In this document: one piece after another, positions 1-64,000 of the stretch | Numbering within the stretch: the stretch's first letter is position 1 | How the letters are laid out: every line of letters starts with the position of its first letter | Source of the DNA: Blattabacterium cuenoti | GTDB taxonomy: Bacteria > Bacteroidota > Bacteroidia > Flavobacteriales > Blattabacteriaceae | Assembly: GCF_014251755.1 (NCBI RefSeq) | Contig: NZ_CP059200.1 | Coordinates: 102,286 to 166,285 of the forward strand | DNA: 64,000 nucleotides | Reading direction: 5' to 3' | The notes under the pieces: generated by a model | What the model saw: only the letters and a program-made list of their open reading frames with translations | The model's database searches: none | What the model was told of the DNA's origin: nothing | Position numbers and translations under genes: made by a program

Positions 1-539
1 AAAAAAAAGCAGTCGATATAAAAAATTTATTTGAAAACATAATTTTTATAAAAAAGTATATTCTACCCATTCATTTTAAGGAACATTATATATTTCCTAA
101 TCACTTTGATTGGAATAGAGATTTTTTTGGTCCATTACACATACCTAAAAAAGGAGAATTCATTAAATTAAATTCAAAAAATCTTCATATTTATAATGAA
201 ATTTTCAATTATGAAAAAGTTGAAAAAATTGATATAGTTTCAAAAAAATATTACAAAGTAAAAAAAAATTATTATTTCATGATGGGAGATAATAGACATA
301 ATTCATCTGATTCTCGTTATTGGGGTTTTGTTCCAGAAGATCATATAGTAGGTAAACCGATATTTATATGGATGAGTATAGATTGGGATAGAAAAAATCC
401 TATAAATATATTTAGTTGGAAATTTCGTTGGGATAGAATGATGAAAACAATAGATGGAAAACATTCTTATTTATCTTTATTTTTTTTATTTTCATTTGTA
501 TATATAGTTTATTTTTTATTTAAAAGTGAAAAATCATGA
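1..539 (+). CDS. lepB: Signal peptidase I, C-terminal part (5' end outside window)
   Basis: The reading frame is open from base 3 to a TGA at 537-539. It carries the signal peptidase I box E signature [14 protein letters not shown] followed by [10 protein letters not shown], and an upstream segment ([16 protein letters not shown]) typical of the long Bacteroidetes LepB. The enzyme removes signal peptides from exported proteins at the outer face of the inner membrane. The catalytic Ser and Lys boxes lie upstream of the window. The C-terminus ends in a hydrophobic stretch ([17 protein letters not shown]) that looks like an extra membrane anchor. The gene converges on the rhomboid gene with a 2-base gap, so no independent terminator can fit between them. 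Confidence 0.93.
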
Positions 540-541
540 AC

Positions 542-1243
542 TCAATAAAAAGTATTTTTTTCATTATAAAAAAAACTTCCTATAAAATAACCAGATAAAA
601 TTCCACCAATATGAGCAAAGTGAGCGACTCCAGGTGCTAAATTAAAAATTGCAGAAATTAAACTTCCAAAAATGAAAATAGTCATGGCTTTCCGAACTGC
701 TATTGGAAAAGGAAAAGGAAGAATGAAAATTTTATGTTCCGGAAAAAATTTAGCAAAAACTCCTACGATTCCACTTACGGCTCCAGAAGCTCCCATCATA
801 GGGGAATACATAGAACTATAAAGATTCATTTTTTGTTCTTCATTTAAAGAATCTAACGTTTTTTGAGCTTGTGAAAAATCTAAAGTTTGAACAAAGTAAT
901 ATAAAACACCAGTATTAAAAATAATTTGAAATAATGCGGCTAAAATACCTGATAAAAAATATATAATTATAAATTTTTTGACTCCTAACAAAGTTTCTAT
1001 CTGTCCTCCAAACATAAATAAAGCCAACATATTAAAAATGATATGCAAAAAAAGTCGTTTGGAATGTACAAACATATGAGTTAAAATTTGATAGAATTCA
1101 AATCGTTCATCTAAAGGATGATATAAAGAAAGGATGCTATCTATTTTATATTGTGAAAAAACAAAAGTAGCTGTATACACAAGTATATTAATACTAATTA
1201 AATGTTTGACAGCATCTGAATTGAAATTGGTATAAAAATTCAC
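542..1243 (-). CDS. Rhomboid family intramembrane serine protease
   Basis: This 233-residue, multi-pass membrane protein has the rhomboid catalytic Ser motif GASGAVSGIVG (about residues 153-163) and the late His in AHFAHIGGILSGYFIG. An early loop contains HMFVHSKRLFLHIIFNMLALFMFGGQ split over two segments, matching the conserved H-x-x-x-N region. Rhomboids cleave transmembrane substrates inside the bilayer; the substrate here cannot be predicted. It is the last gene of a minus-strand run downstream of mutL (3-base gap), so it may be cotranscribed with mutL and ribH. Confidence 0.9.
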   Translation of the reverse strand: MNFYTNFNSDAVKHLISINILVYTATFVFSQYKIDSILSLYHPLDERFEFYQILTHMFVHSKRLFLHIIFNMLALFMFGGQIETLLGVKKFIIIYFLSGILAALFQIIFNTGVLYYFVQTLDFSQAQKTLDSLNEEQKMNLYSSMYSPMMGASGAVSGIVGVFAKFFPEHKIFILPFPFPIAVRKAMTIFIFGSLISAIFNLAPGVAHFAHIGGILSGYFIGSFFYNEKNTFY

Positions 1244-1246
1244 TTT

Positions 1247-2983
1247 TTAAAAAAAATTTTTGTTTAAAACAAAAAACACGGGATCTCCTGAATACGTATA
1301 ATTTGGATTATGACAAGAAAATAAATCTTTGATGATACATTTCATTCTTTCAGGATATAACTTTGTTCCATATTTTATAGATGCAGATTTAGATATGATT
1401 TGGAGAAGTTTTTTTTTATTATTTTTTTTTCCTTTAATAAAATTATATGTTATAATATTTTGAATAACTTCAATCAACAGATTTTGTTGTATCTGTTCAG
1501 GAATAGAATACAAATAAACGTATTTTTTACAAATATATAAATGAAAACCAAAACTGATTAAATCATTTTTTATATTCTTCAAAGAAAGAGATTCTTTTTT
1601 CAAAAGTTTTACTTTTATAGGAAAAAGAAATTGTTGACTGATCAAATTTTTTTTTCTATAAAAAAATTCAAATAGTATGTTTTGATGTGCTCTATGTTGA
1701 TCCACCCATACCATATACTCATCATTCAAAACAAAAATTATATATTTCCTCTTAATTTGAAAAGTTTTTATCTCTTCTTTTTTATTATGATGATAAACAA
1801 GATGATATAACTCATTTGTTAATTGACAATTTTTTTTAAATGTCCCATATTCATTGAATTTATGAGAAAAATTTTCTAGTCGAACGATTTTTTCTTTATC
1901 ATAAAGTTTATCATACAAATTATTTAATAAGGAATCTTTTTTTAGTGATTTACAAGATAAAAAAATATCATAGTTTTTTAATTCTTTATTTTTTACTTTA
2001 TATTGAGAAAATAGAACATTTTTGATTTCTTGTTGAATCATAATACCAATCGTCTCTTCTTCTTCTAATTTTACTTCTTTTTTTGTTGGGTGTATATTCC
2101 AATTTATTAAACTAGAATCTATAAAAATAAAAATAAAATAAGAAGCGGTTTTGAAATTTTTCAAAAAACCATCATAAGCATGAATAATTTTTTTATGTAA
2201 AAATAAATGAGTAATACAACGTTGATTGACCAATAAAAATTGATCTCCTTTTTTCATAGAACCATCTGGAACGCTAACAAATCCTTCTACAAAAATTCTC
2301 TTCTTTTTTATCAAGATAGGAGCTAAATTATTTTTTTCATTTTTAAAAATTTCTTGAATTCTTTCTCTTAAAGAAGCTTTTTTAAAATAAAAAATGATTT
2401 TATTATTATGATAAAAACGATATGTTATATTTCTATGTGCTAAAACAATTTTATGAAATTCATAAATAATATGTTGAAATTCTATTCTAGAAGATTTTAA
2501 AAATTGTCTTCTAACAGGAAGTTTATAAAAAATATTTTTCACAGAAATTCTTGTTCCTTTAAGCATATTTATAGGAAATTGTTTTTTCACTTGTCCTTCT
2601 TCTACAAAAAGGTATGTTCCTACTATATCTTCTCTCTTTTTAGTTTGTATTTCTAATTGAGAAATAAGTGCTATAGAAGATAAAGCTTCTCCTCTAAATC
2701 CTTTTGTTTTAATTCTGAAAAGATCAGAAGTTTTTTTTATTTTAGAAGTAGCATGTTTTTGAATACTCATTTTAGCATCGTCAATACTCATTCCTATTCC
2801 ATCATCTGTTAATTGAATTAATGTTTTTCCTGAATCTTTGATAAAAATATCAATCATTTTTGCGTTTGCATCTATTGCATTTTCTAAAAGCTCTCTTAAA
2901 ACAGAAGAGGGACGTTGAATGACCTCTCCTGCAGCTATTTGCTGAATCACTTTTTCAGGCAAAAATTGAATAATATTTTTCAT
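1247..2983 (-). CDS. mutL: DNA mismatch repair protein MutL
   Basis: The 578-residue protein has the GHKL ATPase motifs in order: ELLENAIDA, DDGIGM, HATSKI, GFRGEALSSIA and GTRISVKNIFYKLPVRRQFL near the N-terminus. The C-terminal half carries DQHRAHQNILFE, which corresponds to the MutL endonuclease motif DQHA-x2-E-x4-E, but the first Glu is Gln here. MutL couples mismatch recognition by MutS to strand removal. The start overlaps the ribH stop by 4 bases (ATGA arrangement), implying translational coupling. The protein is somewhat short for a MutL and rich in Lys and Ile, as expected in an A+T-rich genome. Confidence 0.96.
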   Translation of the reverse strand: MKNIIQFLPEKVIQQIAAGEVIQRPSSVLRELLENAIDANAKMIDIFIKDSGKTLIQLTDDGIGMSIDDAKMSIQKHATSKIKKTSDLFRIKTKGFRGEALSSIALISQLEIQTKKREDIVGTYLFVEEGQVKKQFPINMLKGTRISVKNIFYKLPVRRQFLKSSRIEFQHIIYEFHKIVLAHRNITYRFYHNNKIIFYFKKASLRERIQEIFKNEKNNLAPILIKKKRIFVEGFVSVPDGSMKKGDQFLLVNQRCITHLFLHKKIIHAYDGFLKNFKTASYFIFIFIDSSLINWNIHPTKKEVKLEEEETIGIMIQQEIKNVLFSQYKVKNKELKNYDIFLSCKSLKKDSLLNNLYDKLYDKEKIVRLENFSHKFNEYGTFKKNCQLTNELYHLVYHHNKKEEIKTFQIKRKYIIFVLNDEYMVWVDQHRAHQNILFEFFYRKKNLISQQFLFPIKVKLLKKESLSLKNIKNDLISFGFHLYICKKYVYLYSIPEQIQQNLLIEVIQNIITYNFIKGKKNNKKKLLQIISKSASIKYGTKLYPERMKCIIKDLFSCHNPNYTYSGDPVFFVLNKNFF

Positions 2984-3462
2984 TTTATAGATTTTCTAAA
3001 TAAAGACATATATATAGCTGTTTTAGCACATTCAATTCCCTTATTTCCATTTTTTCCGCCTGATCGATCAAAAGATTGTTGTTGATTTCTATCAGATAAA
3101 ACACAAAAAATAATAGGAACATCATAGATTATGTTGATCTCTTTAATTCCATGCGAAATCGCTTGACATAGATATTCAAAATGAGGAGTCTCTCCTTGTA
3201 TCAAAGATCCTATTGCAATGATTGAATCAAAATGGAAACATTGAGCAATTTTTTTAGAAGAATAAATTAATTCATAACTTCCAGGAAGTTTCCAAGTTTT
3301 AATTTTTTCTTCTAATACACCTAATTGAATTAAAGTATCATAAGCTCCTTTATACAATCTACTCGTAATTTCTCTATTCCATAAAGAAACAAGAATAGCA
3401 ATTTTTAAATTTGCATTTTTAATTTTTTTTGGATCTAATGAATAAACAGGATCTTTCTTCAT
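2980..3462 (-). CDS. ribH: 6,7-dimethyl-8-ribityllumazine synthase
   Basis: This 160-residue protein shows the lumazine synthase motifs IGSLIQGETPHFEYLCQ (active-site His region), SLWNREITSRL near the N-terminus and GKNGNKGIECAKTAI near the C-terminus. It condenses 3,4-dihydroxybutanone phosphate with the ribityl-aminouracil to make the riboflavin precursor. Length and ends match the family. It sits between a TPR protein gene (12-base gap) and mutL (4-base overlap) on the minus strand. No other riboflavin gene lies in the window. Confidence 0.96.
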   Translation of the reverse strand: MKKDPVYSLDPKKIKNANLKIAILVSLWNREITSRLYKGAYDTLIQLGVLEEKIKTWKLPGSYELIYSSKKIAQCFHFDSIIAIGSLIQGETPHFEYLCQAISHGIKEINIIYDVPIIFCVLSDRNQQQSFDRSGGKNGNKGIECAKTAIYMSLFRKSIK

Positions 3463-3474
3463 AAAGGTAATTTA

Positions 3475-4086
3475 TTATAATTTATTTTCAATAAACATAA
3501 TATATTTTTCAACGTTTTTTTTGTATAAAAAAAAAGGATATTTTTTTTCTATTTTTTGAAAAAAAAATTTAGAATTCTCGTATTTTTTCATATAAAAATT
3601 CAATAATGCGGCTTTGTAATAATAAAGAGGAGTCGTGATTTCATTCTCTCTTATATTTGCTGCTATAACATAATTTTTTAAGGCTTCTTTTTTATTTTTT
3701 ATTTGAATGAAAGCATCTCCTATAATTCCATATTTTATAGAAGATAAGATTTCATCTTTTGCGTAAAAACTTTTCATCATTTTTATAGATTCTTTGTAAT
3801 CCCCTAATTTATAATAGCAAATTCCTGCATAAAATTTAGATATATTACCTGCTTTTGTAAAAAAATATTTAGAAGCTATACCTGAAAATCCTAAATAGTT
3901 GATTTTCATATTTTTTTTATTTAAGGCTTTATCTATATCTCCTTGAGAAAGATATTGTTGAGCATAATTCAATTCTTTCATCGCTTTTTCTTCTGATGGA
4001 GATAAAAATAATTTTTTAAAAGAAAAATATATAAAATATAATGTGATTATCAATATAATAGAAAAAAAAATGAATTTTTTTTTCAT
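3475..4086 (-). CDS. Membrane-anchored tetratricopeptide repeat protein
   Basis: The 203-residue protein has one N-terminal membrane segment (FFSIILIITLYFIYFSF) and then helical pairs of TPR type, for example FYAGICYYKLGDYKESIKMM and YYYKAALLNFYMKKYENSKF. It resembles the YfgM-like periplasm-facing TPR proteins found upstream of ribH in Bacteroidetes, which are thought to act in envelope protein quality control or complex assembly. That role is an inference. The gene is the first of a likely TPR-ribH-mutL-rhomboid transcript. Confidence 0.75.
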   Translation of the reverse strand: MKKKFIFFSIILIITLYFIYFSFKKLFLSPSEEKAMKELNYAQQYLSQGDIDKALNKKNMKINYLGFSGIASKYFFTKAGNISKFYAGICYYKLGDYKESIKMMKSFYAKDEILSSIKYGIIGDAFIQIKNKKEALKNYVIAANIRENEITTPLYYYKAALLNFYMKKYENSKFFFQKIEKKYPFFLYKKNVEKYIMFIENKL

Positions 4087-4153
4087 TTCATAACATTTAT
4101 TTTGATTTATACAATAAATTTAGTTTTAATACACAATATAGATATAATCTAAT

Positions 4154-5476
4154 TCATTTTTTTCTTATTACTTCTATAGTTTTGATCCTTTTATGATCAA
4201 TACTTTTTATAATAAAAGAATAATTTAAAAAATTTATTTTTTGTTTTTTTTTGGGAAATTCTTTATTTATTTCCATAATAAATCCTCCTAAAGTATCTGC
4301 ATCCCCTTTTTGATTTTCAAAAAAAATTTCTTCTTTAATATTCATAATACGATAGAAATTAATTAAAGATGTTTTTCCATCAAATAAATAATTATTTTGG
4401 TTTAATTTAGAATAAGACATGTCTTCTTCATCAAATTCATCAATAATATCTCCTACTATTTCTTCAATCACATCTTCAAGAGTAACTAGTCCACATGTCC
4501 CTCCATATTCATCTACCACAATTGCTAAATGTATTTTTCTTTTTTTAAAATCACTTAAAAGATTATCTATCTTTTTTTTTTCTGGAACAAAAAAAGGAGA
4601 ATGTATGAGTTTATTCCATTGAAAATGTTTATGATAAATAAATGGAAGTAGATCTTTAGCAAAAAGAACTCCTTCTATATCATCAATACTATCTTTATAA
4701 ATAGGAATACGAGAGTATCCTTGATCACGAACTGACTCTAAAACATTAGAAAAATTTATATTTTTATTTAAAGCAAACATATCTATTCTGGGAGTCATAA
4801 TTTGATGTGTTTCTGTATTTCCAAAATCAACAATTCTTTGTAAAAATTGACATTCCTTAACATTTTTTGGATTCGAAGATGTAATTTTTAAAGCCTTTGA
4901 CAGTTGATCTACAGAAATGAGATTCTTTTTTTTTATGGCTTTTTTATCTATAGATTTTGAAATTAGAATTATCAATTTACTAATTGGATTTAATATTTTG
5001 CTAAGAATTATTAAAGGTTTTGCCATAAAAATAGCAAAACGGAAATTATTTTTACTAGCATATATTTTAGGAATGATTTCTCCAAATAAAAGTAAAATAA
5101 AAGTAAGAACTACCACTTCCAAAAGGAAGTGAATGGGAATATGAAATTGTTTATAAATAACTAAATATTTTTTTTGTAAAAATTCTGTTATTAAATAAGA
5201 ACTTAATATAACGATTCCAATATTCAAAAAATTATTAGATATTAATATTGTTGCTAATAGTTTTTTTTTCTCTCTTAGAATTTGAAACACAATATTCCCT
5301 TTATAAGAATTTTTTTTTCTTTCTTTGTCAAGAGTTTTTTTTTCAATACAAAAAAAAGCAGTTTCTGATCCAGATATTAGTGCAGAAAATAACAACAGTA
5401 TTATTATTAATGCAAAATAGAAAACCAAATATAAAGTTTTTTCTAAAAAAATATTCGTCGAAGATTCTTTTTCCAA
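4154..5476 (-). CDS. gldE: GldE-like CNNM/CBS-domain membrane protein (CorC/HlyC family)
   Basis: The 440-residue protein has an N-terminal CNNM (DUF21) domain with four hydrophobic segments and the SGSETAFFCIEKK motif. Next come a CBS pair (TPRIDMFALN, YSRIPIYKDSIDDIEGVL, VVDEYGGTCGLVTLEDVIEEIVGDI in pieces) and a C-terminal CorC/HlyC transporter-associated domain. In flavobacteria the gldE gene lies beside mutY and ssb; here it is beside mutY with no ssb between. The family is linked to ion transport and, for GldE, to assembly of the gliding/type IX apparatus. No other gld gene is visible in the window, so the role here may be ion homeostasis. Family assignment is firm; the GldE label rests on synteny. 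Confidence 0.8.
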   Translation of the reverse strand: MEKESSTNIFLEKTLYLVFYFALIIILLLFSALISGSETAFFCIEKKTLDKERKKNSYKGNIVFQILREKKKLLATILISNNFLNIGIVILSSYLITEFLQKKYLVIYKQFHIPIHFLLEVVVLTFILLLFGEIIPKIYASKNNFRFAIFMAKPLIILSKILNPISKLIILISKSIDKKAIKKKNLISVDQLSKALKITSSNPKNVKECQFLQRIVDFGNTETHQIMTPRIDMFALNKNINFSNVLESVRDQGYSRIPIYKDSIDDIEGVLFAKDLLPFIYHKHFQWNKLIHSPFFVPEKKKIDNLLSDFKKRKIHLAIVVDEYGGTCGLVTLEDVIEEIVGDIIDEFDEEDMSYSKLNQNNYLFDGKTSLINFYRIMNIKEEIFFENQKGDADTLGGFIMEINKEFPKKKQKINFLNYSFIIKSIDHKRIKTIEVIRKK

Positions 5477-5577
5477 TAGATTAAATTTTGATAAAAATTT
5501 TTAGAAAAGAAAATGTAAAAATTGATATGATCAAAAATGGATATAAAATTCATATTAGGATTCATTGAAAATAAAAA

Positions 5578-6630
5578 CTAAATCATTTTTTCGTGTTTTA
5601 AAAATAAAATAATAGGACGAGGAAAAGGGTACTCTCCTATTTGATTTGGGGGGATAAAACAAAAATTTTCAAAAAATATATTTTTATTGAAATCTTGCAA
5701 GATTTCACAATTCAAGAATTGAATTGATAAAATTTGATGAGTTAGTTTTTGTTCTACTTTATAAATCCCATTTTTATAAAATCTCACTCTAAATTTTTCC
5801 CAAGTTTTATCTATGATTTCATAAATTGAAAGATTTTGTTTTGATTCTATTAAAGGAAAATCATAAAGACCCTTCCATATATCTTTAGTTGATCTTTTAT
5901 TTAAACAAATATTTTTGTTCTGATCACATATGAAAAGATAATAAAAAAATCTATGTCTTATGAATTTTTTTATTTTTTTGACAGGTAATTTATATACAGT
6001 TCCATTTTGAATAGAAAAACAAGAATCTTGAACTGGACATAATAAACATTTAGGACTTTTTGGAGTGCATAAAATAGAACCTAAATCCATAATTGCTTGA
6101 TTAAAAATTCCTGGATGTTCAAAATCCATTATTTTTGAAACCGTAACTCGGAATCTATTTTTTGTAGTAGTAGATGTTATCTTATTGAAAATTCCAAAAT
6201 ATCTAGAAAATACTCGAAAAGCATTTCCATCAATAGCAGGGATAACTTCATGAAAACATATAGATGCTATAGCTGCTCCTGTATATGGACCAATTCCTTT
6301 ATATTTTATTAATTCTTTATATTTTTTTGGAAAAAATGTTTTATTATTTTTTAATTTTTTAGCAAAAGAATGCAAGTATTTTGCTCTAAAATAATATCCC
6401 AATCCTTCCCACTTTTTCAACACATCTTTTTCTTTCGCTTGAGCAAGTTTTTCTAAATTTGGAAATGTTTTTATAAAATTTAAATAATGCTTTATGGTTG
6501 TTTGTGAAATTCTTGTTTGTTGCAACATAAACTCTGAAACTAATATATAATATGGATTTTTAGTTTCTCTCCAAGGAAGTTTTCTATGATTTTTTTTATA
6601 CCAATTTATTATTTTTTTTGAAAAATCCAT
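5578..6630 (-). CDS. mutY: A/G-specific adenine glycosylase MutY
   Basis: The 350-residue protein has the HhH-GPD core (YKGIGPYTGAAIASICFHE) and the catalytic Asp in AIDGNAFRVFSRYFG. A [4Fe-4S] cluster signature with spacing C-x6-C-x2-C-x5-C is present (CTPKSPKCLLCPVQDSC). The C-terminal third is the NUDIX-like 8-oxoG recognition domain. MutY removes adenine mispaired with 8-oxoguanine. It is divergent from the HU gene across an 82-base gap. It precedes the gldE-like gene, as in flavobacteria, but the ssb gene usually between them is missing. Confidence 0.96.
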   Translation of the reverse strand: MDFSKKIINWYKKNHRKLPWRETKNPYYILVSEFMLQQTRISQTTIKHYLNFIKTFPNLEKLAQAKEKDVLKKWEGLGYYFRAKYLHSFAKKLKNNKTFFPKKYKELIKYKGIGPYTGAAIASICFHEVIPAIDGNAFRVFSRYFGIFNKITSTTTKNRFRVTVSKIMDFEHPGIFNQAIMDLGSILCTPKSPKCLLCPVQDSCFSIQNGTVYKLPVKKIKKFIRHRFFYYLFICDQNKNICLNKRSTKDIWKGLYDFPLIESKQNLSIYEIIDKTWEKFRVRFYKNGIYKVEQKLTHQILSIQFLNCEILQDFNKNIFFENFCFIPPNQIGEYPFPRPIILFLKHEKMI

Positions 6631-6712
6631 ATATCTTTAATTTTTAAGCAATTTTATAAAAAATTGGTATATTTAAGAAACCGAATTTTGTTATTCGATA
6701 TAATGATTTAAC

Positions 6713-7006
6713 ATGACAAAAGCAGATATAATAACAGAAATCATATCAGAAACTGGATCTGAGAGAATTGATACGCAAAAGGTGATAGAAACATTTATGG
6801 AAAAAATCAAACAAAGTTTAACATCGGGAGAAAATGTTTATTTAAGAGGATTCGGATCATTTATTATTAAATTTCGAGCGAAAAAACTTGGACGTCATAT
6901 ATCCAAAGATATGTCTATTGTAATTCCTGCGCATAATATACCAGCATTTAAACCTTCAAAATCTTTTACAGAATTGATAAAAAAAAATGTTCCTATAAAG
7001 GAATAA
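6713..7006 (+). CDS. hup: HU/IHF family DNA-binding protein
   Basis: This 97-residue protein matches the HU fold: MTKADIITEIISETG at the N-terminus, the GFGSFIIKFRAKK beta-arm base, and a C-terminal VIPAHNIPAFKPSKSF segment. HU/IHF proteins bend and compact DNA as dimers. The gene is followed after 48 bases by a conserved tiny basic protein gene and then rng. Whether it forms homodimers or pairs with another HU cannot be read from this window. Confidence 0.95.
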   Translation: MTKADIITEIISETGSERIDTQKVIETFMEKIKQSLTSGENVYLRGFGSFIIKFRAKKLGRHISKDMSIVIPAHNIPAFKPSKSFTELIKKNVPIKE

Positions 7007-7054
7007 ATAAAAATAAAAATACATTGAATCAATAATTACTAATTGTTGAGAATT

Positions 7055-7144
7055 ATGCCAAACGGAAAAAAAAGAAAAAGACGTAAGATAGCAACTCATA
7101 AAAGAAAAAAAAGAAATAGGAAAAATAGGCATAAAAAGAAATAA
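7055..7144 (+). CDS. 29-residue highly basic conserved mini-protein
   Basis: ATG at 7055 to TAA at 7142-7144 encodes a 29-residue peptide that begins MPNGKKRKRRKIATHKRKK and ends NRHKKK. About two thirds of the residues are Lys, Arg or His. From memory, near-identical peptides occur between HU and RNase G genes in many Bacteroidetes. The composition is like that of small ribosomal or RNA-binding proteins, so a ribosome-associated role is plausible but not shown. The sequence keeps its identity despite extreme base composition, which argues for a real gene. Confidence 0.72.
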   Translation: MPNGKKRKRRKIATHKRKKRNRKNRHKKK

Positions 7145-7198
7145 TAATTTTATAAAAAAAATGTAATTTCTAAAACTTTTTTCCTTGTTTTTGTGTAT

Positions 7199-8749
7199 AT
7201 GAATCAAGAGTTAATTATAAATGCAGAAGAACAAGAAGTTAAAATAGCTCTTTTGGAAGAAGGAAAATTACTGGAGCTTCATAGAGATGTTTTGAATAAA
7301 AAATTTTCTGTAGGAGATATTTATTTTGGAATAGTTAAAAAAATTTTGTATGGATTAAATGCGGCTATTATAGATATAGGACATTCAAAAGGAGCCTTTT
7401 TGCATTATGATGATATTGGATTTCAGATTGATCAAATGTTAAATTTGATATCTTCCAATCATATTAATAATAATCAAAAAAAATCAAATGATTTCGAAAA
7501 TCAAGAAAACAAAAATTCAATAAATCATATATTGAATATTGGACAAAAAATATTGGTTCAAATTTCCAAAGAACCTATTTCTAATAAAGGACCGAAACTT
7601 ACTACAAAAATTTGTATTCCAGGTAGAAATTTAATACTTATACCTTTTTCAGATCAAATTTCTATTTCTAAAAAAATAGAAAATATAAAAGAAAAAAATA
7701 GATTGATCTCTTATATCAGAAAAATCATTCCCAATAAATTTGGTATGATTATTCGTACAGCTGCTGATAATGAAACAGAAGAAGTACTTCATTTAGAACT
7801 CATTTTTTTAATAAAAAAATGGAAAAAAACATTAAATAATTTGATGAAACTTTTTCCACCAGTTCGTGTATTGAGTGAAAATAATAAAACTTATTGTTTA
7901 TTAAGAGATATATTCAATGACGATTTCAAATCTATTTGTTGTAATAACAATTTTCTTTGCCAAGAAATTCATTCATATTTATCTTTAATTGCTCCAAAAA
8001 AAACAAGTATAATTAAATATTATAAAGGAAATGTTCCCATATTTGAAAAATATGGGATAGAAAAACAAATACAAGTATTTTTAGGTAAAAATGTACCTCT
8101 TGAAAATGGAGCTTATCTTATTATAGAACATACTGAAGCTTTACATGTTATAGATGTAAATAGTGGAATGATCAATCATATGATGAAAAATTGTACAGAA
8201 TCAGAAAGGATTAATAATATATTGAAAATTAATTTATTAGCAGCAACAGAAATAGCGAGACAGCTAAGATTAAGAGACATGGGAGGTATAATTGTTGTGG
8301 ATTTTATAGATATGTATGATTCCATACAAAAAAAACAGCTATATGAACATTTAAAAGAAAAAATGAAGAATGATAGAGCCAAACATCAAATTTTGCCTCC
8401 CAATAAATTTGGTTTAGTTCAATTTACTCGTCATAGAGTAAGACCTGAATTAAAAAAAAGAAATGTAAATAATAAACAATATAAAAATTCTCCTGAAAAT
8501 TATATTCATCATTTAGAATTTGTTATAGAAACTATTATAAAAAACAAAAATCATAAAGGAATCCAATTACATATTCATTCTTTTGTATCAGCTTTTTTAA
8601 AAAAAGGATTTCCTTCTATTCAACAAAAATGGTTATTAAAATATAAAAAATGGATTAAAATCATTCCAAGAGATTCATTTAGATATACGGAATATAAAAT
8701 TGTAGATAAAAATCACGAAATCCTATTGTATTCTTTTTATTTTCATTAA
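7199..8749 (+). CDS. rng: Ribonuclease G/E family endoribonuclease
   Basis: The protein has 516 residues from ATG 7199; an in-frame GTG two codons earlier is the alternative start. An N-terminal S1-type RNA-binding domain (YFGIVKKILYGLNAAIIDIG, SKGAFLHYDD) is followed by the RNase H-like catalytic region. The metal-binding Asp residues are in HVIDVNSG and GGIIVVDFIDM. RNase E/G enzymes cut single-stranded A/U-rich RNA in rRNA maturation and mRNA decay. The segment after GLVQFTRHRVRPEL lacks the Cys-x2-Cys zinc-link motif normal in this family, so dimer assembly may differ. The gene lies 48 bases downstream of the mini-protein gene. Confidence 0.93.
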   Translation: MNQELIINAEEQEVKIALLEEGKLLELHRDVLNKKFSVGDIYFGIVKKILYGLNAAIIDIGHSKGAFLHYDDIGFQIDQMLNLISSNHINNNQKKSNDFENQENKNSINHILNIGQKILVQISKEPISNKGPKLTTKICIPGRNLILIPFSDQISISKKIENIKEKNRLISYIRKIIPNKFGMIIRTAADNETEEVLHLELIFLIKKWKKTLNNLMKLFPPVRVLSENNKTYCLLRDIFNDDFKSICCNNNFLCQEIHSYLSLIAPKKTSIIKYYKGNVPIFEKYGIEKQIQVFLGKNVPLENGAYLIIEHTEALHVIDVNSGMINHMMKNCTESERINNILKINLLAATEIARQLRLRDMGGIIVVDFIDMYDSIQKKQLYEHLKEKMKNDRAKHQILPPNKFGLVQFTRHRVRPELKKRNVNNKQYKNSPENYIHHLEFVIETIIKNKNHKGIQLHIHSFVSAFLKKGFPSIQQKWLLKYKKWIKIIPRDSFRYTEYKIVDKNHEILLYSFYFH

Positions 8750-8773
8750 AATTTATTATAACTTTCAAACGAA

Positions 8774-8860
8774 GTGGGCGTGGTGAAACCGGTAGACACG
8801 TCAGAATTAGGATCTGATGCCTATATATAAGGCGTAAGGGTTCGAATCCCTTCGCCCGCA
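8774..8860 (+). tRNA. tRNA-Leu (anticodon UAG)
   Basis: This class II tRNA has a long variable arm (stem GCC...GGC). The acceptor GTGGGCG pairs with CGCCCGC with one G-U pair. Anticodon stem TCAGA/TCTGA encloses loop ATTAGGA, giving anticodon TAG (reads CUN leucine codons). The T-arm is AGGG-TTCGAAT-CCCT. CCA is not encoded. It lies between rng and the convergent gltA. Confidence 0.95.
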
Positions 8861-8872
8861 TTACGCATTAAA

Positions 8873-10126
8873 CTAATTTTTTTTTATATTTCTTTTTTTA
8901 TATCCTACATAAATTTGTCTAGGTCTGCCTATGGGATCTTTATTTAATTTCATTTCTTTCCAATGAGCCATCCAACCTGGTAATCTTCCTAAAGCAAACA
9001 TAACAGTAAACATCTCTTTTGGAATCCCTATAGCTTGATAAATAATTCCGGAATAAAAATCAATATTAGGATAAAGTTTTTTTTCTAAAAAATAAGAATC
9101 CTGAAGAGCTTTTCTTTCAACATCTTTTGCCAATTCTAATATTGGATCAGAAATACCTAATTGTTGAATTACATTTTCAGCTACTTTTTTAGCTATTTTA
9201 GCTCTAGGATCAAAATTTTTATAAATTCTATGTCCAAATCCCATGAGTCGAAATGGGTCTTTTTTATTTTTTGCTTTTTCTATCCACTTTTTTATATTTC
9301 CTCCACTTTTTAAAATAGCTTCTAACATTTCAATTACAGCTTGATTCGCCCCCCCATGTAATTTTCCCCAAAGAGCACTCATCCCTGCAGATATAGATGA
9401 AAATAATCCAGCATGAGCAGAACCTAATAAACGAACGGTAGTTGTAGAACAATTTTGTTCATGATCTGCATGTAATATTAAAATCTTGTTCAAAGCATCC
9501 GAAATAATCGGATTTAATTCATAAGATTGATTCGGAATAGAAAAAAACATTTTTAACAAATTGGAAGTATAATCAAGATGAGGATCTGCATAAGTAGTAG
9601 GTAACCCTATTTTTTTTCTGTAAGTTAAAGCAGCTAATATAGGTAATTTAGCTAACAGATGAAGATATAGATCTTCTTCCCGTAAACAATTTATAAATGC
9701 ATCTAAAATATAGGTTAAAGAAGATAAAATTCCCATTGGATGATAAGAATTTGGAATATTATCAAGTATTTTTTTTATTTCTTTATGAATCGAATTAAAT
9801 TTTTTTATTTTTTCAGAAAAATATTTTAATTGTGCAGTATTAGGAAGTTCTCCATTTAAAATAAGATAACTTGTTTCTATAAATGAACATTTATTAATAA
9901 TTTGTTCAATAGGATATCCTCTATAGAAAAGTTCTCCTTTTTCTCCATCTATAAAACTAATAGAACTTTTTGTTATTCCTGTATTTTTAAATCCTGGATC
10001 AAATGTAATAAAACCTGTACTTTCTCTTAATTGAGAAATATTAATAGCTTTTTCACAAAAAGTTCCATAAATGACAGGAAGTTTGTAATGATATCCATTG
10101 ATATTAAAATTCACGACACTGCACAT
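8873..10126 (-). CDS. gltA: Citrate synthase
   Basis: The 417-residue type II-length citrate synthase has the catalytic residues in context: GKLHGGANQAVIEML (His), MGFGHRIYKNFDPRAKI (His) and NIDFYSGI (Asp). The substrate-binding region HADHEQNCSTTTVRLLGS is present. It joins acetyl-CoA and oxaloacetate at the entry of the TCA cycle. It is the last gene of a fabD, GHMP kinase, gltA run on the minus strand (gaps 17 and 44 bases). fumC in the same window also belongs to this cycle. Confidence 0.97.
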   Translation of the reverse strand: MCSVVNFNINGYHYKLPVIYGTFCEKAINISQLRESTGFITFDPGFKNTGITKSSISFIDGEKGELFYRGYPIEQIINKCSFIETSYLILNGELPNTAQLKYFSEKIKKFNSIHKEIKKILDNIPNSYHPMGILSSLTYILDAFINCLREEDLYLHLLAKLPILAALTYRKKIGLPTTYADPHLDYTSNLLKMFFSIPNQSYELNPIISDALNKILILHADHEQNCSTTTVRLLGSAHAGLFSSISAGMSALWGKLHGGANQAVIEMLEAILKSGGNIKKWIEKAKNKKDPFRLMGFGHRIYKNFDPRAKIAKKVAENVIQQLGISDPILELAKDVERKALQDSYFLEKKLYPNIDFYSGIIYQAIGIPKEMFTVMFALGRLPGWMAHWKEMKLNKDPIGRPRQIYVGYKKRNIKKN

Positions 10127-10170
10127 AATAAATAAATTTTATTTAAATATATATAAATAAAATGTTACTT

Positions 10171-11106
10171 TTATATTTTAAAAATCATTTCATCAAATGA
10201 AATAAGAGTATCAAATCCCTTATTGGAAAAATAATTTTTCATTCCTTTTCTAGAACTTATCAAAACAAAATCTCCCCCCCAAGCACCTAGACTTTTTACG
10301 ACTCCTAGATAATCTGGGAAATATGTTTCTTTAATAGTTGGAAGATTCAGTATTTTTGATATAATTTTTTCATGTTTTAGTAATAATTCTTCAAATTCTT
10401 TTAATGTTTTACAAAAAGGAATTTTTTGAGTGATAGAAGATATGGTCTCTATGTTTTCATTAGATATATTAGAAGATCTAATATTAGAACGAAAATATCG
10501 TATTTCATCACAAGTATTTTGTTTTTTATTGAGATGAAGAAAAAAAAGTTGATTTTTAAAGGGCGGATTAAATTCTATGGGAATAATATGAGGTTTTTGA
10601 TTCCAAAGTTTATAAATTATAGGTTTTGAAATAGAAACACAAGCGATATCATATCCACTACCTAAAAAATTATTTCCTAGTAACATATAAGGATCTATTT
10701 TTGCCCATTTTGCTATGTTATTAATTAAAGTAGAACTACTGCCCAACCCCCAATTTCTTGGAAATTCCAACTGTGTTTTAACATATATTCCTAATGAATT
10801 AGGAAGAAAATTTTTTTGAATTTTTTTAGATTTTAATAACAAATCTCTTAGTTTAAGAGCCGTATTTTTCTCTGTTTCGTAACAAATATCTAAAGAAGGA
10901 AGTCGAAATATTCCTTCAAACCAAGGTTGATTGATTTCATCATAACTTATCCAATGTAAAACAGAAGAAAGATTGTGTTTAAAGATAGTTAATGATTGTC
11001 CTTTAATTGTAGGGAGAGCTAACCCACAGGCTCCAAAAAGAATAAAATATTCTCCTGTTAACAATAGTTTTCCATGACTGTAAAAAAAACGTCTATATCG
11101 ATGCAT
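10171..11106 (-). CDS. GYDIA-type GHMP kinase
   Basis: The 311-residue protein has GHMP-kinase features: SHGKLLLTGEYFILFGACGLALP (split) near the N-terminus, a glycine/serine ATP loop NWGLGSSSTL, the diagnostic GSGYDIACVSIS, and a C-terminal SLGAWGGDFVLIS motif. GYDIA-family kinases are a Bacteroidetes group, often found near mevalonate-type genes; the substrate is not established. No other isoprenoid gene is visible here. It lies between fabD and gltA and is probably cotranscribed with them. Confidence 0.85.
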   Translation of the reverse strand: MHRYRRFFYSHGKLLLTGEYFILFGACGLALPTIKGQSLTIFKHNLSSVLHWISYDEINQPWFEGIFRLPSLDICYETEKNTALKLRDLLLKSKKIQKNFLPNSLGIYVKTQLEFPRNWGLGSSSTLINNIAKWAKIDPYMLLGNNFLGSGYDIACVSISKPIIYKLWNQKPHIIPIEFNPPFKNQLFFLHLNKKQNTCDEIRYFRSNIRSSNISNENIETISSITQKIPFCKTLKEFEELLLKHEKIISKILNLPTIKETYFPDYLGVVKSLGAWGGDFVLISSRKGMKNYFSNKGFDTLISFDEMIFKI

Positions 11107-11123
11107 TATGGATTTATATTTTG

Positions 11124-11984
11124 TTATAAAGAATTTTTTGAAATTTTTTTAATTAATCCTTGTAAAATATTTCCTGGACCTATTTCTGTAAATGAAACAG
11201 CTCCATGAGCTATCATATTTTTTATAGATTGTTTCCACTTAACTGGAGAAGTCAATTGTTCTACAAGATTATTTTTTATATCATAAGATTTTCTAACAGG
11301 TAGAGCAGTTACATTTTGGTATATTGGATATTTAGAATCTTTAAAAAAAATTGGATTTACTATTTTTTTAAATTTTGTTTGAGCTGGTTTCATAATCGGA
11401 GAATGAAAAGCTCCATGAACAGGAAGAATAAATATTTTCTTAGCTCCTCCTTTTTTTAGAAAAGAACAAACTCTTCTCAAAGCTTGAATTTCTCCAGAAA
11501 TTACTAATTGCTCAGGACTATTATAATTAGATGGAACTACAATTCCATGATCGTTTTTACAAGCGTTTTCTATAATAGAATCTTCCAATCCAAACACAAC
11601 AGCCATACCTCCATGGGTAGATTCACAAATATTTTGCATGATTGATGCTCTTTGATTTACTAATTTTAATCCATCTTCAAAAGAAAATACATTAATTGCA
11701 GCTAAAGCAGAAAATTCACCGAGAGAATGTCCAGCTACCATATCAGGTTCAAAATAATTTGATACTTTTGCTTTTATAACTGAATATATATAAATTGCCA
11801 ATTGTGTATACTTTGTCTTTTTTAAAATCTCCATGGGTCCTTCAAACATTACAGATGTGATTTTAAACCCTAAAATTTCGTCAGATAATTGAAACAATTT
11901 TTTTGCAGAATGAGAATTTTTGTATAAATCTTTTCCCATTCCTACAAATTGAGACCCTTGACCAGGAAATAGATAAGCTTTCAT
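11124..11984 (-). CDS. fabD: Malonyl-CoA:ACP transacylase
   Basis: The 286-residue protein starts at ATG 11984 with MKAYLFPGQGSQFVGMG, the classic FabD N-terminus. A longer in-frame extension would run into the divergent tatD start and was rejected. The catalytic Ser is in GHSLGEFSALA and the His in HGAFHSPIM. The enzyme loads malonyl groups on acyl carrier protein for fatty acid synthesis. It heads a likely fabD, GHMP kinase, gltA transcript and is divergent from tatD over 39 bases. Confidence 0.95.
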   Translation of the reverse strand: MKAYLFPGQGSQFVGMGKDLYKNSHSAKKLFQLSDEILGFKITSVMFEGPMEILKKTKYTQLAIYIYSVIKAKVSNYFEPDMVAGHSLGEFSALAAINVFSFEDGLKLVNQRASIMQNICESTHGGMAVVFGLEDSIIENACKNDHGIVVPSNYNSPEQLVISGEIQALRRVCSFLKKGGAKKIFILPVHGAFHSPIMKPAQTKFKKIVNPIFFKDSKYPIYQNVTALPVRKSYDIKNNLVEQLTSPVKWKQSIKNMIAHGAVSFTEIGPGNILQGLIKKISKNSL

Positions 11985-12023
11985 AAAATATTTTGATTTA
12001 AAAATTAAAAATGCATTATTTAC

Positions 12024-12797
12024 ATGAAAATAACTGATACTCATACTCATTTATACATGAAAGAATTTGATGAAGATATTAATTGTGTAATACAAAAAGC
12101 ATTTCATAAAGGAATAAATAGATTTTTACTTCCTTCTATAGATAGTTCTATTGTTCCTAATATATTAAAATTAGAAAAAAAATATCCTAATATATGTTTT
12201 TCCATGATAGGATTGCATCCTAATAAAGTAAATCCATATAGTTTAGAAAAAGAATTGAAAAATATAAAAACATGGTTATATAAACATTCCTTTATTTCTA
12301 TAGGGGAAATCGGAATGGATTTACTGGAAAAAAAATTTATTTCTGAACAGGAATACGCTTTTCAAACTCAAATACAATGGGCTAAACAAAAAAAACTTCC
12401 TATAGTTATACACTGTAGAAAAGCTTTTGATCAAGTTTTTCATATTTTATCAAAAGAAAAAAATTCCTTTCTTAAAGGAGTATTTCATTGTTTTTCAGGA
12501 ACTTTAGAACAATCTCAAAAAATTATTGATTTGGGAATCAAACTAGGTATTGGTGGAATGATTACTTTTAAAAATAATCATATCAGTCAATTTTTACATA
12601 AGATAAATTTGAATCATTTAGTATTAGAAACCGATTCTCCTTATCTTTCTCCACATCCTTTGAGAGGAAAAAGAAATGAGCCAAAAAATTTAAGAATAAT
12701 TTTAAAAAAATTATCACAAATTTATTCTATGTCAGAAGAAAAAATATCCGATATCATTTATTGGAATGTAAAAGAATTATTTTTCACACCATTTTAG
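12024..12797 (+). CDS. tatD: TatD family metal-dependent hydrolase (DNase)
   Basis: The 257-residue TIM-barrel hydrolase has metal-binding motifs DTHTHLY (N-terminus), [25 protein letters not shown] and [19 protein letters not shown]. TatD-type proteins are 3'-5' DNases involved in DNA repair or turnover; the exact substrate is unknown. Its 3' end overlaps the convergent fumC end by 14 bases. Length is normal for the YcfH/TatD group. Confidence 0.92.
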
Positions 12798-14169
12798 ATG
12801 GATTTACAAATTTTTCAAATTCTTCAACAGTTAAATATCCTAATCGAATCGCTTCTTTTTTTAATGTACTATTATTTTCATAAGCATATTTTGCGATTTC
12901 TGCTGATTTTTCATATCCAATATGTGTATTTAGTGCTGTAACTAGCATCAAAGATTTATCCAAAAATTCTTTAATTCTTTTATAATTTGGTCTTATTCCC
13001 ATCACGCAAAAAGAAGAAAAAGAAATACAAGCATCTGAAAGAAGTTGAGAGGATTGTAAAAAATTATATGCCATTAATGGTTTAGATACATTTAATTCAT
13101 AATTTCCTGAAGATCCAGCCATAGAAATAGCCATATCATTTCCTATAATTTGAGTGCAAACCATAATAATAGATTCGCATTGAGTAGGATTTACTTTTCC
13201 AGGCATTATCGAAGATCCAGGTTCATTTTCAGGGATATGAATTTCTCCAATTCCTGAACGTGGACCAGAAGCTAAAAAACGAATATCATTTGATATTTTA
13301 ATTAAAGAAACAGCAATTTGTTTAAGAGCACTATGAGATTCCACTATAGCATCATGAGATGATATTGCTTCAAATTTATTTTGTGCTACTTTAAAAGGAA
13401 AACCAGTCAACTTACATATGTACTTGGTTATTTTTCGATCATATCCTTTAGGAGCATTCAATCCTGTCCCTACAGCTGTTCCTCCTATCGCTAATTCAGA
13501 AAGATGATCCAAAGTTTTTTTTATAGCATTTAATCCATGATCTATTTGAGAAACATATCCTGAAAATTCTTGTCCTAAAGTAATAGGAGTTGCATCCATT
13601 AGATGAGTTCTACCTATTTTAATAACATTATGGAACAATTTAGATTTTTCTTCCAAAGTGTTTCTTAATTTTTGGATTGAAGGAATTGTTTTTTTTACTA
13701 GTTTTTGATAAGAGGCAATGTGCATTGCTGTAGAAAAAGTATCATTAGATGATTGAGACATATTTACATCATCATTGGGATGAATAAAAGATGGGGCCTT
13801 TCCTAATTTTTTACCCATCAAAACATGAGCTCTATTAGAAATTACCTCATTGATATTCATATTAGTATGAGTACCTGAACCCGTTTGCCATATTACTAAA
13901 GGAAATTGATCATTTAATTTTTCGTTTATAATTTCATCACAAACTAAGGATATCATATCTTTTTTTTTTTTAGATAAAATCCCAAACTCAAAGTTAACAT
14001 GAGCAGCCGCTTTTTTTAAAAAACCAAATGCATGAATAATTTCTATAGGCATAGAAGCTTCTGGTCCGATTTTAAAATTGTTTCTAGATCTTTCTGTTTG
14101 TGCTCCCCAATATTTATTGAAAGGGACTTTAACGACCCCCAAAATATCTTTTTCTATTCTATATGTCAT
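12784..14169 (-). CDS. fumC: Class II fumarate hydratase
   Basis: The 461-residue protein carries the fumarase/aspartase signature [15 protein letters not shown], the [15 protein letters not shown] substrate motif and [10 protein letters not shown]. It interconverts fumarate and malate. With gltA it shows that parts of the TCA cycle are kept. Fumarate is also the usual acceptor for the class 1A PyrD at 31.4-32.3 kb. A TAATTTTG hexamer-type promoter element lies 35 bases upstream of the ATG. Confidence 0.97.
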
Positions 14170-14203
14170 TTTCCTATTTTTTTCCGAAATTATAATAATA
14201 TAA

Positions 14204-14211
14204 CAAAATTA
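14204..14211 (-). promoter_or_regulatory. Candidate -7 box of fumC promoter
   Basis: Read on the minus strand the sequence is TAATTTTG, an exact match to the Bacteroidetes -7 consensus TANNTTTG, 35 bases before the fumC ATG in the 57-base divergent gap. No clear -33 TTG was found at the right distance, so support is partial. Confidence 0.3.
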
Positions 14212-14226
14212 GAACTGATTTTTTCT

Positions 14227-14391
14227 ATGATTATTAAATTTGTAGGATTTTTGTTTTTTTTACTCATAACTCTATCTGGTTTTTGGTGTATACTTTTTCT
14301 ATCTTTTTTTAGTATTTACTGGATGATAAGTTTATTATTATTAATGTTTACAACCGGTTTTAATAAGTATGATAAAAAAAACAAAATATAA
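14227..14391 (+). CDS. 54-residue small membrane protein, unknown function
   Basis: From ATG 14227 the frame encodes a 54-residue, almost wholly hydrophobic protein (MIIKFVGFLFFLLITLSGFW start) with two predicted membrane segments and a short charged tail NKYDKKNKI. The same frame is open further upstream, antisense to fumC, but that part is not needed. It overlaps the start of the ftsB-like gene by 23 bases, an arrangement that favours a translated gene. I do not recognise a family. Confidence 0.5.
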   Translation: MIIKFVGFLFFLLITLSGFWCILFLSFFSIYWMISLLLLMFTTGFNKYDKKNKI

Positions 14392-14701
14392 AATCATAAA
14401 AAATAAATATTTTTGGATTAGTATTTTTTTCTTTATATGGATGTCTTTTTTTGATTCAAATTCTTTCATGTTACACTATAGATTTCAAAATAGTATTCGG
14501 AAAATGACATATAATAGAGATTTTTTGAAAAAAAAAATTATATTAGAAGGAAGTCAATTAAAAAAATTGAAAACAGATACTCTATATCTTGAGAAATTAG
14601 CAAGAGAAAAATTTTACATGAAAAAAGAAGATGAAGATTTGTTTATTGTATCTAGAAAAAATAAAAAAAACAACAAACTAACGTCCCATATAAATGAGTA
14701 A
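14369..14701 (+). CDS. ftsB: FtsB/DivIC-like septum formation initiator
   Basis: This 110-residue bitopic protein has a short basic N-terminus, one membrane segment (FWISIFFFIWMSFF), a coiled-coil stretch (FLKKKIILEGSQLKKLKTDT region) and the family end YLEKLAREKFYMKKEDEDLFIV. FtsB/DivIC proteins join the FtsQ-FtsL complex at the division septum. It overlaps the small membrane protein gene at its start. Its 3' end overlaps the convergent mnmG by 24 bases. Confidence 0.85.
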   Translation: MIKKTKYKIIKNKYFWISIFFFIWMSFFDSNSFMLHYRFQNSIRKMTYNRDFLKKKIILEGSQLKKLKTDTLYLEKLAREKFYMKKEDEDLFIVSRKNKKNNKLTSHINE

Positions 14702-16552
14702 AACACTTAAATCTGAAGGAGAAATCCCACTAATTCTTGAAGCTTGAGCTAATGATATTGGACGATAATAATCTAATTTTTCTTTTGCTTCTGAAGAAAG
14801 AGATTTAATTGATTGGTAATCAAAATTATTTGGAATTTTAAGATTTTCCAATTTCAATAGCTTTTTTGCATTTTTTTTTTCTCTATCTATATATCCCTTA
14901 TATTTGATTCTAATAGAAACTTGTTCCAATATTTCCTGATAAAAATCATTTTTTTGAATTTTTTCCATTAAAAATGGAATGGATATAATATCTTGAATAT
15001 CAATTTCAGAACGAGATAAAATAGTTTCTATTTTTTTATCATGACATATTGGAGCAGATTTTTTAGCATTTAAGATAGGATTTATAGTCTTTGGATCAAA
15101 ATTTGTTTTTTGAAATAAAGACATACATTTTTCTATTTTAGATTTTTTGTTATCTAACATTCTCATTTTTTTTTCTGAAATTAAACCTATATTATATCCC
15201 ATAGGAGTTAATCTTTCATCAGCATTATCTTGTCGCAATAACATTCTATATTCTGCTCTTGAAGTGAACATTCTATAAGGTTCTTTTGTTCCTTTGGTCA
15301 CCAAATCATCTATTAAAACTCCAATATAAGCCTGATTTCTTTTGAGAATAAATGGTTCTTTTTTATGAATTTTTAAATGAACATTAATTCCTGCCATTAA
15401 TCCTTGTGCCGCCGCTTCTTCATATCCAGTTGTTCCATTAATTTGTCCAGCAAAAAAAAGATTTTCTATAATTTTACTTTCTAAAGTAACCTTTAATTGT
15501 TCTGGTGGAAAATAATCATATTCAATAGCATATCCGGGTCTTAATATTTTTACTTTTTCAAACCCTGAAACTTGTTTCAAAGATTGATATTGTATTTTTT
15601 CTGGAAAAGAGGTAGAAAAACCATTTACATATACTTCTACAGTATTCCACCCTTCTGGTTCAACAAAAATCGTATGTTCTTTTTTGTCTGCAAATCGGAA
15701 AACTTTTTCTTCTATAGAAGGACAATATCTAGGACTGATCCCTTGAATGGATCCTTTATAAACTGGTGAATGACTAAAATTATCTCGTACTATATCATGT
15801 ACTTTTTGATTGGTATAAGTAATATAACATTTTTTTTGTTGTCTCAATTTTTTTGGATTATAAAAAAAAGAAAATTTTTTCGGATCTCTATCTCCATTTT
15901 GAGATTTCATTTTCTCATAAATCAAAGAGCGTCCATCTACTCTTGGCGATGTTCCTGTTTTCATTCTTCCAAATTTAAATCCAAAATTTTTAGTTAACTG
16001 TTCCGTAATCCCTCTTACTTCTTGTTCTGCTATTCTTCCTCCATTAATTTTTTTTCTTCCAATATGAATCTTTCCATTTAGAAAAGTTCCATTTGTCAGT
16101 ATTACTGACTTTCCTTTAATTTTTAATCCAAAAATAGTTTGCACCCCTTTGACCTTATCTCCTTCTATTATTAAAGATATCACTGTATCTTGGTATACAT
16201 CTAATTTAGAATTTTTTTCTAAAAAATATTTACAATAATAAGAAAATAATTTTCTATCACATTGAGCCCTAGGACTCCACATAGCAGGTCCTTTAGATTT
16301 GTTTAACATTCTAAATTGAATTGTACTAGAATCTGCAATCATTCCAGAAATTCCACCTAAAGCATCTATTTCTCTAATTATTTGACCTTTTGCAATTCCT
16401 CCTATAGACGGATTACATGACATTTTACCTATAGTTTGCAAGTTAGTGGTAATAAGTAAAGTTTTGGATCCCATATTAGAAGATGCAGAAGCCGCTTCAA
16501 TGCCAGCATGTCCTCCCCCAACCACAATCACATCATATGTATATAAAAACAT
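14678..16552 (-). CDS. mnmG: tRNA uridine-5-carboxymethylaminomethyl modification enzyme MnmG (GidA)
   Basis: The 624-residue flavoprotein has an N-terminal FAD Rossmann motif GGGHAGIEAASASSNMG, the MnmG signature SCNPSIGGIAKGQ, and a second conserved block TGYEEAAAQGLMAG with GTKEPYRMFTSRAEYR. With MnmE it modifies the wobble uridine of several tRNAs. The length is full (about 620 in the family). Its start is 6 bases downstream of ybeY on the minus strand, so the two are likely cotranscribed. Confidence 0.97.
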   Translation of the reverse strand: MFLYTYDVIVVGGGHAGIEAASASSNMGSKTLLITTNLQTIGKMSCNPSIGGIAKGQIIREIDALGGISGMIADSSTIQFRMLNKSKGPAMWSPRAQCDRKLFSYYCKYFLEKNSKLDVYQDTVISLIIEGDKVKGVQTIFGLKIKGKSVILTNGTFLNGKIHIGRKKINGGRIAEQEVRGITEQLTKNFGFKFGRMKTGTSPRVDGRSLIYEKMKSQNGDRDPKKFSFFYNPKKLRQQKKCYITYTNQKVHDIVRDNFSHSPVYKGSIQGISPRYCPSIEEKVFRFADKKEHTIFVEPEGWNTVEVYVNGFSTSFPEKIQYQSLKQVSGFEKVKILRPGYAIEYDYFPPEQLKVTLESKIIENLFFAGQINGTTGYEEAAAQGLMAGINVHLKIHKKEPFILKRNQAYIGVLIDDLVTKGTKEPYRMFTSRAEYRMLLRQDNADERLTPMGYNIGLISEKKMRMLDNKKSKIEKCMSLFQKTNFDPKTINPILNAKKSAPICHDKKIETILSRSEIDIQDIISIPFLMEKIQKNDFYQEILEQVSIRIKYKGYIDREKKNAKKLLKLENLKIPNNFDYQSIKSLSSEAKEKLDYYRPISLAQASRISGISPSDLSVLLIYMGR

Positions 16553-16558
16553 GATTTC

Positions 16559-16975
16559 TTAAAATTGAAATAAATTTAAATAAAACTCTTCTTTTTTTTT
16601 CATTATTCTTTTATCTATATGATTCTGGTCATCATATCCTAAAAGATGTAATACAGCATGTATCATAACACGTTTTAATTCAAACATGAAAAATTGATTC
16701 CATTGTTTAGAATTGTCATAAATCCGATCTACACTAATAAATATGTCTCCAGAAATGGATTTATTGATAGAATAATTAAATGCAAGTACATCTGTGTAAC
16801 AATTTTTTTTCAAAAATTTTTGATTCATCTCGAAAAGATAATCATCATTACAAAAAATATAGTTTATATTTCCAATATATCCTCCTTCATTATTTAATAA
16901 TATACAGATTTCTTTAATGAAAAAAGATTCTTTTTGAATAGAAAAATCATAAATTTCATAAAATAATTTAATCAT
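16559..16975 (-). CDS. ybeY: Endoribonuclease YbeY (rRNA maturation)
   Basis: The 138-residue protein has the UPF0054 core: YTDVLAFNYS, SGDIFISVDRI and the metal site HAVLHLLGYDDQNH. Two His of the usual H-x3-H-x5-H are present, but the third position is Asp, with a His three residues later. YbeY acts in 16S rRNA 3' maturation and ribosome quality control. It is immediately upstream of mnmG and divergent from pssA (54-base gap). Confidence 0.9.
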   Translation of the reverse strand: MIKLFYEIYDFSIQKESFFIKEICILLNNEGGYIGNINYIFCNDDYLFEMNQKFLKKNCYTDVLAFNYSINKSISGDIFISVDRIYDNSKQWNQFFMFELKRVMIHAVLHLLGYDDQNHIDKRIMKKKEEFYLNLFQF

Positions 16976-17029
16976 TAGAAAATATTACTTTCTATTTTAG
17001 AATAATTTTTCTTACATATTATATACATT

Positions 17030-17746
17030 TTGATAACGAAAAAAATAATTCCTAATATATTCACTTTATTAAATTTATTTTGTGGATGCATATCTATTAT
17101 ATTTTTGCAATCAAAAAATTTTAATGATTCTGCTATTTATACTTTATTTTCAATAATTTTTGATTTTTTGGATGGTTTTTTTTCTAGATTGATAAAAATA
17201 GAAAATCTATTTGGAAAAGAATTAGATTCTCTAGCAGATATGATTTCTTTTGGAATGGTTCCATCTATAATAGTTTTTCTTTTATTGGAAAACAAAACAC
17301 CCATTCCATTTATTGAATATTTATCTTTTTTGATTTCCATTTTTTCTGCATGTCGTTTAGCTAAATTCAATATTAACAACCCTGATAATAAAAATCATAT
17401 TATGGGACTAACAACACCCGTAAATACCTTATTTTTTTCTTCTATCTCTCTTATCATTACAAATGATCCTGTTCCTTTTATAATAGAAAAAAAAATCATA
17501 TATCTTATTGTAATGCTTTTGATGATATTTTTATCCTGTTATCTTTTGGTATCTAAGATACCAATGTTTTCTTTTAATTTTAAAAATTTATCTTGGAAAA
17601 AGAATAAAATACGTTATATTTTTTTATTGATTAGTATATTTCTTTTATTAACTTTACATATGATCGCTTTGCCATGTATTATTATTTTTTATATCATAAT
17701 CTCAATCTATTTTCATAGATTGAAAAAAATTCATATAAAAACATGA
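17030..17746 (+). CDS. pssA: CDP-diacylglycerol-serine O-phosphatidyltransferase
   Basis: The 238-residue multi-pass protein has the CDP-alcohol phosphotransferase motif DGFFSRLIKIENLFGKELD..D, with the three Asp in place (the usual Ala before Arg is Ser). It makes phosphatidylserine, the precursor of phosphatidylethanolamine. The start is a TTG at 17030; no ATG or GTG gives a better N-terminus, and the sequence KKIIPNIFTLLNLFCGC is where homologues begin. It overlaps the next gene by 4 bases. Confidence 0.92.
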   Translation: MITKKIIPNIFTLLNLFCGCISIIFLQSKNFNDSAIYTLFSIIFDFLDGFFSRLIKIENLFGKELDSLADMISFGMVPSIIVFLLLENKTPIPFIEYLSFLISIFSACRLAKFNINNPDNKNHIMGLTTPVNTLFFSSISLIITNDPVPFIIEKKIIYLIVMLLMIFLSCYLLVSKIPMFSFNFKNLSWKKNKIRYIFLLISIFLLLTLHMIALPCIIIFYIIISIYFHRLKKIHIKT

Positions 17747-18510
17747 AATTAAAACTTCATCGTCCTATTTGTTTTTTTGATATAGAAGCAACAGGAATCA
17801 ATATAGGAAAAGACAGAATTATAGAAATATCTATATTAAAAATATTTCCCCATGAAAATAAAGAAGAAAAAACTTGGTTAATTTATCCTGAAATTCCTAT
17901 TCCTCCACAATCAACAGCCATTCATGGGATTAAAGATGAAGATGTAGCAGGAAAACTGAAATTTAAAGATGTAGCTTCTTCTATTTTTAAAATGATTGAA
18001 AATACAGATTTAGCAGGATATAATTCTAATAGATTTGATATTCCAATTTTAGCAGAAGAAATGCTTCGTGCAGGAATGTCTTTTGACATTAAGAAACATA
18101 AAACTATAGATGTTCAAGTTATATTTCATAAAATGGAACCCAGAACCCTTTCCGCTGCTTATAAATATTATTGTAGTAAAGATCTTATGAAAGCTCATAG
18201 TTCTAGATCTGATACATTTGCCACATACAAAATATTATTAGCACAATTAGAAAAATATAAAAACTTAAAAAAAGATGTAAAAAGTCTAAATCAATTTTCT
18301 CATCAAAAAAACATAGCAGATCTTGCTGGTTTTGTAAAAATAGATGAACAAGGAAATGAAATATTCAATTTCGGAAAATATAAAGGAGAGAAAGTTTTTG
18401 AAATCTTTGAAAAATTCCCAAATTATTATGGATGGATACAAAATTCAGATTTTCCATTATATACAAAAAAAATATTAACAGAAATCAAATTAAAAAAATT
18501 TAATAAATAA
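17743..18510 (+). CDS. DnaQ-like 3'-5' exonuclease with C-terminal DUF3820-type domain
   Basis: The 255-residue protein begins with a DEDD exonuclease domain: FFDIEATG (Exo I), AIHGIKDEDV, GYNSNRFDIPIL (Exo II) and AHSSRSDTFATYKI (Exo III, DEDDh type). The C-terminal part (NFGKYKGEKVFEIFEKFPNYYGWI) matches the small DUF3820 domain. Such proteins may proofread DNA polymerase or trim nucleic acids in repair; which applies here is not clear. It overlaps pssA by 4 bases (ATGA), and converges on htpG with a 4-base gap. Confidence 0.87.
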   Translation: MKLKLHRPICFFDIEATGINIGKDRIIEISILKIFPHENKEEKTWLIYPEIPIPPQSTAIHGIKDEDVAGKLKFKDVASSIFKMIENTDLAGYNSNRFDIPILAEEMLRAGMSFDIKKHKTIDVQVIFHKMEPRTLSAAYKYYCSKDLMKAHSSRSDTFATYKILLAQLEKYKNLKKDVKSLNQFSHQKNIADLAGFVKIDEQGNEIFNFGKYKGEKVFEIFEKFPNYYGWIQNSDFPLYTKKILTEIKLKKFNK

Positions 18511-18514
18511 AAAC

Positions 18515-20368
18515 CTATTCTTGAATAAGATCCTCCAATCTTTTGGATATAAAATCGGTCAAATTTTTTCCATGTAATAAATCTTGGGATAAAAGAGTCA
18601 GATTTAAAGCTTCTTGGATCATCCTTTTCCTTTCTCCTTCTGATGTTTCTTTTAATATTTTTTTCATCAAAATATGATTTGTATTGACTATCAATTGATA
18701 ATATTTATCTTTTTTTACTATGTTTTCTCCCATAGTAGAATTCATTTCTTTGATTCTTCTTAAAAATTCTGGAATGATAATTAAAAAAGGATAATCTTTT
18801 TTGGATAAATCTTCTAATTGTATGGAAAATTGGAATTGTTCCATGATATAATGCTGAATCAAATTTTTTAAATCTTGTTTTTCTGGGTCTGAAAGTTCTG
18901 AATGAAGTTCTTCCTTTTTTTTTAAATTGATTAATTTATCAATATGATCCGAATCTACTCGAACAAAACAGATATCTGTATAAGACAATTCTAATTTCTG
19001 TATTAAATGAACTGAAAGTGGACTATCAAAAATCAAAACTTCGTAGCATCTATCTATAGCTTCTTTTATAAAACTATATTGTTTTTCTGGGTCTGAAGAA
19101 TAAAGAAAAACAATTTTTCCTTCTTTATTTTTTTGAGTTTCTTTTATTTTTTCCCTACATTCATCCAATGTACAATAACTATTGTCTATAGTAGAAAAAA
19201 GAAAAAATTTGATAGCTTTATCGAAGAAATTTTGTGTACTAATCATTCCATATTCTACTATAATTTTGAAATTATTCCATTTTTTTTGAAAATTTTCTCT
19301 GTTTTTTCTAAACATCAAATCTAGTTTATCAGATACTTTTCTTGTTATATATTTAGATATATTTTTAACAGATGTATCATATTGTAAATGAGAACGGGAC
19401 ACATTAAGAGGTATATCTGTAGAATCTATAACTCCTCTTAATAAACTAAGAAAATCTGGAACAATTCCTTCCAAGTTATCCGTAATATAAACCTGATTTT
19501 GGTACAAATGTATTTTATCTTTTTGTACGTCTATTTTTTTTCCTATTTTAGGAAAATATAAAATACCTGTTAAATGGAAAGGATGATCTATATTTAAATG
19601 AACCCAAAATAAAGGATCTTCTAATTGATTTGGATATAATTCATGATAAAAATCTAAATAATTTTTATCGTTCAACTGAAGTGGATTTTTTTTCCAATCA
19701 GGATTAATGTTATTGATAACGATTTCTTTATCCTCTTTTGATTTTGATGATAAAGAAATTGTTATAGGCATAAATTTACAGTATTTTTGTAATAACTTTA
19801 AAATACGATCATATTCTAAAAATTCTTTACTTTCTTCATCATTCAAATACAGAATAACTTCTGTTCCTCTGTCTCTTTTTTCAATCTCTCTCATGATGAA
19901 ATTTGGATCTCCTTCGCAAGACCAAAATATAGATGGTTCGTTTTTTTTATAAGATTGAGTTAATATCATAACTTTTTTTGATACCATAAAAGAAGAATAA
20001 AAACCTAATCCAAAATGTCCAATAATATTAGAAGAAGAATCCGTTGTAGATACATTTTTATATTTTTTGATAAACTCTTCGGCTCCAGAAAAAGCAATTT
20101 GATTAATATATTTATCCACTTCTTCTTTAGTCATTCCTATTCCATTATCTAGAATATGAAGGGTTTTATTTATTTGATCTATGATAATTTTAACTTTAAA
20201 ATCATCAATAATATCATACAAATTTTCTAATTTTATTAAAGTTTGTAATTTTACAACAGCATCTATTGCATTAGAAACTAATTCACGTAAGAAAATTTCT
20301 TGATTTGAATAAAGAAATTTTTTAATAATAGGAAAAATATTATCTGAAGTAACACTAATTTTAGTCAT
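18515..20368 (-). CDS. htpG: Chaperone HtpG (Hsp90)
   Basis: The protein has 617 residues if started at ATG 20368 (MTKISVTSDNIFPIIKKFLYS region). An in-frame ATG at 20392 would add 8 residues without family support. GHKL ATP-binding motifs are visible: ELVSNAIDA, LDNGIGMT and GHFGLGFYSSFMV. The middle and C-terminal Hsp90 domains follow. HtpG is an ATP-dependent chaperone in the cytosol. It faces ftsY with a 66-base gap and is probably transcribed on its own or from the ftsY cluster. Confidence 0.96.
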   Translation of the reverse strand: MTKISVTSDNIFPIIKKFLYSNQEIFLRELVSNAIDAVVKLQTLIKLENLYDIIDDFKVKIIIDQINKTLHILDNGIGMTKEEVDKYINQIAFSGAEEFIKKYKNVSTTDSSSNIIGHFGLGFYSSFMVSKKVMILTQSYKKNEPSIFWSCEGDPNFIMREIEKRDRGTEVILYLNDEESKEFLEYDRILKLLQKYCKFMPITISLSSKSKEDKEIVINNINPDWKKNPLQLNDKNYLDFYHELYPNQLEDPLFWVHLNIDHPFHLTGILYFPKIGKKIDVQKDKIHLYQNQVYITDNLEGIVPDFLSLLRGVIDSTDIPLNVSRSHLQYDTSVKNISKYITRKVSDKLDLMFRKNRENFQKKWNNFKIIVEYGMISTQNFFDKAIKFFLFSTIDNSYCTLDECREKIKETQKNKEGKIVFLYSSDPEKQYSFIKEAIDRCYEVLIFDSPLSVHLIQKLELSYTDICFVRVDSDHIDKLINLKKKEELHSELSDPEKQDLKNLIQHYIMEQFQFSIQLEDLSKKDYPFLIIIPEFLRRIKEMNSTMGENIVKKDKYYQLIVNTNHILMKKILKETSEGERKRMIQEALNLTLLSQDLLHGKNLTDFISKRLEDLIQE

Positions 20369-20434
20369 ACCATATAAAATTATACCATACATTTTTTATC
20401 TCTAAAGAAGAGACAGACTATGACGGGTTCATCC

Positions 20435-21370
20435 TCATTCAAAGAAACAATTTACAAATTTTTTTCTATCAAATACTTTTAAATCTTGTATTTTTTCTCC
20501 TATTCCCAAATATTGAATAGGAATTTTAAATTGATCCATAATTCCTATTACTACTCCCCCTTTGGCTGTTCCTTCTATTTTCGTTAAAACAATAGAAGAA
20601 ATTTGAACAAAATAGGTAAATTTTCGAACCTGTTCAAAAGCATTTTGACCAGTTGTTGCATCTAAAATTAGCATAATCTCATGAGGAGGTTCAGATGTTA
20701 TTTTTTTGATGACTCTACTTATTTTAGATAATTCTTTCATAAGATTAATTCGATTTTGTAATCGACCAGACGTATCAATTAGAACCACATCTTTTTTTTT
20801 GGATTTTGCAGATTGTAAAGTATCATATACCACAGAAGCTGGATCCGCATGCATATGTTGTTTAATTAAAGGAACTTCAGCTTTATTTGCCCAGATTTCA
20901 ATCTGATCAATAGCAGCGGCTCTAAATGTATCTGCAGCACTTATTATAACATGAAACCCTTTCTTTTTTAGAAAAAAAGCTAATTTCCCAATTGTAGTTG
21001 TTTTTCCTACTCCATTTACTCCTACTATCAGGATTACATATGGTTTTTTGTTATTTTTCTTGATTTTTTTTTCTAAACAAACATTTTCAATATCTATAAG
21101 ATTTTCAATTTCTTCTTTAAGAAGATTATAAATATCTTGCAAATTTTTATATTTTTCTTTTTGAACTCTTTCTTCTAAATTGTTAATAATTTTTATAGTA
21201 GTTTGTGTTCCTATATCTGCAGATAATAATATCTCTTCTATGTGATCAAGAATATTAATATCGATTTTGGATTTTTTCGAAAAAAAATTTTGGATTTTTT
21301 CGAAAAAAAATCCTCTAGATTTTTTTAATTCATGATGGAATACTTTATTTGTTTCTTTCTTAAAAATCAT
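20435..21370 (-). CDS. ftsY: Signal recognition particle receptor FtsY
   Basis: The 311-residue protein has an SRP-GTPase NG domain: the helical N part (ILDHIEEILLSADIG), P-loop GVNGVGKTTTIGKLA, DTFRAAAIDQI, DTSGRLQNR and TKIEGTAKGG. It docks the ribosome-SRP complex at the membrane. The acidic A domain is almost absent; only a short basic N-terminus precedes the N part. A perfect 23-base tandem duplication lies in the N-terminal coding region (21265-21310). Its ATG overlaps the DUF4295 stop by one base, so the rpmB-rpmG-DUF4295-ftsY genes look like one operon. Confidence 0.97.
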   Translation of the reverse strand: MIFKKETNKVFHHELKKSRGFFFEKIQNFFSKKSKIDINILDHIEEILLSADIGTQTTIKIINNLEERVQKEKYKNLQDIYNLLKEEIENLIDIENVCLEKKIKKNNKKPYVILIVGVNGVGKTTTIGKLAFFLKKKGFHVIISAADTFRAAAIDQIEIWANKAEVPLIKQHMHADPASVVYDTLQSAKSKKKDVVLIDTSGRLQNRINLMKELSKISRVIKKITSEPPHEIMLILDATTGQNAFEQVRKFTYFVQISSIVLTKIEGTAKGGVVIGIMDQFKIPIQYLGIGEKIQDLKVFDRKKFVNCFFE

Positions 21371-21534
21371 TATAATTCATTACTTTTTTTAAAAAAAATC
21401 TTGATTCTGTCATTATACATCATCTTATTCTCAAAAGTATAACAACCTGATTTTTTAGATTTAACTATTTTTATGGCTAAAGTCATTTTTTTTGAAATCT
21501 TTTTTTTTTTGTTATCTCCTCCCTTTTTAGACAT
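21370..21534 (-). CDS. DUF4295 family small basic protein (54 residues)
   Basis: From ATG 21534 to TAA at 21372-21370 the frame encodes 54 residues starting MSKKGGDNKKKKISKKMT. The core LAIKIVKSKKSGCYTFENKM matches the DUF4295 pattern K-A-I-K-x-V-K-S-x-K-T-G-x-Y-T-F. DUF4295 genes in Bacteroidetes lie between rpmG and ftsY, exactly as here. The basic composition and constant linkage to ribosomal genes suggest a ribosome-associated protein; that is an inference. Confidence 0.82.
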   Translation of the reverse strand: MSKKGGDNKKKKISKKMTLAIKIVKSKKSGCYTFENKMMYNDRIKIFFKKSNEL

Positions 21535-21555
21535 TGATAATATGAATTTTATTAT

Positions 21556-21738
21556 TTATTTAATTTCTTTATGAATTGTATATTTCCTTAATACTGAATT
21601 ATATTTTTTTAGTTCAATTCTGTTCGGAGTATTTTTCTTATTTTTTGTTGTTATATATCTGGAACAACCAGAAATTCCAATTTTTCTTTGTTCAGTACAT
21701 TCTAATATAACTTGTATCCTGTTTCCCCTTTTTCCCAT
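21556..21738 (-). CDS. rpmG: 50S ribosomal protein L33
   Basis: The 60-residue protein matches bL33: [40 protein letters not shown] (in two parts) with the usual [13 protein letters not shown] core. One Cys of the zinc-type CxxC pairs is missing, as in zinc-free L33 forms. It follows rpmB after 2 bases and precedes the DUF4295 gene after 21 bases. Confidence 0.96.
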
Positions 21739-21740
21739 TT

Positions 21741-21968
21741 TTAATATTTATATTTAAAACGTTTTAAAACGTTTTCTATCCCTATTTTATTGATAAGTTT
21801 CACAGTAGAAACGCAAATTCTCAAAGTGATCCACTTTTTTTTTTGTATTAAAAAAAAACGTTTTTTACATAAATTAATGTTAAATCGACGTTTTTTTTTA
21901 TTATTTGCATGAGAAACTCGGTTTCCTGTCATTGATTTTTTTCCTGTCAATTCACAAATCTTGGACAT
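21741..21968 (-). CDS. rpmB: 50S ribosomal protein L28
   Basis: From ATG 21968 the 75-residue protein begins [20 protein letters not shown], the standard bL28 N-terminus, and continues with KRRFNINL and a C-terminal [19 protein letters not shown] segment. A longer in-frame start at 22034 adds only hydrophobic residues and is rejected. It heads the rpmB-rpmG-DUF4295-ftsY cluster and is divergent from yebC over 69 bases. Confidence 0.96.
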
Positions 21969-22037
21969 AAGAATTTTTTTCTTTAATATTGTAAAGAATG
22001 ACAATATAATAAAATTTATATAATATAAAAACATTTC

Positions 22038-22757
22038 ATGTCAGGACACAGCAAATGGTCAAATATACAACATAGAAAATCAAATCAAGATTCCTTAAAA
22101 TCTAAAAAATTTTCTAAAATTATTAAAGAAATTTCTATAGCTGTAAAAGAATCAGGAACAAATAATCCTCGTTTTAGAAATGCAATTTTAAATGCAAAAT
22201 CAATAAATATCCCTAAAAATACCATAGAAAAAGCTATAAAAAAAGCTTTACAAATCAAAACAAATAATTATAAAAATTTAAATTTAGAAGGACTGATTCA
22301 TGGAATCAGTATCATTATAGAATGTATGACGAATAACAATATTCGAACGATATCCAATATTAGAACACTTTTGAATAAAAATGAAGGAAGATTATGTCAT
22401 AATGGGGAATTAACCCATTTTTTTAAAAAAATGGGTGTTTTTTATATAAAAAAAAAAGACATTCATTTTTCAATAGAAGATTTTGAACTCATGATAATAG
22501 ATTTTGGGGCTCAAGATTTTAAAATAAATCACAATATGATTTATTTATACATAGATTTTGAATCCTTTAGATCTATGAAAAATAATTTGGAAAAATTAAA
22601 AATACTTCATGAGTATAAAGTGGAACATATCCCCAAACAAATTCAATCTATTTCAGAAGAAAAAAAGAACAAAGTTTTAAACTTAATTGATAAACTTTAT
22701 CTGAATGAAGATGTAGAAAATATTTACTACAATTTATATAATGAAAATAAAAAGTAA
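22038..22757 (+). CDS. yebC: YebC/PmpR family protein
   Basis: The 239-residue protein has the diagnostic N-terminus [14 protein letters not shown], the [14 protein letters not shown] segment and the later [20 protein letters not shown] block. The family is known as transcriptional regulators in some species and as translation factors that help ribosomes at proline-rich stretches. The stop codon lies within the 5' strand of the predicted P1 helix of the RNase P RNA that follows, so the two genes abut or overlap. Confidence 0.93.
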
Positions 22758-23075
22758 AATGTCCTATCGCATTTTTTAAATAAAAACAATAAATTAAATA
22801 ATGAGGAAAGTCCGGACACCGTAGAGCAACACAATGGGTAACACCCATCCATCGTAAGATGAGGAATAGTGCAACAGAAAGAATATACAGACAGGATGAT
22901 ATATTGTTGATTGCTGTAGTGAAATCATGTAAACTCTGTGTGGTGAAATGCCATGTATACCGGAAAACTAGCTCGGTTGAAACCGGGGGGTAGGCAGATT
23001 GAGATCGTGGGTAACCTAGATCCTAGATAAATGATAGGGTGTGAAAACAGAATCCGGCTTACAATTTTACTTTTT
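22749..23075 (+). ncRNA. rnpB: RNase P RNA
   Basis: The conserved 5' core GAGGAAAGUCCGGACACC lies at 22803-22820, the internal AGUGCAACAGAAAG block near 22868-22881, and the 3' core ACAGAAUCCGGCUUAC at 23047-23062. Flanking bases form a 12-pair helix (22749-22760 with 23064-23075) that I take as P1, so the ends are approximate. The RNA is the catalytic part of RNase P, which matures tRNA 5' ends. The tRNA-Ser gene starts 8 bases further on. The protein subunit gene rnpA is at 34507-34864 and is frameshifted. Confidence 0.93.
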
Positions 23076-23083
23076 GTATGGAG

Positions 23084-23169
23084 GGAGAGATGGCCGAGAG
23101 GATTAAGGCGCACGTCTGGAAAGCGTGTTCACAAAAAAAGTGTCAAGGGTTCGAATCCCTTTCTCTCCG
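23084..23169 (+). tRNA. tRNA-Ser (anticodon GGA)
   Basis: This class II tRNA has acceptor GGAGAGA/TCTCTCC with discriminator G. Anticodon stem CACGT/GCGTG (one T-G pair) encloses loop CTGGAAA, giving anticodon GGA. The long variable arm is GTTCAC..GTGTC-like, and the T-arm is AGGG-TTCGAAT-CCCT. It is probably cotranscribed with rnpB and so could be processed by the product of that gene. Confidence 0.94.
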
Positions 23170-23185
23170 CTGTTATTTATTATTT

Positions 23186-24349
23186 CTATAAAGTTTCTAT
23201 ATCTTTTAACTTTTTATCTATCAAATTGTTCCTAACACCTAACAATCGATCTATATCCTTGGAAGCTCCTTGTAATTTATCTTGAGCTTGATGAAGTAAC
23301 AATCCAAATTTTTTAAATTCCTGTTTGACTATTTCTAAAATTTTCCACACTTCAGAACTTCTTTTCTGAATAGCTAAAGTTCGAAATCCAATTTGGAAAC
23401 TATTTAATACAGCAGCTAATGTAGACGGTCCGGCTATCACTGTTTTATATTTTCTTAACAATTCTTCTAATAAACTAGAATTTTTTATAATTTCAGCATA
23501 TATTCCTTCAAAGGGTAAGAACAAAATAGCAAAATCAGTTGTATATGGTGGATCAATATATTTATATTGAATATCTTTGGACATTTTTTTTAGAACAGAT
23601 TCCATATTTTTTATAGCTATTTCTATATTTTTTTTTCCTCCATTACGATAAGCTTCCTGCACTTTTTCATAAGTTTCTTTTGGAAACTTAACATCAATAG
23701 GTAACCATATCATATTTTTGTTTCCAAGTCCTGGAAGTTTAATTGCAAATTCTACCACAAATTTTGTACTAGATTTTGTCACGACATTTGAAGCATATTG
23801 TTCTGGAGATAAAATTTGTTGTAAAAGCATTGAAAGCTGCATTTCACTAAAACTTCCACATATTTTTACATGATTTAAGGTTCTTTTTAAAGAACTTACA
23901 TCTTTTGCTAAAATCTTCATTTCTCCTAACTCTTCTTGTAAAAAAAATAATTGATTTCCAATGATTTCAAATGATTTTCCCAAATGTACATTTAAAGAAG
24001 TTTGAAGTTTATTATTAACATTTTCTCTTATGTCTTCCAGTTTTTTTTCAAGAATTTGAATTAATTTTTCCTGTGAGGAATAAATAGCATCTAATTTTCT
24101 ATCTTGATTTTCAATATAAAATTGAATTTTTTTGTCAATAGAATCCTGAAAAATATTCACAGTTTGTATTATACCATTTTTCATTTCAATGAAAGAATCA
24201 CCGATTTCGCTTCTACTATATTTAGACAGTTTTTGAATTTCATCTTGTTGATTTTTAAATTCTTTTCTAAAGAAAAATTCCAATTTTCTAAAAAAATAGA
24301 TGCATATAAAAAAAAGAAAAAAATTTAAAAGTATAAATGAATAATCCAT
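23186..24349 (-). CDS. rmuC: DNA recombination protein RmuC homologue
   Basis: The 387-residue protein has an N-terminal membrane segment (FILLNFFLFFICIYFF), a long coiled coil (about residues 25-150) and a C-terminal nuclease-like RmuC domain. Conserved parts are WLPIDVKFPKETYE, TDFAILFLPFEGIYAEI and AGPSTLAAVLNSFQIGFR. RmuC limits rearrangement at inverted repeats in E. coli. It is flanked by tRNA-Ser (convergent) and the initiator tRNA (same strand, upstream). Confidence 0.92.
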   Translation of the reverse strand: MDYSFILLNFFLFFICIYFFRKLEFFFRKEFKNQQDEIQKLSKYSRSEIGDSFIEMKNGIIQTVNIFQDSIDKKIQFYIENQDRKLDAIYSSQEKLIQILEKKLEDIRENVNNKLQTSLNVHLGKSFEIIGNQLFFLQEELGEMKILAKDVSSLKRTLNHVKICGSFSEMQLSMLLQQILSPEQYASNVVTKSSTKFVVEFAIKLPGLGNKNMIWLPIDVKFPKETYEKVQEAYRNGGKKNIEIAIKNMESVLKKMSKDIQYKYIDPPYTTDFAILFLPFEGIYAEIIKNSSLLEELLRKYKTVIAGPSTLAAVLNSFQIGFRTLAIQKRSSEVWKILEIVKQEFKKFGLLLHQAQDKLQGASKDIDRLLGVRNNLIDKKLKDIETL

Positions 24350-24371
24350 TCAAAAAATTATGAAGCTAAAA

Positions 24372-24444
<73 letters not shown>

Positions 24445-24495
24445 ATAATTGTGAATATAATCTTTTTCATTTACAAAATCAAATATTAAAATTAT

Positions 24496-26064
24496 TTATC
24501 CATTCATAGATATCAAAAATTCTTCATTGTTTTGAGTTCTAGACATTCTAGATCTTAAAAAATCCATAGCTTCTACTGGATTCATATCGGAAAGATGTTT
24601 TCTCAAAATCCACATTCTTTGTAATGTGTTGGGATCAAGTAAAAGATCATCTTTTCTTGTACTAGAAGAAACAAGATCAATAGCTGGATAAATTCGTTTA
24701 TTAGCTATTTTTCTATCCAATTGAAGTTCTTTATTTCCTGTTCCTTTAAATTCTTCGAAAATCACTTCATCCATTTTTGATCCTGTATCAATCATAGCTG
24801 TAGCAATGATCGATAAAGATCCCCCGTTTTCTATGTTTCTAGCAGCTCCAAAGAATCTTTTAGGTTTATGTAAAGCGTTGGCATCCACTCCTCCTGATAA
24901 TACCTTTCCAGATGCAGGAGCAACAGTATTATAGGCACGAGCTAAACGTGTAATAGAATCTAACAATATAACAACGTCATGTGAACATTCTACCATTCTT
25001 TTTGCTTTTTGCAAAACAATATTAGCAACTTTAACATGTCGATCTGCTGGTTCATCAAAAGTAGATGCAATGACTTCTCCCCTTACGTTTCTCTGCATAT
25101 CTGTTACTTCTTCTGGACGTTCATCAATTAACAATATAATTAAATATACTTCAGGATGATTAGCGGCAATAGCATTGGCTACTTCTTTTAACAAAGTAGT
25201 TTTTCCTGTTTTAGGGGGAGCAACAATCATTCCTCTTTGTCCTTTTCCTATAGGAGTAAATAAGTCTACAATTCTTGTAGAAAGAGTTGCATTTTTTTCA
25301 GCTAATTTAAATTTTTCATTCGGAAATAATGGAGTCAGATGTTCAAAAGGATCTCTATCCCTAACAAAAGAAGGACCCCTTCCATTAATCTCAAGAATTT
25401 TAATTAGAGGAAAATATTTTTCCCCATCTTTAGGTGGACGAACTTCTCCTCTTATTGTATCTCCTGTTTTCATTCCAAAAAGTCTGATTTGAGATTGAGA
25501 AACGTAAATATCATCAGGAGATGATAAATAATTAAAATCAGAAGATCTCAAAAATCCATAATTTTCTGGCATAATTTCCAATACTCCCTCACTAATTATT
25601 ATTCCTTCGAATTCGTATTCAGGAGTACGGTATTTATTAGAAAAAATTTTTTGTGATCCCACTTCTATTCCGTGAGATGATGATATATTCTGAGTTTCGA
25701 GTTTATCATTTTTTTTCCAATTATAAAAATTTTTATGTTTTTTTTGAATTTTTGTGGTTTCTTCTGAGAGTTTAGAATTAGAAATTTTTAAATGTTCTTG
25801 AGATATAGATTTTTTTCTATCATTTATGCTTTTGTTTTCTGAAAATGAATTTTTAGATTCAGTATTTTTTTGCATGTTAAATCCTTTTTTTAAAGAATTA
25901 TCCCTTTTTGAGAGTTCAAAAGTCTTTTTATTATTAAAAATGGAAATGATTTTCTCTAGGAGTTCGTTTTTTCGTAATTGTGTACATTTTTTCAATCCTG
26001 ATAAACGAGCAATCTCCTGTAATTCAAAAAGTTTTTTACTTTTTAATTCAGTAATATCAAACAT
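24496..26064 (-). CDS. rho: Transcription termination factor Rho
   Basis: The 522-residue protein has the Rho N-terminal helical domain ([20 protein letters not shown]), a lysine/serine/asparagine-rich insert of about 90 residues (roughly 55-145), then the cold-shock-like RNA-binding domain ([22 protein letters not shown]). The ATPase follows, with P-loop [30 protein letters not shown] and [11 protein letters not shown]. It ends unneeded transcription. The disordered insert is a known feature of Bacteroidetes Rho. It is divergent from the DUF4293 gene across 161 bases. Confidence 0.97.
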
Positions 26065-26225
26065 AAAGTAATTGGGTTTTTATATATGCTTGGTAAGTAA
26101 TATACTTTTTAGTATAATAACTTAGAAACGATAAATGCAATTATACAAAAAATTAATTTGAACTTAAGTAACAAAATAAAAAATTATAAAATAATTTAAT
26201 ATTTATATTATGAATTTATATTATT

Positions 26226-26627
26226 ATGTTATATAGAATACAAACATTATACTTACTTATTTCAATTTTTATTTATTCTCTTCTCATATATTTTTTATGT
26301 TTTTTTAATAAAAATCTAATGGATTTTCTTGAATGTAATTTTTTGAAAAAAAAATTTTTTTTAATTTTTCTAATTATATGTTTATTTCTATCTATTTTAA
26401 GTTTTTTCTTTTTTCATCAAAAAAAAATTCAAATATTTTTAAATAAAATTAATATACTTACTAATACAATTTATGAAGGAATTCTTTTTTTTTCATGTTC
26501 TAAATGGAATAAATACACATTTATTATGTTCCTTTTTTTTATATTATGTATATGTTTTTTATATCTAACAAATAGAGCTATCAAAAAAGATATAAAATTA
26601 ATCAATTCTATCAATCGAATCCGATAA
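26226..26627 (+). CDS. DUF4293 family membrane protein
   Basis: The 133-residue protein has four hydrophobic segments, the N-terminal motif MLYRIQTLYLLIS and the C-terminal LTNRAIKKDIKLINSINRIR. Both ends match the DUF4293 family, which in Bacteroidetes sits divergent from rho, as here. Function is unknown. The body of the protein has drifted to Phe, Ile and Lys. prfA starts 46 bases downstream on the same strand. Confidence 0.75.
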   Translation: MLYRIQTLYLLISIFIYSLLIYFLCFFNKNLMDFLECNFLKKKFFLIFLIICLFLSILSFFFFHQKKIQIFLNKINILTNTIYEGILFFSCSKWNKYTFIMFLFFILCICFLYLTNRAIKKDIKLINSINRIR

Positions 26628-26673
26628 ATAAATATTTTTGATTTCCAAAAAAATTTTGAAAAAGATCCCAAAA

Positions 26674-27753
26674 ATGAAAAAAACTTCATTAATTCAAAAG
26701 TTAGAAGTTTCTAAAAAGGAATTTTTAGAAACTTCTAAATTAATTATACAACCCAATATTATATCTGATCAAAAAAAATACAGAATACTATTAAAAAAAT
26801 ATATGACATTAGAAAAAATAGTCTTTTTTTATGAAGAGTACAAGAAACAATTGGTTTCACTTAAAGAAGTGGATTTTATTTTAAAAAACGATTCAGATAC
26901 GGAAATGAAGGAATTAGCTACTACAGAAAAATACAAAATTTTAGAAAATTTATCTTCTATTGAAAAAAAGTCTTATAATCTTCTTTTTTCTTCGAAAGAA
27001 GAAGATGAAACAGAAGATGATAAAAAAGCTGTCATCGTAGAACTCCGTTCTGGAACAGGAGGGGATGAAGCATGTATTTTTGTTGAAGATATATTAAGAA
27101 TGTATACAATGTATTTTAAAAAATCAGGTTGGAAATATAAAATTATACACGCTCAAAAAGGAGGAATCAAAGGATACAAAGAAATTATTTTAGATCTCAA
27201 TGGAGAAAAAGGAATTTATGGTAATTTAAAATTCGAATCTGGAGTACACAGAGTGCAAAGAATTCCAAAAACGGAATCTCAAGGAAGAGTACACACATCT
27301 GCTATAACCGTAGCAGTCCTTCCTAAAGTCAAAGATATAGAATTCAACATTAATTTATCTGATATAAAAAAAGATACTTTTAGATCTAGTGGAGCAGGAG
27401 GTCAACATGTAAACAAAACAGAATCTGCTGTACGATTAACTCATATTCCAAGTAAAATTACAGTAGAATGTCAAGAAGAACGTTCTCAACATAAAAATTT
27501 TGAAAAAGCGATCAGTGTTTTACGATCAAGAATTTATCAAAACGAAAAAGAAAAAAGATTAAGAAAAATATCCATAAAAAGAAAATCTTTAGTTTCTACA
27601 GGAGATCGTTCTATAAAAATTAGAACCTATAATTATCCTAAAAATAGAGTTACGGATCATAGAATTCATAAATCTATTTATAATCTTGCAGGATTTATGG
27701 ATGGAAATATTCAAGAAATGATTAATTTATTAAAATTATTTGAAAATAAATAA
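26674..27753 (+). CDS. prfA: Peptide chain release factor 1
   Basis: From ATG 26674 the protein has 359 residues. A TTG further upstream would add 12 residues without support. It has the peptidyl-hydrolysis motif SSGAGGQHVNKTESAVRLTH and the stop-codon recognition region GVHRVQRIPKTESQGRVHTSA, where the P-x-T tripeptide identifies RF1. RF1 reads UAA and UAG. The gene converges on accC with a 16-base gap. Confidence 0.96.
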   Translation: MKKTSLIQKLEVSKKEFLETSKLIIQPNIISDQKKYRILLKKYMTLEKIVFFYEEYKKQLVSLKEVDFILKNDSDTEMKELATTEKYKILENLSSIEKKSYNLLFSSKEEDETEDDKKAVIVELRSGTGGDEACIFVEDILRMYTMYFKKSGWKYKIIHAQKGGIKGYKEIILDLNGEKGIYGNLKFESGVHRVQRIPKTESQGRVHTSAITVAVLPKVKDIEFNINLSDIKKDTFRSSGAGGQHVNKTESAVRLTHIPSKITVECQEERSQHKNFEKAISVLRSRIYQNEKEKRLRKISIKRKSLVSTGDRSIKIRTYNYPKNRVTDHRIHKSIYNLAGFMDGNIQEMINLLKLFENK

Positions 27754-27769
27754 CATTTTGTACAATATT

Positions 27770-29122
27770 TTATAATCCAGTCTCTAAATCTAGATTATCT
27801 AAAAAATTCGTATTATAATTTCCTTTTAAAAAATCATTATTTTGCATAAGTTTTCTAAGTAAAGGAAGAGTCGTATGTATTCCTTCTATAACAAATTCAT
27901 CTAAAGAACGACGCATTTTTTCAATGGTTTCTTTTCTACTTTTTGCCGTGGTAATAATTTTAGCAATCATAGAATCATAATAATGTGGAACAAAATATCC
28001 TGCATAAATATGTGTATCGATACGTACGCCTTTTCCTCCAGGTAAATGCATTTGAGTTATTCTTCCAGGAACTGGACGAAAATTTTGATACGGTTCTTCT
28101 GCATTAATTCTACATTCTATAGAATACATTTTGGGATAAAAATTTTTTTTTATAGAAAGTTTTTTTCCATAAGCTAAAAATATCTGTTCTTGAATTAAAT
28201 CTAGCCCTGTTATTTCTTCGGTAATCGTATGTTCCACTTGTATTCTGGGATTCATTTCCATGAAATAAAAATTTTCGTTATGATCTACCAAAAATTCTAT
28301 AGTTCCTACTCCTTCATAATGAAGATATTCAGCTGCTTTTACCGCTTCATTTCCTATTTTTTTTCTAAGAAATGGAGTTAAAAATGGAGAAGGCGCTTCT
28401 TCTACCAATTTTTGATTTTTTCTTTGAATAGAACAATCTCTTTCTGACAAATGACATACTTTTCCATATTTATCTCCGATTATTTGTATTTCTATGTGTC
28501 TGGGATTCAAAATTAATTTTTCTATGTACATATTTTTGTTTCTAAAACAATACCAAGCTTCTTTTTTAGCTTCTTCCCAAGAATTTTTTAAATTTTTCTT
28601 ATTTAAAACAGATCGGATTCCTTTTCCTCCACCTCCAGAAACAGCTTTGATAATAATGGGGTATCCTATTTCATTTGCTATTTTTTCTATCTCTTGATAA
28701 GATGATTTAAAAAAACAGTCAGATCCAGGTAAACAAGAAATCCCAATTTTTTTCATGGTTTTCTTGGCTAGAATTTTATTTCCTATCTGAAGCATATGAT
28801 TTGGTTTTGCCCCAATAAATTTTATTCCATGTTTTTGGCACATCGAAGAAAAATATGCATTTTCAGATAAAAATCCATATCCAGGATGAATTGCATCTGC
28901 GTTTGTAATTTCTGCAGCAGAAATCAAATTTGAAATATTTAAATAAGATTGATATGGAGAAGGAGGGCCAATGCATACAGCTTCATCCGCAAAATAAACA
29001 TGAAGACTATGTTTGTCTACTGTAGAATAAACAGCTACAGTTTTAATTCCCAATTCTCTAGACGTTCGTATGATTCGTAAAGCAATTTCTCCACGATTAG
29101 CTATTAATATTTTTTTAAACAT
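27770..29122 (-). CDS. accC: Acetyl-CoA carboxylase, biotin carboxylase subunit
   Basis: The 450-residue ATP-grasp enzyme has the N-terminus MFKKILIANRGEIALRIIRT, the glycine-rich loop IIKAVSGGGGKGIRSV, and the metal/active-site block FYFMEMNPRIQVEHTITEE. It carboxylates biotin on AccB, the first half of malonyl-CoA formation. It follows accB after 5 bases. The carboxyltransferase subunits are not in this window. Confidence 0.97.
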   Translation of the reverse strand: MFKKILIANRGEIALRIIRTSRELGIKTVAVYSTVDKHSLHVYFADEAVCIGPPSPYQSYLNISNLISAAEITNADAIHPGYGFLSENAYFSSMCQKHGIKFIGAKPNHMLQIGNKILAKKTMKKIGISCLPGSDCFFKSSYQEIEKIANEIGYPIIIKAVSGGGGKGIRSVLNKKNLKNSWEEAKKEAWYCFRNKNMYIEKLILNPRHIEIQIIGDKYGKVCHLSERDCSIQRKNQKLVEEAPSPFLTPFLRKKIGNEAVKAAEYLHYEGVGTIEFLVDHNENFYFMEMNPRIQVEHTITEEITGLDLIQEQIFLAYGKKLSIKKNFYPKMYSIECRINAEEPYQNFRPVPGRITQMHLPGGKGVRIDTHIYAGYFVPHYYDSMIAKIITTAKSRKETIEKMRRSLDEFVIEGIHTTLPLLRKLMQNNDFLKGNYNTNFLDNLDLETGL

Positions 29123-29127
29123 AAAAT

Positions 29128-29610
29128 TTAATAGTTAGGATCTAAAATAAATAAAGGCTGGTCATAATCTACAGGAGAAGCATCTTCCACTAAAATTTTA
29201 ATCAATTTTCCATTTACTTCAGATTCAATATCATTAAATAATTTCATCGCTTCTATCACACAAACTTTCGTTCCTATTTTTATTTGATCTCCTACTTTTA
29301 CAAAAGGTTTTTGATCCGGATGAGGTCTCCTATAAAATGTACCTATCATAGGAGATGTTATGGTGATATATTGATTCTTGTTTTCTTTTTCTGTTTTATA
29401 AAATCTATCAGGAAAATCAAAAGAAGTAGAAGAAGATGATAATGAAGACTTTTTAGTAGTAGAAAAATCAGGATTCCATGAATATGGTTCTTTTTTTATC
29501 AATGCTCTATTTTTTATGTAAATCTCAGTATTTCCTATTTTTATCCTTATTTCATCAATATTTGAATCAGAAATAAATTGAATCAGGGATTTTATTTTTT
29601 TTAAATCCAT
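29128..29610 (-). CDS. accB: Biotin carboxyl carrier protein of acetyl-CoA carboxylase
   Basis: The 160-residue protein has a C-terminal biotinyl domain with the lysine motif VIEAMKLFNDIESE (Lys biotinylated) and the lead-in ITSPMIGTFYRRPHPDQKPF. A Ser-rich linker (TTKKSSLSSSSTSFDF) joins it to the N-terminal domain. It lies between rpmF (11-base gap) and accC. In relatives fabH is often in this cluster between rpmF and accB but is absent here. Confidence 0.96.
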   Translation of the reverse strand: MDLKKIKSLIQFISDSNIDEIRIKIGNTEIYIKNRALIKKEPYSWNPDFSTTKKSSLSSSSTSFDFPDRFYKTEKENKNQYITITSPMIGTFYRRPHPDQKPFVKVGDQIKIGTKVCVIEAMKLFNDIESEVNGKLIKILVEDASPVDYDQPLFILDPNY

Positions 29611-29621
29611 AATATTGATGT

Positions 29622-29828
29622 TTATGAGAATTTTTTTTCATTCTTACCACGACGATATAGAACAATCTTTCCTCTATAATAAAGTTTATTTTCATACCAA
29701 TATGCATGATGATATAAATGTTTTTGATTTGTTAAAGCACATTTTGCTAATAAAGGTTTTTTGATTTTCAAATGACTTCTTCTCTTATTTTTTCTAGATT
29801 TAGATTGTCTTCTTTTAGGATGCGCCAT
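29622..29828 (-). CDS. rpmF: 50S ribosomal protein L32
   Basis: The 68-residue protein begins MAHPKRRQSKSRKNKRRSH, the standard bL32 N-terminus, followed by a short C-terminal part with one Cys (LLAKCALTNQKHLYHHAY). It heads the rpmF-accB-accC group, which couples ribosome and lipid genes as in many bacteria. It is divergent from proS over 99 bases. Confidence 0.96.
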   Translation of the reverse strand: MAHPKRRQSKSRKNKRRSHLKIKKPLLAKCALTNQKHLYHHAYWYENKLYYRGKIVLYRRGKNEKKFS

Positions 29829-29927
29829 AAATAATATTTATTAAATTACTAATTTAGAAATAAAATTAAATGTGTTAAATAATTTTTCTATCTTTCATAT
29901 AGATTATTCATTTATTATGTTTTTTTT

Positions 29928-31403
29928 ATGAATCCATTAACTAAACGTAGTGAAAATTATTCAAAATGGTATAATGAAATAGTTGTTAGATCTGGGTTAG
30001 CAGAATTTTCCGGAATACGTGGCTTTATGATTCTAAAACCATATGGTTACTCTTTATGGGATAGAATGAAAACAATATTAGATAAAATGTTAAAACTGAC
30101 TGGACATCAAAATGTTTATTTTCCTTTACTTATTCCAAAATCTCTTTTTTCAAAAGAAAAAGAACATACTCAAATTTTTTCTGAAGGATGTGCCGTGGTT
30201 ACACATTCTAGATTAATAAGAAAGAATCCAAATCAAGAAGAACTTATCGTTGATTTGGATTCTAAGTTAGAAGAAGAATTAGTAATTAGACCCACTTCAG
30301 AAAGTATAATATGGAAAACTTATAAACGTTGGATTCAATCTTATAGAGATTTACCTATTTTATTTAATCAATGGGGAAATGCATTAAGATGGGAAATGCG
30401 AACTCGTTTATTTCTTAGAACTACTGAATTTTTATGGCAAGAGGGGCATACTGCTCATTCTACAAAAAAAGAAGCGATAGAAGAAACTATAAAAATATTG
30501 AATATTTATACAAATTTTTCCGAAAAATTTATGGCAATTCCTGTATTACAAGGAATCAAACCATATATGGATAAATTTTCTGGTTCAGAAAAAACATATT
30601 GCATTGAAGCGCTCATGCAAGATGGAAAAGCATTGCAAATGGGAACTTCACATTTTTTAGGACAAAATTTTTCGAAAGCATTCGATGTGAAATTTACTAA
30701 TTTTAACGGAAAAAAAGAATATGTATGGTCTACTTCTTGGGGTGTATCTACCAGATTAATAGGTGGATTAATCATGTCTCATTCTGATGATAAAGGATTA
30801 ATTTTACCTCCAAAAATAGCTCCTATACAAGTTGTTATAATTCCAATATTTTATAAAAAACAACGTATTACTAATATTCATGATATATCCATAAAAATTC
30901 TAAATCTATTAGAAAAAGAAGGAATAAGAGTCAAATATGATGATAGAATGATATGTACTCCTGGATGGAAATTTCATGAATATGAAATAAAAGGAATTCC
31001 CATTCGAATCAGTATCGGAAAAAATGAAATTCAAAATGAAAAAGTAGAAATCTTTAAAAGAGACACATGTGAAAAAATATATATACCTTGGATAAATTTA
31101 AAAAATTCAATTCCAAAATTACTAGATGAAATACAAAATAACATTTATAAGAAAGCGGTTCAAAGAACTCAAAAATTAATCATGAAATCGGATCATTACA
31201 ATGATTTTAAACATCAAATAAATCATTCAGGAGGTTTTATTTTTGCTCATTGGGATGGAACAAAAAATACAAGTAAAAAAATACAAGAAGAAACAGAAGC
31301 AACCATCCGTTGTATTCCTATTTCTAATGAGAAAGAAAAAGGAAAATGCATTTTTTCTGGAAAAACCTCTTTACAAAGAGTCGTTTTTTCTAAATCTTAT
31401 TGA
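29928..31403 (+). CDS. proS: Prolyl-tRNA synthetase (short, archaeal/eukaryote-type)
   Basis: The 491-residue class II synthetase has motif 2 (RPTSESIIWKTYKRWIQSYRD, in part) with RWEMRTRLFLRTTEFLWQEGHTAH and motif 3 GGLIMSHSDDKGLILPP. It lacks the editing insert of the longer bacterial form and ends with the extended C-terminal domain of the archaeal/eukaryote type, which is usual in Bacteroidetes. Its 3' end overlaps the convergent pyrD by 7 bases. Confidence 0.96.
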   Translation: MNPLTKRSENYSKWYNEIVVRSGLAEFSGIRGFMILKPYGYSLWDRMKTILDKMLKLTGHQNVYFPLLIPKSLFSKEKEHTQIFSEGCAVVTHSRLIRKNPNQEELIVDLDSKLEEELVIRPTSESIIWKTYKRWIQSYRDLPILFNQWGNALRWEMRTRLFLRTTEFLWQEGHTAHSTKKEAIEETIKILNIYTNFSEKFMAIPVLQGIKPYMDKFSGSEKTYCIEALMQDGKALQMGTSHFLGQNFSKAFDVKFTNFNGKKEYVWSTSWGVSTRLIGGLIMSHSDDKGLILPPKIAPIQVVIIPIFYKKQRITNIHDISIKILNLLEKEGIRVKYDDRMICTPGWKFHEYEIKGIPIRISIGKNEIQNEKVEIFKRDTCEKIYIPWINLKNSIPKLLDEIQNNIYKKAVQRTQKLIMKSDHYNDFKHQINHSGGFIFAHWDGTKNTSKKIQEETEATIRCIPISNEKEKGKCIFSGKTSLQRVVFSKSY

Positions 31404-32338
31404 ATGTTTTTTAGTTTTCCTTTGAAACTATTTAAAGATGAATAATTTTTTTTTTCCAAAATCAAAGTTAATTCTTTTTTCAATCTTTCAAACACTAAAA
31501 TTCCCTCTTTCAGAAATTGTGTTCCAATTTGAACAGCAGAAGCTCCACATAATATATGTTCAAAAATGTCTTTTCCAGAAGAAATACCTCCACATCCTAT
31601 TATAGAGATATCTTTTCGGAGATAAGTATAAAACTTATGAACATTGGCTAATGCAAATGGCTTTATCATATATCCACCAATTCCTCCAAATCCTTTTTTG
31701 GGGCGTATTACGACTGACTCTTTATTTGCATCAATAAAGAGACCATTAGGTAAACTATTAATACAAGTAACAAAAAAAATGGGAAATTGATTTAAAATCA
31801 AAGCTATATTTTTAATATGTTCATCTTGAAAATAAGGAGGAAGTTTAATTCCTAAAGGTTTTTTATTAAATTTAAATATGTTTTCTATGAAATTTGATAT
31901 TTGATCAAAATCATATCCGAACATTTCTTTTTTTCCAATAAGATTCGGACAAGATAAGTTTAATTCTATAGCAGTTACTTTTGAAGATTGATTTGCTTTT
32001 TGAATGAGAAAATAATTTTCTTCTTTGGATAATCCGGATATAGAAAGAAAAACAGGTTTATTTATTTTTTTTTTCTCTAAAAAATCTAGATAAAAATGAA
32101 TTCCAAGATTAGGTAAACCCATAGAATTTATGCTTCCTATATTCCATTCAAAATATCTGGGTAAAACATTTCCTTTTCTTGGTTGAGATGTACAACTTTT
32201 TGTAACAACTCCACCAGAAGAACTATTTAATAAATTAGATAGTTCTTTATCTGTAGAACAAAGAACTCCTGAAGCATTCATTATGCATAATGGAAGTTGA
32301 ATTCCATTTATACTAGCAGTAGTATCTATTTTTTTCAT
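31397..32338 (-). CDS. pyrD: Dihydroorotate dehydrogenase, class 1A (fumarate type)
   Basis: From ATG 32338 the protein has 313 residues; two further in-frame ATGs lie just upstream. It follows the Lactococcus PyrDA pattern closely: MNASGVLCSTDKEL, LPRYFEWNIGSINSMGLPNLG, ELNLSCPNLIGK (active-site Cys) and KPLGIKLPPYF. The class 1A enzyme is soluble and passes electrons to fumarate. It is divergent from the fused UMP synthase (67-base gap), which does the next two steps of the pathway. Confidence 0.93.
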   Translation of the reverse strand: MKKIDTTASINGIQLPLCIMNASGVLCSTDKELSNLLNSSSGGVVTKSCTSQPRKGNVLPRYFEWNIGSINSMGLPNLGIHFYLDFLEKKKINKPVFLSISGLSKEENYFLIQKANQSSKVTAIELNLSCPNLIGKKEMFGYDFDQISNFIENIFKFNKKPLGIKLPPYFQDEHIKNIALILNQFPIFFVTCINSLPNGLFIDANKESVVIRPKKGFGGIGGYMIKPFALANVHKFYTYLRKDISIIGCGGISSGKDIFEHILCGASAVQIGTQFLKEGILVFERLKKELTLILEKKNYSSLNSFKGKLKNIQ

Positions 32339-32405
32339 AATCATATGAATCAATTGTAATAATATTCAATTATAAAATTTTTTAACTTTACTAAAACAGT
32401 TTTTT

Positions 32406-33767
32406 ATGGAAGAAAAAGAACAATTCTTTTTAGAAATTTATAATTTAGGAATCATAAAATTTGGAAATTTTACACTAAAAAGTGGAATGAATTCTTCTAT
32501 ATATATAGATTTTCGTCCAATAGCTTCTAGACCAGATTTATTAATAAAGTTATCGGATTTACTCCTACATGAGGTTCCATCTTATGATTTTGAACTAATT
32601 TGTGGAGTTCCATATGCGGCTTTACCTATAGCTACTACTTTATCTTTAAGATCCAAAATTCCGCTAATTATTAAAAGAAAAGAAAATAAAGGATATGGAA
32701 CAGAACGAATGATTGAAGGAATATATAAAATAGGACAAAATTGCCTGATTATAGAAGATGTTATTACAAGTGGAGATAGTTTATTAAAAACTATAATAGA
32801 CCTTGAGAAAGAAGGATTAATAATTAAAAATATTATGTCCATTCTTGACAGAGAACAAGGAGGAATAGAAAATATAAAAAAAATAGGGTATAATATCCGA
32901 ACTTTATTTCGAATAGGAGAAGTTTTCAAAATATTAAAAAAAAAATCTTTTCTGAAAGAAAAAGAAATACATATGATTCAATTTTTTATTAAAAATAATA
33001 TAAAAAATATTCAAAATAAACGGATTTCTTATGAAGAAAAAAAAGAAAAAATATCTCATCCTATAGGAAAAAAACTTATAGATATTACGTTGAAAAAAAA
33101 AACAAATTTAATAGTTTCGGCTGATTTAATAGATCCTAAACAAATTTTAAAATTAGTCAGTTTAATTGGAGATAGAATTTGTGGATTAAAACTTCATGTA
33201 GATATCATAAATGATTTTTCATTTTCATTTATAAATTATCTTAAAAATATTTCTATAAAAAAAAATTTTTTATTATTAGAAGATAGAAAATTATGTGATG
33301 TTAGTTCTACAAATTGTCTTCAATTGCATTACGGAATACACAAAATTTCTTCTTGGGCAGATATTGTTACGGCACATGTACTTGCTGGAAGTATGAGTAT
33401 TCAAAACTTGAACATTCCTTATAATATGGGATTGATTACAATATCTGAAATGTCTTCTTATGGAGGATTATATGATGATAATTACATAAGAAAAGTACTA
33501 AATATTTCTTTAAAAAATCCAAAAGTTATTGGAACTGTAGCACAAAGAAAAGTGGATGATAGATTACTATTATTTACACCTGGTATCCATTTTTATGAAA
33601 AAAAAAATAATCTAGGAAATAAATATATTCATCCTGTTCAAGCTTTTGAAAAAAATAAAAGTGATTTTATTATTGTAGGCAAAGCTATTTTTCAATCTGA
33701 AAATCCAAAAATAACGGCAGAAGAATATAAAAATGCGGGATGGAAAGCTTATGAAAATGGACTTTAA
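32406..33767 (+). CDS. pyrEF: Bifunctional UMP synthase: orotate phosphoribosyltransferase-OMP decarboxylase fusion
   Basis: This is one frame of 453 residues with two domains. Residues 1 to about 205 are orotate phosphoribosyltransferase, with FGNFTLKSGMNSSIYIDFR, CGVPYAALPIA, RRKE-like KRKENKGYGTERMIEG and the PRPP loop IIEDVITSGDS. Residues from about 225 on are OMP decarboxylase, with LKLHVDI (Lys272) and LEDRKLCDV (302-309, the Asp-Lys-Asp set), then GLITISEMSSYG, TPGIHF and IIVGKAIF. Domain order and motifs resemble animal UMP synthase more than bacterial PyrE or PyrF. It converts orotate to UMP. Confidence 0.95.
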   Translation: MEEKEQFFLEIYNLGIIKFGNFTLKSGMNSSIYIDFRPIASRPDLLIKLSDLLLHEVPSYDFELICGVPYAALPIATTLSLRSKIPLIIKRKENKGYGTERMIEGIYKIGQNCLIIEDVITSGDSLLKTIIDLEKEGLIIKNIMSILDREQGGIENIKKIGYNIRTLFRIGEVFKILKKKSFLKEKEIHMIQFFIKNNIKNIQNKRISYEEKKEKISHPIGKKLIDITLKKKTNLIVSADLIDPKQILKLVSLIGDRICGLKLHVDIINDFSFSFINYLKNISIKKNFLLLEDRKLCDVSSTNCLQLHYGIHKISSWADIVTAHVLAGSMSIQNLNIPYNMGLITISEMSSYGGLYDDNYIRKVLNISLKNPKVIGTVAQRKVDDRLLLFTPGIHFYEKKNNLGNKYIHPVQAFEKNKSDFIIVGKAIFQSENPKITAEEYKNAGWKAYENGL

Positions 33768-33940
33768 ATTATTCATTTTATTCCATTAGCATAATATGAG
33801 TTTTTTTTTTAAAAATTAATGATACTGATAATATTTTTCTTTAATTTGTATAAAGGTAGTCATATTTAAAAAATTGTTTTGTAATCATAAAAAAATTGAA
33901 AGAAACAAGGTTAAAAAAATTCTTTGAATAAATTTTTAGT

Positions 33941-34516
33941 ATGGAATGGGTCAATTCGTTAATTAGTTGTTTTATGATACTTTTTAGCATTATAGATATA
34001 TTAGGTAATGCTCCTATAATTATGGGATTTAAATCAAAAGGAAACATTATAGACACCAAAAAAGTTGTAATTACTTCTCTTGTAATATTTTTATCTTTTC
34101 TTTTTTTAGGACAACCTATGCTTACAATCATTGGAGTTGATGTCCATTCTTTCTCTGTAGCGGGATCTATAGTATTGTTTTTCATTGGATTAGAAATGAT
34201 ATTAGGAATAGATCTTCATAAGGTTACGGAAAATGCTCAAACTTCTATTGTTCCAATATCCTTTCCCCTTATAGCTGGTCCTGGATCTTTAACAACTTTA
34301 ATTTCATTAAGAACAACTTATGACGTAAATATTATTCTTTTATCTCTTATTTTGAATATGATAGTTGTTTATTTTGTAATAGATAAATGTGATTTTATAG
34401 CCGAAAAAATAGGAAATAATGGATTGGATATTTTAAAGAAAATATTTGGAATTGTTTTATTAGCTTTTGCTGTAAAAATTTTTGGAGCAAATGCTAGTCA
34501 ATTATTTCAACAATAA
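33941..34516 (+). CDS. MarC family (UPF0056) membrane protein
   Basis: The 191-residue protein has six hydrophobic segments. Typical MarC motifs are present: FSIIDILGNAPIIMGF near the N-terminus, GVDVHSFSVAGSIVLFFIG, and VPISFPLIAGPGSLTTLISL in the centre. Function of the family is not settled; an early link to multidrug resistance was withdrawn. The gene converges on rnpA and the two overlap by 10 bases. The 173 bases upstream hold no gene I can see. Confidence 0.9.
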   Translation: MEWVNSLISCFMILFSIIDILGNAPIIMGFKSKGNIIDTKKVVITSLVIFLSFLFLGQPMLTIIGVDVHSFSVAGSIVLFFIGLEMILGIDLHKVTENAQTSIVPISFPLIAGPGSLTTLISLRTTYDVNIILLSLILNMIVVYFVIDKCDFIAEKIGNNGLDILKKIFGIVLLAFAVKIFGANASQLFQQ

Positions 34517-34864
34517 TTTTTTATTATGTTATTGAAAATTTTTATAACAGATTCATTTACATTTTTAAATTCAGGTAAATAAAAAGCTTTATAAATCAAA
34601 ATTATGTCATAATAATTTTGATTTATAACATGTTTTTCAATCATGGATTTGTTCAACAAAAAAGAAGCTTTTAACAAACGTTTTATTCTATTCCTGTAAA
34701 CTGATTTTTTAAAATTTTTTTTTTACTAAAGTTCCAATCAGGTTGATTGATAAATTTTTTTCATTATTTATTTTTTGTAATAAAAAAACAGATAGGATAG
34801 GATACACAAACAAATATTTTCCGTTTTTTATTACTTCTTCAAAAATTTTTTTTTTGAATTTCAT
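34507..34864 (-). pseudogene. rnpA: RNase P protein component, frameshifted in a 10-base poly(A) tract
   Basis: From ATG 34864 the frame reads MKFKKKIFEEVIKNGKYLFV and then LIGTLVKKKF before a TAA at 34711-34709. Just before the stop is a run of ten A (minus strand; plus-strand T at 34715-34724). Removing one A restores LVKKNFKKSVYRNRIKRLLK and an open frame to TGA at 34507, giving 118 residues. That block is the RnpA signature (KKNFKKAVDRNRIKRL type). The remaining C-terminus (NYYDIILIYKAFYLPEF) also fits. Everything except the one base is intact, so slippage at the A run may still make protein. It starts 2 bases after fbp ends and so is cotranscribed with fbp. Confidence 0.88.
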
Positions 34865-34866
34865 TT

Positions 34867-35877
34867 TCAATCATATTCACAATCTAACATAAATTTTTCT
34901 AACTTGGAAACCATTCCTATAGGTCCACAAACAAATGGAGTTCTTTGATGTAATTTAATCGGTTTTATATCTAGAATCCGTTGTTTTCCATCAGAAGCTT
35001 TCCCTCCAGCTTGTTCAGCTAAAAAAGCCATAGGATTACATTCATAAAGCAATCTTAATTTTCCTTCTGGAGAAGAAGCTGTTTTGGGATAAATATATAT
35101 CCCTCCTTGTATCAAATTTCTGTGAAAATCACCCACTAAAGAACCGATATATCTTGCAGTATAGGGTCTATTCTCTTTTTTTTCTTTACAATATCTGATA
35201 AATTTCCTAATTCCATTAGGAAATTTATCAGAATTTCCTTCATTTATGGAATAAATTTTTTCCGTTTTGGGAAAACAAAGATTAAAATGAGATAAATAAA
35301 ATGTTCCAACTGAAGGATCTAAAGTAAATCCATGCACTCCATTTCCAGTACTATATACCAATATAGTAGAAGATCCATAAATAATATATCCTGCAAGAAT
35401 TTGTTGAATTCCTTTTTGCAAGAAATCTTCTATTGTTAAATTCATTTGAATTGGAGATTTTCTCATATATACAGAAAATATAGTTCCAATAGATATATTC
35501 ACATCTATATTAGAAGAACCATCAAGTGGATCTATTAAAACAATATATTGATTTTGAAAAATATTTTCTTGCTTCCCTTTTATAACTATAAAATCTTTAC
35601 TTTCTTCAGAAGCTATTCCACAAACAACATTTCTACTTTTAAAAGATTCAATAAATGCTCTATGAGCAAAATCATCCAATTTTTTCTGATTTTCTCCTTG
35701 AACATTAGTAATACCAGAACTTCCTATAACTTTTTCTGTTAACCCTGCTTTGTTCACTTCTTTATGAATTGCTTTAGAAGCTAATTTTATAGAGCTAAAT
35801 AAACGCAATAATGCCTCGGTTGAAGAGGAAAAACAATTGATATTTTTTTCTATAATAAATTCTCCTAATGTGTACAT
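34867..35877 (-). CDS. fbp: Fructose-1,6-bisphosphatase, class I
   Basis: From ATG 35877 ([12 protein letters not shown]) the protein has 336 residues; a longer in-frame extension to 35982 is rejected as non-homologous. Class I FBPase motifs are present: [11 protein letters not shown], the metal site [15 protein letters not shown], and [26 protein letters not shown]. The enzyme makes fructose-6-phosphate for gluconeogenesis. The frameshifted rnpA follows after 2 bases. Confidence 0.95.
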
Positions 35878-36050
35878 GTCTCTTTCAAACAAGATTTTAA
35901 AATCAGATTTTTTTACTAAAAAACATAAAATTATAAAAAGACGGACATGAATAATAGAAAATTTCGTACAAACAAATATCACAATAATTTTTCAATATTC
36001 AATAATAAAATAAAAACATTGCTGTAATTCACTTTTAGTTTGAATATTTA

Positions 36051-36093
36051 AACAAAAAAAATAGCATGAATCAATCTCTTCATCATGCTATTT
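36051..36093 (-). terminator. Rho-independent terminator after the small lipoprotein gene
   Basis: A perfect 11-base inverted repeat (36059-36069 and 36083-36093, AAATAGCATGA and its complement) has a 13-base loop. On the minus strand it is followed by an 8-base T run. It starts 6 bases after the lipoprotein stop codon, the expected position for that gene. Confidence 0.8.
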
Positions 36094-36098
36094 AATTT

Positions 36099-36392
36099 TT
36101 AAAAATCAGGAATGGGTACTATTCCTGATACTTTATTTAAAGTTTGAATAATTTCTCTAAGATTAGGATCGTTACGCATCATTTCTTTCAGAGATAGTGT
36201 TTTTTCATTCTCTTGCTCTTGAGAAGTAGAAGAGGCTGATGCAATTTTTGTAGTTTGATCATCAGTTACTACAGTTTTAGTTTTTTTGATGATATCTGAT
36301 TTATCAATGATTCCAGATAAACCTTCATCATGACATGATGAAAAAAATATGATCGAAAACAACAAAAAGATGAAAATAAATATTTTTTTCAT
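36099..36392 (-). CDS. Small predicted lipoprotein, unknown function
   Basis: This 97-residue protein has a signal peptide (MKKIFIFIFLLFSIIFFSSC) whose Cys20 fits a lipobox and would be lipidated. The mature part is hydrophilic, with a Ser/Thr/Gln/Glu-rich linker and a C-terminal LKEMMRNDPNLREIIQTLNK helix. It stands alone, with its own terminator downstream and a divergent dut gene upstream. I do not recognise a family. Confidence 0.72.
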   Translation of the reverse strand: MKKIFIFIFLLFSIIFFSSCHDEGLSGIIDKSDIIKKTKTVVTDDQTTKIASASSTSQEQENEKTLSLKEMMRNDPNLREIIQTLNKVSGIVPIPDF

Positions 36393-36450
36393 TTTTTATC
36401 GATTTTTATTCCGTAATATAAATCTTTTTTTTTAAATTATTGCAATAAAT

Positions 36451-36846
36451 ATGTGCATTACTATAAAAATATTTAATACTTCATCTAATCCTTTACCTAA
36501 TTATGAAACAAAAGGATCCTCTGGAATGGACTTAAGAGCTTATTTAAAAAATAATATTACAATTCTTTCTATGGAAAGAAAAATTATAAAAACAGGTTTA
36601 TTTATTGAAATTCCTAAAGGATACGAAGGACAAATTCGACCAAGGAGTGGTTTAGCTTTAACTCATGGAGTCACTGTATTAAATGATCCAGGAACTATAG
36701 ATTCTGATTACAGAGGAGAAATAAAAATATTATTATTGAATTTGTCCAATCATCCTTTTATTATAGAAAATGGAAATAGAATTGCTCAAATTATATTTTA
36801 TAAATATGAAAAAATAAAATGGAATCCTAAATTAATTAGAAAATAA
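36451..36846 (+). CDS. dut: dUTP diphosphatase lacking C-terminal motif V
   Basis: The 131-residue protein has trimeric dUTPase motifs I-IV: GSSGMDLRA, RPRSGLAL, GTIDSDYRGEI and NRIAQIIF. Motif V (RGxGGFGSTG type), which closes over the active site, is missing: the protein ends YKYEKIKWNPKLIRK. No frame downstream encodes the motif, and the next gene begins its 3' end 4 bases later. dUTPase makes dUMP for thymidylate synthase and keeps uracil out of DNA. Activity of the shortened enzyme is uncertain. Confidence 0.9.
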   Translation: MCITIKIFNTSSNPLPNYETKGSSGMDLRAYLKNNITILSMERKIIKTGLFIEIPKGYEGQIRPRSGLALTHGVTVLNDPGTIDSDYRGEIKILLLNLSNHPFIIENGNRIAQIIFYKYEKIKWNPKLIRK

Positions 36847-36849
36847 ATT

Positions 36850-37365
36850 CTACTTTTCTGTTTTCATTAAAATGAAAATGCTATAATTTAATATATCTAT
36901 ATAATTATCATAAATTTTGTCATAAAAATTTTTTATGTTTAAAAAATTTTTTTCCATATTTTGAATTCTAAGTAATTTTTGAAAGATTATATCTTTCATA
37001 GAGGAAAGTTCCATAATTTTCCATGCTTCTTCATAATCAAAATTTTTTTTAATCATTAAAAATTTTGCTTTTTTTGTATATAGATCATAATAATGATATA
37101 TTTTTTTTTTGATTAAAATCAACATTTTCATATCTATAATATTTTTTTTTATAAAAAAAATAGCAATTATAGATAAATTGATGACATCAACCCATTGATT
37201 TTTTTTAATTTTCAAAAAAATAATATTATTTATATTTTTTTTTTGAAAATCTTTTTCTTTATCCATTTTAGAATTTTCAATTAATTTTTTTTTAAAAAAA
37301 AATTTACATTTTTTTAATATCACATCATATTGAACAGAAGTCTCAATATTTTTATTATTATTCAT
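36850..37365 (-). CDS. DUF1599-type protein (nucleotide modification-associated domain)
   Basis: The 171-residue protein has a second half that matches DUF1599: KNFDYEEAWKIMELSSMKDI, FQKLLRIQNMEKN and NYIDILNYSIFILM. The first half looks like a worn copy of the same unit (VQYDVILKKCKFFFKKK, VDVINLSIIAIFF), as in two-repeat DUF1599 proteins of Bacteroidetes. The molecular role is unknown. It directly follows the VRR-NUC gene with no gap and ends 3 bases from the convergent dut. Confidence 0.72.
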   Translation of the reverse strand: MNNNKNIETSVQYDVILKKCKFFFKKKLIENSKMDKEKDFQKKNINNIIFLKIKKNQWVDVINLSIIAIFFIKKNIIDMKMLILIKKKIYHYYDLYTKKAKFLMIKKNFDYEEAWKIMELSSMKDIIFQKLLRIQNMEKNFLNIKNFYDKIYDNYIDILNYSIFILMKTEK

Positions 37366-37731
37366 TTAATTATTTAAATATTGATCTATATAAATTTTTG
37401 CTTGATCAAAAGAATAACAAATATTTACATTCCAATTGTATGAATTTAATATATTTATAATTTTGGTTTGATTTTTCGTTAATTTATTCGGTTTAATTTT
37501 AAATTCTAAAGCCATACCTGTTATTCCTTTTTTAGGCATAGGTACCAATAAATCAGGCATACCAGGTCTTAATCTCATTACCTTAATAAGAAATCTTTCA
37601 TAAAAACTCCTCTTAGATTCATTATGTGGATGAAAATAAAATATATGAGGATACTTATAATCTAAATAATCACAAACAGAACTATGTAATAATTGTTCTT
37701 TTCCAAGAAAATTTTTATACCAATTTTTCAT
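37366..37731 (-). CDS. VRR-NUC domain nuclease-like protein
   Basis: The 121-residue protein has the PD-(D/E)XK nuclease pattern of the VRR-NUC family: RPGMPDLLVPMP (Asp) then ALEFKIKPNKLTKNQ (Glu-x-Lys) and a C-terminal WNVNICYSFDQAKIYI. Stand-alone VRR-NUC proteins are common in phages and are structure-specific DNA nucleases. Here the gene sits between nrdB (1-base gap) and the DUF1599 gene, so it appears to be a fixed operon member and not recent phage DNA. Confidence 0.85.
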   Translation of the reverse strand: MKNWYKNFLGKEQLLHSSVCDYLDYKYPHIFYFHPHNESKRSFYERFLIKVMRLRPGMPDLLVPMPKKGITGMALEFKIKPNKLTKNQTKIINILNSYNWNVNICYSFDQAKIYIDQYLNN

Positions 37732-37732
37732 G

Positions 37733-38821
37733 TTAAGATTCGCAAGAAATACATTCAGATCCTCCCAAATTTTGTTTTTTATTTTTTAATAAAATTTTTA
37801 ATATTTTATTTTCTGATTTTTTTTTATCATACACATTTTCTAAATTAGAAGAAATAAAAAGATCATCATTCCAATCTTCATTAGGTTTACTATATCCCGT
37901 TTCACGATTATCAAAAAAATCAGTTTGTTGCTCTCCAGATATTGTTATATAAAACCAATCCATATTAGATAACAGACCCTTATTGATATGATATGAATCA
38001 TTCAACCCTAATTCTCTCAATTTCAAATTTGCTCTATCTTTCATAAAATTTTTAAGATCTTCTTTTTTAATAGTAGAAAGATCTCCTTTTCCAAATATTT
38101 GATCAATAAAAATAAATTCATTCCTCAATGCTAAATCTATTCCTTGATAAACAAATTTTTCAACCGATTTTTTTAATCCCTCATTTTCCTCACAAAAAGT
38201 ACGAAATATTTTACATCCCGCTTCCGAATGTAAAGATTCATCTCTAACAGAAAAAATAATTTGTTGACCTATTCCTTTTAAACGATTTGATTTTCTGAAA
38301 GAAAGTAAAACTGCAAAAGAAGAAAATAATTGTATTCCTTCTGCAGCTGCAGAAAATAAAGCAATGCTTCTCGCTATTTCTTTTTGATCGTACTGTCCAT
38401 GCGAGCTTTTTCTAATATCCATTAAAATTTTCAACTTATTCATTGTCGCTTCATCTTTCAAAAAAGCATGAAAATCATCTAAACCCAAAATATCATTCAA
38501 ATAAGAATAAGCTACAGCATGAATTGTTTCAAATGATCCAAAAGTTTGGCCCATCATTTTTATTTCAGGAATAGGAAACCACCTAGGAATCATTTCTGAC
38601 CAATAATTTCCAACTTCTGTTTCTGTTTGAGTAAATCCTTTTAAAATATCCCCAATTACATTTTTTTCCTGAAAAGAAAGATTTTCATTCCAATCATGAA
38701 TATCCGATTGCATATTAATCTCCGTATGTAACCAATGTGCATTTTGCTGTTTAAACCAATAATCATAAGCCCACTGATATTCAAAAGGTTTAAAATTTAA
38801 ACGATCTTTCGTTATACTCAT
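37733..38821 (-). CDS. nrdB: Ribonucleoside-diphosphate reductase, beta subunit
   Basis: The 362-residue protein has the class I di-iron features: TQTETEVGNYWSE, ETIHAVAYSYLND (His ligand and radical Tyr), AAAEGIQLFSSFAVL and RDESLHSEAGCKIF. It makes the tyrosyl radical used by NrdA. The C-terminus is Cys-containing (GGSECISCES). The alpha subunit is not in the window. It heads a nrdB, VRR-NUC, DUF1599 run, with a candidate promoter and palindrome upstream. Confidence 0.96.
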   Translation of the reverse strand: MSITKDRLNFKPFEYQWAYDYWFKQQNAHWLHTEINMQSDIHDWNENLSFQEKNVIGDILKGFTQTETEVGNYWSEMIPRWFPIPEIKMMGQTFGSFETIHAVAYSYLNDILGLDDFHAFLKDEATMNKLKILMDIRKSSHGQYDQKEIARSIALFSAAAEGIQLFSSFAVLLSFRKSNRLKGIGQQIIFSVRDESLHSEAGCKIFRTFCEENEGLKKSVEKFVYQGIDLALRNEFIFIDQIFGKGDLSTIKKEDLKNFMKDRANLKLRELGLNDSYHINKGLLSNMDWFYITISGEQQTDFFDNRETGYSKPNEDWNDDLFISSNLENVYDKKKSENKILKILLKNKKQNLGGSECISCES

Positions 38822-38909
38822 TTTTATTCATTGTTTCACCTAAATAAATGTACTAAGAATTTATATAAAATATAAAAACAAACAAATTTTTTCATTACAT
38901 CACTCAAGT

Positions 38910-38942
38910 CAAAATTAAAGTATATTATGACATATTGTCATA
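38910..38942 (-). promoter_or_regulatory. Candidate nrdB promoter with overlapping palindromic operator
   Basis: On the minus strand, TAATTTTG (38917 to 38910) matches the Bacteroidetes -7 box. About 10 bases upstream lies the palindrome ATGACA-N3-TGTCAT (38927-38941, extendable by one pair). It would cover the -33 region of that promoter. The 223-base gap between nrdB and plsC is otherwise featureless A+T-rich sequence. Confidence 0.42.
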
Positions 38943-39045
38943 TCTTATGTTATACATTATCTACTATTAAATGAAACTCTTTGTTTTTGAAACATTTTTT
39001 GTTTAAAATATTATGAATTTTATATATTTCTATTAAATTTTAATA

Positions 39046-39807
39046 ATGAAAATTATACAAATATCATTGATATTGTTATGGCGTACATGGTTTTTTCTCA
39101 TTAATATATTTTTGATTCCCTTATGGGCAGGAGCTTCTATCCCGTTTTTATTTAAAGAAAAACACTATCCCATTGCGTATTGGTTTCACCAAATGTGGGC
39201 TAGAAGTAATCTTTTTTTCATGGGATTTTGGTATGTATTAGAGAAAGATAAAGAAATATTAGATAAAAATCAACAATACGTAATTATCAGTAATCACAGT
39301 TCCATTATGGATATTATGTTAATTTACTCTGTGATGAAAAATCATCCTTTGGTTTTTGTGGGAAAGGCAGAATTAGCCAAACTTCCTTTTTTTGGTTTTG
39401 TTTACAAAAAAAGTAATATTTTAATTGATAGAAAAAACTTATCAAGTTGTATACAAGTATTTAAAAAAATAAAAGATAAAGTAGATTCTGGAAAAAGTGT
39501 TTGTATTTTTCCAGAAGGTGGTGTTCCTAAACCTTATATTTTTTTAGACCATTTTAAGAGTGGAGCTTTTTTTATCGCTATTATAAAAAGAATTCCTATT
39601 ATTCCTTTTACAATAGCTGACATAAAAACAAAATTTCCTAGTTCTTCGATTATAAAAGGAAGACCAGGTAAAATAAGGATTAAACAACATCATTCCATAT
39701 CAACCCAGAATTTATCCTTAAAAGATAAGAATTTTTTGAAAGAAAAATGTTTCAATTTAATCAAATATCAACTAAAAAAATTTGAACGTGAAAAAAAAAA
39801 TAATTAA
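39046..39807 (+). CDS. plsC: 1-acyl-sn-glycerol-3-phosphate acyltransferase
   Basis: The 253-residue protein has an N-terminal membrane segment, the catalytic H-x4-D motif SNHSSIMDIM, the KAELAKLPFFG block, and the FPEGG motif. It adds the second acyl chain to make phosphatidic acid. With pssA it shows that phospholipid synthesis is kept. rnhA follows after 12 bases. Confidence 0.94.
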   Translation: MKIIQISLILLWRTWFFLINIFLIPLWAGASIPFLFKEKHYPIAYWFHQMWARSNLFFMGFWYVLEKDKEILDKNQQYVIISNHSSIMDIMLIYSVMKNHPLVFVGKAELAKLPFFGFVYKKSNILIDRKNLSSCIQVFKKIKDKVDSGKSVCIFPEGGVPKPYIFLDHFKSGAFFIAIIKRIPIIPFTIADIKTKFPSSSIIKGRPGKIRIKQHHSISTQNLSLKDKNFLKEKCFNLIKYQLKKFEREKKNN

Positions 39808-39819
39808 TATGAGTTATTC

Positions 39820-40293
39820 GTGAATAAAAAAATTCATATTTATACTGACGGTTCTTCAAAAGGAAATCCTGGACCAGGAGGATATGGAATTTTTATAGAA
39901 ATATTTTGGGGGCATTTTTATAACAGAAAAATAATTTCTGAAGGATTTCGTTATACAACGAATAACAGAATGGAACTATTATCAGTGATAATAGGATTAG
40001 AAAAAATAGAAAATAAAAAACAAAATATTGTTGTTTTTACTGATTCTAAATACATAATAAATACTGTTCAAAATAAATGGATTAATAAATGGAAACAAAA
40101 TAATTTTAAAAATAAAAAAAATATAGACTTGTGGAAAAGATTTTTAGATTTATTTTATAAACATTCTGTAATATTTCATTGGATAAAAAGCCATAATCAT
40201 CATTATGTAAATGATTATTGCGATAGATTGTCTGTGACAGCTGCTAAAAGTAAAAAATTGAAAATCGATTATATTTATGAAAAACATAGATAA
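39820..40293 (+). CDS. rnhA: Ribonuclease HI
   Basis: The 157-residue protein starts at GTG 39820 (NKKIHIYTDGSSKGNPGPGG). The four metal-binding carboxylates are in YTDGSSKGN, NNRMELLSVI, FTDSKYI and YCDRLSV. It removes RNA from RNA-DNA hybrids. It follows plsC and converges on the SpoU-type methyltransferase gene with 8 bases between. Confidence 0.94.
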   Translation: MNKKIHIYTDGSSKGNPGPGGYGIFIEIFWGHFYNRKIISEGFRYTTNNRMELLSVIIGLEKIENKKQNIVVFTDSKYIINTVQNKWINKWKQNNFKNKKNIDLWKRFLDLFYKHSVIFHWIKSHNHHYVNDYCDRLSVTAAKSKKLKIDYIYEKHR

Positions 40294-40301
40294 TCAATGA
40301 A

Positions 40302-41105
40302 TTATATGGCATAATTTCTTTGTCTAAGAATTTCATATATGATGATAGACATTGCATTACTAACATTTAATGAATCTATATTTCCAAACATAGGAATAGT
40401 TATAATTTGATTGGCTTTCTTTAACCAAAAATTGGATACTCCCTTGCTTTCGGAACCAAAAACGATAGCTATATGATTATGGGGAAATTGAGTATGGTAT
40501 AAATTTATAGCTTTTTTATGTTTATCAAATCCTGTTGCAATAATTTTTATTTTATTTTTTTGTAACCAATATATAATTGATTCTATTTTTTCCATAAAAA
40601 TCTTTCTTGTAAAAAGACTGCCTAAACTACATCTAATAATATTAGAATTATAGACATAAGTTTTCATGTTACATAGTATTATCATATGAATATTTGCAGC
40701 GTCAGCTATTCTTAACATCGCTCCTATATTCCCAGGTTTTTCTATTCCGTCTAAAATAAGTATTAAAGAAGAATTTTTATTAGAAATTTTAATATTTTTC
40801 AATTGATTCATATATTTTTTTTCTTTAAATAAAGCGATAATTCCACCTGAATTTTCTCTGTATGCTAATTTTTTAAAAATTTTCATACTAATAATAAAGG
40901 TTATGGAATAAAATGGCTTAATCATATTATATTTATGAAATATTTTTTCGCATATGAATATTTTTTTGGGTAAAAATTTTCCTTTTATAGCCATTTCGAA
41001 TTCTTTGATTCCTTCAACAAAAAAAATATTCATATAATTTTTTTGTTGATAAATTTTTATCAAATCTTTAATTTTTGTATTTTGTATACTGCATATTTTT
41101 TTCAT
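40302..41105 (-). CDS. TrmH/SpoU family RNA 2'-O-methyltransferase
   Basis: The 267-residue protein has a basic N-terminal substrate-binding part and the SPOUT knot motifs LDGIEKPGNIGAMLRIADAA (motif 1), IVFGSESKGVS (motif 2) and IPMFGNIDSLNVSNAMSIII (motif 3). It methylates ribose in rRNA or tRNA; the site cannot be told. It is divergent from the dCMP deaminase gene with only 7 bases between the two start codons. Confidence 0.92.
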   Translation of the reverse strand: MKKICSIQNTKIKDLIKIYQQKNYMNIFFVEGIKEFEMAIKGKFLPKKIFICEKIFHKYNMIKPFYSITFIISMKIFKKLAYRENSGGIIALFKEKKYMNQLKNIKISNKNSSLILILDGIEKPGNIGAMLRIADAANIHMIILCNMKTYVYNSNIIRCSLGSLFTRKIFMEKIESIIYWLQKNKIKIIATGFDKHKKAINLYHTQFPHNHIAIVFGSESKGVSNFWLKKANQIITIPMFGNIDSLNVSNAMSIIIYEILRQRNYAI

Positions 41106-41112
41106 ATTGATT

Positions 41113-41537
41113 ATGATTTATAAAAAAAACGATGATATCGTATATATGAATACGGCGATTGAACATTCAAAATTTTCTTTTTGTAAAAAAAAAAAGTAGG
41201 AGCTGTTATAGTGAAAAATAGCCGAATCATATCGGATGGATATAACCGTACTCCAAATAGTTTTGATGATATCTGTGAAGATCATTACGGAAATACTAAA
41301 TGGTATGTCCTTCATGCAGAAGCAAATGCAATATTAAAAATGTCCTCTTCTTTTTTATCTTGTGAAGGAGCTTCCATATATATCACTCATTTTCCATGTA
41401 AAGAATGTTGTAAACTAATTTATTTATCTAATATAAAAAGAGTTATTTATTTATTACATGAAAAAAATGATGAAGAATTTTCTTTTTTAAGAAAATTGAG
41501 AATTAAAATAAAAAGACTAATTTCAACTAATTCATAA
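41113..41537 (+). pseudogene. Deoxycytidylate (dCMP) deaminase, frameshifted in an 11-base poly(A) tract
   Basis: From ATG 41113 the frame reads DDIVYMNTAIEHSKFSFCKK and stops just after a run of eleven A (41184-41194). Adding one A (12 in total) joins it to VGAVIVKNSRIISDGYN and an open frame to 41537, giving 141 residues, the family length. The joined sequence SFC-KKKK-VGAVIV fits the conserved C-K-R-K-Q-V-G-A-x-I-V. Zinc motifs LHAEANAIL and FPCKECCKLI are intact. Slippage at the A run could restore the protein. A GTG at 41211 could start a shortened form. The product turns dCMP into dUMP for ThyA. Confidence 0.87.
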
Positions 41538-41542
41538 AAAAA

Positions 41543-41625
41543 ACCCAGGTGGCGAAATAGGCAGACGCGTTGGACTCAAAATCCAGTGATTTTACATCAT
41601 GCGGGTTCGAATCCCGCCCTGGGTA
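41543..41625 (+). tRNA. tRNA-Leu (anticodon CAA)
   Basis: This class II tRNA has acceptor ACCCAGG/CCTGGGT with discriminator A. Anticodon stem TTGGA/TCCAG encloses loop CTCAAAA, giving CAA, which reads UUG. The variable arm is TGATTTTACATCA, and the T-arm is GCGGG-TTCGAAT-CCCGC. It lies 5 bases after the dCMP deaminase stop and converges on ureC. Confidence 0.95.
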
Positions 41626-41631
41626 TTTTTT

Positions 41632-43338
<1,707 letters not shown>

Positions 43339-43342
43339 AAAT

Positions 43343-43972
43343 TCATATAGTTATATTTTCTTTTCCTGAAAATCCATAAATTTTTTTACTTCCTCCAATT
43401 TCGACTAAAATAATTTCTTTGGTTTCTCCTGGTTCAAAACGAACAGATCTACCAGAAGGGATATCGAGTTTATATCCTTTAGTTCCTTCTCTATCAAAAA
43501 GAAGGGCCGAATTGGTTTCATAAAAATGAAAATGAGATCCTACTTGAATTGGACGAGTTCCTGTATTGGATACAATTCTTTTTATACGATATCTTCCAGG
43601 TAATAATACAATTTCTTCTTTTAGTAGATCGTACTGTCCTGGAATCAGATTAGAATTTTTTTTTCTATTTTTTTTGATAGGATGATGTATGGTAACTAAT
43701 TTTGTTCCATCAGGAAATGTCGCTTCTACTTGAACACTATTCAGTAATTCATACACCCCATCCATAATTTGTTCATCATTCAGAATATTTCCTGCTTCAT
43801 ACATGAGATCTTTTACTGTTTTTCCATCACGAGCTCCTTCCATTACATAATGAGTAATTAAAGCTAAAGATTCAGGATAATTCAATTTTAATCCTCTTTT
43901 TAAACGTTTTTTTGCTAATTCTCCAGCCATATGCAGAAGAATTTTTTCCTTTTCATAAGAAGTTAAATGCAT
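43343..43972 (-). CDS. ureAB: Fused urease subunits gamma and beta
   Basis: The 209-residue protein has an N-terminal UreA domain, about residues 1-100 ([46 protein letters not shown]). A basic linker KKNRKKNSN joins it to a UreB domain ([43 protein letters not shown]). Such gamma-beta fusions are known in Helicobacter (UreA) and some others. It precedes ureC by 4 bases. Confidence 0.96.
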
Positions 43973-44044
43973 ATACTTTCTTTAATTTAATTCATAAAAA
44001 AAAACATAATATTCGTTATTAACAAACAACAGTTATATGGGGTT

Positions 44045-44052
44045 CAAAGTTA
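44045..44052 (-). promoter_or_regulatory. Candidate -7 box of the urease promoter
   Basis: On the minus strand the sequence is TAACTTTG, matching TANNTTTG, 72 bases before the ureAB ATG. No TTG lies at a fitting -33 position, so the call is tentative. Confidence 0.3.
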
Positions 44053-44216
44053 TGAAATATTATAATAATGAAAGAGAAATAGAATCGTTTTTCATCCTTT
44101 TTAGAACTTCAAAAAAAAGGATTGAATTGGTAAGATTTATTTAAAAAATAAATACATAAAAAAAACTTTTTTTTTCAGGAAAAAAAATTAAAAAATACGC
44201 CTCCATAAATTATCAT

Positions 44217-44224
44217 TATTTTTG
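44217..44224 (+). promoter_or_regulatory. Candidate -7 box of the thrABC promoter
   Basis: TATTTTTG matches the Bacteroidetes -7 consensus TANNTTTG, 48 bases before the thrA ATG. A clear -33 element was not found. Confidence 0.3.
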
Positions 44225-44272
44225 TGAACATCATGAACAATGAGAAAATTGTTTTAAACAAATAATTAAAAA

Positions 44273-46720
44273 ATGCAAGTTTTAAAATTTGGAGGTAGTT
44301 CCGTAGCTCATTCTGATGCTATAAAACGTATTTGTTCTTTATTAGAAAAGAAACCAAAAGGAAGATATGCTATTATTGTTTCTGCATTAGGAAATATTAC
44401 GGATCAATTAATACAATGTGGAAAATTAGCTTCCGAAAGAAGAAATATTTATAAAAATATTTTAGAAGAAATCGAAATTCGCCATCTTAACATTATAAGA
44501 GAATTGTTTCCTATCACCTATCAAAGCCATTTAATCAGTTGGATTAAAAAAAATATCAATGATTTAGAAAGTTTATGTGATGGAATTTTTCAAGTAGAAG
44601 AACTTTCAAAACGTTCTTTAGATAAAATTATGAGTTTTGGAGAATTGACTTCTTCTTTTCTCATTGCAGAAAAATTGAAACAATTTGGATTAGACGCTAT
44701 TTGTAAAGATAGCAGAGATCTAATTATTACAGATTCTCAGTTTGGATGTGCACAAGTAGATTTTATTACAAGTAATCATCATATTATTCAGTATTTTCGT
44801 GAAAACACATCAGAATACATTGTTTTACCAGGATTTATAGGTTCTACGTTAGAAAACGAAACGACAACTCTTGGAAGAGGAGGTTCTGATTATACAGCTG
44901 CTATTTTAGCTGCGGCTATATCTGCTAGTTTATTGGAAATATGGACGGATGTCAGTGGAATGATGACAGCAAATCCACAAATTGTGAATCAAGCTTTTCC
45001 TATCAAAGAAATTTCTTATGAAGAAGCAATGGAATTATCCCATTTTGGAGCAAAAGTCATTTATCCTCCTACAATTCATCCTGCTATGAAAAAACATATC
45101 CCAATACAAATTAAAAATACTTTTTCTCCTATAGATCCGGGAACTTTGATTTATATTAATAAAAATACAAATATAAGTCAACCTGTAACCGGAATATCGG
45201 GAATTCAAAATATGGCATTGCTTACCTTAGAAGGGAGTGGTATGATAGGAATTCCTGGATATTCCAAACGTTTATTTGAAGCGTTATCACGTGAAAAAAT
45301 AAATGTGATATTTATCACTCAAAGTTCTTCAGAACATTCCATTACTACAGGAATTCATGAAACGGATATAATCAAAGCAAAAACTGTAATAAATAACGAA
45401 TTTTCTCAAGAAATCCATCAAAGACGTCTTGATCCATTAAGAATAGAAAAAGATCTTTGCATTATTGCCGTAGTAGGAGATAACATGAAAAATCTTCATG
45501 GAACCAGTGGAAAAATGTTTTCGGCTTTAGGAAGAAATAGTATTAATGTTCGAGCGATAGCACAAGGATCTACTGAAAAAAATATATCAGCCGTTATTAG
45601 AAAAACCGATTTTAAAAAGGCATTAAACACTTTACATGAAGCTTTTTTTGAAAGTCCACCAAAACAAATTAATCTTTTCATTTGTGGAGTGGGAAAAGTA
45701 GGAAGCAAATTGATGGAACAAATTGATCAGCAACAAAATTACTTATTAAAAGAATTAAAGCTTCAAGTAAGAGTCATTGGATTAGCGAACAGTAAAAAAA
45801 TGTATTTTAATGATCATGGAATCAATTTAAGTAATTGGGAAAAAAATCTAAACCAAAAAGGCATTCATATGAATATATATTCCTTTATGGAAAAAGTATG
45901 GAAATTTAACCTTAGGAATAGTTTATTTGTTGATAATACAGCTAGTGAAGAAATGGCTATGACTTATGAGAAATTTTTAAAAAATGGGATAGGAGTGATC
46001 ACTTGTAATAAAATAGCTTGTTCATCAGATTATGATCATTATAAAAGATTAAAAACACTTTCTAGACATTTCAAAGCTCCATTTTTATTTGAAACTAATG
46101 TAGGAGCAAGTCTTCCCGTCATTAGTACACTTAACGATCTAATTAATAGTGGAGATAAAATTAATAAAATAGAAGCTGTATTGTCAGGAAGTTTAAATTT
46201 TATATTTAATCATTTTTTAGGAAAAAAATCTTTTTTAGAAGTTGTAAAAAAAGCTCAATTAAAAGGATATACGGAACCTGATCCTAGAATTGATTTAAGT
46301 GGATTAGATGTCATGAGAAAAATACTAATTTTAGCAAGAGAATGTGGGTGTTCATTAGAACTGAGTGACATTCATCAAAAATCTTTTCTTCCAGAAACTT
46401 GTTCAAATTCCAGTTCTATAGAAGATTTTTATCAAAAATTACATAAATACAGAGATTACTTCTTCAAAATTAGAAATAAAGCGGAAAAATATAAAAAACG
46501 TTTGCGTTTTATTGCACGTTATGAAAATGGGATTGCTTCTGTTGGATTAGAATCTGTTTTACAGATTCATCCGTTTTTTCAACTAGAAGGAAAAGATAAT
46601 ATGGTTTTATATAATACATATCGTTATGCTGAACAACCTCTTATCATAAAAGGAGCGGGTGCTGGAGCAGAAGTTACTGCATCTGGAGTTTTTTCAGATA
46701 TTATTAAAGCTACTAAATAA
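44273..46720 (+). CDS. thrA: Bifunctional aspartokinase/homoserine dehydrogenase
   Basis: The 815-residue fusion starts with the aspartokinase signature MQVLKFGGSSVAHSDAIKRI and GRGGSDYTAAILAAAI. Central ACT domains follow (LLTLEGSGMIGIPGYSKRLF, IIAVVGDNMKNLHGTSGKMF). The homoserine dehydrogenase part then runs from LFICGVGKVGSKLMEQI through PFLFETNVGASLPVI to GYTEPDPRIDLSGLDVMRK. It catalyses the first and third steps from aspartate to threonine. thrB follows after 5 bases. The ACT domains suggest feedback control by threonine. Confidence 0.98.
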   Translation: MQVLKFGGSSVAHSDAIKRICSLLEKKPKGRYAIIVSALGNITDQLIQCGKLASERRNIYKNILEEIEIRHLNIIRELFPITYQSHLISWIKKNINDLESLCDGIFQVEELSKRSLDKIMSFGELTSSFLIAEKLKQFGLDAICKDSRDLIITDSQFGCAQVDFITSNHHIIQYFRENTSEYIVLPGFIGSTLENETTTLGRGGSDYTAAILAAAISASLLEIWTDVSGMMTANPQIVNQAFPIKEISYEEAMELSHFGAKVIYPPTIHPAMKKHIPIQIKNTFSPIDPGTLIYINKNTNISQPVTGISGIQNMALLTLEGSGMIGIPGYSKRLFEALSREKINVIFITQSSSEHSITTGIHETDIIKAKTVINNEFSQEIHQRRLDPLRIEKDLCIIAVVGDNMKNLHGTSGKMFSALGRNSINVRAIAQGSTEKNISAVIRKTDFKKALNTLHEAFFESPPKQINLFICGVGKVGSKLMEQIDQQQNYLLKELKLQVRVIGLANSKKMYFNDHGINLSNWEKNLNQKGIHMNIYSFMEKVWKFNLRNSLFVDNTASEEMAMTYEKFLKNGIGVITCNKIACSSDYDHYKRLKTLSRHFKAPFLFETNVGASLPVISTLNDLINSGDKINKIEAVLSGSLNFIFNHFLGKKSFLEVVKKAQLKGYTEPDPRIDLSGLDVMRKILILARECGCSLELSDIHQKSFLPETCSNSSSIEDFYQKLHKYRDYFFKIRNKAEKYKKRLRFIARYENGIASVGLESVLQIHPFFQLEGKDNMVLYNTYRYAEQPLIIKGAGAGAEVTASGVFSDIIKATK

Positions 46721-46725
46721 AAGTC

Positions 46726-47679
46726 ATGAAGGGAATTAAAATATTTTCACCAGCTACTGTTGCCAATTTGGTTTGTGGTTTTGATGTTATTGGATTGGCT
46801 TTAGATTTTCCTAAAGATGAAATTTTTTTATATAAATCCAATAATCCAGGAATACGTATACACCGAATACATAGGTCATCATTACCTAATGATCCAATGA
46901 AAAATTCTGCTTTTGTTGCTTTACAATATTTGTTGAAAAAGTATAAACAAAAACAAAAATTTGATAAAAAAGAAAAAATAGGATTTGAAATTGAATTGAT
47001 TAAAAATATTTGTCCTGGAAGTGGAATAGGATCTAGTGCTGCTAGTGCAGCTGGTGTTGTTTATGGAGCTAATATTTTATTAGGAAATCCTTTTAGTGCT
47101 ATACAGTTAATCCGTTTTGCTATGGAAGGAGAACGTGTAGCAAGTGAAACAGCTCATGCTGATAATGTCGCTCCTGCTATTATGGGGGGAATTACATTAA
47201 TCAGAAGTTATCAACCATTGGATATTACTAAATTACATATTCCCAATGAATTATGGGTAAGTATTATCCATCCACAAATTGAAATCAGAACATCTGATGC
47301 TAGAAAAATTCTAAAACAAAAAATATTGATGACAGATGCCATTAGACAGTGGGGAAATGTGGGGGCATTAGTAGCGGGTTTATATCGAGAAGATTATGGA
47401 TTAATCAGTAGATCCTTAGAAGATGTTATTGTAGAACCTATACGATCAATGCTAATTCCAGCTTTTTATGAATTACAAGTAAAATGTAAAGAAATAGGAG
47501 CTTTAGGAGGTGGAATATCTGGTTCAGGTCCTTCTGTTTTCATGCTTAGCAAAGGAAATTATACGGCAAAAAAAGTGACTGAAGTCATGAATAGAGTCTA
47601 TTCTCCGTTACAAGTTGATTATAAAACTTATACTTCTCCTATCAATTCAAAAGGGATCAAGTGGACTCAAATATTGTAA
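46726..47679 (+). CDS. thrB: Homoserine kinase
   Basis: The 317-residue GHMP kinase has the N-terminus FSPATVANLVCGFDVIGLAL, the ATP loop CPGSGIGSSAASAAGVVYGA and the C-terminal GGGISGSGPSVFML. It phosphorylates homoserine in threonine synthesis. It sits between thrA and thrC; the thrC frame opens before the thrB stop, but the likely thrC start is 26 bases after it. Confidence 0.97.
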   Translation: MKGIKIFSPATVANLVCGFDVIGLALDFPKDEIFLYKSNNPGIRIHRIHRSSLPNDPMKNSAFVALQYLLKKYKQKQKFDKKEKIGFEIELIKNICPGSGIGSSAASAAGVVYGANILLGNPFSAIQLIRFAMEGERVASETAHADNVAPAIMGGITLIRSYQPLDITKLHIPNELWVSIIHPQIEIRTSDARKILKQKILMTDAIRQWGNVGALVAGLYREDYGLISRSLEDVIVEPIRSMLIPAFYELQVKCKEIGALGGGISGSGPSVFMLSKGNYTAKKVTEVMNRVYSPLQVDYKTYTSPINSKGIKWTQIL

Positions 47680-47705
47680 ATAATAATTATAGAAAAAAAT
47701 ATATT

Positions 47706-49028
47706 ATGTTATATTTCAGTTTGAAAAATTGTAAAAATTTAGTCTCTTTCAAAGATGCGGTTTTAACAGGATTATCGTATGATGGTGGATTATATATGCC
47801 TCAATGTATTCCTAAATTAGAACCAAAATTTATTCATAAACTTCCGATTTATGATATTTATACGATTGCCATGTTTGTTATCAAACCTTATATTGGAAAA
47901 TATATTCCAGAAAAATTTATTGATCATATTATTCATGATACTTTAAATTTTTCTTTTCCATTGAAAAACATACATGATAATATTCATGTATTAGAACTAT
48001 TTCATGGACCCACTTTAGCTTTTAAAGATGTGGGCGCTAGATTTTTGGCGGGATGTTTAAGTTATTTTTCTGAAAAATTAGGAAAAAATGTGACGGTTTT
48101 AGTAGCGACTTCAGGAGATACCGGAGGTGCTGTTGCTAAAGGATTTCACAAAAAAACTGGAATAGAAGTTATTATTTTATATCCATATAATGGAATTAGT
48201 TCCATACAAAAAAAACAAATCACTTCATTAGGAGATAATATCTTTGCTTTAGAAATAGATGGAAATTTTGATGATTGTCAAAACATGGTTAAAAAAGCTT
48301 TTCTAGATCAAGAAGTAAAAAAAAAATATATATTAACTTCTGCAAATTCAATCAATATAGGGAGATGGCTTCCTCAAATGTTTTATTATTTTATAGCTTA
48401 CAAACAAATAATAGTTGAAAATCCGACAGAATTAATTTTTTCAGTTCCTAGTGGAAATTTTGGAAATCTTTGCGCAGGAATGATGGCAGAAAAAATGGGT
48501 TTACCTATAAAATCTTTTATTGCATCTACAAATGTAAATGACACTATACCTAGATTTTTAAAATCTGAAAAATACCATCCTCTTCCAGTCAAAAAAACTA
48601 TATCGAATGCTATGGATATATCTGCTCCAAGCAATTTTTCTAGAATATGGCATTTATATCAAAAAAATATATTTCAATTAAGAAAAAAACTTTTTTCCTA
48701 TAAATTTACGGATGAAGAAACCCTAGAAATTATAAAAATGATATGGAAAAAATATAAATATATGCTAGATCCACATGGGGCTATTGGTTATTTAGGACTT
48801 AGAAAATATTTACAACAAAAAAAAATTCATAATATTTCCGACCCCGCTATTTTTTTAGAAACAGCTCATCCTATTAAATTTTTAGATCATATGCCACCTT
48901 TTTTGCAAAAAAAAATTGTTTCTAATCAGGAACTTGAAATTTTTTTGAAAAAAAAAAGAAAAATAAAAACAACATCATTATCCAATGATTTTAATGTTTT
49001 TAAAAGTTGGTTATTAGAAAGAAAATGA
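47706..49028 (+). CDS. thrC: Threonine synthase
   Basis: From ATG 47706 the 440-residue PLP enzyme reads MLYFSLKNCKNLVSFKDAVL; a more upstream in-frame ATG at 47661 lies in thrB and was not preferred. The PLP lysine is in HGPTLAFKDVGARFLAG, and the phosphate loop is ATSGDTGGAVAKGF. It makes threonine from phosphohomoserine. It ends the thrABC operon and converges on thyA with a 9-base gap. Confidence 0.97.
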   Translation: MLYFSLKNCKNLVSFKDAVLTGLSYDGGLYMPQCIPKLEPKFIHKLPIYDIYTIAMFVIKPYIGKYIPEKFIDHIIHDTLNFSFPLKNIHDNIHVLELFHGPTLAFKDVGARFLAGCLSYFSEKLGKNVTVLVATSGDTGGAVAKGFHKKTGIEVIILYPYNGISSIQKKQITSLGDNIFALEIDGNFDDCQNMVKKAFLDQEVKKKYILTSANSINIGRWLPQMFYYFIAYKQIIVENPTELIFSVPSGNFGNLCAGMMAEKMGLPIKSFIASTNVNDTIPRFLKSEKYHPLPVKKTISNAMDISAPSNFSRIWHLYQKNIFQLRKKLFSYKFTDEETLEIIKMIWKKYKYMLDPHGAIGYLGLRKYLQQKKIHNISDPAIFLETAHPIKFLDHMPPFLQKKIVSNQELEIFLKKKRKIKTTSLSNDFNVFKSWLLERK

Positions 49029-49037
49029 GATAAATTT

Positions 49038-49832
49038 TTAAATGGCTACATCTCCCTTAATATGAGGAAAAGGATTATAGTTTTTTAACTCAAAGTCTTC
49101 AAAACAAAATTGAAAAATATCTTTTACATAAGGATTGAGAATCAATTTAGGAAGTGGTCTTGGATTTCTTTTTATTTGTAGTTTAATTTGTTGAATATGA
49201 TTGTTATAGATATGAGCATCTCCTATAGTATGAATGAGTTCTTTTTCTTTTAAATTCAAAACTTTAGCTAACATAATAAGTAACAAAGCATAAGATGCTA
49301 TGTTAAATGGTAATCCAATAAAAATATCTGCACTTCTTTGATATAGAAGTAACGATAATTTTTTTTGATGTACATAAAATTGGAATAACAAATGACAAGG
49401 AGGTAATGCCATTTTTTGAATCATTCCTACATTCCAAGAAGAAACAATTAAACGTCTGGAATTGGGATTAAACTTTATTTCTTTTATAATATTAACGATT
49501 TGATCGATAAAATGTCCATCATAGGTAGGCCATTTTCTCCATTGAAATCCATATATAGGACCTAGTTCTCCATTATCATCCGCCCACTGATTCCAAATAT
49601 TAACTTGATTATTTATTAAAAATTGAATGTTAGTCTCTCCTTTTAAAAACCATAATAGTTCATAAATAATAGATCGTATGTTTAATTTTTTAGTGGTTAA
49701 AATAGGGAACCCTTTTTTTAAATCAAATCTCATTTGATATCCAAATAGGCTTATTGTTCCTACGCCAGTACGATCTTCTCTTTTGATCCCCTTTTTTAAT
49801 ACGTTTTTTAATAAATTTAAATATTGTTTCAT
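49038..49832 (-). CDS. thyA: Thymidylate synthase
   Basis: From ATG 49832 ([12 protein letters not shown]) the protein has 264 residues, the same length as the E. coli enzyme. The catalytic Cys is in [13 protein letters not shown], with [18 protein letters not shown] and the C-terminal HIKGDVAI. It makes dTMP from dUMP using methylene-tetrahydrofolate. All catalytic parts look intact, although both dUMP-supplying enzymes in this window carry lesions. Confidence 0.97.
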
Positions 49833-49872
49833 GATCTTAATCAAGATGCATTTATTTTTTTAATTTTAAAAG

Positions 49873-49880
49873 TATTTTTG
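49873..49880 (+). promoter_or_regulatory. Candidate -7 box of the prs promoter
   Basis: TATTTTTG matches TANNTTTG and lies 19 bases before the prs ATG in the 67-base thyA-prs divergent gap. No -33 TTG is apparent. Confidence 0.33.
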
Positions 49881-49899
49881 CATAATAAAAAATACAACT

Positions 49900-50838
49900 A
49901 TGAATCAAAAGGTTTTCTTTTTTTCTACAAGAAGTGGGTTAAAATTATCGAAGAATATAGCTTATTATTATGGAAATTTTATTGGTAAAGTACGATTTTT
50001 AGAATTTAGTGATGGAGAATATACTCCTTGTTTTGAACAATCTGTTCGTGGATCTCAAGTATTTTTGATTGGTTCTACTTTTCCTCCAGTAGATAATTTG
50101 ATGGAATTATTATTAATGTGTGATGCAGCTTGTAGGGCTTCAGCTTATAACATAACACTTGTTATTCCGTATTTTGGATGGGCTAGACAAGATCATAAAG
50201 ATAAACCTAGAACTCCTATTGCCGCAAAACTAATAGCAAATCTCATAGTTGCTTCAGGAGCTACTAGAGTCATGACCATGGATTTACATGCAGATCAAAT
50301 TCAAGGATTTTTTGATATTCCTGTAGATCATTTATATGCATCTAGAATATTTATTAATTATATTAAAAAATTAAACATAGATCAATTAACCATTGCTTCT
50401 CCAGATATGGGAGGGGCTAAAAGAGCCAGAAGTTATGCAGGCTATTTAGGTACAGATGTAGTAATCTGTTATAAAGAAAGAAAAAAAGCGAATGAAATAG
50501 AATTTATGAATTTGATAGGAAATGTAAAAAATAAAAACATTATACTTATAGATGACATGGTAGATACAGCTGGTACTTTAACAGAAGCGGCTAATTTAAT
50601 CAAAAAACAAGGAGCTAAAAGTATACGTGCGATAGCGACTCATCCTGTTCTATCAGGAAATTCCTATGACAAAATACATCAATCCGAAATTGAAGAATTG
50701 GTGGTGACTGATACGATTCCTATAAATCAAATGAAACAAAATGATAAAATTCAAGTTTTGTCTTGTGCTCCACTTTTTGCGGAAGTGATGCAATCAGTAC
50801 ATAAAGACGAGTCCATTAGTAATAAATTTATAATATGA
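49900..50838 (+). CDS. prs: Ribose-phosphate pyrophosphokinase
   Basis: The 312-residue protein has the PRPP synthase core: FSDGEYTPCFEQSVRG, IPYFGWARQDHKDKPRTPI, MTMDLHADQIQGFFDIPVDH and the PRPP loop ILIDDMVDTAGTLTEA. It makes PRPP used by UMP synthase and purine enzymes in this window. Its stop overlaps the rplY start by 4 bases (ATGA), the usual prs-rplY pair. Confidence 0.97.
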   Translation: MNQKVFFFSTRSGLKLSKNIAYYYGNFIGKVRFLEFSDGEYTPCFEQSVRGSQVFLIGSTFPPVDNLMELLLMCDAACRASAYNITLVIPYFGWARQDHKDKPRTPIAAKLIANLIVASGATRVMTMDLHADQIQGFFDIPVDHLYASRIFINYIKKLNIDQLTIASPDMGGAKRARSYAGYLGTDVVICYKERKKANEIEFMNLIGNVKNKNIILIDDMVDTAGTLTEAANLIKKQGAKSIRAIATHPVLSGNSYDKIHQSEIEELVVTDTIPINQMKQNDKIQVLSCAPLFAEVMQSVHKDESISNKFII

Positions 50839-51506
50839 AATATGTAAATATATACGGAAATAAAAGAAACATTGGAAAAAAAGCAGTTCGATTTATTCGA
50901 ATGTCTGGATATATTCCATGTATTTTGTATGGAAAAAATATAAATATTCCGTTTTCTATTTCATTAGAAAGTTTAAAAAAAATAGTATCTACTACAGAAA
51001 TATATGGTGTTACTCTTAAAATAGAGGGATATGATCAAAGTATCAATGCCATTCGAAAGGAAATACAATTTGATCCGGTTAATAATAAAATATTACATGT
51101 AGATTTTTACCAAATTGATCAATCTAAACCGATTATATTAGAAATTCCCGTAAAAACGGTTGGTAGACCTGTTGGAGTTGAAAAAGGTGGAGAATATTAT
51201 TCTTTTATTAGAAAATTAAAGGTAAAAGCAAGTCCATATAATATGCCAGAATCCATTGAACTCAATATTAATTTTTTAGATATAGGAGATAGAATCATAG
51301 TCGAAGATTTATATAATGATCAATATACTATTTTACATCCTTCTCATACTCTGATAGCACGGGTAAAAAGTTCCCGTACAATTATTAAAAGTTCTCAAGA
51401 AGAAAATCAAGAAGAAAAAGGAAAAGAAAAAGGAAAAGAAAAAGAAAAAGAAAAAGAAAAAGGAAAAGGAAAAGGAAAAGGAAAAGGAAAAGGAGATAAA
51501 AAATAA
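50835..51506 (+). CDS. rplY: 50S ribosomal protein L25 (Ctc form) with low-complexity tail
   Basis: The 223-residue protein has an L25 5S rRNA-binding domain (GKKAVRFIRMSGYIPCILYG) and a TL5/CTC C-terminal domain (IILEIPVKTVGRPVGVEKGG). The last 35 residues or so are only Glu, Lys, Gly and a few others, encoded by an 88-base all-purine tract. The tail is likely disordered and may vary in length between strains. It is coupled to prs by a 4-base overlap. Confidence 0.94.
   Translation: MKYVNIYGNKRNIGKKAVRFIRMSGYIPCILYGKNINIPFSISLESLKKIVSTTEIYGVTLKIEGYDQSINAIRKEIQFDPVNNKILHVDFYQIDQSKPIILEIPVKTVGRPVGVEKGGEYYSFIRKLKVKASPYNMPESIELNINFLDIGDRIIVEDLYNDQYTILHPSHTLIARVKSSRTIIKSSQEENQEEKGKEKGKEKEKEKEKGKGKGKGKGKGDKK
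51409..51496 (+). repeat. 88-base homopurine tract made of GAAAAA/GGAAAA hexamers (3' end of rplY)
   Basis: Every base from 51409 to 51496 is A or G. Most of it is tandem six-base units of AAAAGG or AAAAGA type, in frame, giving Glu-Lys and Gly-Lys dipeptides. Such tracts can change length by strand slippage and can form triplex DNA in vitro. Confidence 0.9.
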
Positions 51507-51514
51507 AATGAACA

Positions 51515-51976
51515 ATGTGTTTAGACTTTTATTTTATGAAAATAGCTTTAAAAGAGGCTTTTATTGCTTTTTATAAAAATGAAATTCCTATAGGTGCTGC
51601 AATTACATATCAAAATATAGTTATAGCAAAAGCTCATAATTTAACTGAAACTTTATGTGACATTACTGCACATGCAGAAATGTTAGTAATAAACTTAGCC
51701 TCTAATTATTTAAAAAAAAAATATATCAAAAAATGTACTTTATATGTGACCCTAGAACCATGTGTTATGTGTGCGGGAGCCCTATTTTGGTCTCAAATAG
51801 GACGAGTTGTTTGTGGAGCTTCTAATCCCTCAAAAAGAGGATTCATATATTCTGGAACTAAATTACATCCCCAAACAGAATTTGTATCTGGAATTATGAA
51901 AAATCAATGTAAAGCTCTGATACAAGAGTTTTTTTTTTATAAAAGAATCTATAAAAAGAAAAAAAAATTTATATAA
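51515..51976 (+). CDS. tadA: tRNA adenosine(34) deaminase TadA
   Basis: The 153-residue zinc deaminase has motif TAHAEMLVIN (His and catalytic Glu) and LEPCVMCAGALFWSQIGRVV (two Cys ligands). The N-terminus (FYFMKIALKEAFIAFYKNEI) matches TadA. It converts A34 to inosine in tRNA-Arg. Other nucleoside deaminases share this fold, but the PCVMCAGA and IGRVVCGA motifs favour TadA. It converges on dedA with an 8-base overlap. Confidence 0.88.
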   Translation: MCLDFYFMKIALKEAFIAFYKNEIPIGAAITYQNIVIAKAHNLTETLCDITAHAEMLVINLASNYLKKKYIKKCTLYVTLEPCVMCAGALFWSQIGRVVCGASNPSKRGFIYSGTKLHPQTEFVSGIMKNQCKALIQEFFFYKRIYKKKKKFI

Positions 51977-52670
51977 ATATTTTTTTCTTTTTATTCTTAC
52001 TGATTTTCATTTTAAAAAAAACTGGTAAAGTTGTCATTAATACAATCAATAAAATAATCCATTCAAGATGATTTTTTAATTCCGGAAAATGTTTATCTAA
52101 ATAATGTCCAGCTAACATAATAGAAAAGGTCCAAGCAAGCGCTCCAATAATATTATATATCATAAACTTTTTGAAATCTACACGAATTGCTCCTGCTACA
52201 ATAGGAGCAAAAGATCGAAACATGGGAAGAAAACGACTCATAATAAGAGCCGTTGTTTTATATTTATTATAAAACAATTTTGCTAAAATTAAATGTTTTT
52301 TCTTAAAAAAAAAGGAATCTTTTCTATTGTATAACAATTTTCCGGATTTGTACCCTAGCCAGTATCCTTGCATATTTCCAAGAATAGCCACACATGATAC
52401 AATTAAAATAATCACAAAAAAAGGTACATTATAAAAATTTTTGCATAAATCTTTTCCAAAAATTCCGGCAGTAAATAATAAAGAATCTCCAGGTAAAAAA
52501 AAACCGATAAAGAATCCTGTTTCCGCAAATACAATAGCTAAAAGAATAAATAAAGCTGTATTTCCGAAATATAAAAATATCCATCTAGGATTAAATAAAT
52601 GTTGAAAAAAATCCCAAAAATCTGACATTTTACAAATATGATAATGAAAGTCAAAGTTAAATATTTCCAT
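51969..52670 (-). CDS. DedA family membrane protein
   Basis: The 233-residue multi-pass protein has the DedA/SNARE-associated motifs FAETGFFIGFFLPGDSLLFTAG, GNMQGYWLGYKSGK and SRFLPMFRSFAPIVAGA. Members act as lipid-carrier (undecaprenyl phosphate or phospholipid) flippases in some bacteria; the cargo here is unknown. It is transcribed away from the small ORF and aroB. Confidence 0.9.
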   Translation of the reverse strand: MEIFNFDFHYHICKMSDFWDFFQHLFNPRWIFLYFGNTALFILLAIVFAETGFFIGFFLPGDSLLFTAGIFGKDLCKNFYNVPFFVIILIVSCVAILGNMQGYWLGYKSGKLLYNRKDSFFFKKKHLILAKLFYNKYKTTALIMSRFLPMFRSFAPIVAGAIRVDFKKFMIYNIIGALAWTFSIMLAGHYLDKHFPELKNHLEWIILLIVLMTTLPVFFKMKISKNKKKKIFI

Positions 52671-52752
52671 TTTTTATAAAAACTAAAAAATAAAAATATT
52701 TTTTTCATATGAAAATATGAAAAAAAAACTAATATATTATATTATTTTTTGT

Positions 52753-52872
52753 ATGGAGTACTTATTTAAATTTATCCATTTTTTAGGATGGTTTCCTAAT
52801 ATATTTTTCTTTACAATAGGTTTGGTTTTTATCATTTTTTGGTTGTGTAAAATATTTTATTTCATTGATTAA
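52753..52872 (+). CDS. 39-residue small membrane protein upstream of aroB
   Basis: ATG 52753 to TAA 52870-52872 encodes a 39-residue peptide with an amphipathic start (MEYLFKFIHFLGWF) and one membrane span (FFFTIGLVFIIFWL). An in-frame ATG at 52717 would give 51 residues. I do not recognise a family. Position before aroB, 42 bases from its ATG, and the candidate aroB promoter overlapping its end leave its status open. Confidence 0.42.
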   Translation: MEYLFKFIHFLGWFPNIFFFTIGLVFIIFWLCKIFYFID

Positions 52873-52892
52873 TAAAAAATTGGTTAATTTTG
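52865..52892 (+). promoter_or_regulatory. Candidate aroB promoter (TTG-N17-TAATTTTG)
   Basis: TTG (52865-52867) is followed after 17 bases by TAATTTTG (52885-52892). This fits the flavobacterial promoter consensus TTG-N17-23-TANNTTTG and lies 22 bases before the aroB ATG. It overlaps the end of the small membrane protein frame. Confidence 0.42.
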
Positions 52893-52914
52893 TTTGTTAA
52901 ACGAGGCTAAATTC

Positions 52915-53970
52915 ATGAAAATGAAAAAATTCATATACTTTAATGAAGAGGCTTATGATAAGCTTAAAAATTACTTACTTCATCAAGTAGATTCCATTCA
53001 AAATATATTTATTCTCGTAGATGAAAAAACCTATAAACATTGTCTTCCCATTCTTTTTCATTACATAGATTTCTTAGAAAAATCTAATATTATTGAAATC
53101 AAATCAGGAGAAAAAGAAAAAAATATTTATACGTGTATTCAAATATGCAAACATTTAGAAAAATTTAAAGCAACTAGAAAAAGTTTAATCCTAAATTTAG
53201 GAGGAGGAGTTATAACAGATATTGGAGGATTTGTAGCTTCTATATTTAAACGAGGCATTCGTTTTGTTAATATTCCTACAACTTTATTAGGAATGGTTGA
53301 TGCTTCTATAGGATATAAAACAGGAGTGAATTTAGATTCTATAAAAAATGAAATAGGATCTTTTTCGGTTCCAGAATTTTTAATCATAGATACTCATTTT
53401 TTAAAAACACTTCCACATTCAGAAATTTTTTCTGGAATGGCAGAAATGTTCAAACATGGTTTGATCGCCGATAAAAGTTTTTGGAAACAAATGAATCAAA
53501 TACAAAAAAATATCATTCATAAACATGAATGGGAACAGTTAATTCATAAATCTGTATTCATTAAACAAAAAATTGTAGATCAAGATCCTAAAGAAAAAGG
53601 ATTAAGAAAAATTCTTAATTTTGGACACACTATTGGACATGCTTTAGAGAGCTATTTAATGAATATAAATAAAAAAATATTGCATGGAATTGCTGTAACT
53701 ATGGGTATGATTTATGAATCATGGATTTCTTTCAAAATCAATGGTTTATCCATATCTGATTACAAAGAAATCAGATCTACACTTTCTGCATTATATCCAA
53801 TACAAAATCCAATTTCTGATTTTGAAATTCAAAAATTATTTCTGATTATGGAACATGATAAAAAAAATGAACAAAATCAAATTCAATTTTCTTTATTAAA
53901 AGAAATAGGAAAATGTTCCTACAATTGTCAAGTTCCATATTCCTTGATCAAGGAAAGTTTTTTGATATAA
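52915..53970 (+). CDS. aroB: 3-dehydroquinate synthase
   Basis: The protein has 351 residues from ATG 52915; a second ATG two codons later and a TTG at 52894 are alternatives. It has the NAD and zinc motifs: NLGGGVITDIGGFVASIFKR, NIPTTLLGMVDASIGYKTGVN (in part), GMAEMFKHGLI and LNFGHTIGHALES. It makes dehydroquinate in the shikimate pathway to aromatic amino acids, a plausible provisioning role for a symbiont. Confidence 0.96.
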   Translation: MKMKKFIYFNEEAYDKLKNYLLHQVDSIQNIFILVDEKTYKHCLPILFHYIDFLEKSNIIEIKSGEKEKNIYTCIQICKHLEKFKATRKSLILNLGGGVITDIGGFVASIFKRGIRFVNIPTTLLGMVDASIGYKTGVNLDSIKNEIGSFSVPEFLIIDTHFLKTLPHSEIFSGMAEMFKHGLIADKSFWKQMNQIQKNIIHKHEWEQLIHKSVFIKQKIVDQDPKEKGLRKILNFGHTIGHALESYLMNINKKILHGIAVTMGMIYESWISFKINGLSISDYKEIRSTLSALYPIQNPISDFEIQKLFLIMEHDKKNEQNQIQFSLLKEIGKCSYNCQVPYSLIKESFLI

Positions 53971-54016
53971 ATATTTTTATTAATTTATAATAACATTAAT
54001 TAATCTTTTCAAAAAA

Positions 54017-56476
54017 ATGAATGAAAGTGAAGGAGAAAAATTGATTTCTATTAATATTGAAGATGAAATGAAATCATCTTATATAGATTATTCTATGTCT
54101 GTGATTGTATCCAGAGCTCTTCCAGATGTTAGAGATGGGTTAAAACCGGTACATAGAAGAGTTCTTTATGGAATGTACCAATTAGGAATTATTTCTAATA
54201 GTTCTTATAAAAAATCTGCTCGTATTGTTGGAGAAGTTTTGGGTAAATATCATCCTCATGGAGACATTTCTGTTTATGATACTATGGTTCGTATGACTCA
54301 AAAATGGACATTACGTTATCCATTAATAGATGGACAGGGAAATTTTGGATCATTGGATGCAGATCCTCCGGCAGCTATGCGTTATACAGAAGTAAAAATG
54401 AAAAAAATTTCTGAAGAAATGTTGTTGGATATAAAAAAAGATACCGTGGATATGCAATTAAATTTCGATGATTCTTTGGATGAACCAACGGTTTTACCTA
54501 CCAGAATTCCCAATCTTCTAATTAATGGATCTTCTGGAATTGCAGTGGGAATGGCAACTAATATTCCTCCTCACAATTTAACAGAAACTATAAATGCTAT
54601 TTGTGCCTATATAGATCATAATGATATCTCTATAGAACAGATTATGAAATATATCAAAGGACCTGATTTTCCTACAGGTGGAATTATTTACGGATATGAT
54701 GGTGTTAAAAATTCTTTTTACACTGGAAAAGGACGTATTGTTTTACGTGCAAAAGTACATTTTGAAGAACTTCATGGAAGACCATGTATAATTGTAGATG
54801 AAATTCCTTATCAAGTCAATAAAGCGGATATGATCGCTAGAACTGTGGAATTGATAAAAGAAGGTAAAATGGAAGGAATTTATCAGATCCGTGACGAGTC
54901 GGATAGAAATGGATTACGTATTGTTTACATTTTGAAACACAATGTAAATTCTAATATATTATTGAATCAATTGTTTCAATATACTTCTTTACAAACTTAT
55001 TTTAATGTCAATAATATAGCATTAGTGAATGGAAAACCTGTTCAATTAAATATAAAAAGTTTTATTCAACACTTTGTTGATCATAGACATAATGTTATTA
55101 TTCGTCGTACAAAATACGAACTCAAAAAGTGTCAAAATCGTATTCATATTTTATTAGGTTTTTTGAAAATATTAGATCATTTAGATATCATGATTCAATT
55201 CATTCAAAAGTCTAAAAATCGTTCTGATGCTTGTAATAGACTGATTCAAAAATTTCACATATCAAAAAATCAATCTCAATCTATTTTAGATATGAAATTA
55301 CAAAGTCTTACTTCTTTAGAAGTCAAAAAACTTAGAAAAGAATATGACGAACTTGTTCAAAAAATAGAGTTTTTTATAAATGTTTTAAAAGAGCATTCCA
55401 TAAGAACCAAAATTATTAAAGAAGAACTTTTAGAGATTCAAAAAAAGTACAAAGATAAACGTCGTACACAAATCGATTATTCTGGATATAAGGTAAATAT
55501 AGAAGATTTAATTGAAAACGAACAGGTCGTACTTACTATTTCCCATGCAGGGTACATCAAGAGAACATCCTTGTCAGAATACAAACGTCAAGGAAGGGGA
55601 GGAGTAGGAAATAGAGGGGCTATTGCTAGAGAATCCGATTTTTTTAAACATTTGCTTGTAGCAAGAAATCATCAATATTTACTTTTTTTTACAAAAAAAG
55701 GGAAATGTTTTTGGCTCAAAGTATATGAAATTCCAGAAGGATCTAAAATTTCTAAAGGTAGAGCGATACAAAACATTATTCGTCTTCAACCAGAAGATAA
55801 AGTCAATGCTTATATATTAACAGGAGATCTTTCTATCAAAAAGTATGTCAAAGATTATTATGTCATGATGATTACGAAAAAAGGTATTATTAAAAAAACA
55901 CCTTTAGAAAATTATTCTCGTCCTAGAAAAGATGGAATCAATGCTATTGTGATTCGTAAAGGAGATTCTTTGATGGAAGCGATTCTAACGAAGGGGGATA
56001 GTCATGTTTTGATTGCTGTAAAAAGTGGAAGGATTATTCGTTTTTCAGAAAATAAAATTCGTTCAACTGGAAGAGCTTCTTCGGGAGTGATAGGAATAAA
56101 TATAAAAAATAAAGATATAGTCATTGGAATGATATGTGTGGAAGGAAAAGAAAAAGGACATTTATTGGTTGTTTCTGAAAAAGGGTTTGGAAAAAGATCT
56201 AATATTAAAGATTATCGGATTACTAATCGTGGTGGAAAAGGAATTAAAACAATAAATATTACTCAAAAAACAGGAAGTTTAATTTCCATAAAATATGTCA
56301 CGGATCGAGATGATTTGATGATTATTAAAAAATCAGGAATTATGATACGTATACCTATATCAGATATAAGAGTTATGGGAAGAACGACTCAAGGAGTTCG
56401 ATTAATTCATTTAAAAGAAAACGATGCTATAGCTGATGTAGCAAAAGTTTACAAACCTATTGCGGTGTTTCATTAA
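54017..56476 (+). CDS. gyrA: DNA gyrase subunit A
   Basis: The 819-residue protein has the breakage-reunion domain with [18 protein letters not shown] and the catalytic Tyr in [10 protein letters not shown], the coiled-coil tower, and a C-terminal beta-pinwheel. The GyrA box is present as QGRGGVG in [14 protein letters not shown], which separates gyrase from topoisomerase IV. It introduces negative supercoils. Its 3' end overlaps the convergent protease gene by 20 bases. Confidence 0.97.
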
Positions 56477-58568
56477 AATCTCGTAATATATTAATACATT
56501 CCGATATATTATAAAAATCTTTATTCAGATTTTTTTTCCATTTTTCTGATTCTTTTGAAAGAATTCTGTAATAAAGAGAAAAGGTTTTTGTTTCAAACGT
56601 ATTCAAATTGTTTCTTAATTTTTTTAATTTCTCATTTCTTTTTTTTATTTTAAAATTTTCATAAAACAATTCTTCCCAATTTAAAGAAAATTTGTTTTCA
56701 TTAAAACATTTGTTTTCTAATGATTGCATTGTGTTATAAATAGTGATAAAATCCTTATTTTTTTTTAAACGTTTGATGCTTTTATATTTAATATTTTCTA
56801 TATATAAATTTTGATAAAAATAACGAATAGAAGGAATAGGATCTGTATAATCCCATTTCATAGGATTATTTTGATTTTTTTCCATAAATTTTAAACAATT
56901 ATTTTTTGGATTCTTCCTTGGAAGAACTATATCGGAATTCACTCCCTTTAATTGAGTAGAACTTCCATTCACACGATAAAATTTATGGATGGTCAATTTT
57001 AAGGCACCTAACCCTTCATTAAAATGTAAAAAACGATTTAATGGATAAATAGTTTGTATACTCCCCTTTCCATATGTTTGATCGCTTCCAACAATAATTC
57101 CTCTTTTATAATCTTTGATAGCAGCAGTGAGGATTTCAGAAGCAGAGGCAGAAAACTCATTTACAAGAATGACAAGGGGTCCTGTCCATAAAATTTGATT
57201 TTCATGACTTTTGAGTATTTTTTTCTTTTTGTTAGGTTTTCCTATTTGTAAAATAGGAACTTTTCCTAAAAAAAAGCCAGCAATTTCTATCACAGCGTCT
57301 AAAGATCCTCCTCCGTTATTTCTGATATCTATCAAAATTCCTTTTATATTTTCTTTTTTTAGTTTTTGAATGATTTTTTTCATATCTTGAGCTGCATTTC
57401 TTCCATTTTTATTTGCAGGATTAAAATAAAATTCTGGTAAACAAATCAATCCATACTTATCTCCATTTTTATCCAAAATTAAAACACTTTTAGCAAAAAT
57501 TTCTTTTTGTTCAATTATATCTCTAGTGAGAGTTACTTCTTCTATAGATCCATTTTTTTTTTGAATAGTTAATTTTACTTTACTTCCTTTTTTTCCCCTT
57601 ATTAAACGAATTGAATTTTCTAATAACATTCCTACAATATTTTTTGATTCTGAGTTTACGTTTTTTGCTACTCGTATAATTTTATCTCCTATTTCTATTT
57701 TTTTGTTTTTCCACGCAGGTCCACCATCAATGAGTTTAACAACAGTGGGAAACCCTTTATCATCTTGTAATTCCACTCCAATTCCTTCTGTTTGTCCAGA
57801 TATATTTACATCAAAAATTTCTTTTTCCTTAGGAGAAAAATAATTCGTATGAGGATCATATTGAGAAGTGATTACATTAACATATATGGAAAACCAATCG
57901 GATTCTTTTTTTATTTTTATTTTCCTAAAATATTCCTGAATATATTTTTCTACTTTTTTGATATACCTTTTTTTTTCGTTGAAAAAGGCGTTTTTCCAAA
58001 TTTTTTTTTGTTTTGTAACAGTGATTTTTTTTTGTTTTGTAGAAGTGATTATTTTTTGTTTTGTAGAAGTGATTATTTCTAATAAAGTCATATATTTTAA
58101 GTATTTTCTCCATTTTTCAATCCATTCTTTTTCATTTTTTGGATAAGAAAATTTTTGTTCTCCAACTATGTATATTTCTTTTTGATTGAAATCAAAAGAT
58201 TTTTTTAATATTTGAAAACATAAAAATTCTGCTTTTTTTACTCTTTGAAAAAAACGTTTCATAATAATATTGAAGAAAATAGGATCTCCATGAATCCAAA
58301 AATCGTCTATTTTGTCTCTATATAAAGAAAGATCTTCTAAATCTTTTTGTATAAAAAAACATTTTTGATTATCTAATTTGTCAAAAAGATTATCATATAC
58401 TTTTTGTGAAAAATCATTATCTATAGAAATAGGAGAAGGGTGTAAAAAAGAAAGTGTTTTATATATTGATTTGAGTATTATACTATGTTTTTCTTGTTCT
58501 CCTAATGGGGAACAAAAACTTAATGAAAAAATGAAAAAAAGACCAATGATTATATATTTATTTATCAT
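56457..58568 (-). CDS. prc: Tail-specific (carboxy-terminal processing) protease, S41 family
   Basis: The 703-residue protein has a signal sequence ([20 protein letters not shown]) and an N-terminal helical domain. A PDZ domain follows ([25 protein letters not shown], in part), then the S41 core with catalytic Ser in [15 protein letters not shown] and Lys in QTYGKGSIQ. The C-terminal part resembles E. coli Prc. It works in the periplasm on protein C-termini. Three 24-base tandem repeats add eight-residue units near residue 170. Confidence 0.93.
58010..58081 (-). repeat. Three tandem 24-base in-frame repeats in prc
   Basis: Copies at 58010-58033, 58034-58057 and 58058-58081 share the unit GTTTTGTAGAAGTGATTATT plus T-rich end. 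The first copy differs at a few bases. Each encodes eight residues of the type ITSTKQKK, so copy number changes keep frame. Confidence 0.85.
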
Positions 58569-58657
58569 TCAGTTTTTTTATTTTAAGATTTACAATAATG
58601 TTTCAATTGAAAAATATTAGTAAAATTATACATAAATAGTTTTTTATATGATATAAA

Positions 58658-59467
58658 ATGAATAAAAAACCAATTATTTTAGTCACAAATGATGATGGAA
58701 TCATAGCTCCAGGTATTAGAGCACTCGTCCATTCTATGAATCTTTTAGGAGATGTATATGTAGTGGCTCCAAATAAACCCCAATCTGGAATAGGACATGC
58801 AATAACAATGAATACGATTTTATATTGTGATTCAGTAAAAATAGATAATGGAATTCAAAAAGAATGGGAATGTTCTGGAACTCCGGTAGATTGTGTTAAA
58901 TTAGCAATCAGTGATATTCTTCCAAGAAAGCCTGATATTTGTGTGTCAGGAATAAATCATGGAACCAATTCTTCTATAAATATTATGTATTCTGGTACGA
59001 TTTCTGCCATTATTGAAGCAAGTATAGAGGGAATTCCATCTGTAGGATTTTCTCTTTTGGATTTTGATTGGAATGCTGATTTTGAACCCTCTAAAAAATA
59101 TGTATGTCAGATTGTAAAAAAAATCCTTTACAATCCTATTCCGGAAAAAATAATCACTTTGAATGTGAATATTCCTAAATTAAAAAAAGAACAAATCAAA
59201 GGAATTAAAATATGTAGACAAGCAGACTCCAAATGGAAGGAAAGTTTTGATAAACGTCATAATCCTAAAGGAAAAACTTATTATTGGTTAGTAGGAGAAT
59301 TTTTGAGTTTAGATGAAAAAGTTGATACAGATGAATGGGCATTAAAGAATGGATATATATCTATTGTTCCTATTCAATTCGATTTAACCAATTATACTAT
59401 TTTAAATCTTTTAAAATCTTGGAATTTTTTTATGCTATTTTTTTGTTGGATACATAGTTTATTCTGA
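58658..59467 (+). CDS. surE: 5'-nucleotidase SurE
   Basis: The 269-residue protein has the N-terminus [20 protein letters not shown] (metal Asp pair), [28 protein letters not shown] and [18 protein letters not shown]. It removes phosphate from nucleoside monophosphates. The last 12 residues ([12 protein letters not shown]) extend past the usual family end and are hydrophobic. ruvB starts 26 bases downstream. Confidence 0.94.
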
Positions 59468-59493
59468 ATTGGAATGTTAAAAATATATATATA

Positions 59494-60459
59494 GTGTCAT
59501 ATTTTTTAGAAGGATCTTTAAATCCTAAAACAATTCAAGATTTTGTTGGACAACATCATATATTGGAAAATTTGAAAATTTTTATTCAGGCTGCTAAAAA
59601 AAGAAAAGAAGCCCTAGATCATATTTTATTTCATGGACCTCCAGGATTGGGAAAAACAACATTGGCTCATATCGTAGCTAATGAATTATGTGTAAACCTC
59701 ACTGTTACTTCAGGATCTGTTTTAGATAAGCCTGGAGATCTAGCCGGTTTATTGATCCATTTAAAAATAAATGATGTAATTTTTATTGATGAAATTCATC
59801 GTCTCTCTCCAATAGTTGAAGAATATTTATATTCGGCTATGGAAAATTATAAAATAGATATTATCATAGATTCTGGATCTAATGCTCGATCAGTACAAAT
59901 AGATTTATCTCCTTTTACTTTAATAGGATCTACTACAAGATCAGGTTTACTTACAGATCCTATGCGTTCTAGATTTGGTATTAATTTTCGTCTTAATTAT
60001 TATGAAAAAAAATTATTAAACAATATTGTAAATCGTAGTGCAAAATTACTAAATATTCCAATAACAGAAGAAGCATCTCATGAAATCGCTAATAGAAGTC
60101 GTGGAACTCCACGTATAGCCAATGCTTTATTACGTAGAATCCGTGACTTTGCGCAAATTAAAGGAAATGGAATCATTGATATTCATATCTGTAATTTAGG
60201 ATTACAATCTTTGAATGTTGATCAACATGGATTAGATGAAATGGATAATAGAATTCTGTCATATATCATAGATCATTTTAAAGGAGGTCCTGTGGGAATC
60301 AATACTATAGCAACAGCTGTGAGTGAAAATTCGGACACTATAGAAGAAGTTTATGAACCTTTTCTGATTCAGGAAGGATACTTAATTAGAACTCCTAGAG
60401 GAAGAAAGGCTACAAAATTAGCTTACCAGCATATAAAACGAAAATTTAAAAAAAAATGA
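59494..60459 (+). CDS. ruvB: Holliday junction branch migration ATPase RuvB
   Basis: The 321-residue protein starts at GTG 59494. It has AAA+ motifs [18 protein letters not shown] (Walker A), FIDEIHRL (Walker B), [18 protein letters not shown] and sensor/winged-helix parts [13 protein letters not shown]. It drives branch migration with RuvA, which is not in the window. The N-terminus is slightly short compared with other RuvB proteins. Confidence 0.96.
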
Positions 60460-60503
60460 ACTAAAATGTTTTTTTATTATTATGTTTATATGTTTATAAC
60501 AAT

Positions 60504-60511
60504 TAACTTTG
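60504..60511 (+). promoter_or_regulatory. Candidate -7 box of purA promoter within a small inverted repeat
   Basis: TAACTTTG matches TANNTTTG and lies 29 bases before the purA ATG. It sits inside the inverted repeat TAACAA-N6-TTGTTA (60497-60514), which could be a regulator site. No -33 TTG is seen. Confidence 0.33.
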
Positions 60512-60540
60512 TTAAAAGAATCAAGATCAAAATGTAAATT

Positions 60541-61824
60541 ATGCCTTCAAATGTTATTGTTGGTCTCCAATGGGGTGACGAGGGAAAAGGAAAAATTACA
60601 GATTTATTTGCTAAAAATTCAGATTATGTAGTCCGTTATCAAGGAGGAAATAATTCAGGTCATTCGATTCATATTAAAAATCGTCATTTTGTCCTTCATT
60701 TAATTCCTTCTGGGGTGATTTATCCTGGAGTAAAATGTATTGTTGGTCCTGGAGTAGTAATTGATCCTAAATCTTTGATACAAGAAATAGATAATTTAGA
60801 ATTAATGGGGATCGATACATCTCAAGTTTTTTTAGCAAAAAGAGCACATATTACAATGCCTTATCATCGTTTGTTAGATCGATATCAAGAAGAAGCTTTA
60901 GGAGATCAATCAATTGGAACTACACATAAAGGAATTGGGCCCACTTATGAAGATAAAATCGCCCGAATAGGAATTCGTGCTTTGGATTTTTTGAATTTAA
61001 AAGTTTTTTATCAAAAATTAAAATATAACATTAATCTTAAAAATCAAATTTTTACAAAAATTTTCAAAAAAAAACCTCTTTCTTTTCATAAAATTTATGA
61101 AGAATATATAGAATATGCCAAAATCCTATCTAATCGGTTTGTAGATTCCGTTTATGAAATTCATGATGCTTTTCGTAACAAAAAAAAAATTTTGTTTGAA
61201 GGAGCTCAAGCTATGTTATTAGATATCAATTATGGAACATATCCATATGTAACCACTTCTTCTACTTCTACAGGAGGCGTTTGTACAGGATCTGGAATCC
61301 CACCAAACTTTCTAAAAAATTTTATAGGAATAACAAAAGCATATTGTACTCGTGTGGGTTTTGGTCCTTTTCCTTCAGAAATAAAAAATGAAATAGGAGA
61401 GGTGATCCGTCAAAAAGGAAATGAATATGGAGCAACAACAAAACGTCCAAGACGATGCGGATGGTTGGATCTGATATCTCTTAAATATTCTTGTATGATT
61501 AATGGAGTTAATTATTTAATTATTACAAAATTAGATGTTTTAAGTGAATTGGAAACCATTAAAATATGTGTAAAATACAAATATAATGAAAAAATTATTC
61601 AATATTTTCCAGCACATCTAAAACAAAATATAAAAGGAATCTATATAGATTTACCTGGATGGAAACAAGATATTTCTCATATTCATGAATACAAAAATTT
61701 ACCAAAAAATTGTAAAAAATATATTAATTTTATTGAAAATTATCTAAATTTAGAAATTCTATTGATTTCTGTAGGTTCTGAAAGAAATCAAAACATTATC
61801 AAAAATAAGTCTTTATTTTTTTAA
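60541..61824 (+). CDS. purA: Adenylosuccinate synthetase
   Basis: The 427-residue GTPase-like enzyme has GLQWGDEGKGKITDLFA at the N-terminus, NNSGHSI, GTTHKGIGPTYEDK and GATTKRPRRCGWLDL. It makes adenylosuccinate from IMP and aspartate. purB, which does the next step, follows after 21 bases, and purL after that, so this is a purine gene cluster. Confidence 0.97.
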   Translation: MPSNVIVGLQWGDEGKGKITDLFAKNSDYVVRYQGGNNSGHSIHIKNRHFVLHLIPSGVIYPGVKCIVGPGVVIDPKSLIQEIDNLELMGIDTSQVFLAKRAHITMPYHRLLDRYQEEALGDQSIGTTHKGIGPTYEDKIARIGIRALDFLNLKVFYQKLKYNINLKNQIFTKIFKKKPLSFHKIYEEYIEYAKILSNRFVDSVYEIHDAFRNKKKILFEGAQAMLLDINYGTYPYVTTSSTSTGGVCTGSGIPPNFLKNFIGITKAYCTRVGFGPFPSEIKNEIGEVIRQKGNEYGATTKRPRRCGWLDLISLKYSCMINGVNYLIITKLDVLSELETIKICVKYKYNEKIIQYFPAHLKQNIKGIYIDLPGWKQDISHIHEYKNLPKNCKKYINFIENYLNLEILLISVGSERNQNIIKNKSLFF

Positions 61825-61845
61825 TTATTTAGAAAATATTTTTGT

Positions 61846-63285
61846 GTGGAAAAATATAAAAATCCTTTAGTAGAACGATACAGTAGCCAAGAAATGTTAT
61901 ATAATTTTTCTCCAAAAAAAAAGTTTTTGACTTGGAGAAAATTGTGGTTGTATTTAGCAGAAATTCAAAAAGAATTAGGATTAAATATTAGCGAAGAACA
62001 AATTCTTGATTTAAAAAATAATTTACATGACATTGACTGGAATAGAGTTTCTTTTTATGAAAAAAAATTTCGACATGATGTCATGGCTCATCTATATGCT
62101 TTTGGAGAAAAAGCAACTATAGCTAGACCGATTATTCATTTGGGTGCTACAAGTGCGTTTTTAGGAGACAATACGGATATTATTTTAATTCGTGATGGAT
62201 TGGAAATTTTATTAAAAAAATTAATTAATGTAATTTTTCGTCTTAGAAATTTTACTCTAGAATATCATAATATTCCTACTTTAGCTTTTACTCATTATCA
62301 ACCAGCTCAACTAACCACTGTAGGAAAACGTTCTGCTTTATGGTTACAAAGTCTTCTTTTAGATTTAGAAGAACTAGAATTTCGATTGAAAAATATTCGT
62401 TTTAGAGGAGTAAAAGGAACTGTAGGTTCAGCAGATAGTTTCAAAGAATTATTTAATGGAGATTTACAAAAATTAAAAGATTTAGAAAAAAAATTATCTA
62501 ATAAATTCAAATTTCAAAATGTATTTCCTGTAACAGGACAAACTTACGATAGAAAAGTAGATGCTCAGATATTAAATTTGCTATCCAATATCTCTATATC
62601 TTCTCATAAATTTAGTAACGATTTGCGTTTATTACAAAATTTAAAAGAAATGGAAGAACCTTTTGAAAAAGAACAAATTGGATCTAGTGCTATGGCTTAT
62701 AAACGGAATCCAATACGTAGTGAACGTATGGCCGCTTTAGCTAAATATGTTGTTTCTTTATCTAATAGTTCATCCTTAGTTGCAGCAACTCAATGGCTGG
62801 AACGTACTTTAGACGATTCTGCAAATAGAAGATTGGTTATAGGACAATCATTTTTATCTGTAGATTCTATTTTAATGATTTGGAATCACATATTAGAAAA
62901 TATTGTCGTATATCCCAAGATGATTGATAAACATATAAAAGAAGAACTTCCTTTTTTAGTTACTGAATATATTATTATAGAATGTGTAAAAAAAGGAGCA
63001 GACAGACAGGATATTCATGAAAGAATACGAATTCATTCTATGGAAGCAAATGATAAAATTAAACTAGAAGGAATAGAAAATGATTTTATTCAACGTATTT
63101 TACATGATAAAAAAATACCAATTCATGAAAAAAAAATAAATCAAATTTTAAATCCTAAAAATTTGACAGGATTTTCTTCAGATCAAACTTTAGAATTTAT
63201 TGATACAAAAGTTAATCCCATATTGAATCGTTTTCATTATTTAATTGATTTTGATCTATCTACTAATATAGAAAAACAAATTTAA
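61846..63285 (+). CDS. purB: Adenylosuccinate lyase
   Basis: The 479-residue protein starts at GTG 61846. It has GATSAFLGDNTDIIL, THYQPAQLTTVGKR and the fumarase-superfamily signature GSSAMAYKRNPIRSERM. It acts in both the AMP branch and the de novo IMP pathway. The type with the SAFLGDNTD motif is close to eukaryotic and Bacteroidetes forms. purL begins 17 bases downstream. Confidence 0.96.
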   Translation: MEKYKNPLVERYSSQEMLYNFSPKKKFLTWRKLWLYLAEIQKELGLNISEEQILDLKNNLHDIDWNRVSFYEKKFRHDVMAHLYAFGEKATIARPIIHLGATSAFLGDNTDIILIRDGLEILLKKLINVIFRLRNFTLEYHNIPTLAFTHYQPAQLTTVGKRSALWLQSLLLDLEELEFRLKNIRFRGVKGTVGSADSFKELFNGDLQKLKDLEKKLSNKFKFQNVFPVTGQTYDRKVDAQILNLLSNISISSHKFSNDLRLLQNLKEMEEPFEKEQIGSSAMAYKRNPIRSERMAALAKYVVSLSNSSSLVAATQWLERTLDDSANRRLVIGQSFLSVDSILMIWNHILENIVVYPKMIDKHIKEELPFLVTEYIIIECVKKGADRQDIHERIRIHSMEANDKIKLEGIENDFIQRILHDKKIPIHEKKINQILNPKNLTGFSSDQTLEFIDTKVNPILNRFHYLIDFDLSTNIEKQI

Positions 63286-63302
63286 ATACATGGATAAATA
63301 TA

Positions 63303-64000
63303 ATGAATTTCAGAATTTATATACAAAAAAGAAGCCCTTTTGATATTGATTCTAGAAAATTACACAATGAATTAAAGAATATGAATATTTCATTGTATAA
63401 TGATCTCATTATTTATTATATATATGATATATATAATATCAATGAAAAACTTTTTTTAGAAAGTTTATCAAAAGTTTTTGTAGATCCTGTAACAGATATT
63501 TTTCATAAAAAAATACATTTAAATACTTCTTCATATCTAATAGAAGATTTCCCAGAAAAATATGATGATCGAGCCCATGCAGCCATGCAATGTATAAAAG
63601 TAATCGATCCAAAATCAAACACCGTTTCTGTAAAAACTGGACGATTAATCGAATTCATTGGGATAAAAAAAAAACAGGATTTTTACAAAATTAAAAAATT
63701 TTATATCAAGTCATATTTGAATGCAGAAAACAAAAAAAATGATACAACAATTATAGATAATTTCATTAATTTTTCTGTTGAAAAAATAAAAAGTGTCCGT
63801 AATAAGTGGAATCTTTCTATGGACGTTAATGATTTATTCTTTATACAAAAACATTTTTTGTATAAAGAAAAACGAAATCCTACACCAGAAGAATTACGTA
63901 TATTCGATGTTTATTGGTCTGATCACTGTCGTCATACAACATTTTTTACCACATTAAAAGATATATCTTTTGATGGATCATTAAAAGAAACATATCAAAG
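63303..64000 (+). CDS. purL: Phosphoribosylformylglycinamidine synthase, N-terminal part (runs off the window)
   Basis: From ATG 63303 the frame stays open to the window end. It has MNFRIYIQKRSPFDIDSR at the N-terminus, the linker-type stretch EKYDDRAHAAMQCIKV, a helical linker domain region (DLFFIQKHFLYKEKRNPTPEEL) and the catalytic-domain start VYWSDHCRHTTFF. This is the large single-chain FGAM synthase of purine synthesis. It follows purA and purB in the same direction. Confidence 0.93.
   Translation, partial: MNFRIYIQKRSPFDIDSRKLHNELKNMNISLYNDLIIYYIYDIYNINEKLFLESLSKVFVDPVTDIFHKKIHLNTSSYLIEDFPEKYDDRAHAAMQCIKVIDPKSNTVSVKTGRLIEFIGIKKKQDFYKIKKFYIKSYLNAENKKNDTTIIDNFINFSVEKIKSVRNKWNLSMDVNDLFFIQKHFLYKEKRNPTPEELRIFDVYWSDHCRHTTFFTTLKDISFDGSLKETYQ

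Follow-up and report, generated by a model that had tools for sequence, protein, structure and literature searches.

An OPRT–OMPDC fusion in the animal and plant order is probably an old trait shared by Blattabacterium and free-living relatives

The closest described systems are the bifunctional UMP synthases (UMPS) of animals and plants (human 2wns and 2qcd; Coffea 8u0z), in which an OPRT domain precedes an OMPDC domain in a single chain. The same two activities are fused in the reversed order in cyanobacteria (NF004034/PRK05500) and kinetoplastids (3qw4), where the OMPDC is of the pyrF_sub2 kind. In trypanosomatids, the UMPS has the reversed order and the DHODH is of bacterial origin (PMC7052976). 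On the other hand, the ordinary flavobacterial genes, which belong to the same bacterial order as the locus described here, encode the same reactions in separate proteins of other subfamilies, PyrE and pyrF_sub2. Our search of the open-licence literature, a weak negative given its partial coverage, returned no paper on a bacterial fusion in the OPRT–OMPDC order, and the accessible parts of PMC4177761, PMC5803862 and PMC13232951 hold nothing on bacterial fusions. A chlamydial pyrE is labelled UMP synthase in a published table despite the missing pyrF (PMC3091639).

We analyzed 64,000 nucleotides of a Blattabacterium cuenoti genome (the window), in which one gene joins the two domains in the animal and plant order (Table 1). 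The frame opens with ATG, is free of internal stops, and holds the sole OMPDC of the single-contig, 625,920-bp genome. The NCBIfam models for pyrE (TIGR00336, 121 bits; cut-off 106.8) and pyrF (TIGR01740, 131.5 bits; cut-off 92.3) both matched, with the OPRT first and the OMPDC second. Pfam OMPdecase matched at aa 233–441 (120 bits; cut-off 27), and Pfam Pribosyltran matched at aa 64–151 with 24 bits, slightly below its cut-off of 26.3. The NCBI name models that match the protein name it merely as a pyrE or a pyrF domain. A sequence-only reading of this DNA had described a single OPRT–OMPDC chain in the order used by animals and plants, and the intact frame with both models above their cut-offs bears this out; the motifs that it quoted (CGVPYAALPIA, LEDRKLCDV, SEMSSYG and TPGIHF) are all in the translation. 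We take LIIEDVITSGDSLL in the OPRT half to be the PRPP-binding motif. A scan of positions 31300–34000 for promoters and terminators was uninformative (19 promoter-like sites, where 20.0 were expected, and no terminator).

Table 1. Features of the UMPS locus, in positions of the window.
Feature	Position	Strand	Evidence
Bifunctional UMP synthase gene (OPRT–OMPDC fusion), 453 aa	32406..33767	+	ORF, domain models, structure matches, predicted model
OPRT domain, ~aa 1–196	32406..32993	+	Human UMPS OPRT alignment (query 11–196); TIGR00336 aa 13–168
Presumed PRPP-binding motif LIIEDVITSGDSLL, aa 114–127 (human counterpart LIIEDVVTSGSSVL)	32745..32786	+	Sequence and alignment
OMPDC domain, ~aa 217–450	33054..33755	+	Human UMPS OMPDC alignment (query 217–450); TIGR01740 aa 235–442
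OMPDC catalytic D-x-K-x-x-D: D293, K295, D298 (yeast D91, K93, D96)	33282..33299	+	Kept in 33/33 Blattabacterium loci
N405 at the yeast Q215 position (presumed phosphate gripper)	33618..33620	+	Alignment of Blattabacterium loci
K426 at the yeast R235 position (presumed phosphate gripper)	33681..33683	+	Alignment of Blattabacterium loci
Class 1A dihydroorotate dehydrogenase gene (pyrD), divergent from UMPS	31397..32353	−	NF002702 and Lactococcus DHODA match
Intergenic gap pyrD–UMPS, 52 bp	32354-32405		Between divergent genes

How closely does this bacterial protein resemble the animal and plant enzyme? It shares with it the domain order, the length of each domain, both subfamilies, the fold and the catalytic residues, as well as a linker-side motif common to the human protein and to ours (ISYEEKKEKISHPIGKKLI in the window protein); identity to human UMPS in the fold alignment is ~36% for the OMPDC and ~40% for the OPRT. 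The differences are that the window gene is bacterial, carries N and K in place of Q and R in the phosphate gripper, and lies divergent from a DHOD gene. Among solved structures, the OPRT half best matched the human UMPS OPRT (2wns, E 5e-47), followed by Leishmania UMPS (1e-31) and then by the best non-eukaryotic match, Aeropyrum 2yzk (2e-16). The OMPDC half best matched the human UMPS OMPDC (9hqy, E 9.5e-46), and OMPDC chains of other types reached E 3e-8 or weaker. By itself, this ranking gives no information on donor or direction. An AlphaFold2 model built from 18 rows (mean pLDDT 83.5) found the human OMPDC (TM 0.87 on the target), the Coffea UMPS OMPDC (0.86) and the human OPRT (0.89 on the target) as its top PDB matches; the predicted fold is in accord with the two halves of human UMPS, and the mutual packing of the domains is uncertain in the model (pTM 0.56).

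The other known fusion type does not account for the gene. The reverse-order model NF004034 was the only NCBIfam fusion model to match the window protein, at 131 bits, far short of its cut-off of 656, and the match covered the OPRT half alone (model positions 287–473), in which the two proteins are related. At E 1e-3, the window protein had no match to pyrF_sub2 (TIGR02127). The ordinary flavobacterial PyrF, in contrast, is pyrF_sub2 (TIGR02127, 245 bits), a different subfamily from the window OMPDC; it matches NF004034 at positions 6–264 and has Leishmania 3qw3/3qw4 as its best structures. We also observed that, for L104 and other pyrF_sub2 loci, the best solved relative is the Leishmania UMP synthase OMPDC (E 8e-44), which the tree places within the Bacteroidota rows (88/84).

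We then placed each domain in its own tree, with 29 rows for the OMPDC and 43 for the OPRT; the eukaryotes were human, yeast and Leishmania only (two or three sequences per tree), which is the main weakness of these trees. Four of the 33 Blattabacterium loci and five of the nine f6 or f6-like fusion loci (L038, L043–L050) were included. Left out were seven single-domain OPRT rows (L053, L055, L057, L063, L071, L124 and L149), five pyrF_sub2 rows (L108, L111, L112, L114 and L115), and L117–L120, which are not typical OMPDC. Clade A denotes the fusions of Blattabacterium, of genomes G053, G070 and G077, of family f6 and of a Saprospira plasmid (13 rows), and clade B denotes four fusions from MAGs. 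In the OMPDC tree, support of 99/99 separates the eukaryote-type rows from those of the E. coli type and of archaea; clade A stands at 96/95, clade B at 98/99, and human together with the stand-alone gammaproteobacterial PyrF at 81/83. When very distant pyrF_sub2 rows were added to this tree, clade A split and its branches were unsupported. In the OPRT tree, a eukaryote-type group of 23 rows, including human, was recovered at 87/81; clade A stood at 90/88, clade B joined the Leishmania OPRT at 95/66, and the ordinary flavobacterial PyrE fell elsewhere. Both halves are grouped with the human enzyme, with gammaproteobacterial genes that stand alone and with the rare fusions from MAGs. Judged by their sequences, both domains belong to eukaryote-type subfamilies, apart from the ordinary bacterial ones, as had been proposed from their motifs.

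The fusion is ordinary within its bacterial clade and unusual among bacteria at large. It is present in 50 of the 68 genomes of the genus and family, namely all 49 of Blattabacterium, none with an in-frame stop, and G053 (1.3 Mb, 53% identity); it is absent from all 18 small genomes of the family (200–300 kb; G049–G052 and G054–G067). Of 395 genomes drawn from the order, 127 carried it at E 1e-20: the 49 Blattabacterium, G053, G070 (family f4), G077 (family f11) and 75 of f6, every match spanning nearly the full query (from 1–3 to 449–453 of 453). In f6 itself, the fusion was found in 98 of 100 genomes, including all 93 of good quality; the two genomes without a match have a completeness of 89% and 56%. 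We infer that f6 is Weeksellaceae, because the Chryseobacterium MAG row L038 groups among the f6 rows in both trees. In a draw of 395 genomes from the phylum, 51 matched, nine of them with fusions (our own and eight of f6) and the other 42 with the OPRT alone. Outside the order, three Saprospira plasmids, two of which were read at the gene level, carry the fusion at 37–39% identity under an annotation as pyrF only. Four MAG loci carry it at 34–36%, under the labels Gammaproteobacteria (one), Bacteroidales (one) and Chlorobi (two), and such labels may be mistaken. Within the class to which the Gammaproteobacteria MAG is assigned, the search at E 1e-20 matched 9 of 143 genomes, with a fusion in the seed alone, and a search of Pseudomonadota at E 1e-25 matched 1 of 398 genomes, the seed itself.

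Could the gene have come from the cockroach or another host? Its presence throughout the genus and in free-living relatives rules against such a transfer into Blattabacterium; the fusion is an old trait common to a family of free-living bacteria, with no recent acquisition from a host. It had been suggested beforehand that the gene was either an old transfer or part of a little-known bacterial family, and that free-living Bacteroidetes should be searched for it. The f6 genomes and the Saprospira plasmids do share it, and the family reading is supported; a transfer is possible only if it predates the ancestor that Blattabacterium shares with its free-living relatives, as the distribution contradicts one into the endosymbiont lineage itself. 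A UMPS of this domain order, usually described as a eukaryotic fusion, is here the usual enzyme both of a cockroach mutualist and of a large family of bacteria. Two plasmids drew our attention for other reasons. That of Saprospira sp. CCB-QB6 (L089, NZ_CP116809.1; 53 kb) carries core nucleotide synthesis genes: guaB, guaA and, besides the UMPS fusion, a class 1A DHOD. On that of S. grandis Lewin (L088:1437-2181, NC_016936.1), the intact fusion adjoins a gene for a KilA-N protein and an OMPDC piece of 291 bp, an arrangement that resembles a relic of recombination or duplication.

The divergent neighbour of the window gene is, by its matches, a class 1A DHOD. It matched NF002702 (PRK02506) with 463 bits (cut-off 301), and it matched Lactococcus DHODA (E 1e-95) and the T. 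cruzi enzyme (3e-90) far ahead of class 1B (1e-28) and class 2 (1e-12); the active-site loop NLSCPN, with its Cys, is present. The enzyme is alike in sequence to Lactococcus DHODA and the trypanosomatid fumarate DHODH, and it differs in that its gene is divergent to a UMPS gene. Fumarate is the acceptor of class 1A DHODH (PMC10395836). We found no pyrB, pyrC, pyrI, pyrK or carA within the 64-kb window, and weak carB matches (22% and 18% identity) fall in an ORF at 27770–29122 that reads from its sequence as a biotin carboxylase. Nothing supports a special origin of this neighbour from eukaryotes, as Lactococcus DHODA is closer to the G070 enzyme (65% identity) than members of the clade from different genera are to one another (48–61%).

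Furthermore, the association of the two genes extends well beyond this genome. Class 1A DHOD was found in 57 genomes of the order draw (E 1e-50), and all 57 belong to the 127 fusion genomes. Counted by genus, it occurred in 8 of the 15 genera that have the fusion and in none of the 93 others (Fisher p 2e-8), and, with the Blattabacterium genomes removed, in 8 of 78 fusion genomes against 0 of 268 others (p 5e-6), both values being uncorrected for relatedness. The two genes are divergent neighbours in 53 of the 57, in families f1, f4, f6 and f11, with 45–118 bp between the match ends; they lie apart in G331, G343, G373 and G325. On the Saprospira plasmid L089, the DHOD is upstream of the fusion on the same strand. 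The pair is unstable, because 70 of the 75 genomes that f6 contributes to this draw have no class 1A DHOD match at E 1e-50. The simplest reading is that the pair was present in the ancestor of the clade and that the DHOD was later lost in most of f6. In one Blattabacterium genome (G039:C1:120097-121038), a single TAA lies inside the DHOD match, which may point to decay of this copy or to an end effect.

The OMPDC phosphate gripper has been studied intensively in research on enzyme catalysis, and we take yeast Q215, Y217 and R235 to be the gripper residues that hold the phosphate of OMP. We compared the active site in 33 Blattabacterium loci (32 distinct sequences), 18 other bacterial rows of the eukaryote type, human and yeast. 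Ten residues (yeast D37, K59, H61, D91, K93, D96, T100, S154, P202 and Y217) are conserved in all 33 Blattabacterium loci. The gripper, on the other hand, reads N, Y and K in the window against Q, Y and R in yeast, the changes being conservative. The Q215 position holds N in 32 of the 33 loci and S in one, and the R235 position holds K in 29 and R in four, whereas Q and R are retained in all 18 other bacterial rows, in human and in yeast. Downstream of the catalytic D, the N in the GNT motif varies among the Blattabacterium loci. Row L097, one of the 18 other bacterial rows, reads X at the position of catalytic K59. A tree of the OMPDC halves, which included these columns, requires at least two changes at each gripper site. 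K looks old in Blattabacterium, with a later return to R, because the four R-bearing loci form one group (96/83). As judged from the alignment, the changed residues could make the OMPDC weaker or otherwise alter it.

These observations most likely reflect a working bifunctional UMPS that has long resided in the clade. In this enzyme, the N-terminal OPRT would convert orotate and PRPP to OMP, and the C-terminal OMPDC would decarboxylate OMP to UMP. The DHOD encoded next door would supply the orotate, and therefore the pair would span the final three steps of the de novo pyrimidine pathway. This substrate supply is plausible because a Blattabacterium metabolic model has a dihydroorotase and predicts the bacterium's own supply of dihydroorotate (PMC3819652). 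The common ancestor of Blattabacterium, Weeksellaceae and two more families of the order would have had the fusion and its DHOD neighbour, the fusion having replaced the separate PyrE and pyrF_sub2 that are ordinary in flavobacteria. Blattabacterium would then have inherited the pair and retained it through genome reduction, with the gripper substituted later. We regard this account as very probable. Drift of the Blattabacterium OMPDC half, with the altered gripper as the sign of relaxed selection on an enzyme that has weakened or changed, is an improbable alternative: the near-universal Q-to-N and widespread R-to-K replacements and the variable N of the GNT motif would fit it, but the ten conserved residues, the catalytic D, K and D included, and the absence of in-frame stops argue against it. 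Moreover, K across most of the genus, with R in one nested group of four, fits a stable state better than decay. To a local fusion of the ordinary flavobacterial PyrE and PyrF we give practically no credence. The PyrE of other Bacteroidota do match the window protein more weakly, as in the 42 phylum genomes with the OPRT alone, yet forcing clade A together with the ordinary PyrE cost 88 log units (p-AU 2.1e-5), and forcing it with pyrF_sub2 cost 124 (p-AU 4.7e-5). This outcome, in which both domains lie inside ordinary flavobacterial PyrE and PyrF, had been named in advance as the one that would overturn the eukaryote-type assignment, and it is refuted under the models used; the ordinary PyrF is, in addition, of another subfamily.

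Where, then, was the fusion made? An ancient transfer of the fused gene from a eukaryote to the ancestor of the clade would explain the shared domain order and type and the human enzyme as best match of both halves, and a grouping of clade A with human was not rejected (AU p 0.54 for the OPRT and 0.19 for the OMPDC). We nevertheless consider it rather unlikely, since the same OMPDC type stands alone in five gammaproteobacterial genomes (L093–L097), one of which (L094) matches the human OMPDC at 324 bits, twice the score of the window protein (~160). Furthermore, fusions of this type lie inside complete bacterial pyr operons, and clade A with human and yeast was close to rejection for the OMPDC (p 0.07; human with yeast gave 0.23). 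The two domains may instead have been joined more than once, in clade A, in clade B and in eukaryotes, with the order convergent and aided by the pyrE–pyrF gene order; this we entertain as a possibility of some weight, though still the less probable side of the question. In the gammaproteobacterial genome G913 (L127/L096), separate eukaryote-type pyrE and pyrF genes follow the order of the fusion and overlap as ATGA, one small deletion short of fusion, and the OPRT tree separates clades A and B with gammaproteobacterial single genes between them. Against this, A and B as a single clade were not rejected for the OPRT (p 0.30) and appeared in the OMPDC tree (68/88), and the split G913 genes may be pre-fusion forms or fissions. 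A bolder reading, that the animal and plant type of UMPS is a bacterial invention passed as a fused gene to eukaryotes, and that the N/K gripper of Blattabacterium still works, draws on the overlapping G913 genes, the fusions in complete pyr operons and the Bacteroidota clade beside class 1A DHOD; we find it doubtful. The free-living and endosymbiotic bacteria described here are on offer for direct tests of the origin of the fusion, of its linkage to class 1A DHOD and of a natural change in the gripper.

The operon-like runs have the order pyrD-(pyrK)-pyrC-UMPS-pyrB-pyrI in the loci labelled Chlorobi (L041), Bacteroidales (L040) and Gammaproteobacteria (L039). Their flanks were read by ORFs, with the gene families confirmed by profiles in L041 and L039 and judged by eye in L040; for the further locus L042, the reading covers the fusion and a match to pyrD. 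The PyrD of these runs is of class 2 in L041 (and, by eye, in L040) and of class 1B, with PyrK, in L039.

Follow-up and report, generated by a model that had tools for sequence, protein, structure and literature searches.

A dCMP deaminase gene split at an eleven-A tract in most Blattabacterium genomes is probably kept in use by slippage during expression

The dCMP deaminase gene of Blattabacterium cuenoti is split between two reading frames at a run of eleven A, and the same tract is out of frame in most of the Blattabacterium genomes compared. Selection on both sides of the break indicates that the cell very probably restores the frame of this gene whenever it is expressed, and we consider it likely that the enzyme works with its frame restored in this way chiefly by RNA polymerase slippage on the run. 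The gene was found in a stretch of 64,000 nucleotides, here called the window, from a chromosome of 625,920 bases, and positions below are those of the window.

The upstream part of the gene (41113–41199, plus strand) runs from an ATG at 41113 to a TAG at 41197–41199 that ends frame 0, and reads MIYKKNDDIVYMNTAIEHSKFSFCKKKK, 28 codons ending in SFCKKKK. The A-run at 41185–41195 is exactly 11 long and is the putative slip site; frame 0 across it is C-K-K-K-K-stop, ending in A_AAA_AAG followed by the TAG. The −1 frame stays open from 41196 up to a TAA at 41535–41537, a downstream part of 113 codons (41196–41537, plus strand) that encodes VGAVIVKNSRIISDGYN...HAEANAI...PCKECC... and carries the PF00383 zinc deaminase domain (Pfam, 5.6e-16). 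The junction of the joined product spans SFCKKKKVGAVIV. The sequence-only reading had proposed a dCMP deaminase split at an eleven-A tract, with an N-terminal part that ends FCKKKK and stops, and with zinc sites (HAE and PCxxC) and C-terminus intact; all of this was borne out.

The in-frame copy of a relative aligns end to end with the solved dCMP deaminase 4p9c (residues 12–137, 3.9e-26), and the alignment includes the part upstream of the tract, SKLSFCKKKKVGAVIV on SQVSNCKRMKVGAIVV. The HAE and PCxxC zinc motifs and this full-length match are shared with known dCMP deaminases (4p9c; PF00383), unlike which the Blattabacterium gene is frame-broken, at the codons equivalent to CKRMK, the position of the poly-lysine stretch in 4p9c. 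By these similarities the predicted joined protein is filed as a member of the dCMP deaminase family, with the name ComEB left out; the filing is at family level only because the score falls under the NCBIfam ComEB equivalog cut-off (79.6 versus 219.45 bits). Two further members of the superfamily are encoded in the genome, namely a TadA-like ORF (C1:153812, window 51515–51976) and C1:498877, which from the gene set we take to be RibD.

The downstream dCMP deaminase protein is encoded in 49/49 Blattabacterium genomes, including the smallest (511 kb). The gene is out of frame at the tract in 33 genomes, with a pure A11 (−1) in 30, a pure A10 in two (G046 and G007) and a complex −1 case in one (G045). 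In the other 16 it is in frame, nine having a pure A12 and seven an interrupted 12-base tract. Strains were assigned to the hosts Panesthia (G016), Blattella (G042), Mastotermes (G043), Cryptocercus (G041), Blaberus (G044), Blatta (G045) and Nauphoeta (G046); the strains of Blaberus giganteus and Blattella germanica have A12. Alignment with related symbionts, proposed earlier as a check, therefore finds the gene kept throughout and the same tract out of frame in two-thirds of the genus sample. This outcome places the observation beyond chance and rules out a mutation private to this genome. Of the earlier description of one missing base as a lesion of this genome, the −1 break is real, but the description is incomplete, since most of the genus has A11, which may also be the ancestral length. 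Beside the dCMP deaminase gene of one further genome (G026, locus L192), ureC is just a short, stop-containing remnant of the urease alpha subunit, and urease has possibly been lost in that strain.

On a tree built from five neighbouring proteins, the in-frame or shifted state needs at least 10 changes, as compared with a mean of 13.7 for shuffled labels, and the eight long-branched genomes that form one deep clade all have A11. Under an Mk2 model the flip rates were 6.5 and 2.8 per amino-acid substitution per site, with an equilibrium of 70% shifted, and the shifted state occupies about 70% of the tree length. The root leans to shifted with a posterior of 0.64, a weak preference for A11 as the state possibly ancestral in the genus, and parsimony, at a cost of 12 versus 13, hardly separates the two states.

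Tract interruptions are found in 7/16 in-frame and in 0/33 shifted copies (Fisher p = 1.3e-4, phylogeny ignored). They arose 4–5 times independently, all on in-frame branches, the chance of which is 0.009–0.003 given that ~70% of the tree is shifted. The purity of shifted tracts is partly mutational, because interrupted runs stop slipping at the DNA level, where only pure runs slip, and because AAG makes up only 6% of Lys codons; shifted lineages also never gain an interruption.

In seven neighbouring genes (248 copies), 81 sense A-runs of at least 10 were in frame and 3 were broken, whereas of the 41 pure runs of the dCMP deaminase gene 32 were out of frame (p = 3e-18, phylogeny ignored). The three broken copies are all of rnhA (RNase H) and all at A-runs, of 10–13, in G047, G020 and G029 (loci L196, L203 and L213); rnhA is in frame in the other genomes. 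Few frame breaks were apparent in the genes of the window in 278 gene-by-genome comparisons with five relatives, among which apparent breaks in ftsL and aroB proved to be the gene's end and sequence upstream of the start, respectively, and a DedA-like gene retained one possible break close to its start. A general frame sloppiness of the genus was rejected on these comparisons and, since neighbouring A-runs are nearly all in frame, on that control as well.

For the downstream part, dN/dS between shifted copies was 0.255 (95% CI 0.194–0.339) and between in-frame copies 0.243, and for the 14 codons upstream of the tract it was 0.32 (95% CI 0.14–0.76) between shifted copies. These are values obtained by the Nei–Gojobori method with codon bootstrap; those for shifted copies come from eight separate pairs of shifted genomes, within which branches may have been in frame part of the time. 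The last 14 codons up to the Cys are conserved across 48 genomes, with Ser at −2 and Cys at 0 in 48/48, and Ala at −9 and Ser at −5 in 47/48. Both halves are under purifying selection, shifted copies like in-frame ones, and evolve as parts of a single working protein.

A second gene broken at a poly(A) tract within the 64 kb, as had been claimed, was found in rnpA, which encodes the protein component of RNase P (about 34501–34866, minus strand). Its halves are out of frame at an A10 in the sense direction (34715–34724, minus strand; T10 on the plus strand). The gene is broken in 38/48 genomes and in both directions: 20 copies are −1, 17 are +1 and one, that of the Blattella strain, carries a stop in frame. 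The remaining 10 are in frame, and in most of them the linker is the longer one (30 nt in 8 copies, 27 nt in 2). All broken copies have a run of at least 9 A, and runs shorter than 9 occur in 0/38 broken versus 3/10 in-frame copies (p = 0.007). The ratio of +1 to −1 is 17:20 in rnpA versus 2:30 at the dCMP deaminase tract (p = 3e-4), so the two tracts differ in sign bias, the latter being strongly −1. The opposite sign noted earlier for the two genes is merely formal, since rnpA has one A too many against a 9-A reading but equally two too few against 12. In Blattabacterium strain Bge, rnpA was described as the only pseudogene (PMC2768785), which matches the in-frame stop in the Blattella strain. 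The same poly(A) stretch is broken there, with a stop at residue 53, and both halves are kept across the genus; the Bge copy differs in having two indels and the in-frame stop, whereas the shifts of rnpA in the genus go both ways. The RNase P RNA gene is intact in the window (22751–23077).

We propose slippage of RNA polymerase on the uninterrupted run of 11 A, which would produce a mixed mRNA pool. Messages with 12 A, that is, one extra, would yield full-length dCMP deaminase, and faithful 11-A messages a dead-end peptide of 28 residues. Since some of the product would always be correct, DNA lengths of 11 and 12 A would be nearly equivalent and the genus would flip between them. An impure run would end the rescue while the gene is out of frame, and such tracts are absent among the 33 shifted copies. 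On this proposal corrected transcripts should exist, RNA polymerase rather than the ribosome should do most of the correcting, and enzyme output would be lowered.

Slippage of this kind has precedents in Buchnera and Blochmannia (Tamas et al. 2008; Wernegreen et al. 2010; as presented in PMC3017870 and PMC5009743). The cases as presented there resemble ours in being from AT-rich insect endosymbionts and in having a single indel in an A-run of at least 9, a gene otherwise intact, a shift shared by related species and selection that is not relaxed. In Blattabacterium the break likewise lies inside an uninterrupted run, with all other shifted copies but one being pure A10 or A11, the otherwise intact gene is kept in every genome while the shift recurs across relatives, and purifying selection is not relaxed. 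The differences from the cases presented are that Blattabacterium belongs to the Bacteroidota, that other genes are involved, that most of the 49 genomes are in the shifted state, and that the comparison here is one of DNA sequences. Corrected transcripts amount to 12–50% in the aphid and ant endosymbionts treated in PMC5009743, and cases of poly(A) slippage rescue in Blochmannia are among those given in PMC3017870. In Buchnera, insertions by RNA polymerase climb exponentially with run length up to 11; in its runs insertions exceed deletions, and errors are mostly single-base insertions (PMC5574713). This insertion bias fits the observation that A11, which would need one insertion, is far commoner than A10. 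Against slippage counts that the same study, which surveyed transcription indels across the whole Buchnera genome, detected no frame-restoring error (PMC5574713). Insertion-biased slippage alone also falls short for rnpA, where the frame that only a deletion or an insertion of two bases would correct is about as frequent as −1 (17 versus 20). RNA polymerase slippage on long A-runs is, by analogy, the known mechanism that could cover both genes. The earlier suggestion that such lesions are tolerated thanks to slippage fits best, with strong comparative support from the selection on both halves, the never-interrupted out-of-frame tract and the retention of the gene in every genome; its argument from opposite signs adds little.

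Several other explanations of the split were weighed. A homopolymer error of sequencing or assembly is barely credible: pyrosequencing is prone to such errors, and the odd copy of the Blatta orientalis strain (G045), listed as 454, may be one, but a single length recurs in 30 genomes, the Illumina-sequenced Panesthia strain (G016) has A11, and an error source of this kind fails on the neighbouring A-runs, which are nearly all in frame. A decaying pseudogene, suggested by the frame-0 stop after 28 codons, is very improbable, given that the gene is present in every genome with its zinc motifs conserved, that its dN/dS is like that of in-frame copies and that the downstream part stays open almost to its usual end in all genomes; across the 49 genomes there was no sign of the relaxed selection, further lesions or loss in relatives that mark a pseudogene. 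The probability is practically negligible that the downstream part is translated separately from a GTG at 41211, alone or together with the N-terminal peptide. In this genome AGGAG stands eight bases upstream of that codon, and the GTG is also present in G016; however, the first 16 downstream codons lack an in-frame ATG, GTG or TTG in 31/33 shifted genomes, which rules out internal restart as a general explanation, and the upstream part is itself under selection. Copies with 11 and 12 A might also coexist in the DNA of one host, as in phase variation, the assembly showing the commoner. The fast flips on the tree do indicate that the tract mutates readily, but with A11 as the consensus in 30 genomes an intact minority would have to suffice everywhere, and we regard this as improbable.

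Ribosomal −1 frameshifting would leave the mRNA at 11 A and have the ribosome slip back one base at A_AAA_AAG, the heptamer of E. coli dnaX. The heptamer lies in frame 0 as it does in dnaX, and the TAG follows it immediately, an order shared with the reversed dnaX arrangement (versions of dnaX exist with a zero-frame stop directly behind the slip site, PMC5009743), and the sign at the tract is strongly biased to −1. In 45/48 copies the first Val is encoded by GTA, the codon that gives rise to the TAG, versus 40% usage; yet GTA is also found in most in-frame copies and GCA at A42 is equally skewed (45/48), so the conserved Val codon was rejected as proof of a programmed stop. Such frameshifting would require the last A_AAA_AAG alone and would tolerate AAG at an early Lys, yet none of the shifted tracts is interrupted. 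Unlike dnaX, the tract gene was found without a stem-loop signal (the fold of the 95 nt downstream is no better than shuffles, z = −0.32, 70/200 as good) and, by eye, without a Shine–Dalgarno-like stimulator upstream; its whole A11 is pure, and its short product is a 28-residue peptide without a domain. The A10 copies and the +1 state of rnpA would be beyond repair by this route. We consider ribosomal −1 frameshifting a serious rival, if rather unlikely as the explanation, and polymerase and ribosome slippage may both act.

More speculatively, A11 might itself be selected as a genus-wide programmed slip site, used by the polymerase, the ribosome or the two together, through which the dose of dCMP deaminase is set, with a length of ~11 A held by selection and rnpA similar but looser; this we think unlikely.

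Two other features of the window were observed. The genes dut, two other small genes and nrdB (36100–38821) lie between fbp and plsC only in the source genome, G016 and G002. Nine of the other genomes have nrdB and dut on a separate small contig, the known 3–4 kb Blattabacterium plasmid. From this arrangement it looks as if the plasmid had been integrated into the chromosome of a Panesthia-like clade. The GC skew changes sign near 44 kb of the window, from about −0.11 to +0.13, possibly marking a replication origin or terminus at ~44000.

While slippage rescue as a mechanism is already known from Buchnera and Blochmannia, in the literature searched, which covered few subscription papers, its genus-wide scale, the phylum and the genes concerned (dCMP deaminase and rnpA) appear to be new. 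Poly(A) slippage in Blattabacterium was not described in any paper found there, and a paper on Walczuchella, a related flavobacterial symbiont, merely remarks that genes with homopolymer frameshifts may keep their function (PMC3971599). With ~30 A11 and 9 A12 versions, the tract offers a ready natural experiment on how far a cell can rely on frame-correcting slippage. Standard annotation would label both genes pseudogenes, and the case, if the rescue is real, is a warning not to infer gene loss in AT-rich symbionts just from the reading frame. If the proposed rescue is true, two conserved symbiont genes, including that of the protein part of RNase P, would be expressed via routine decoding errors throughout the genus.
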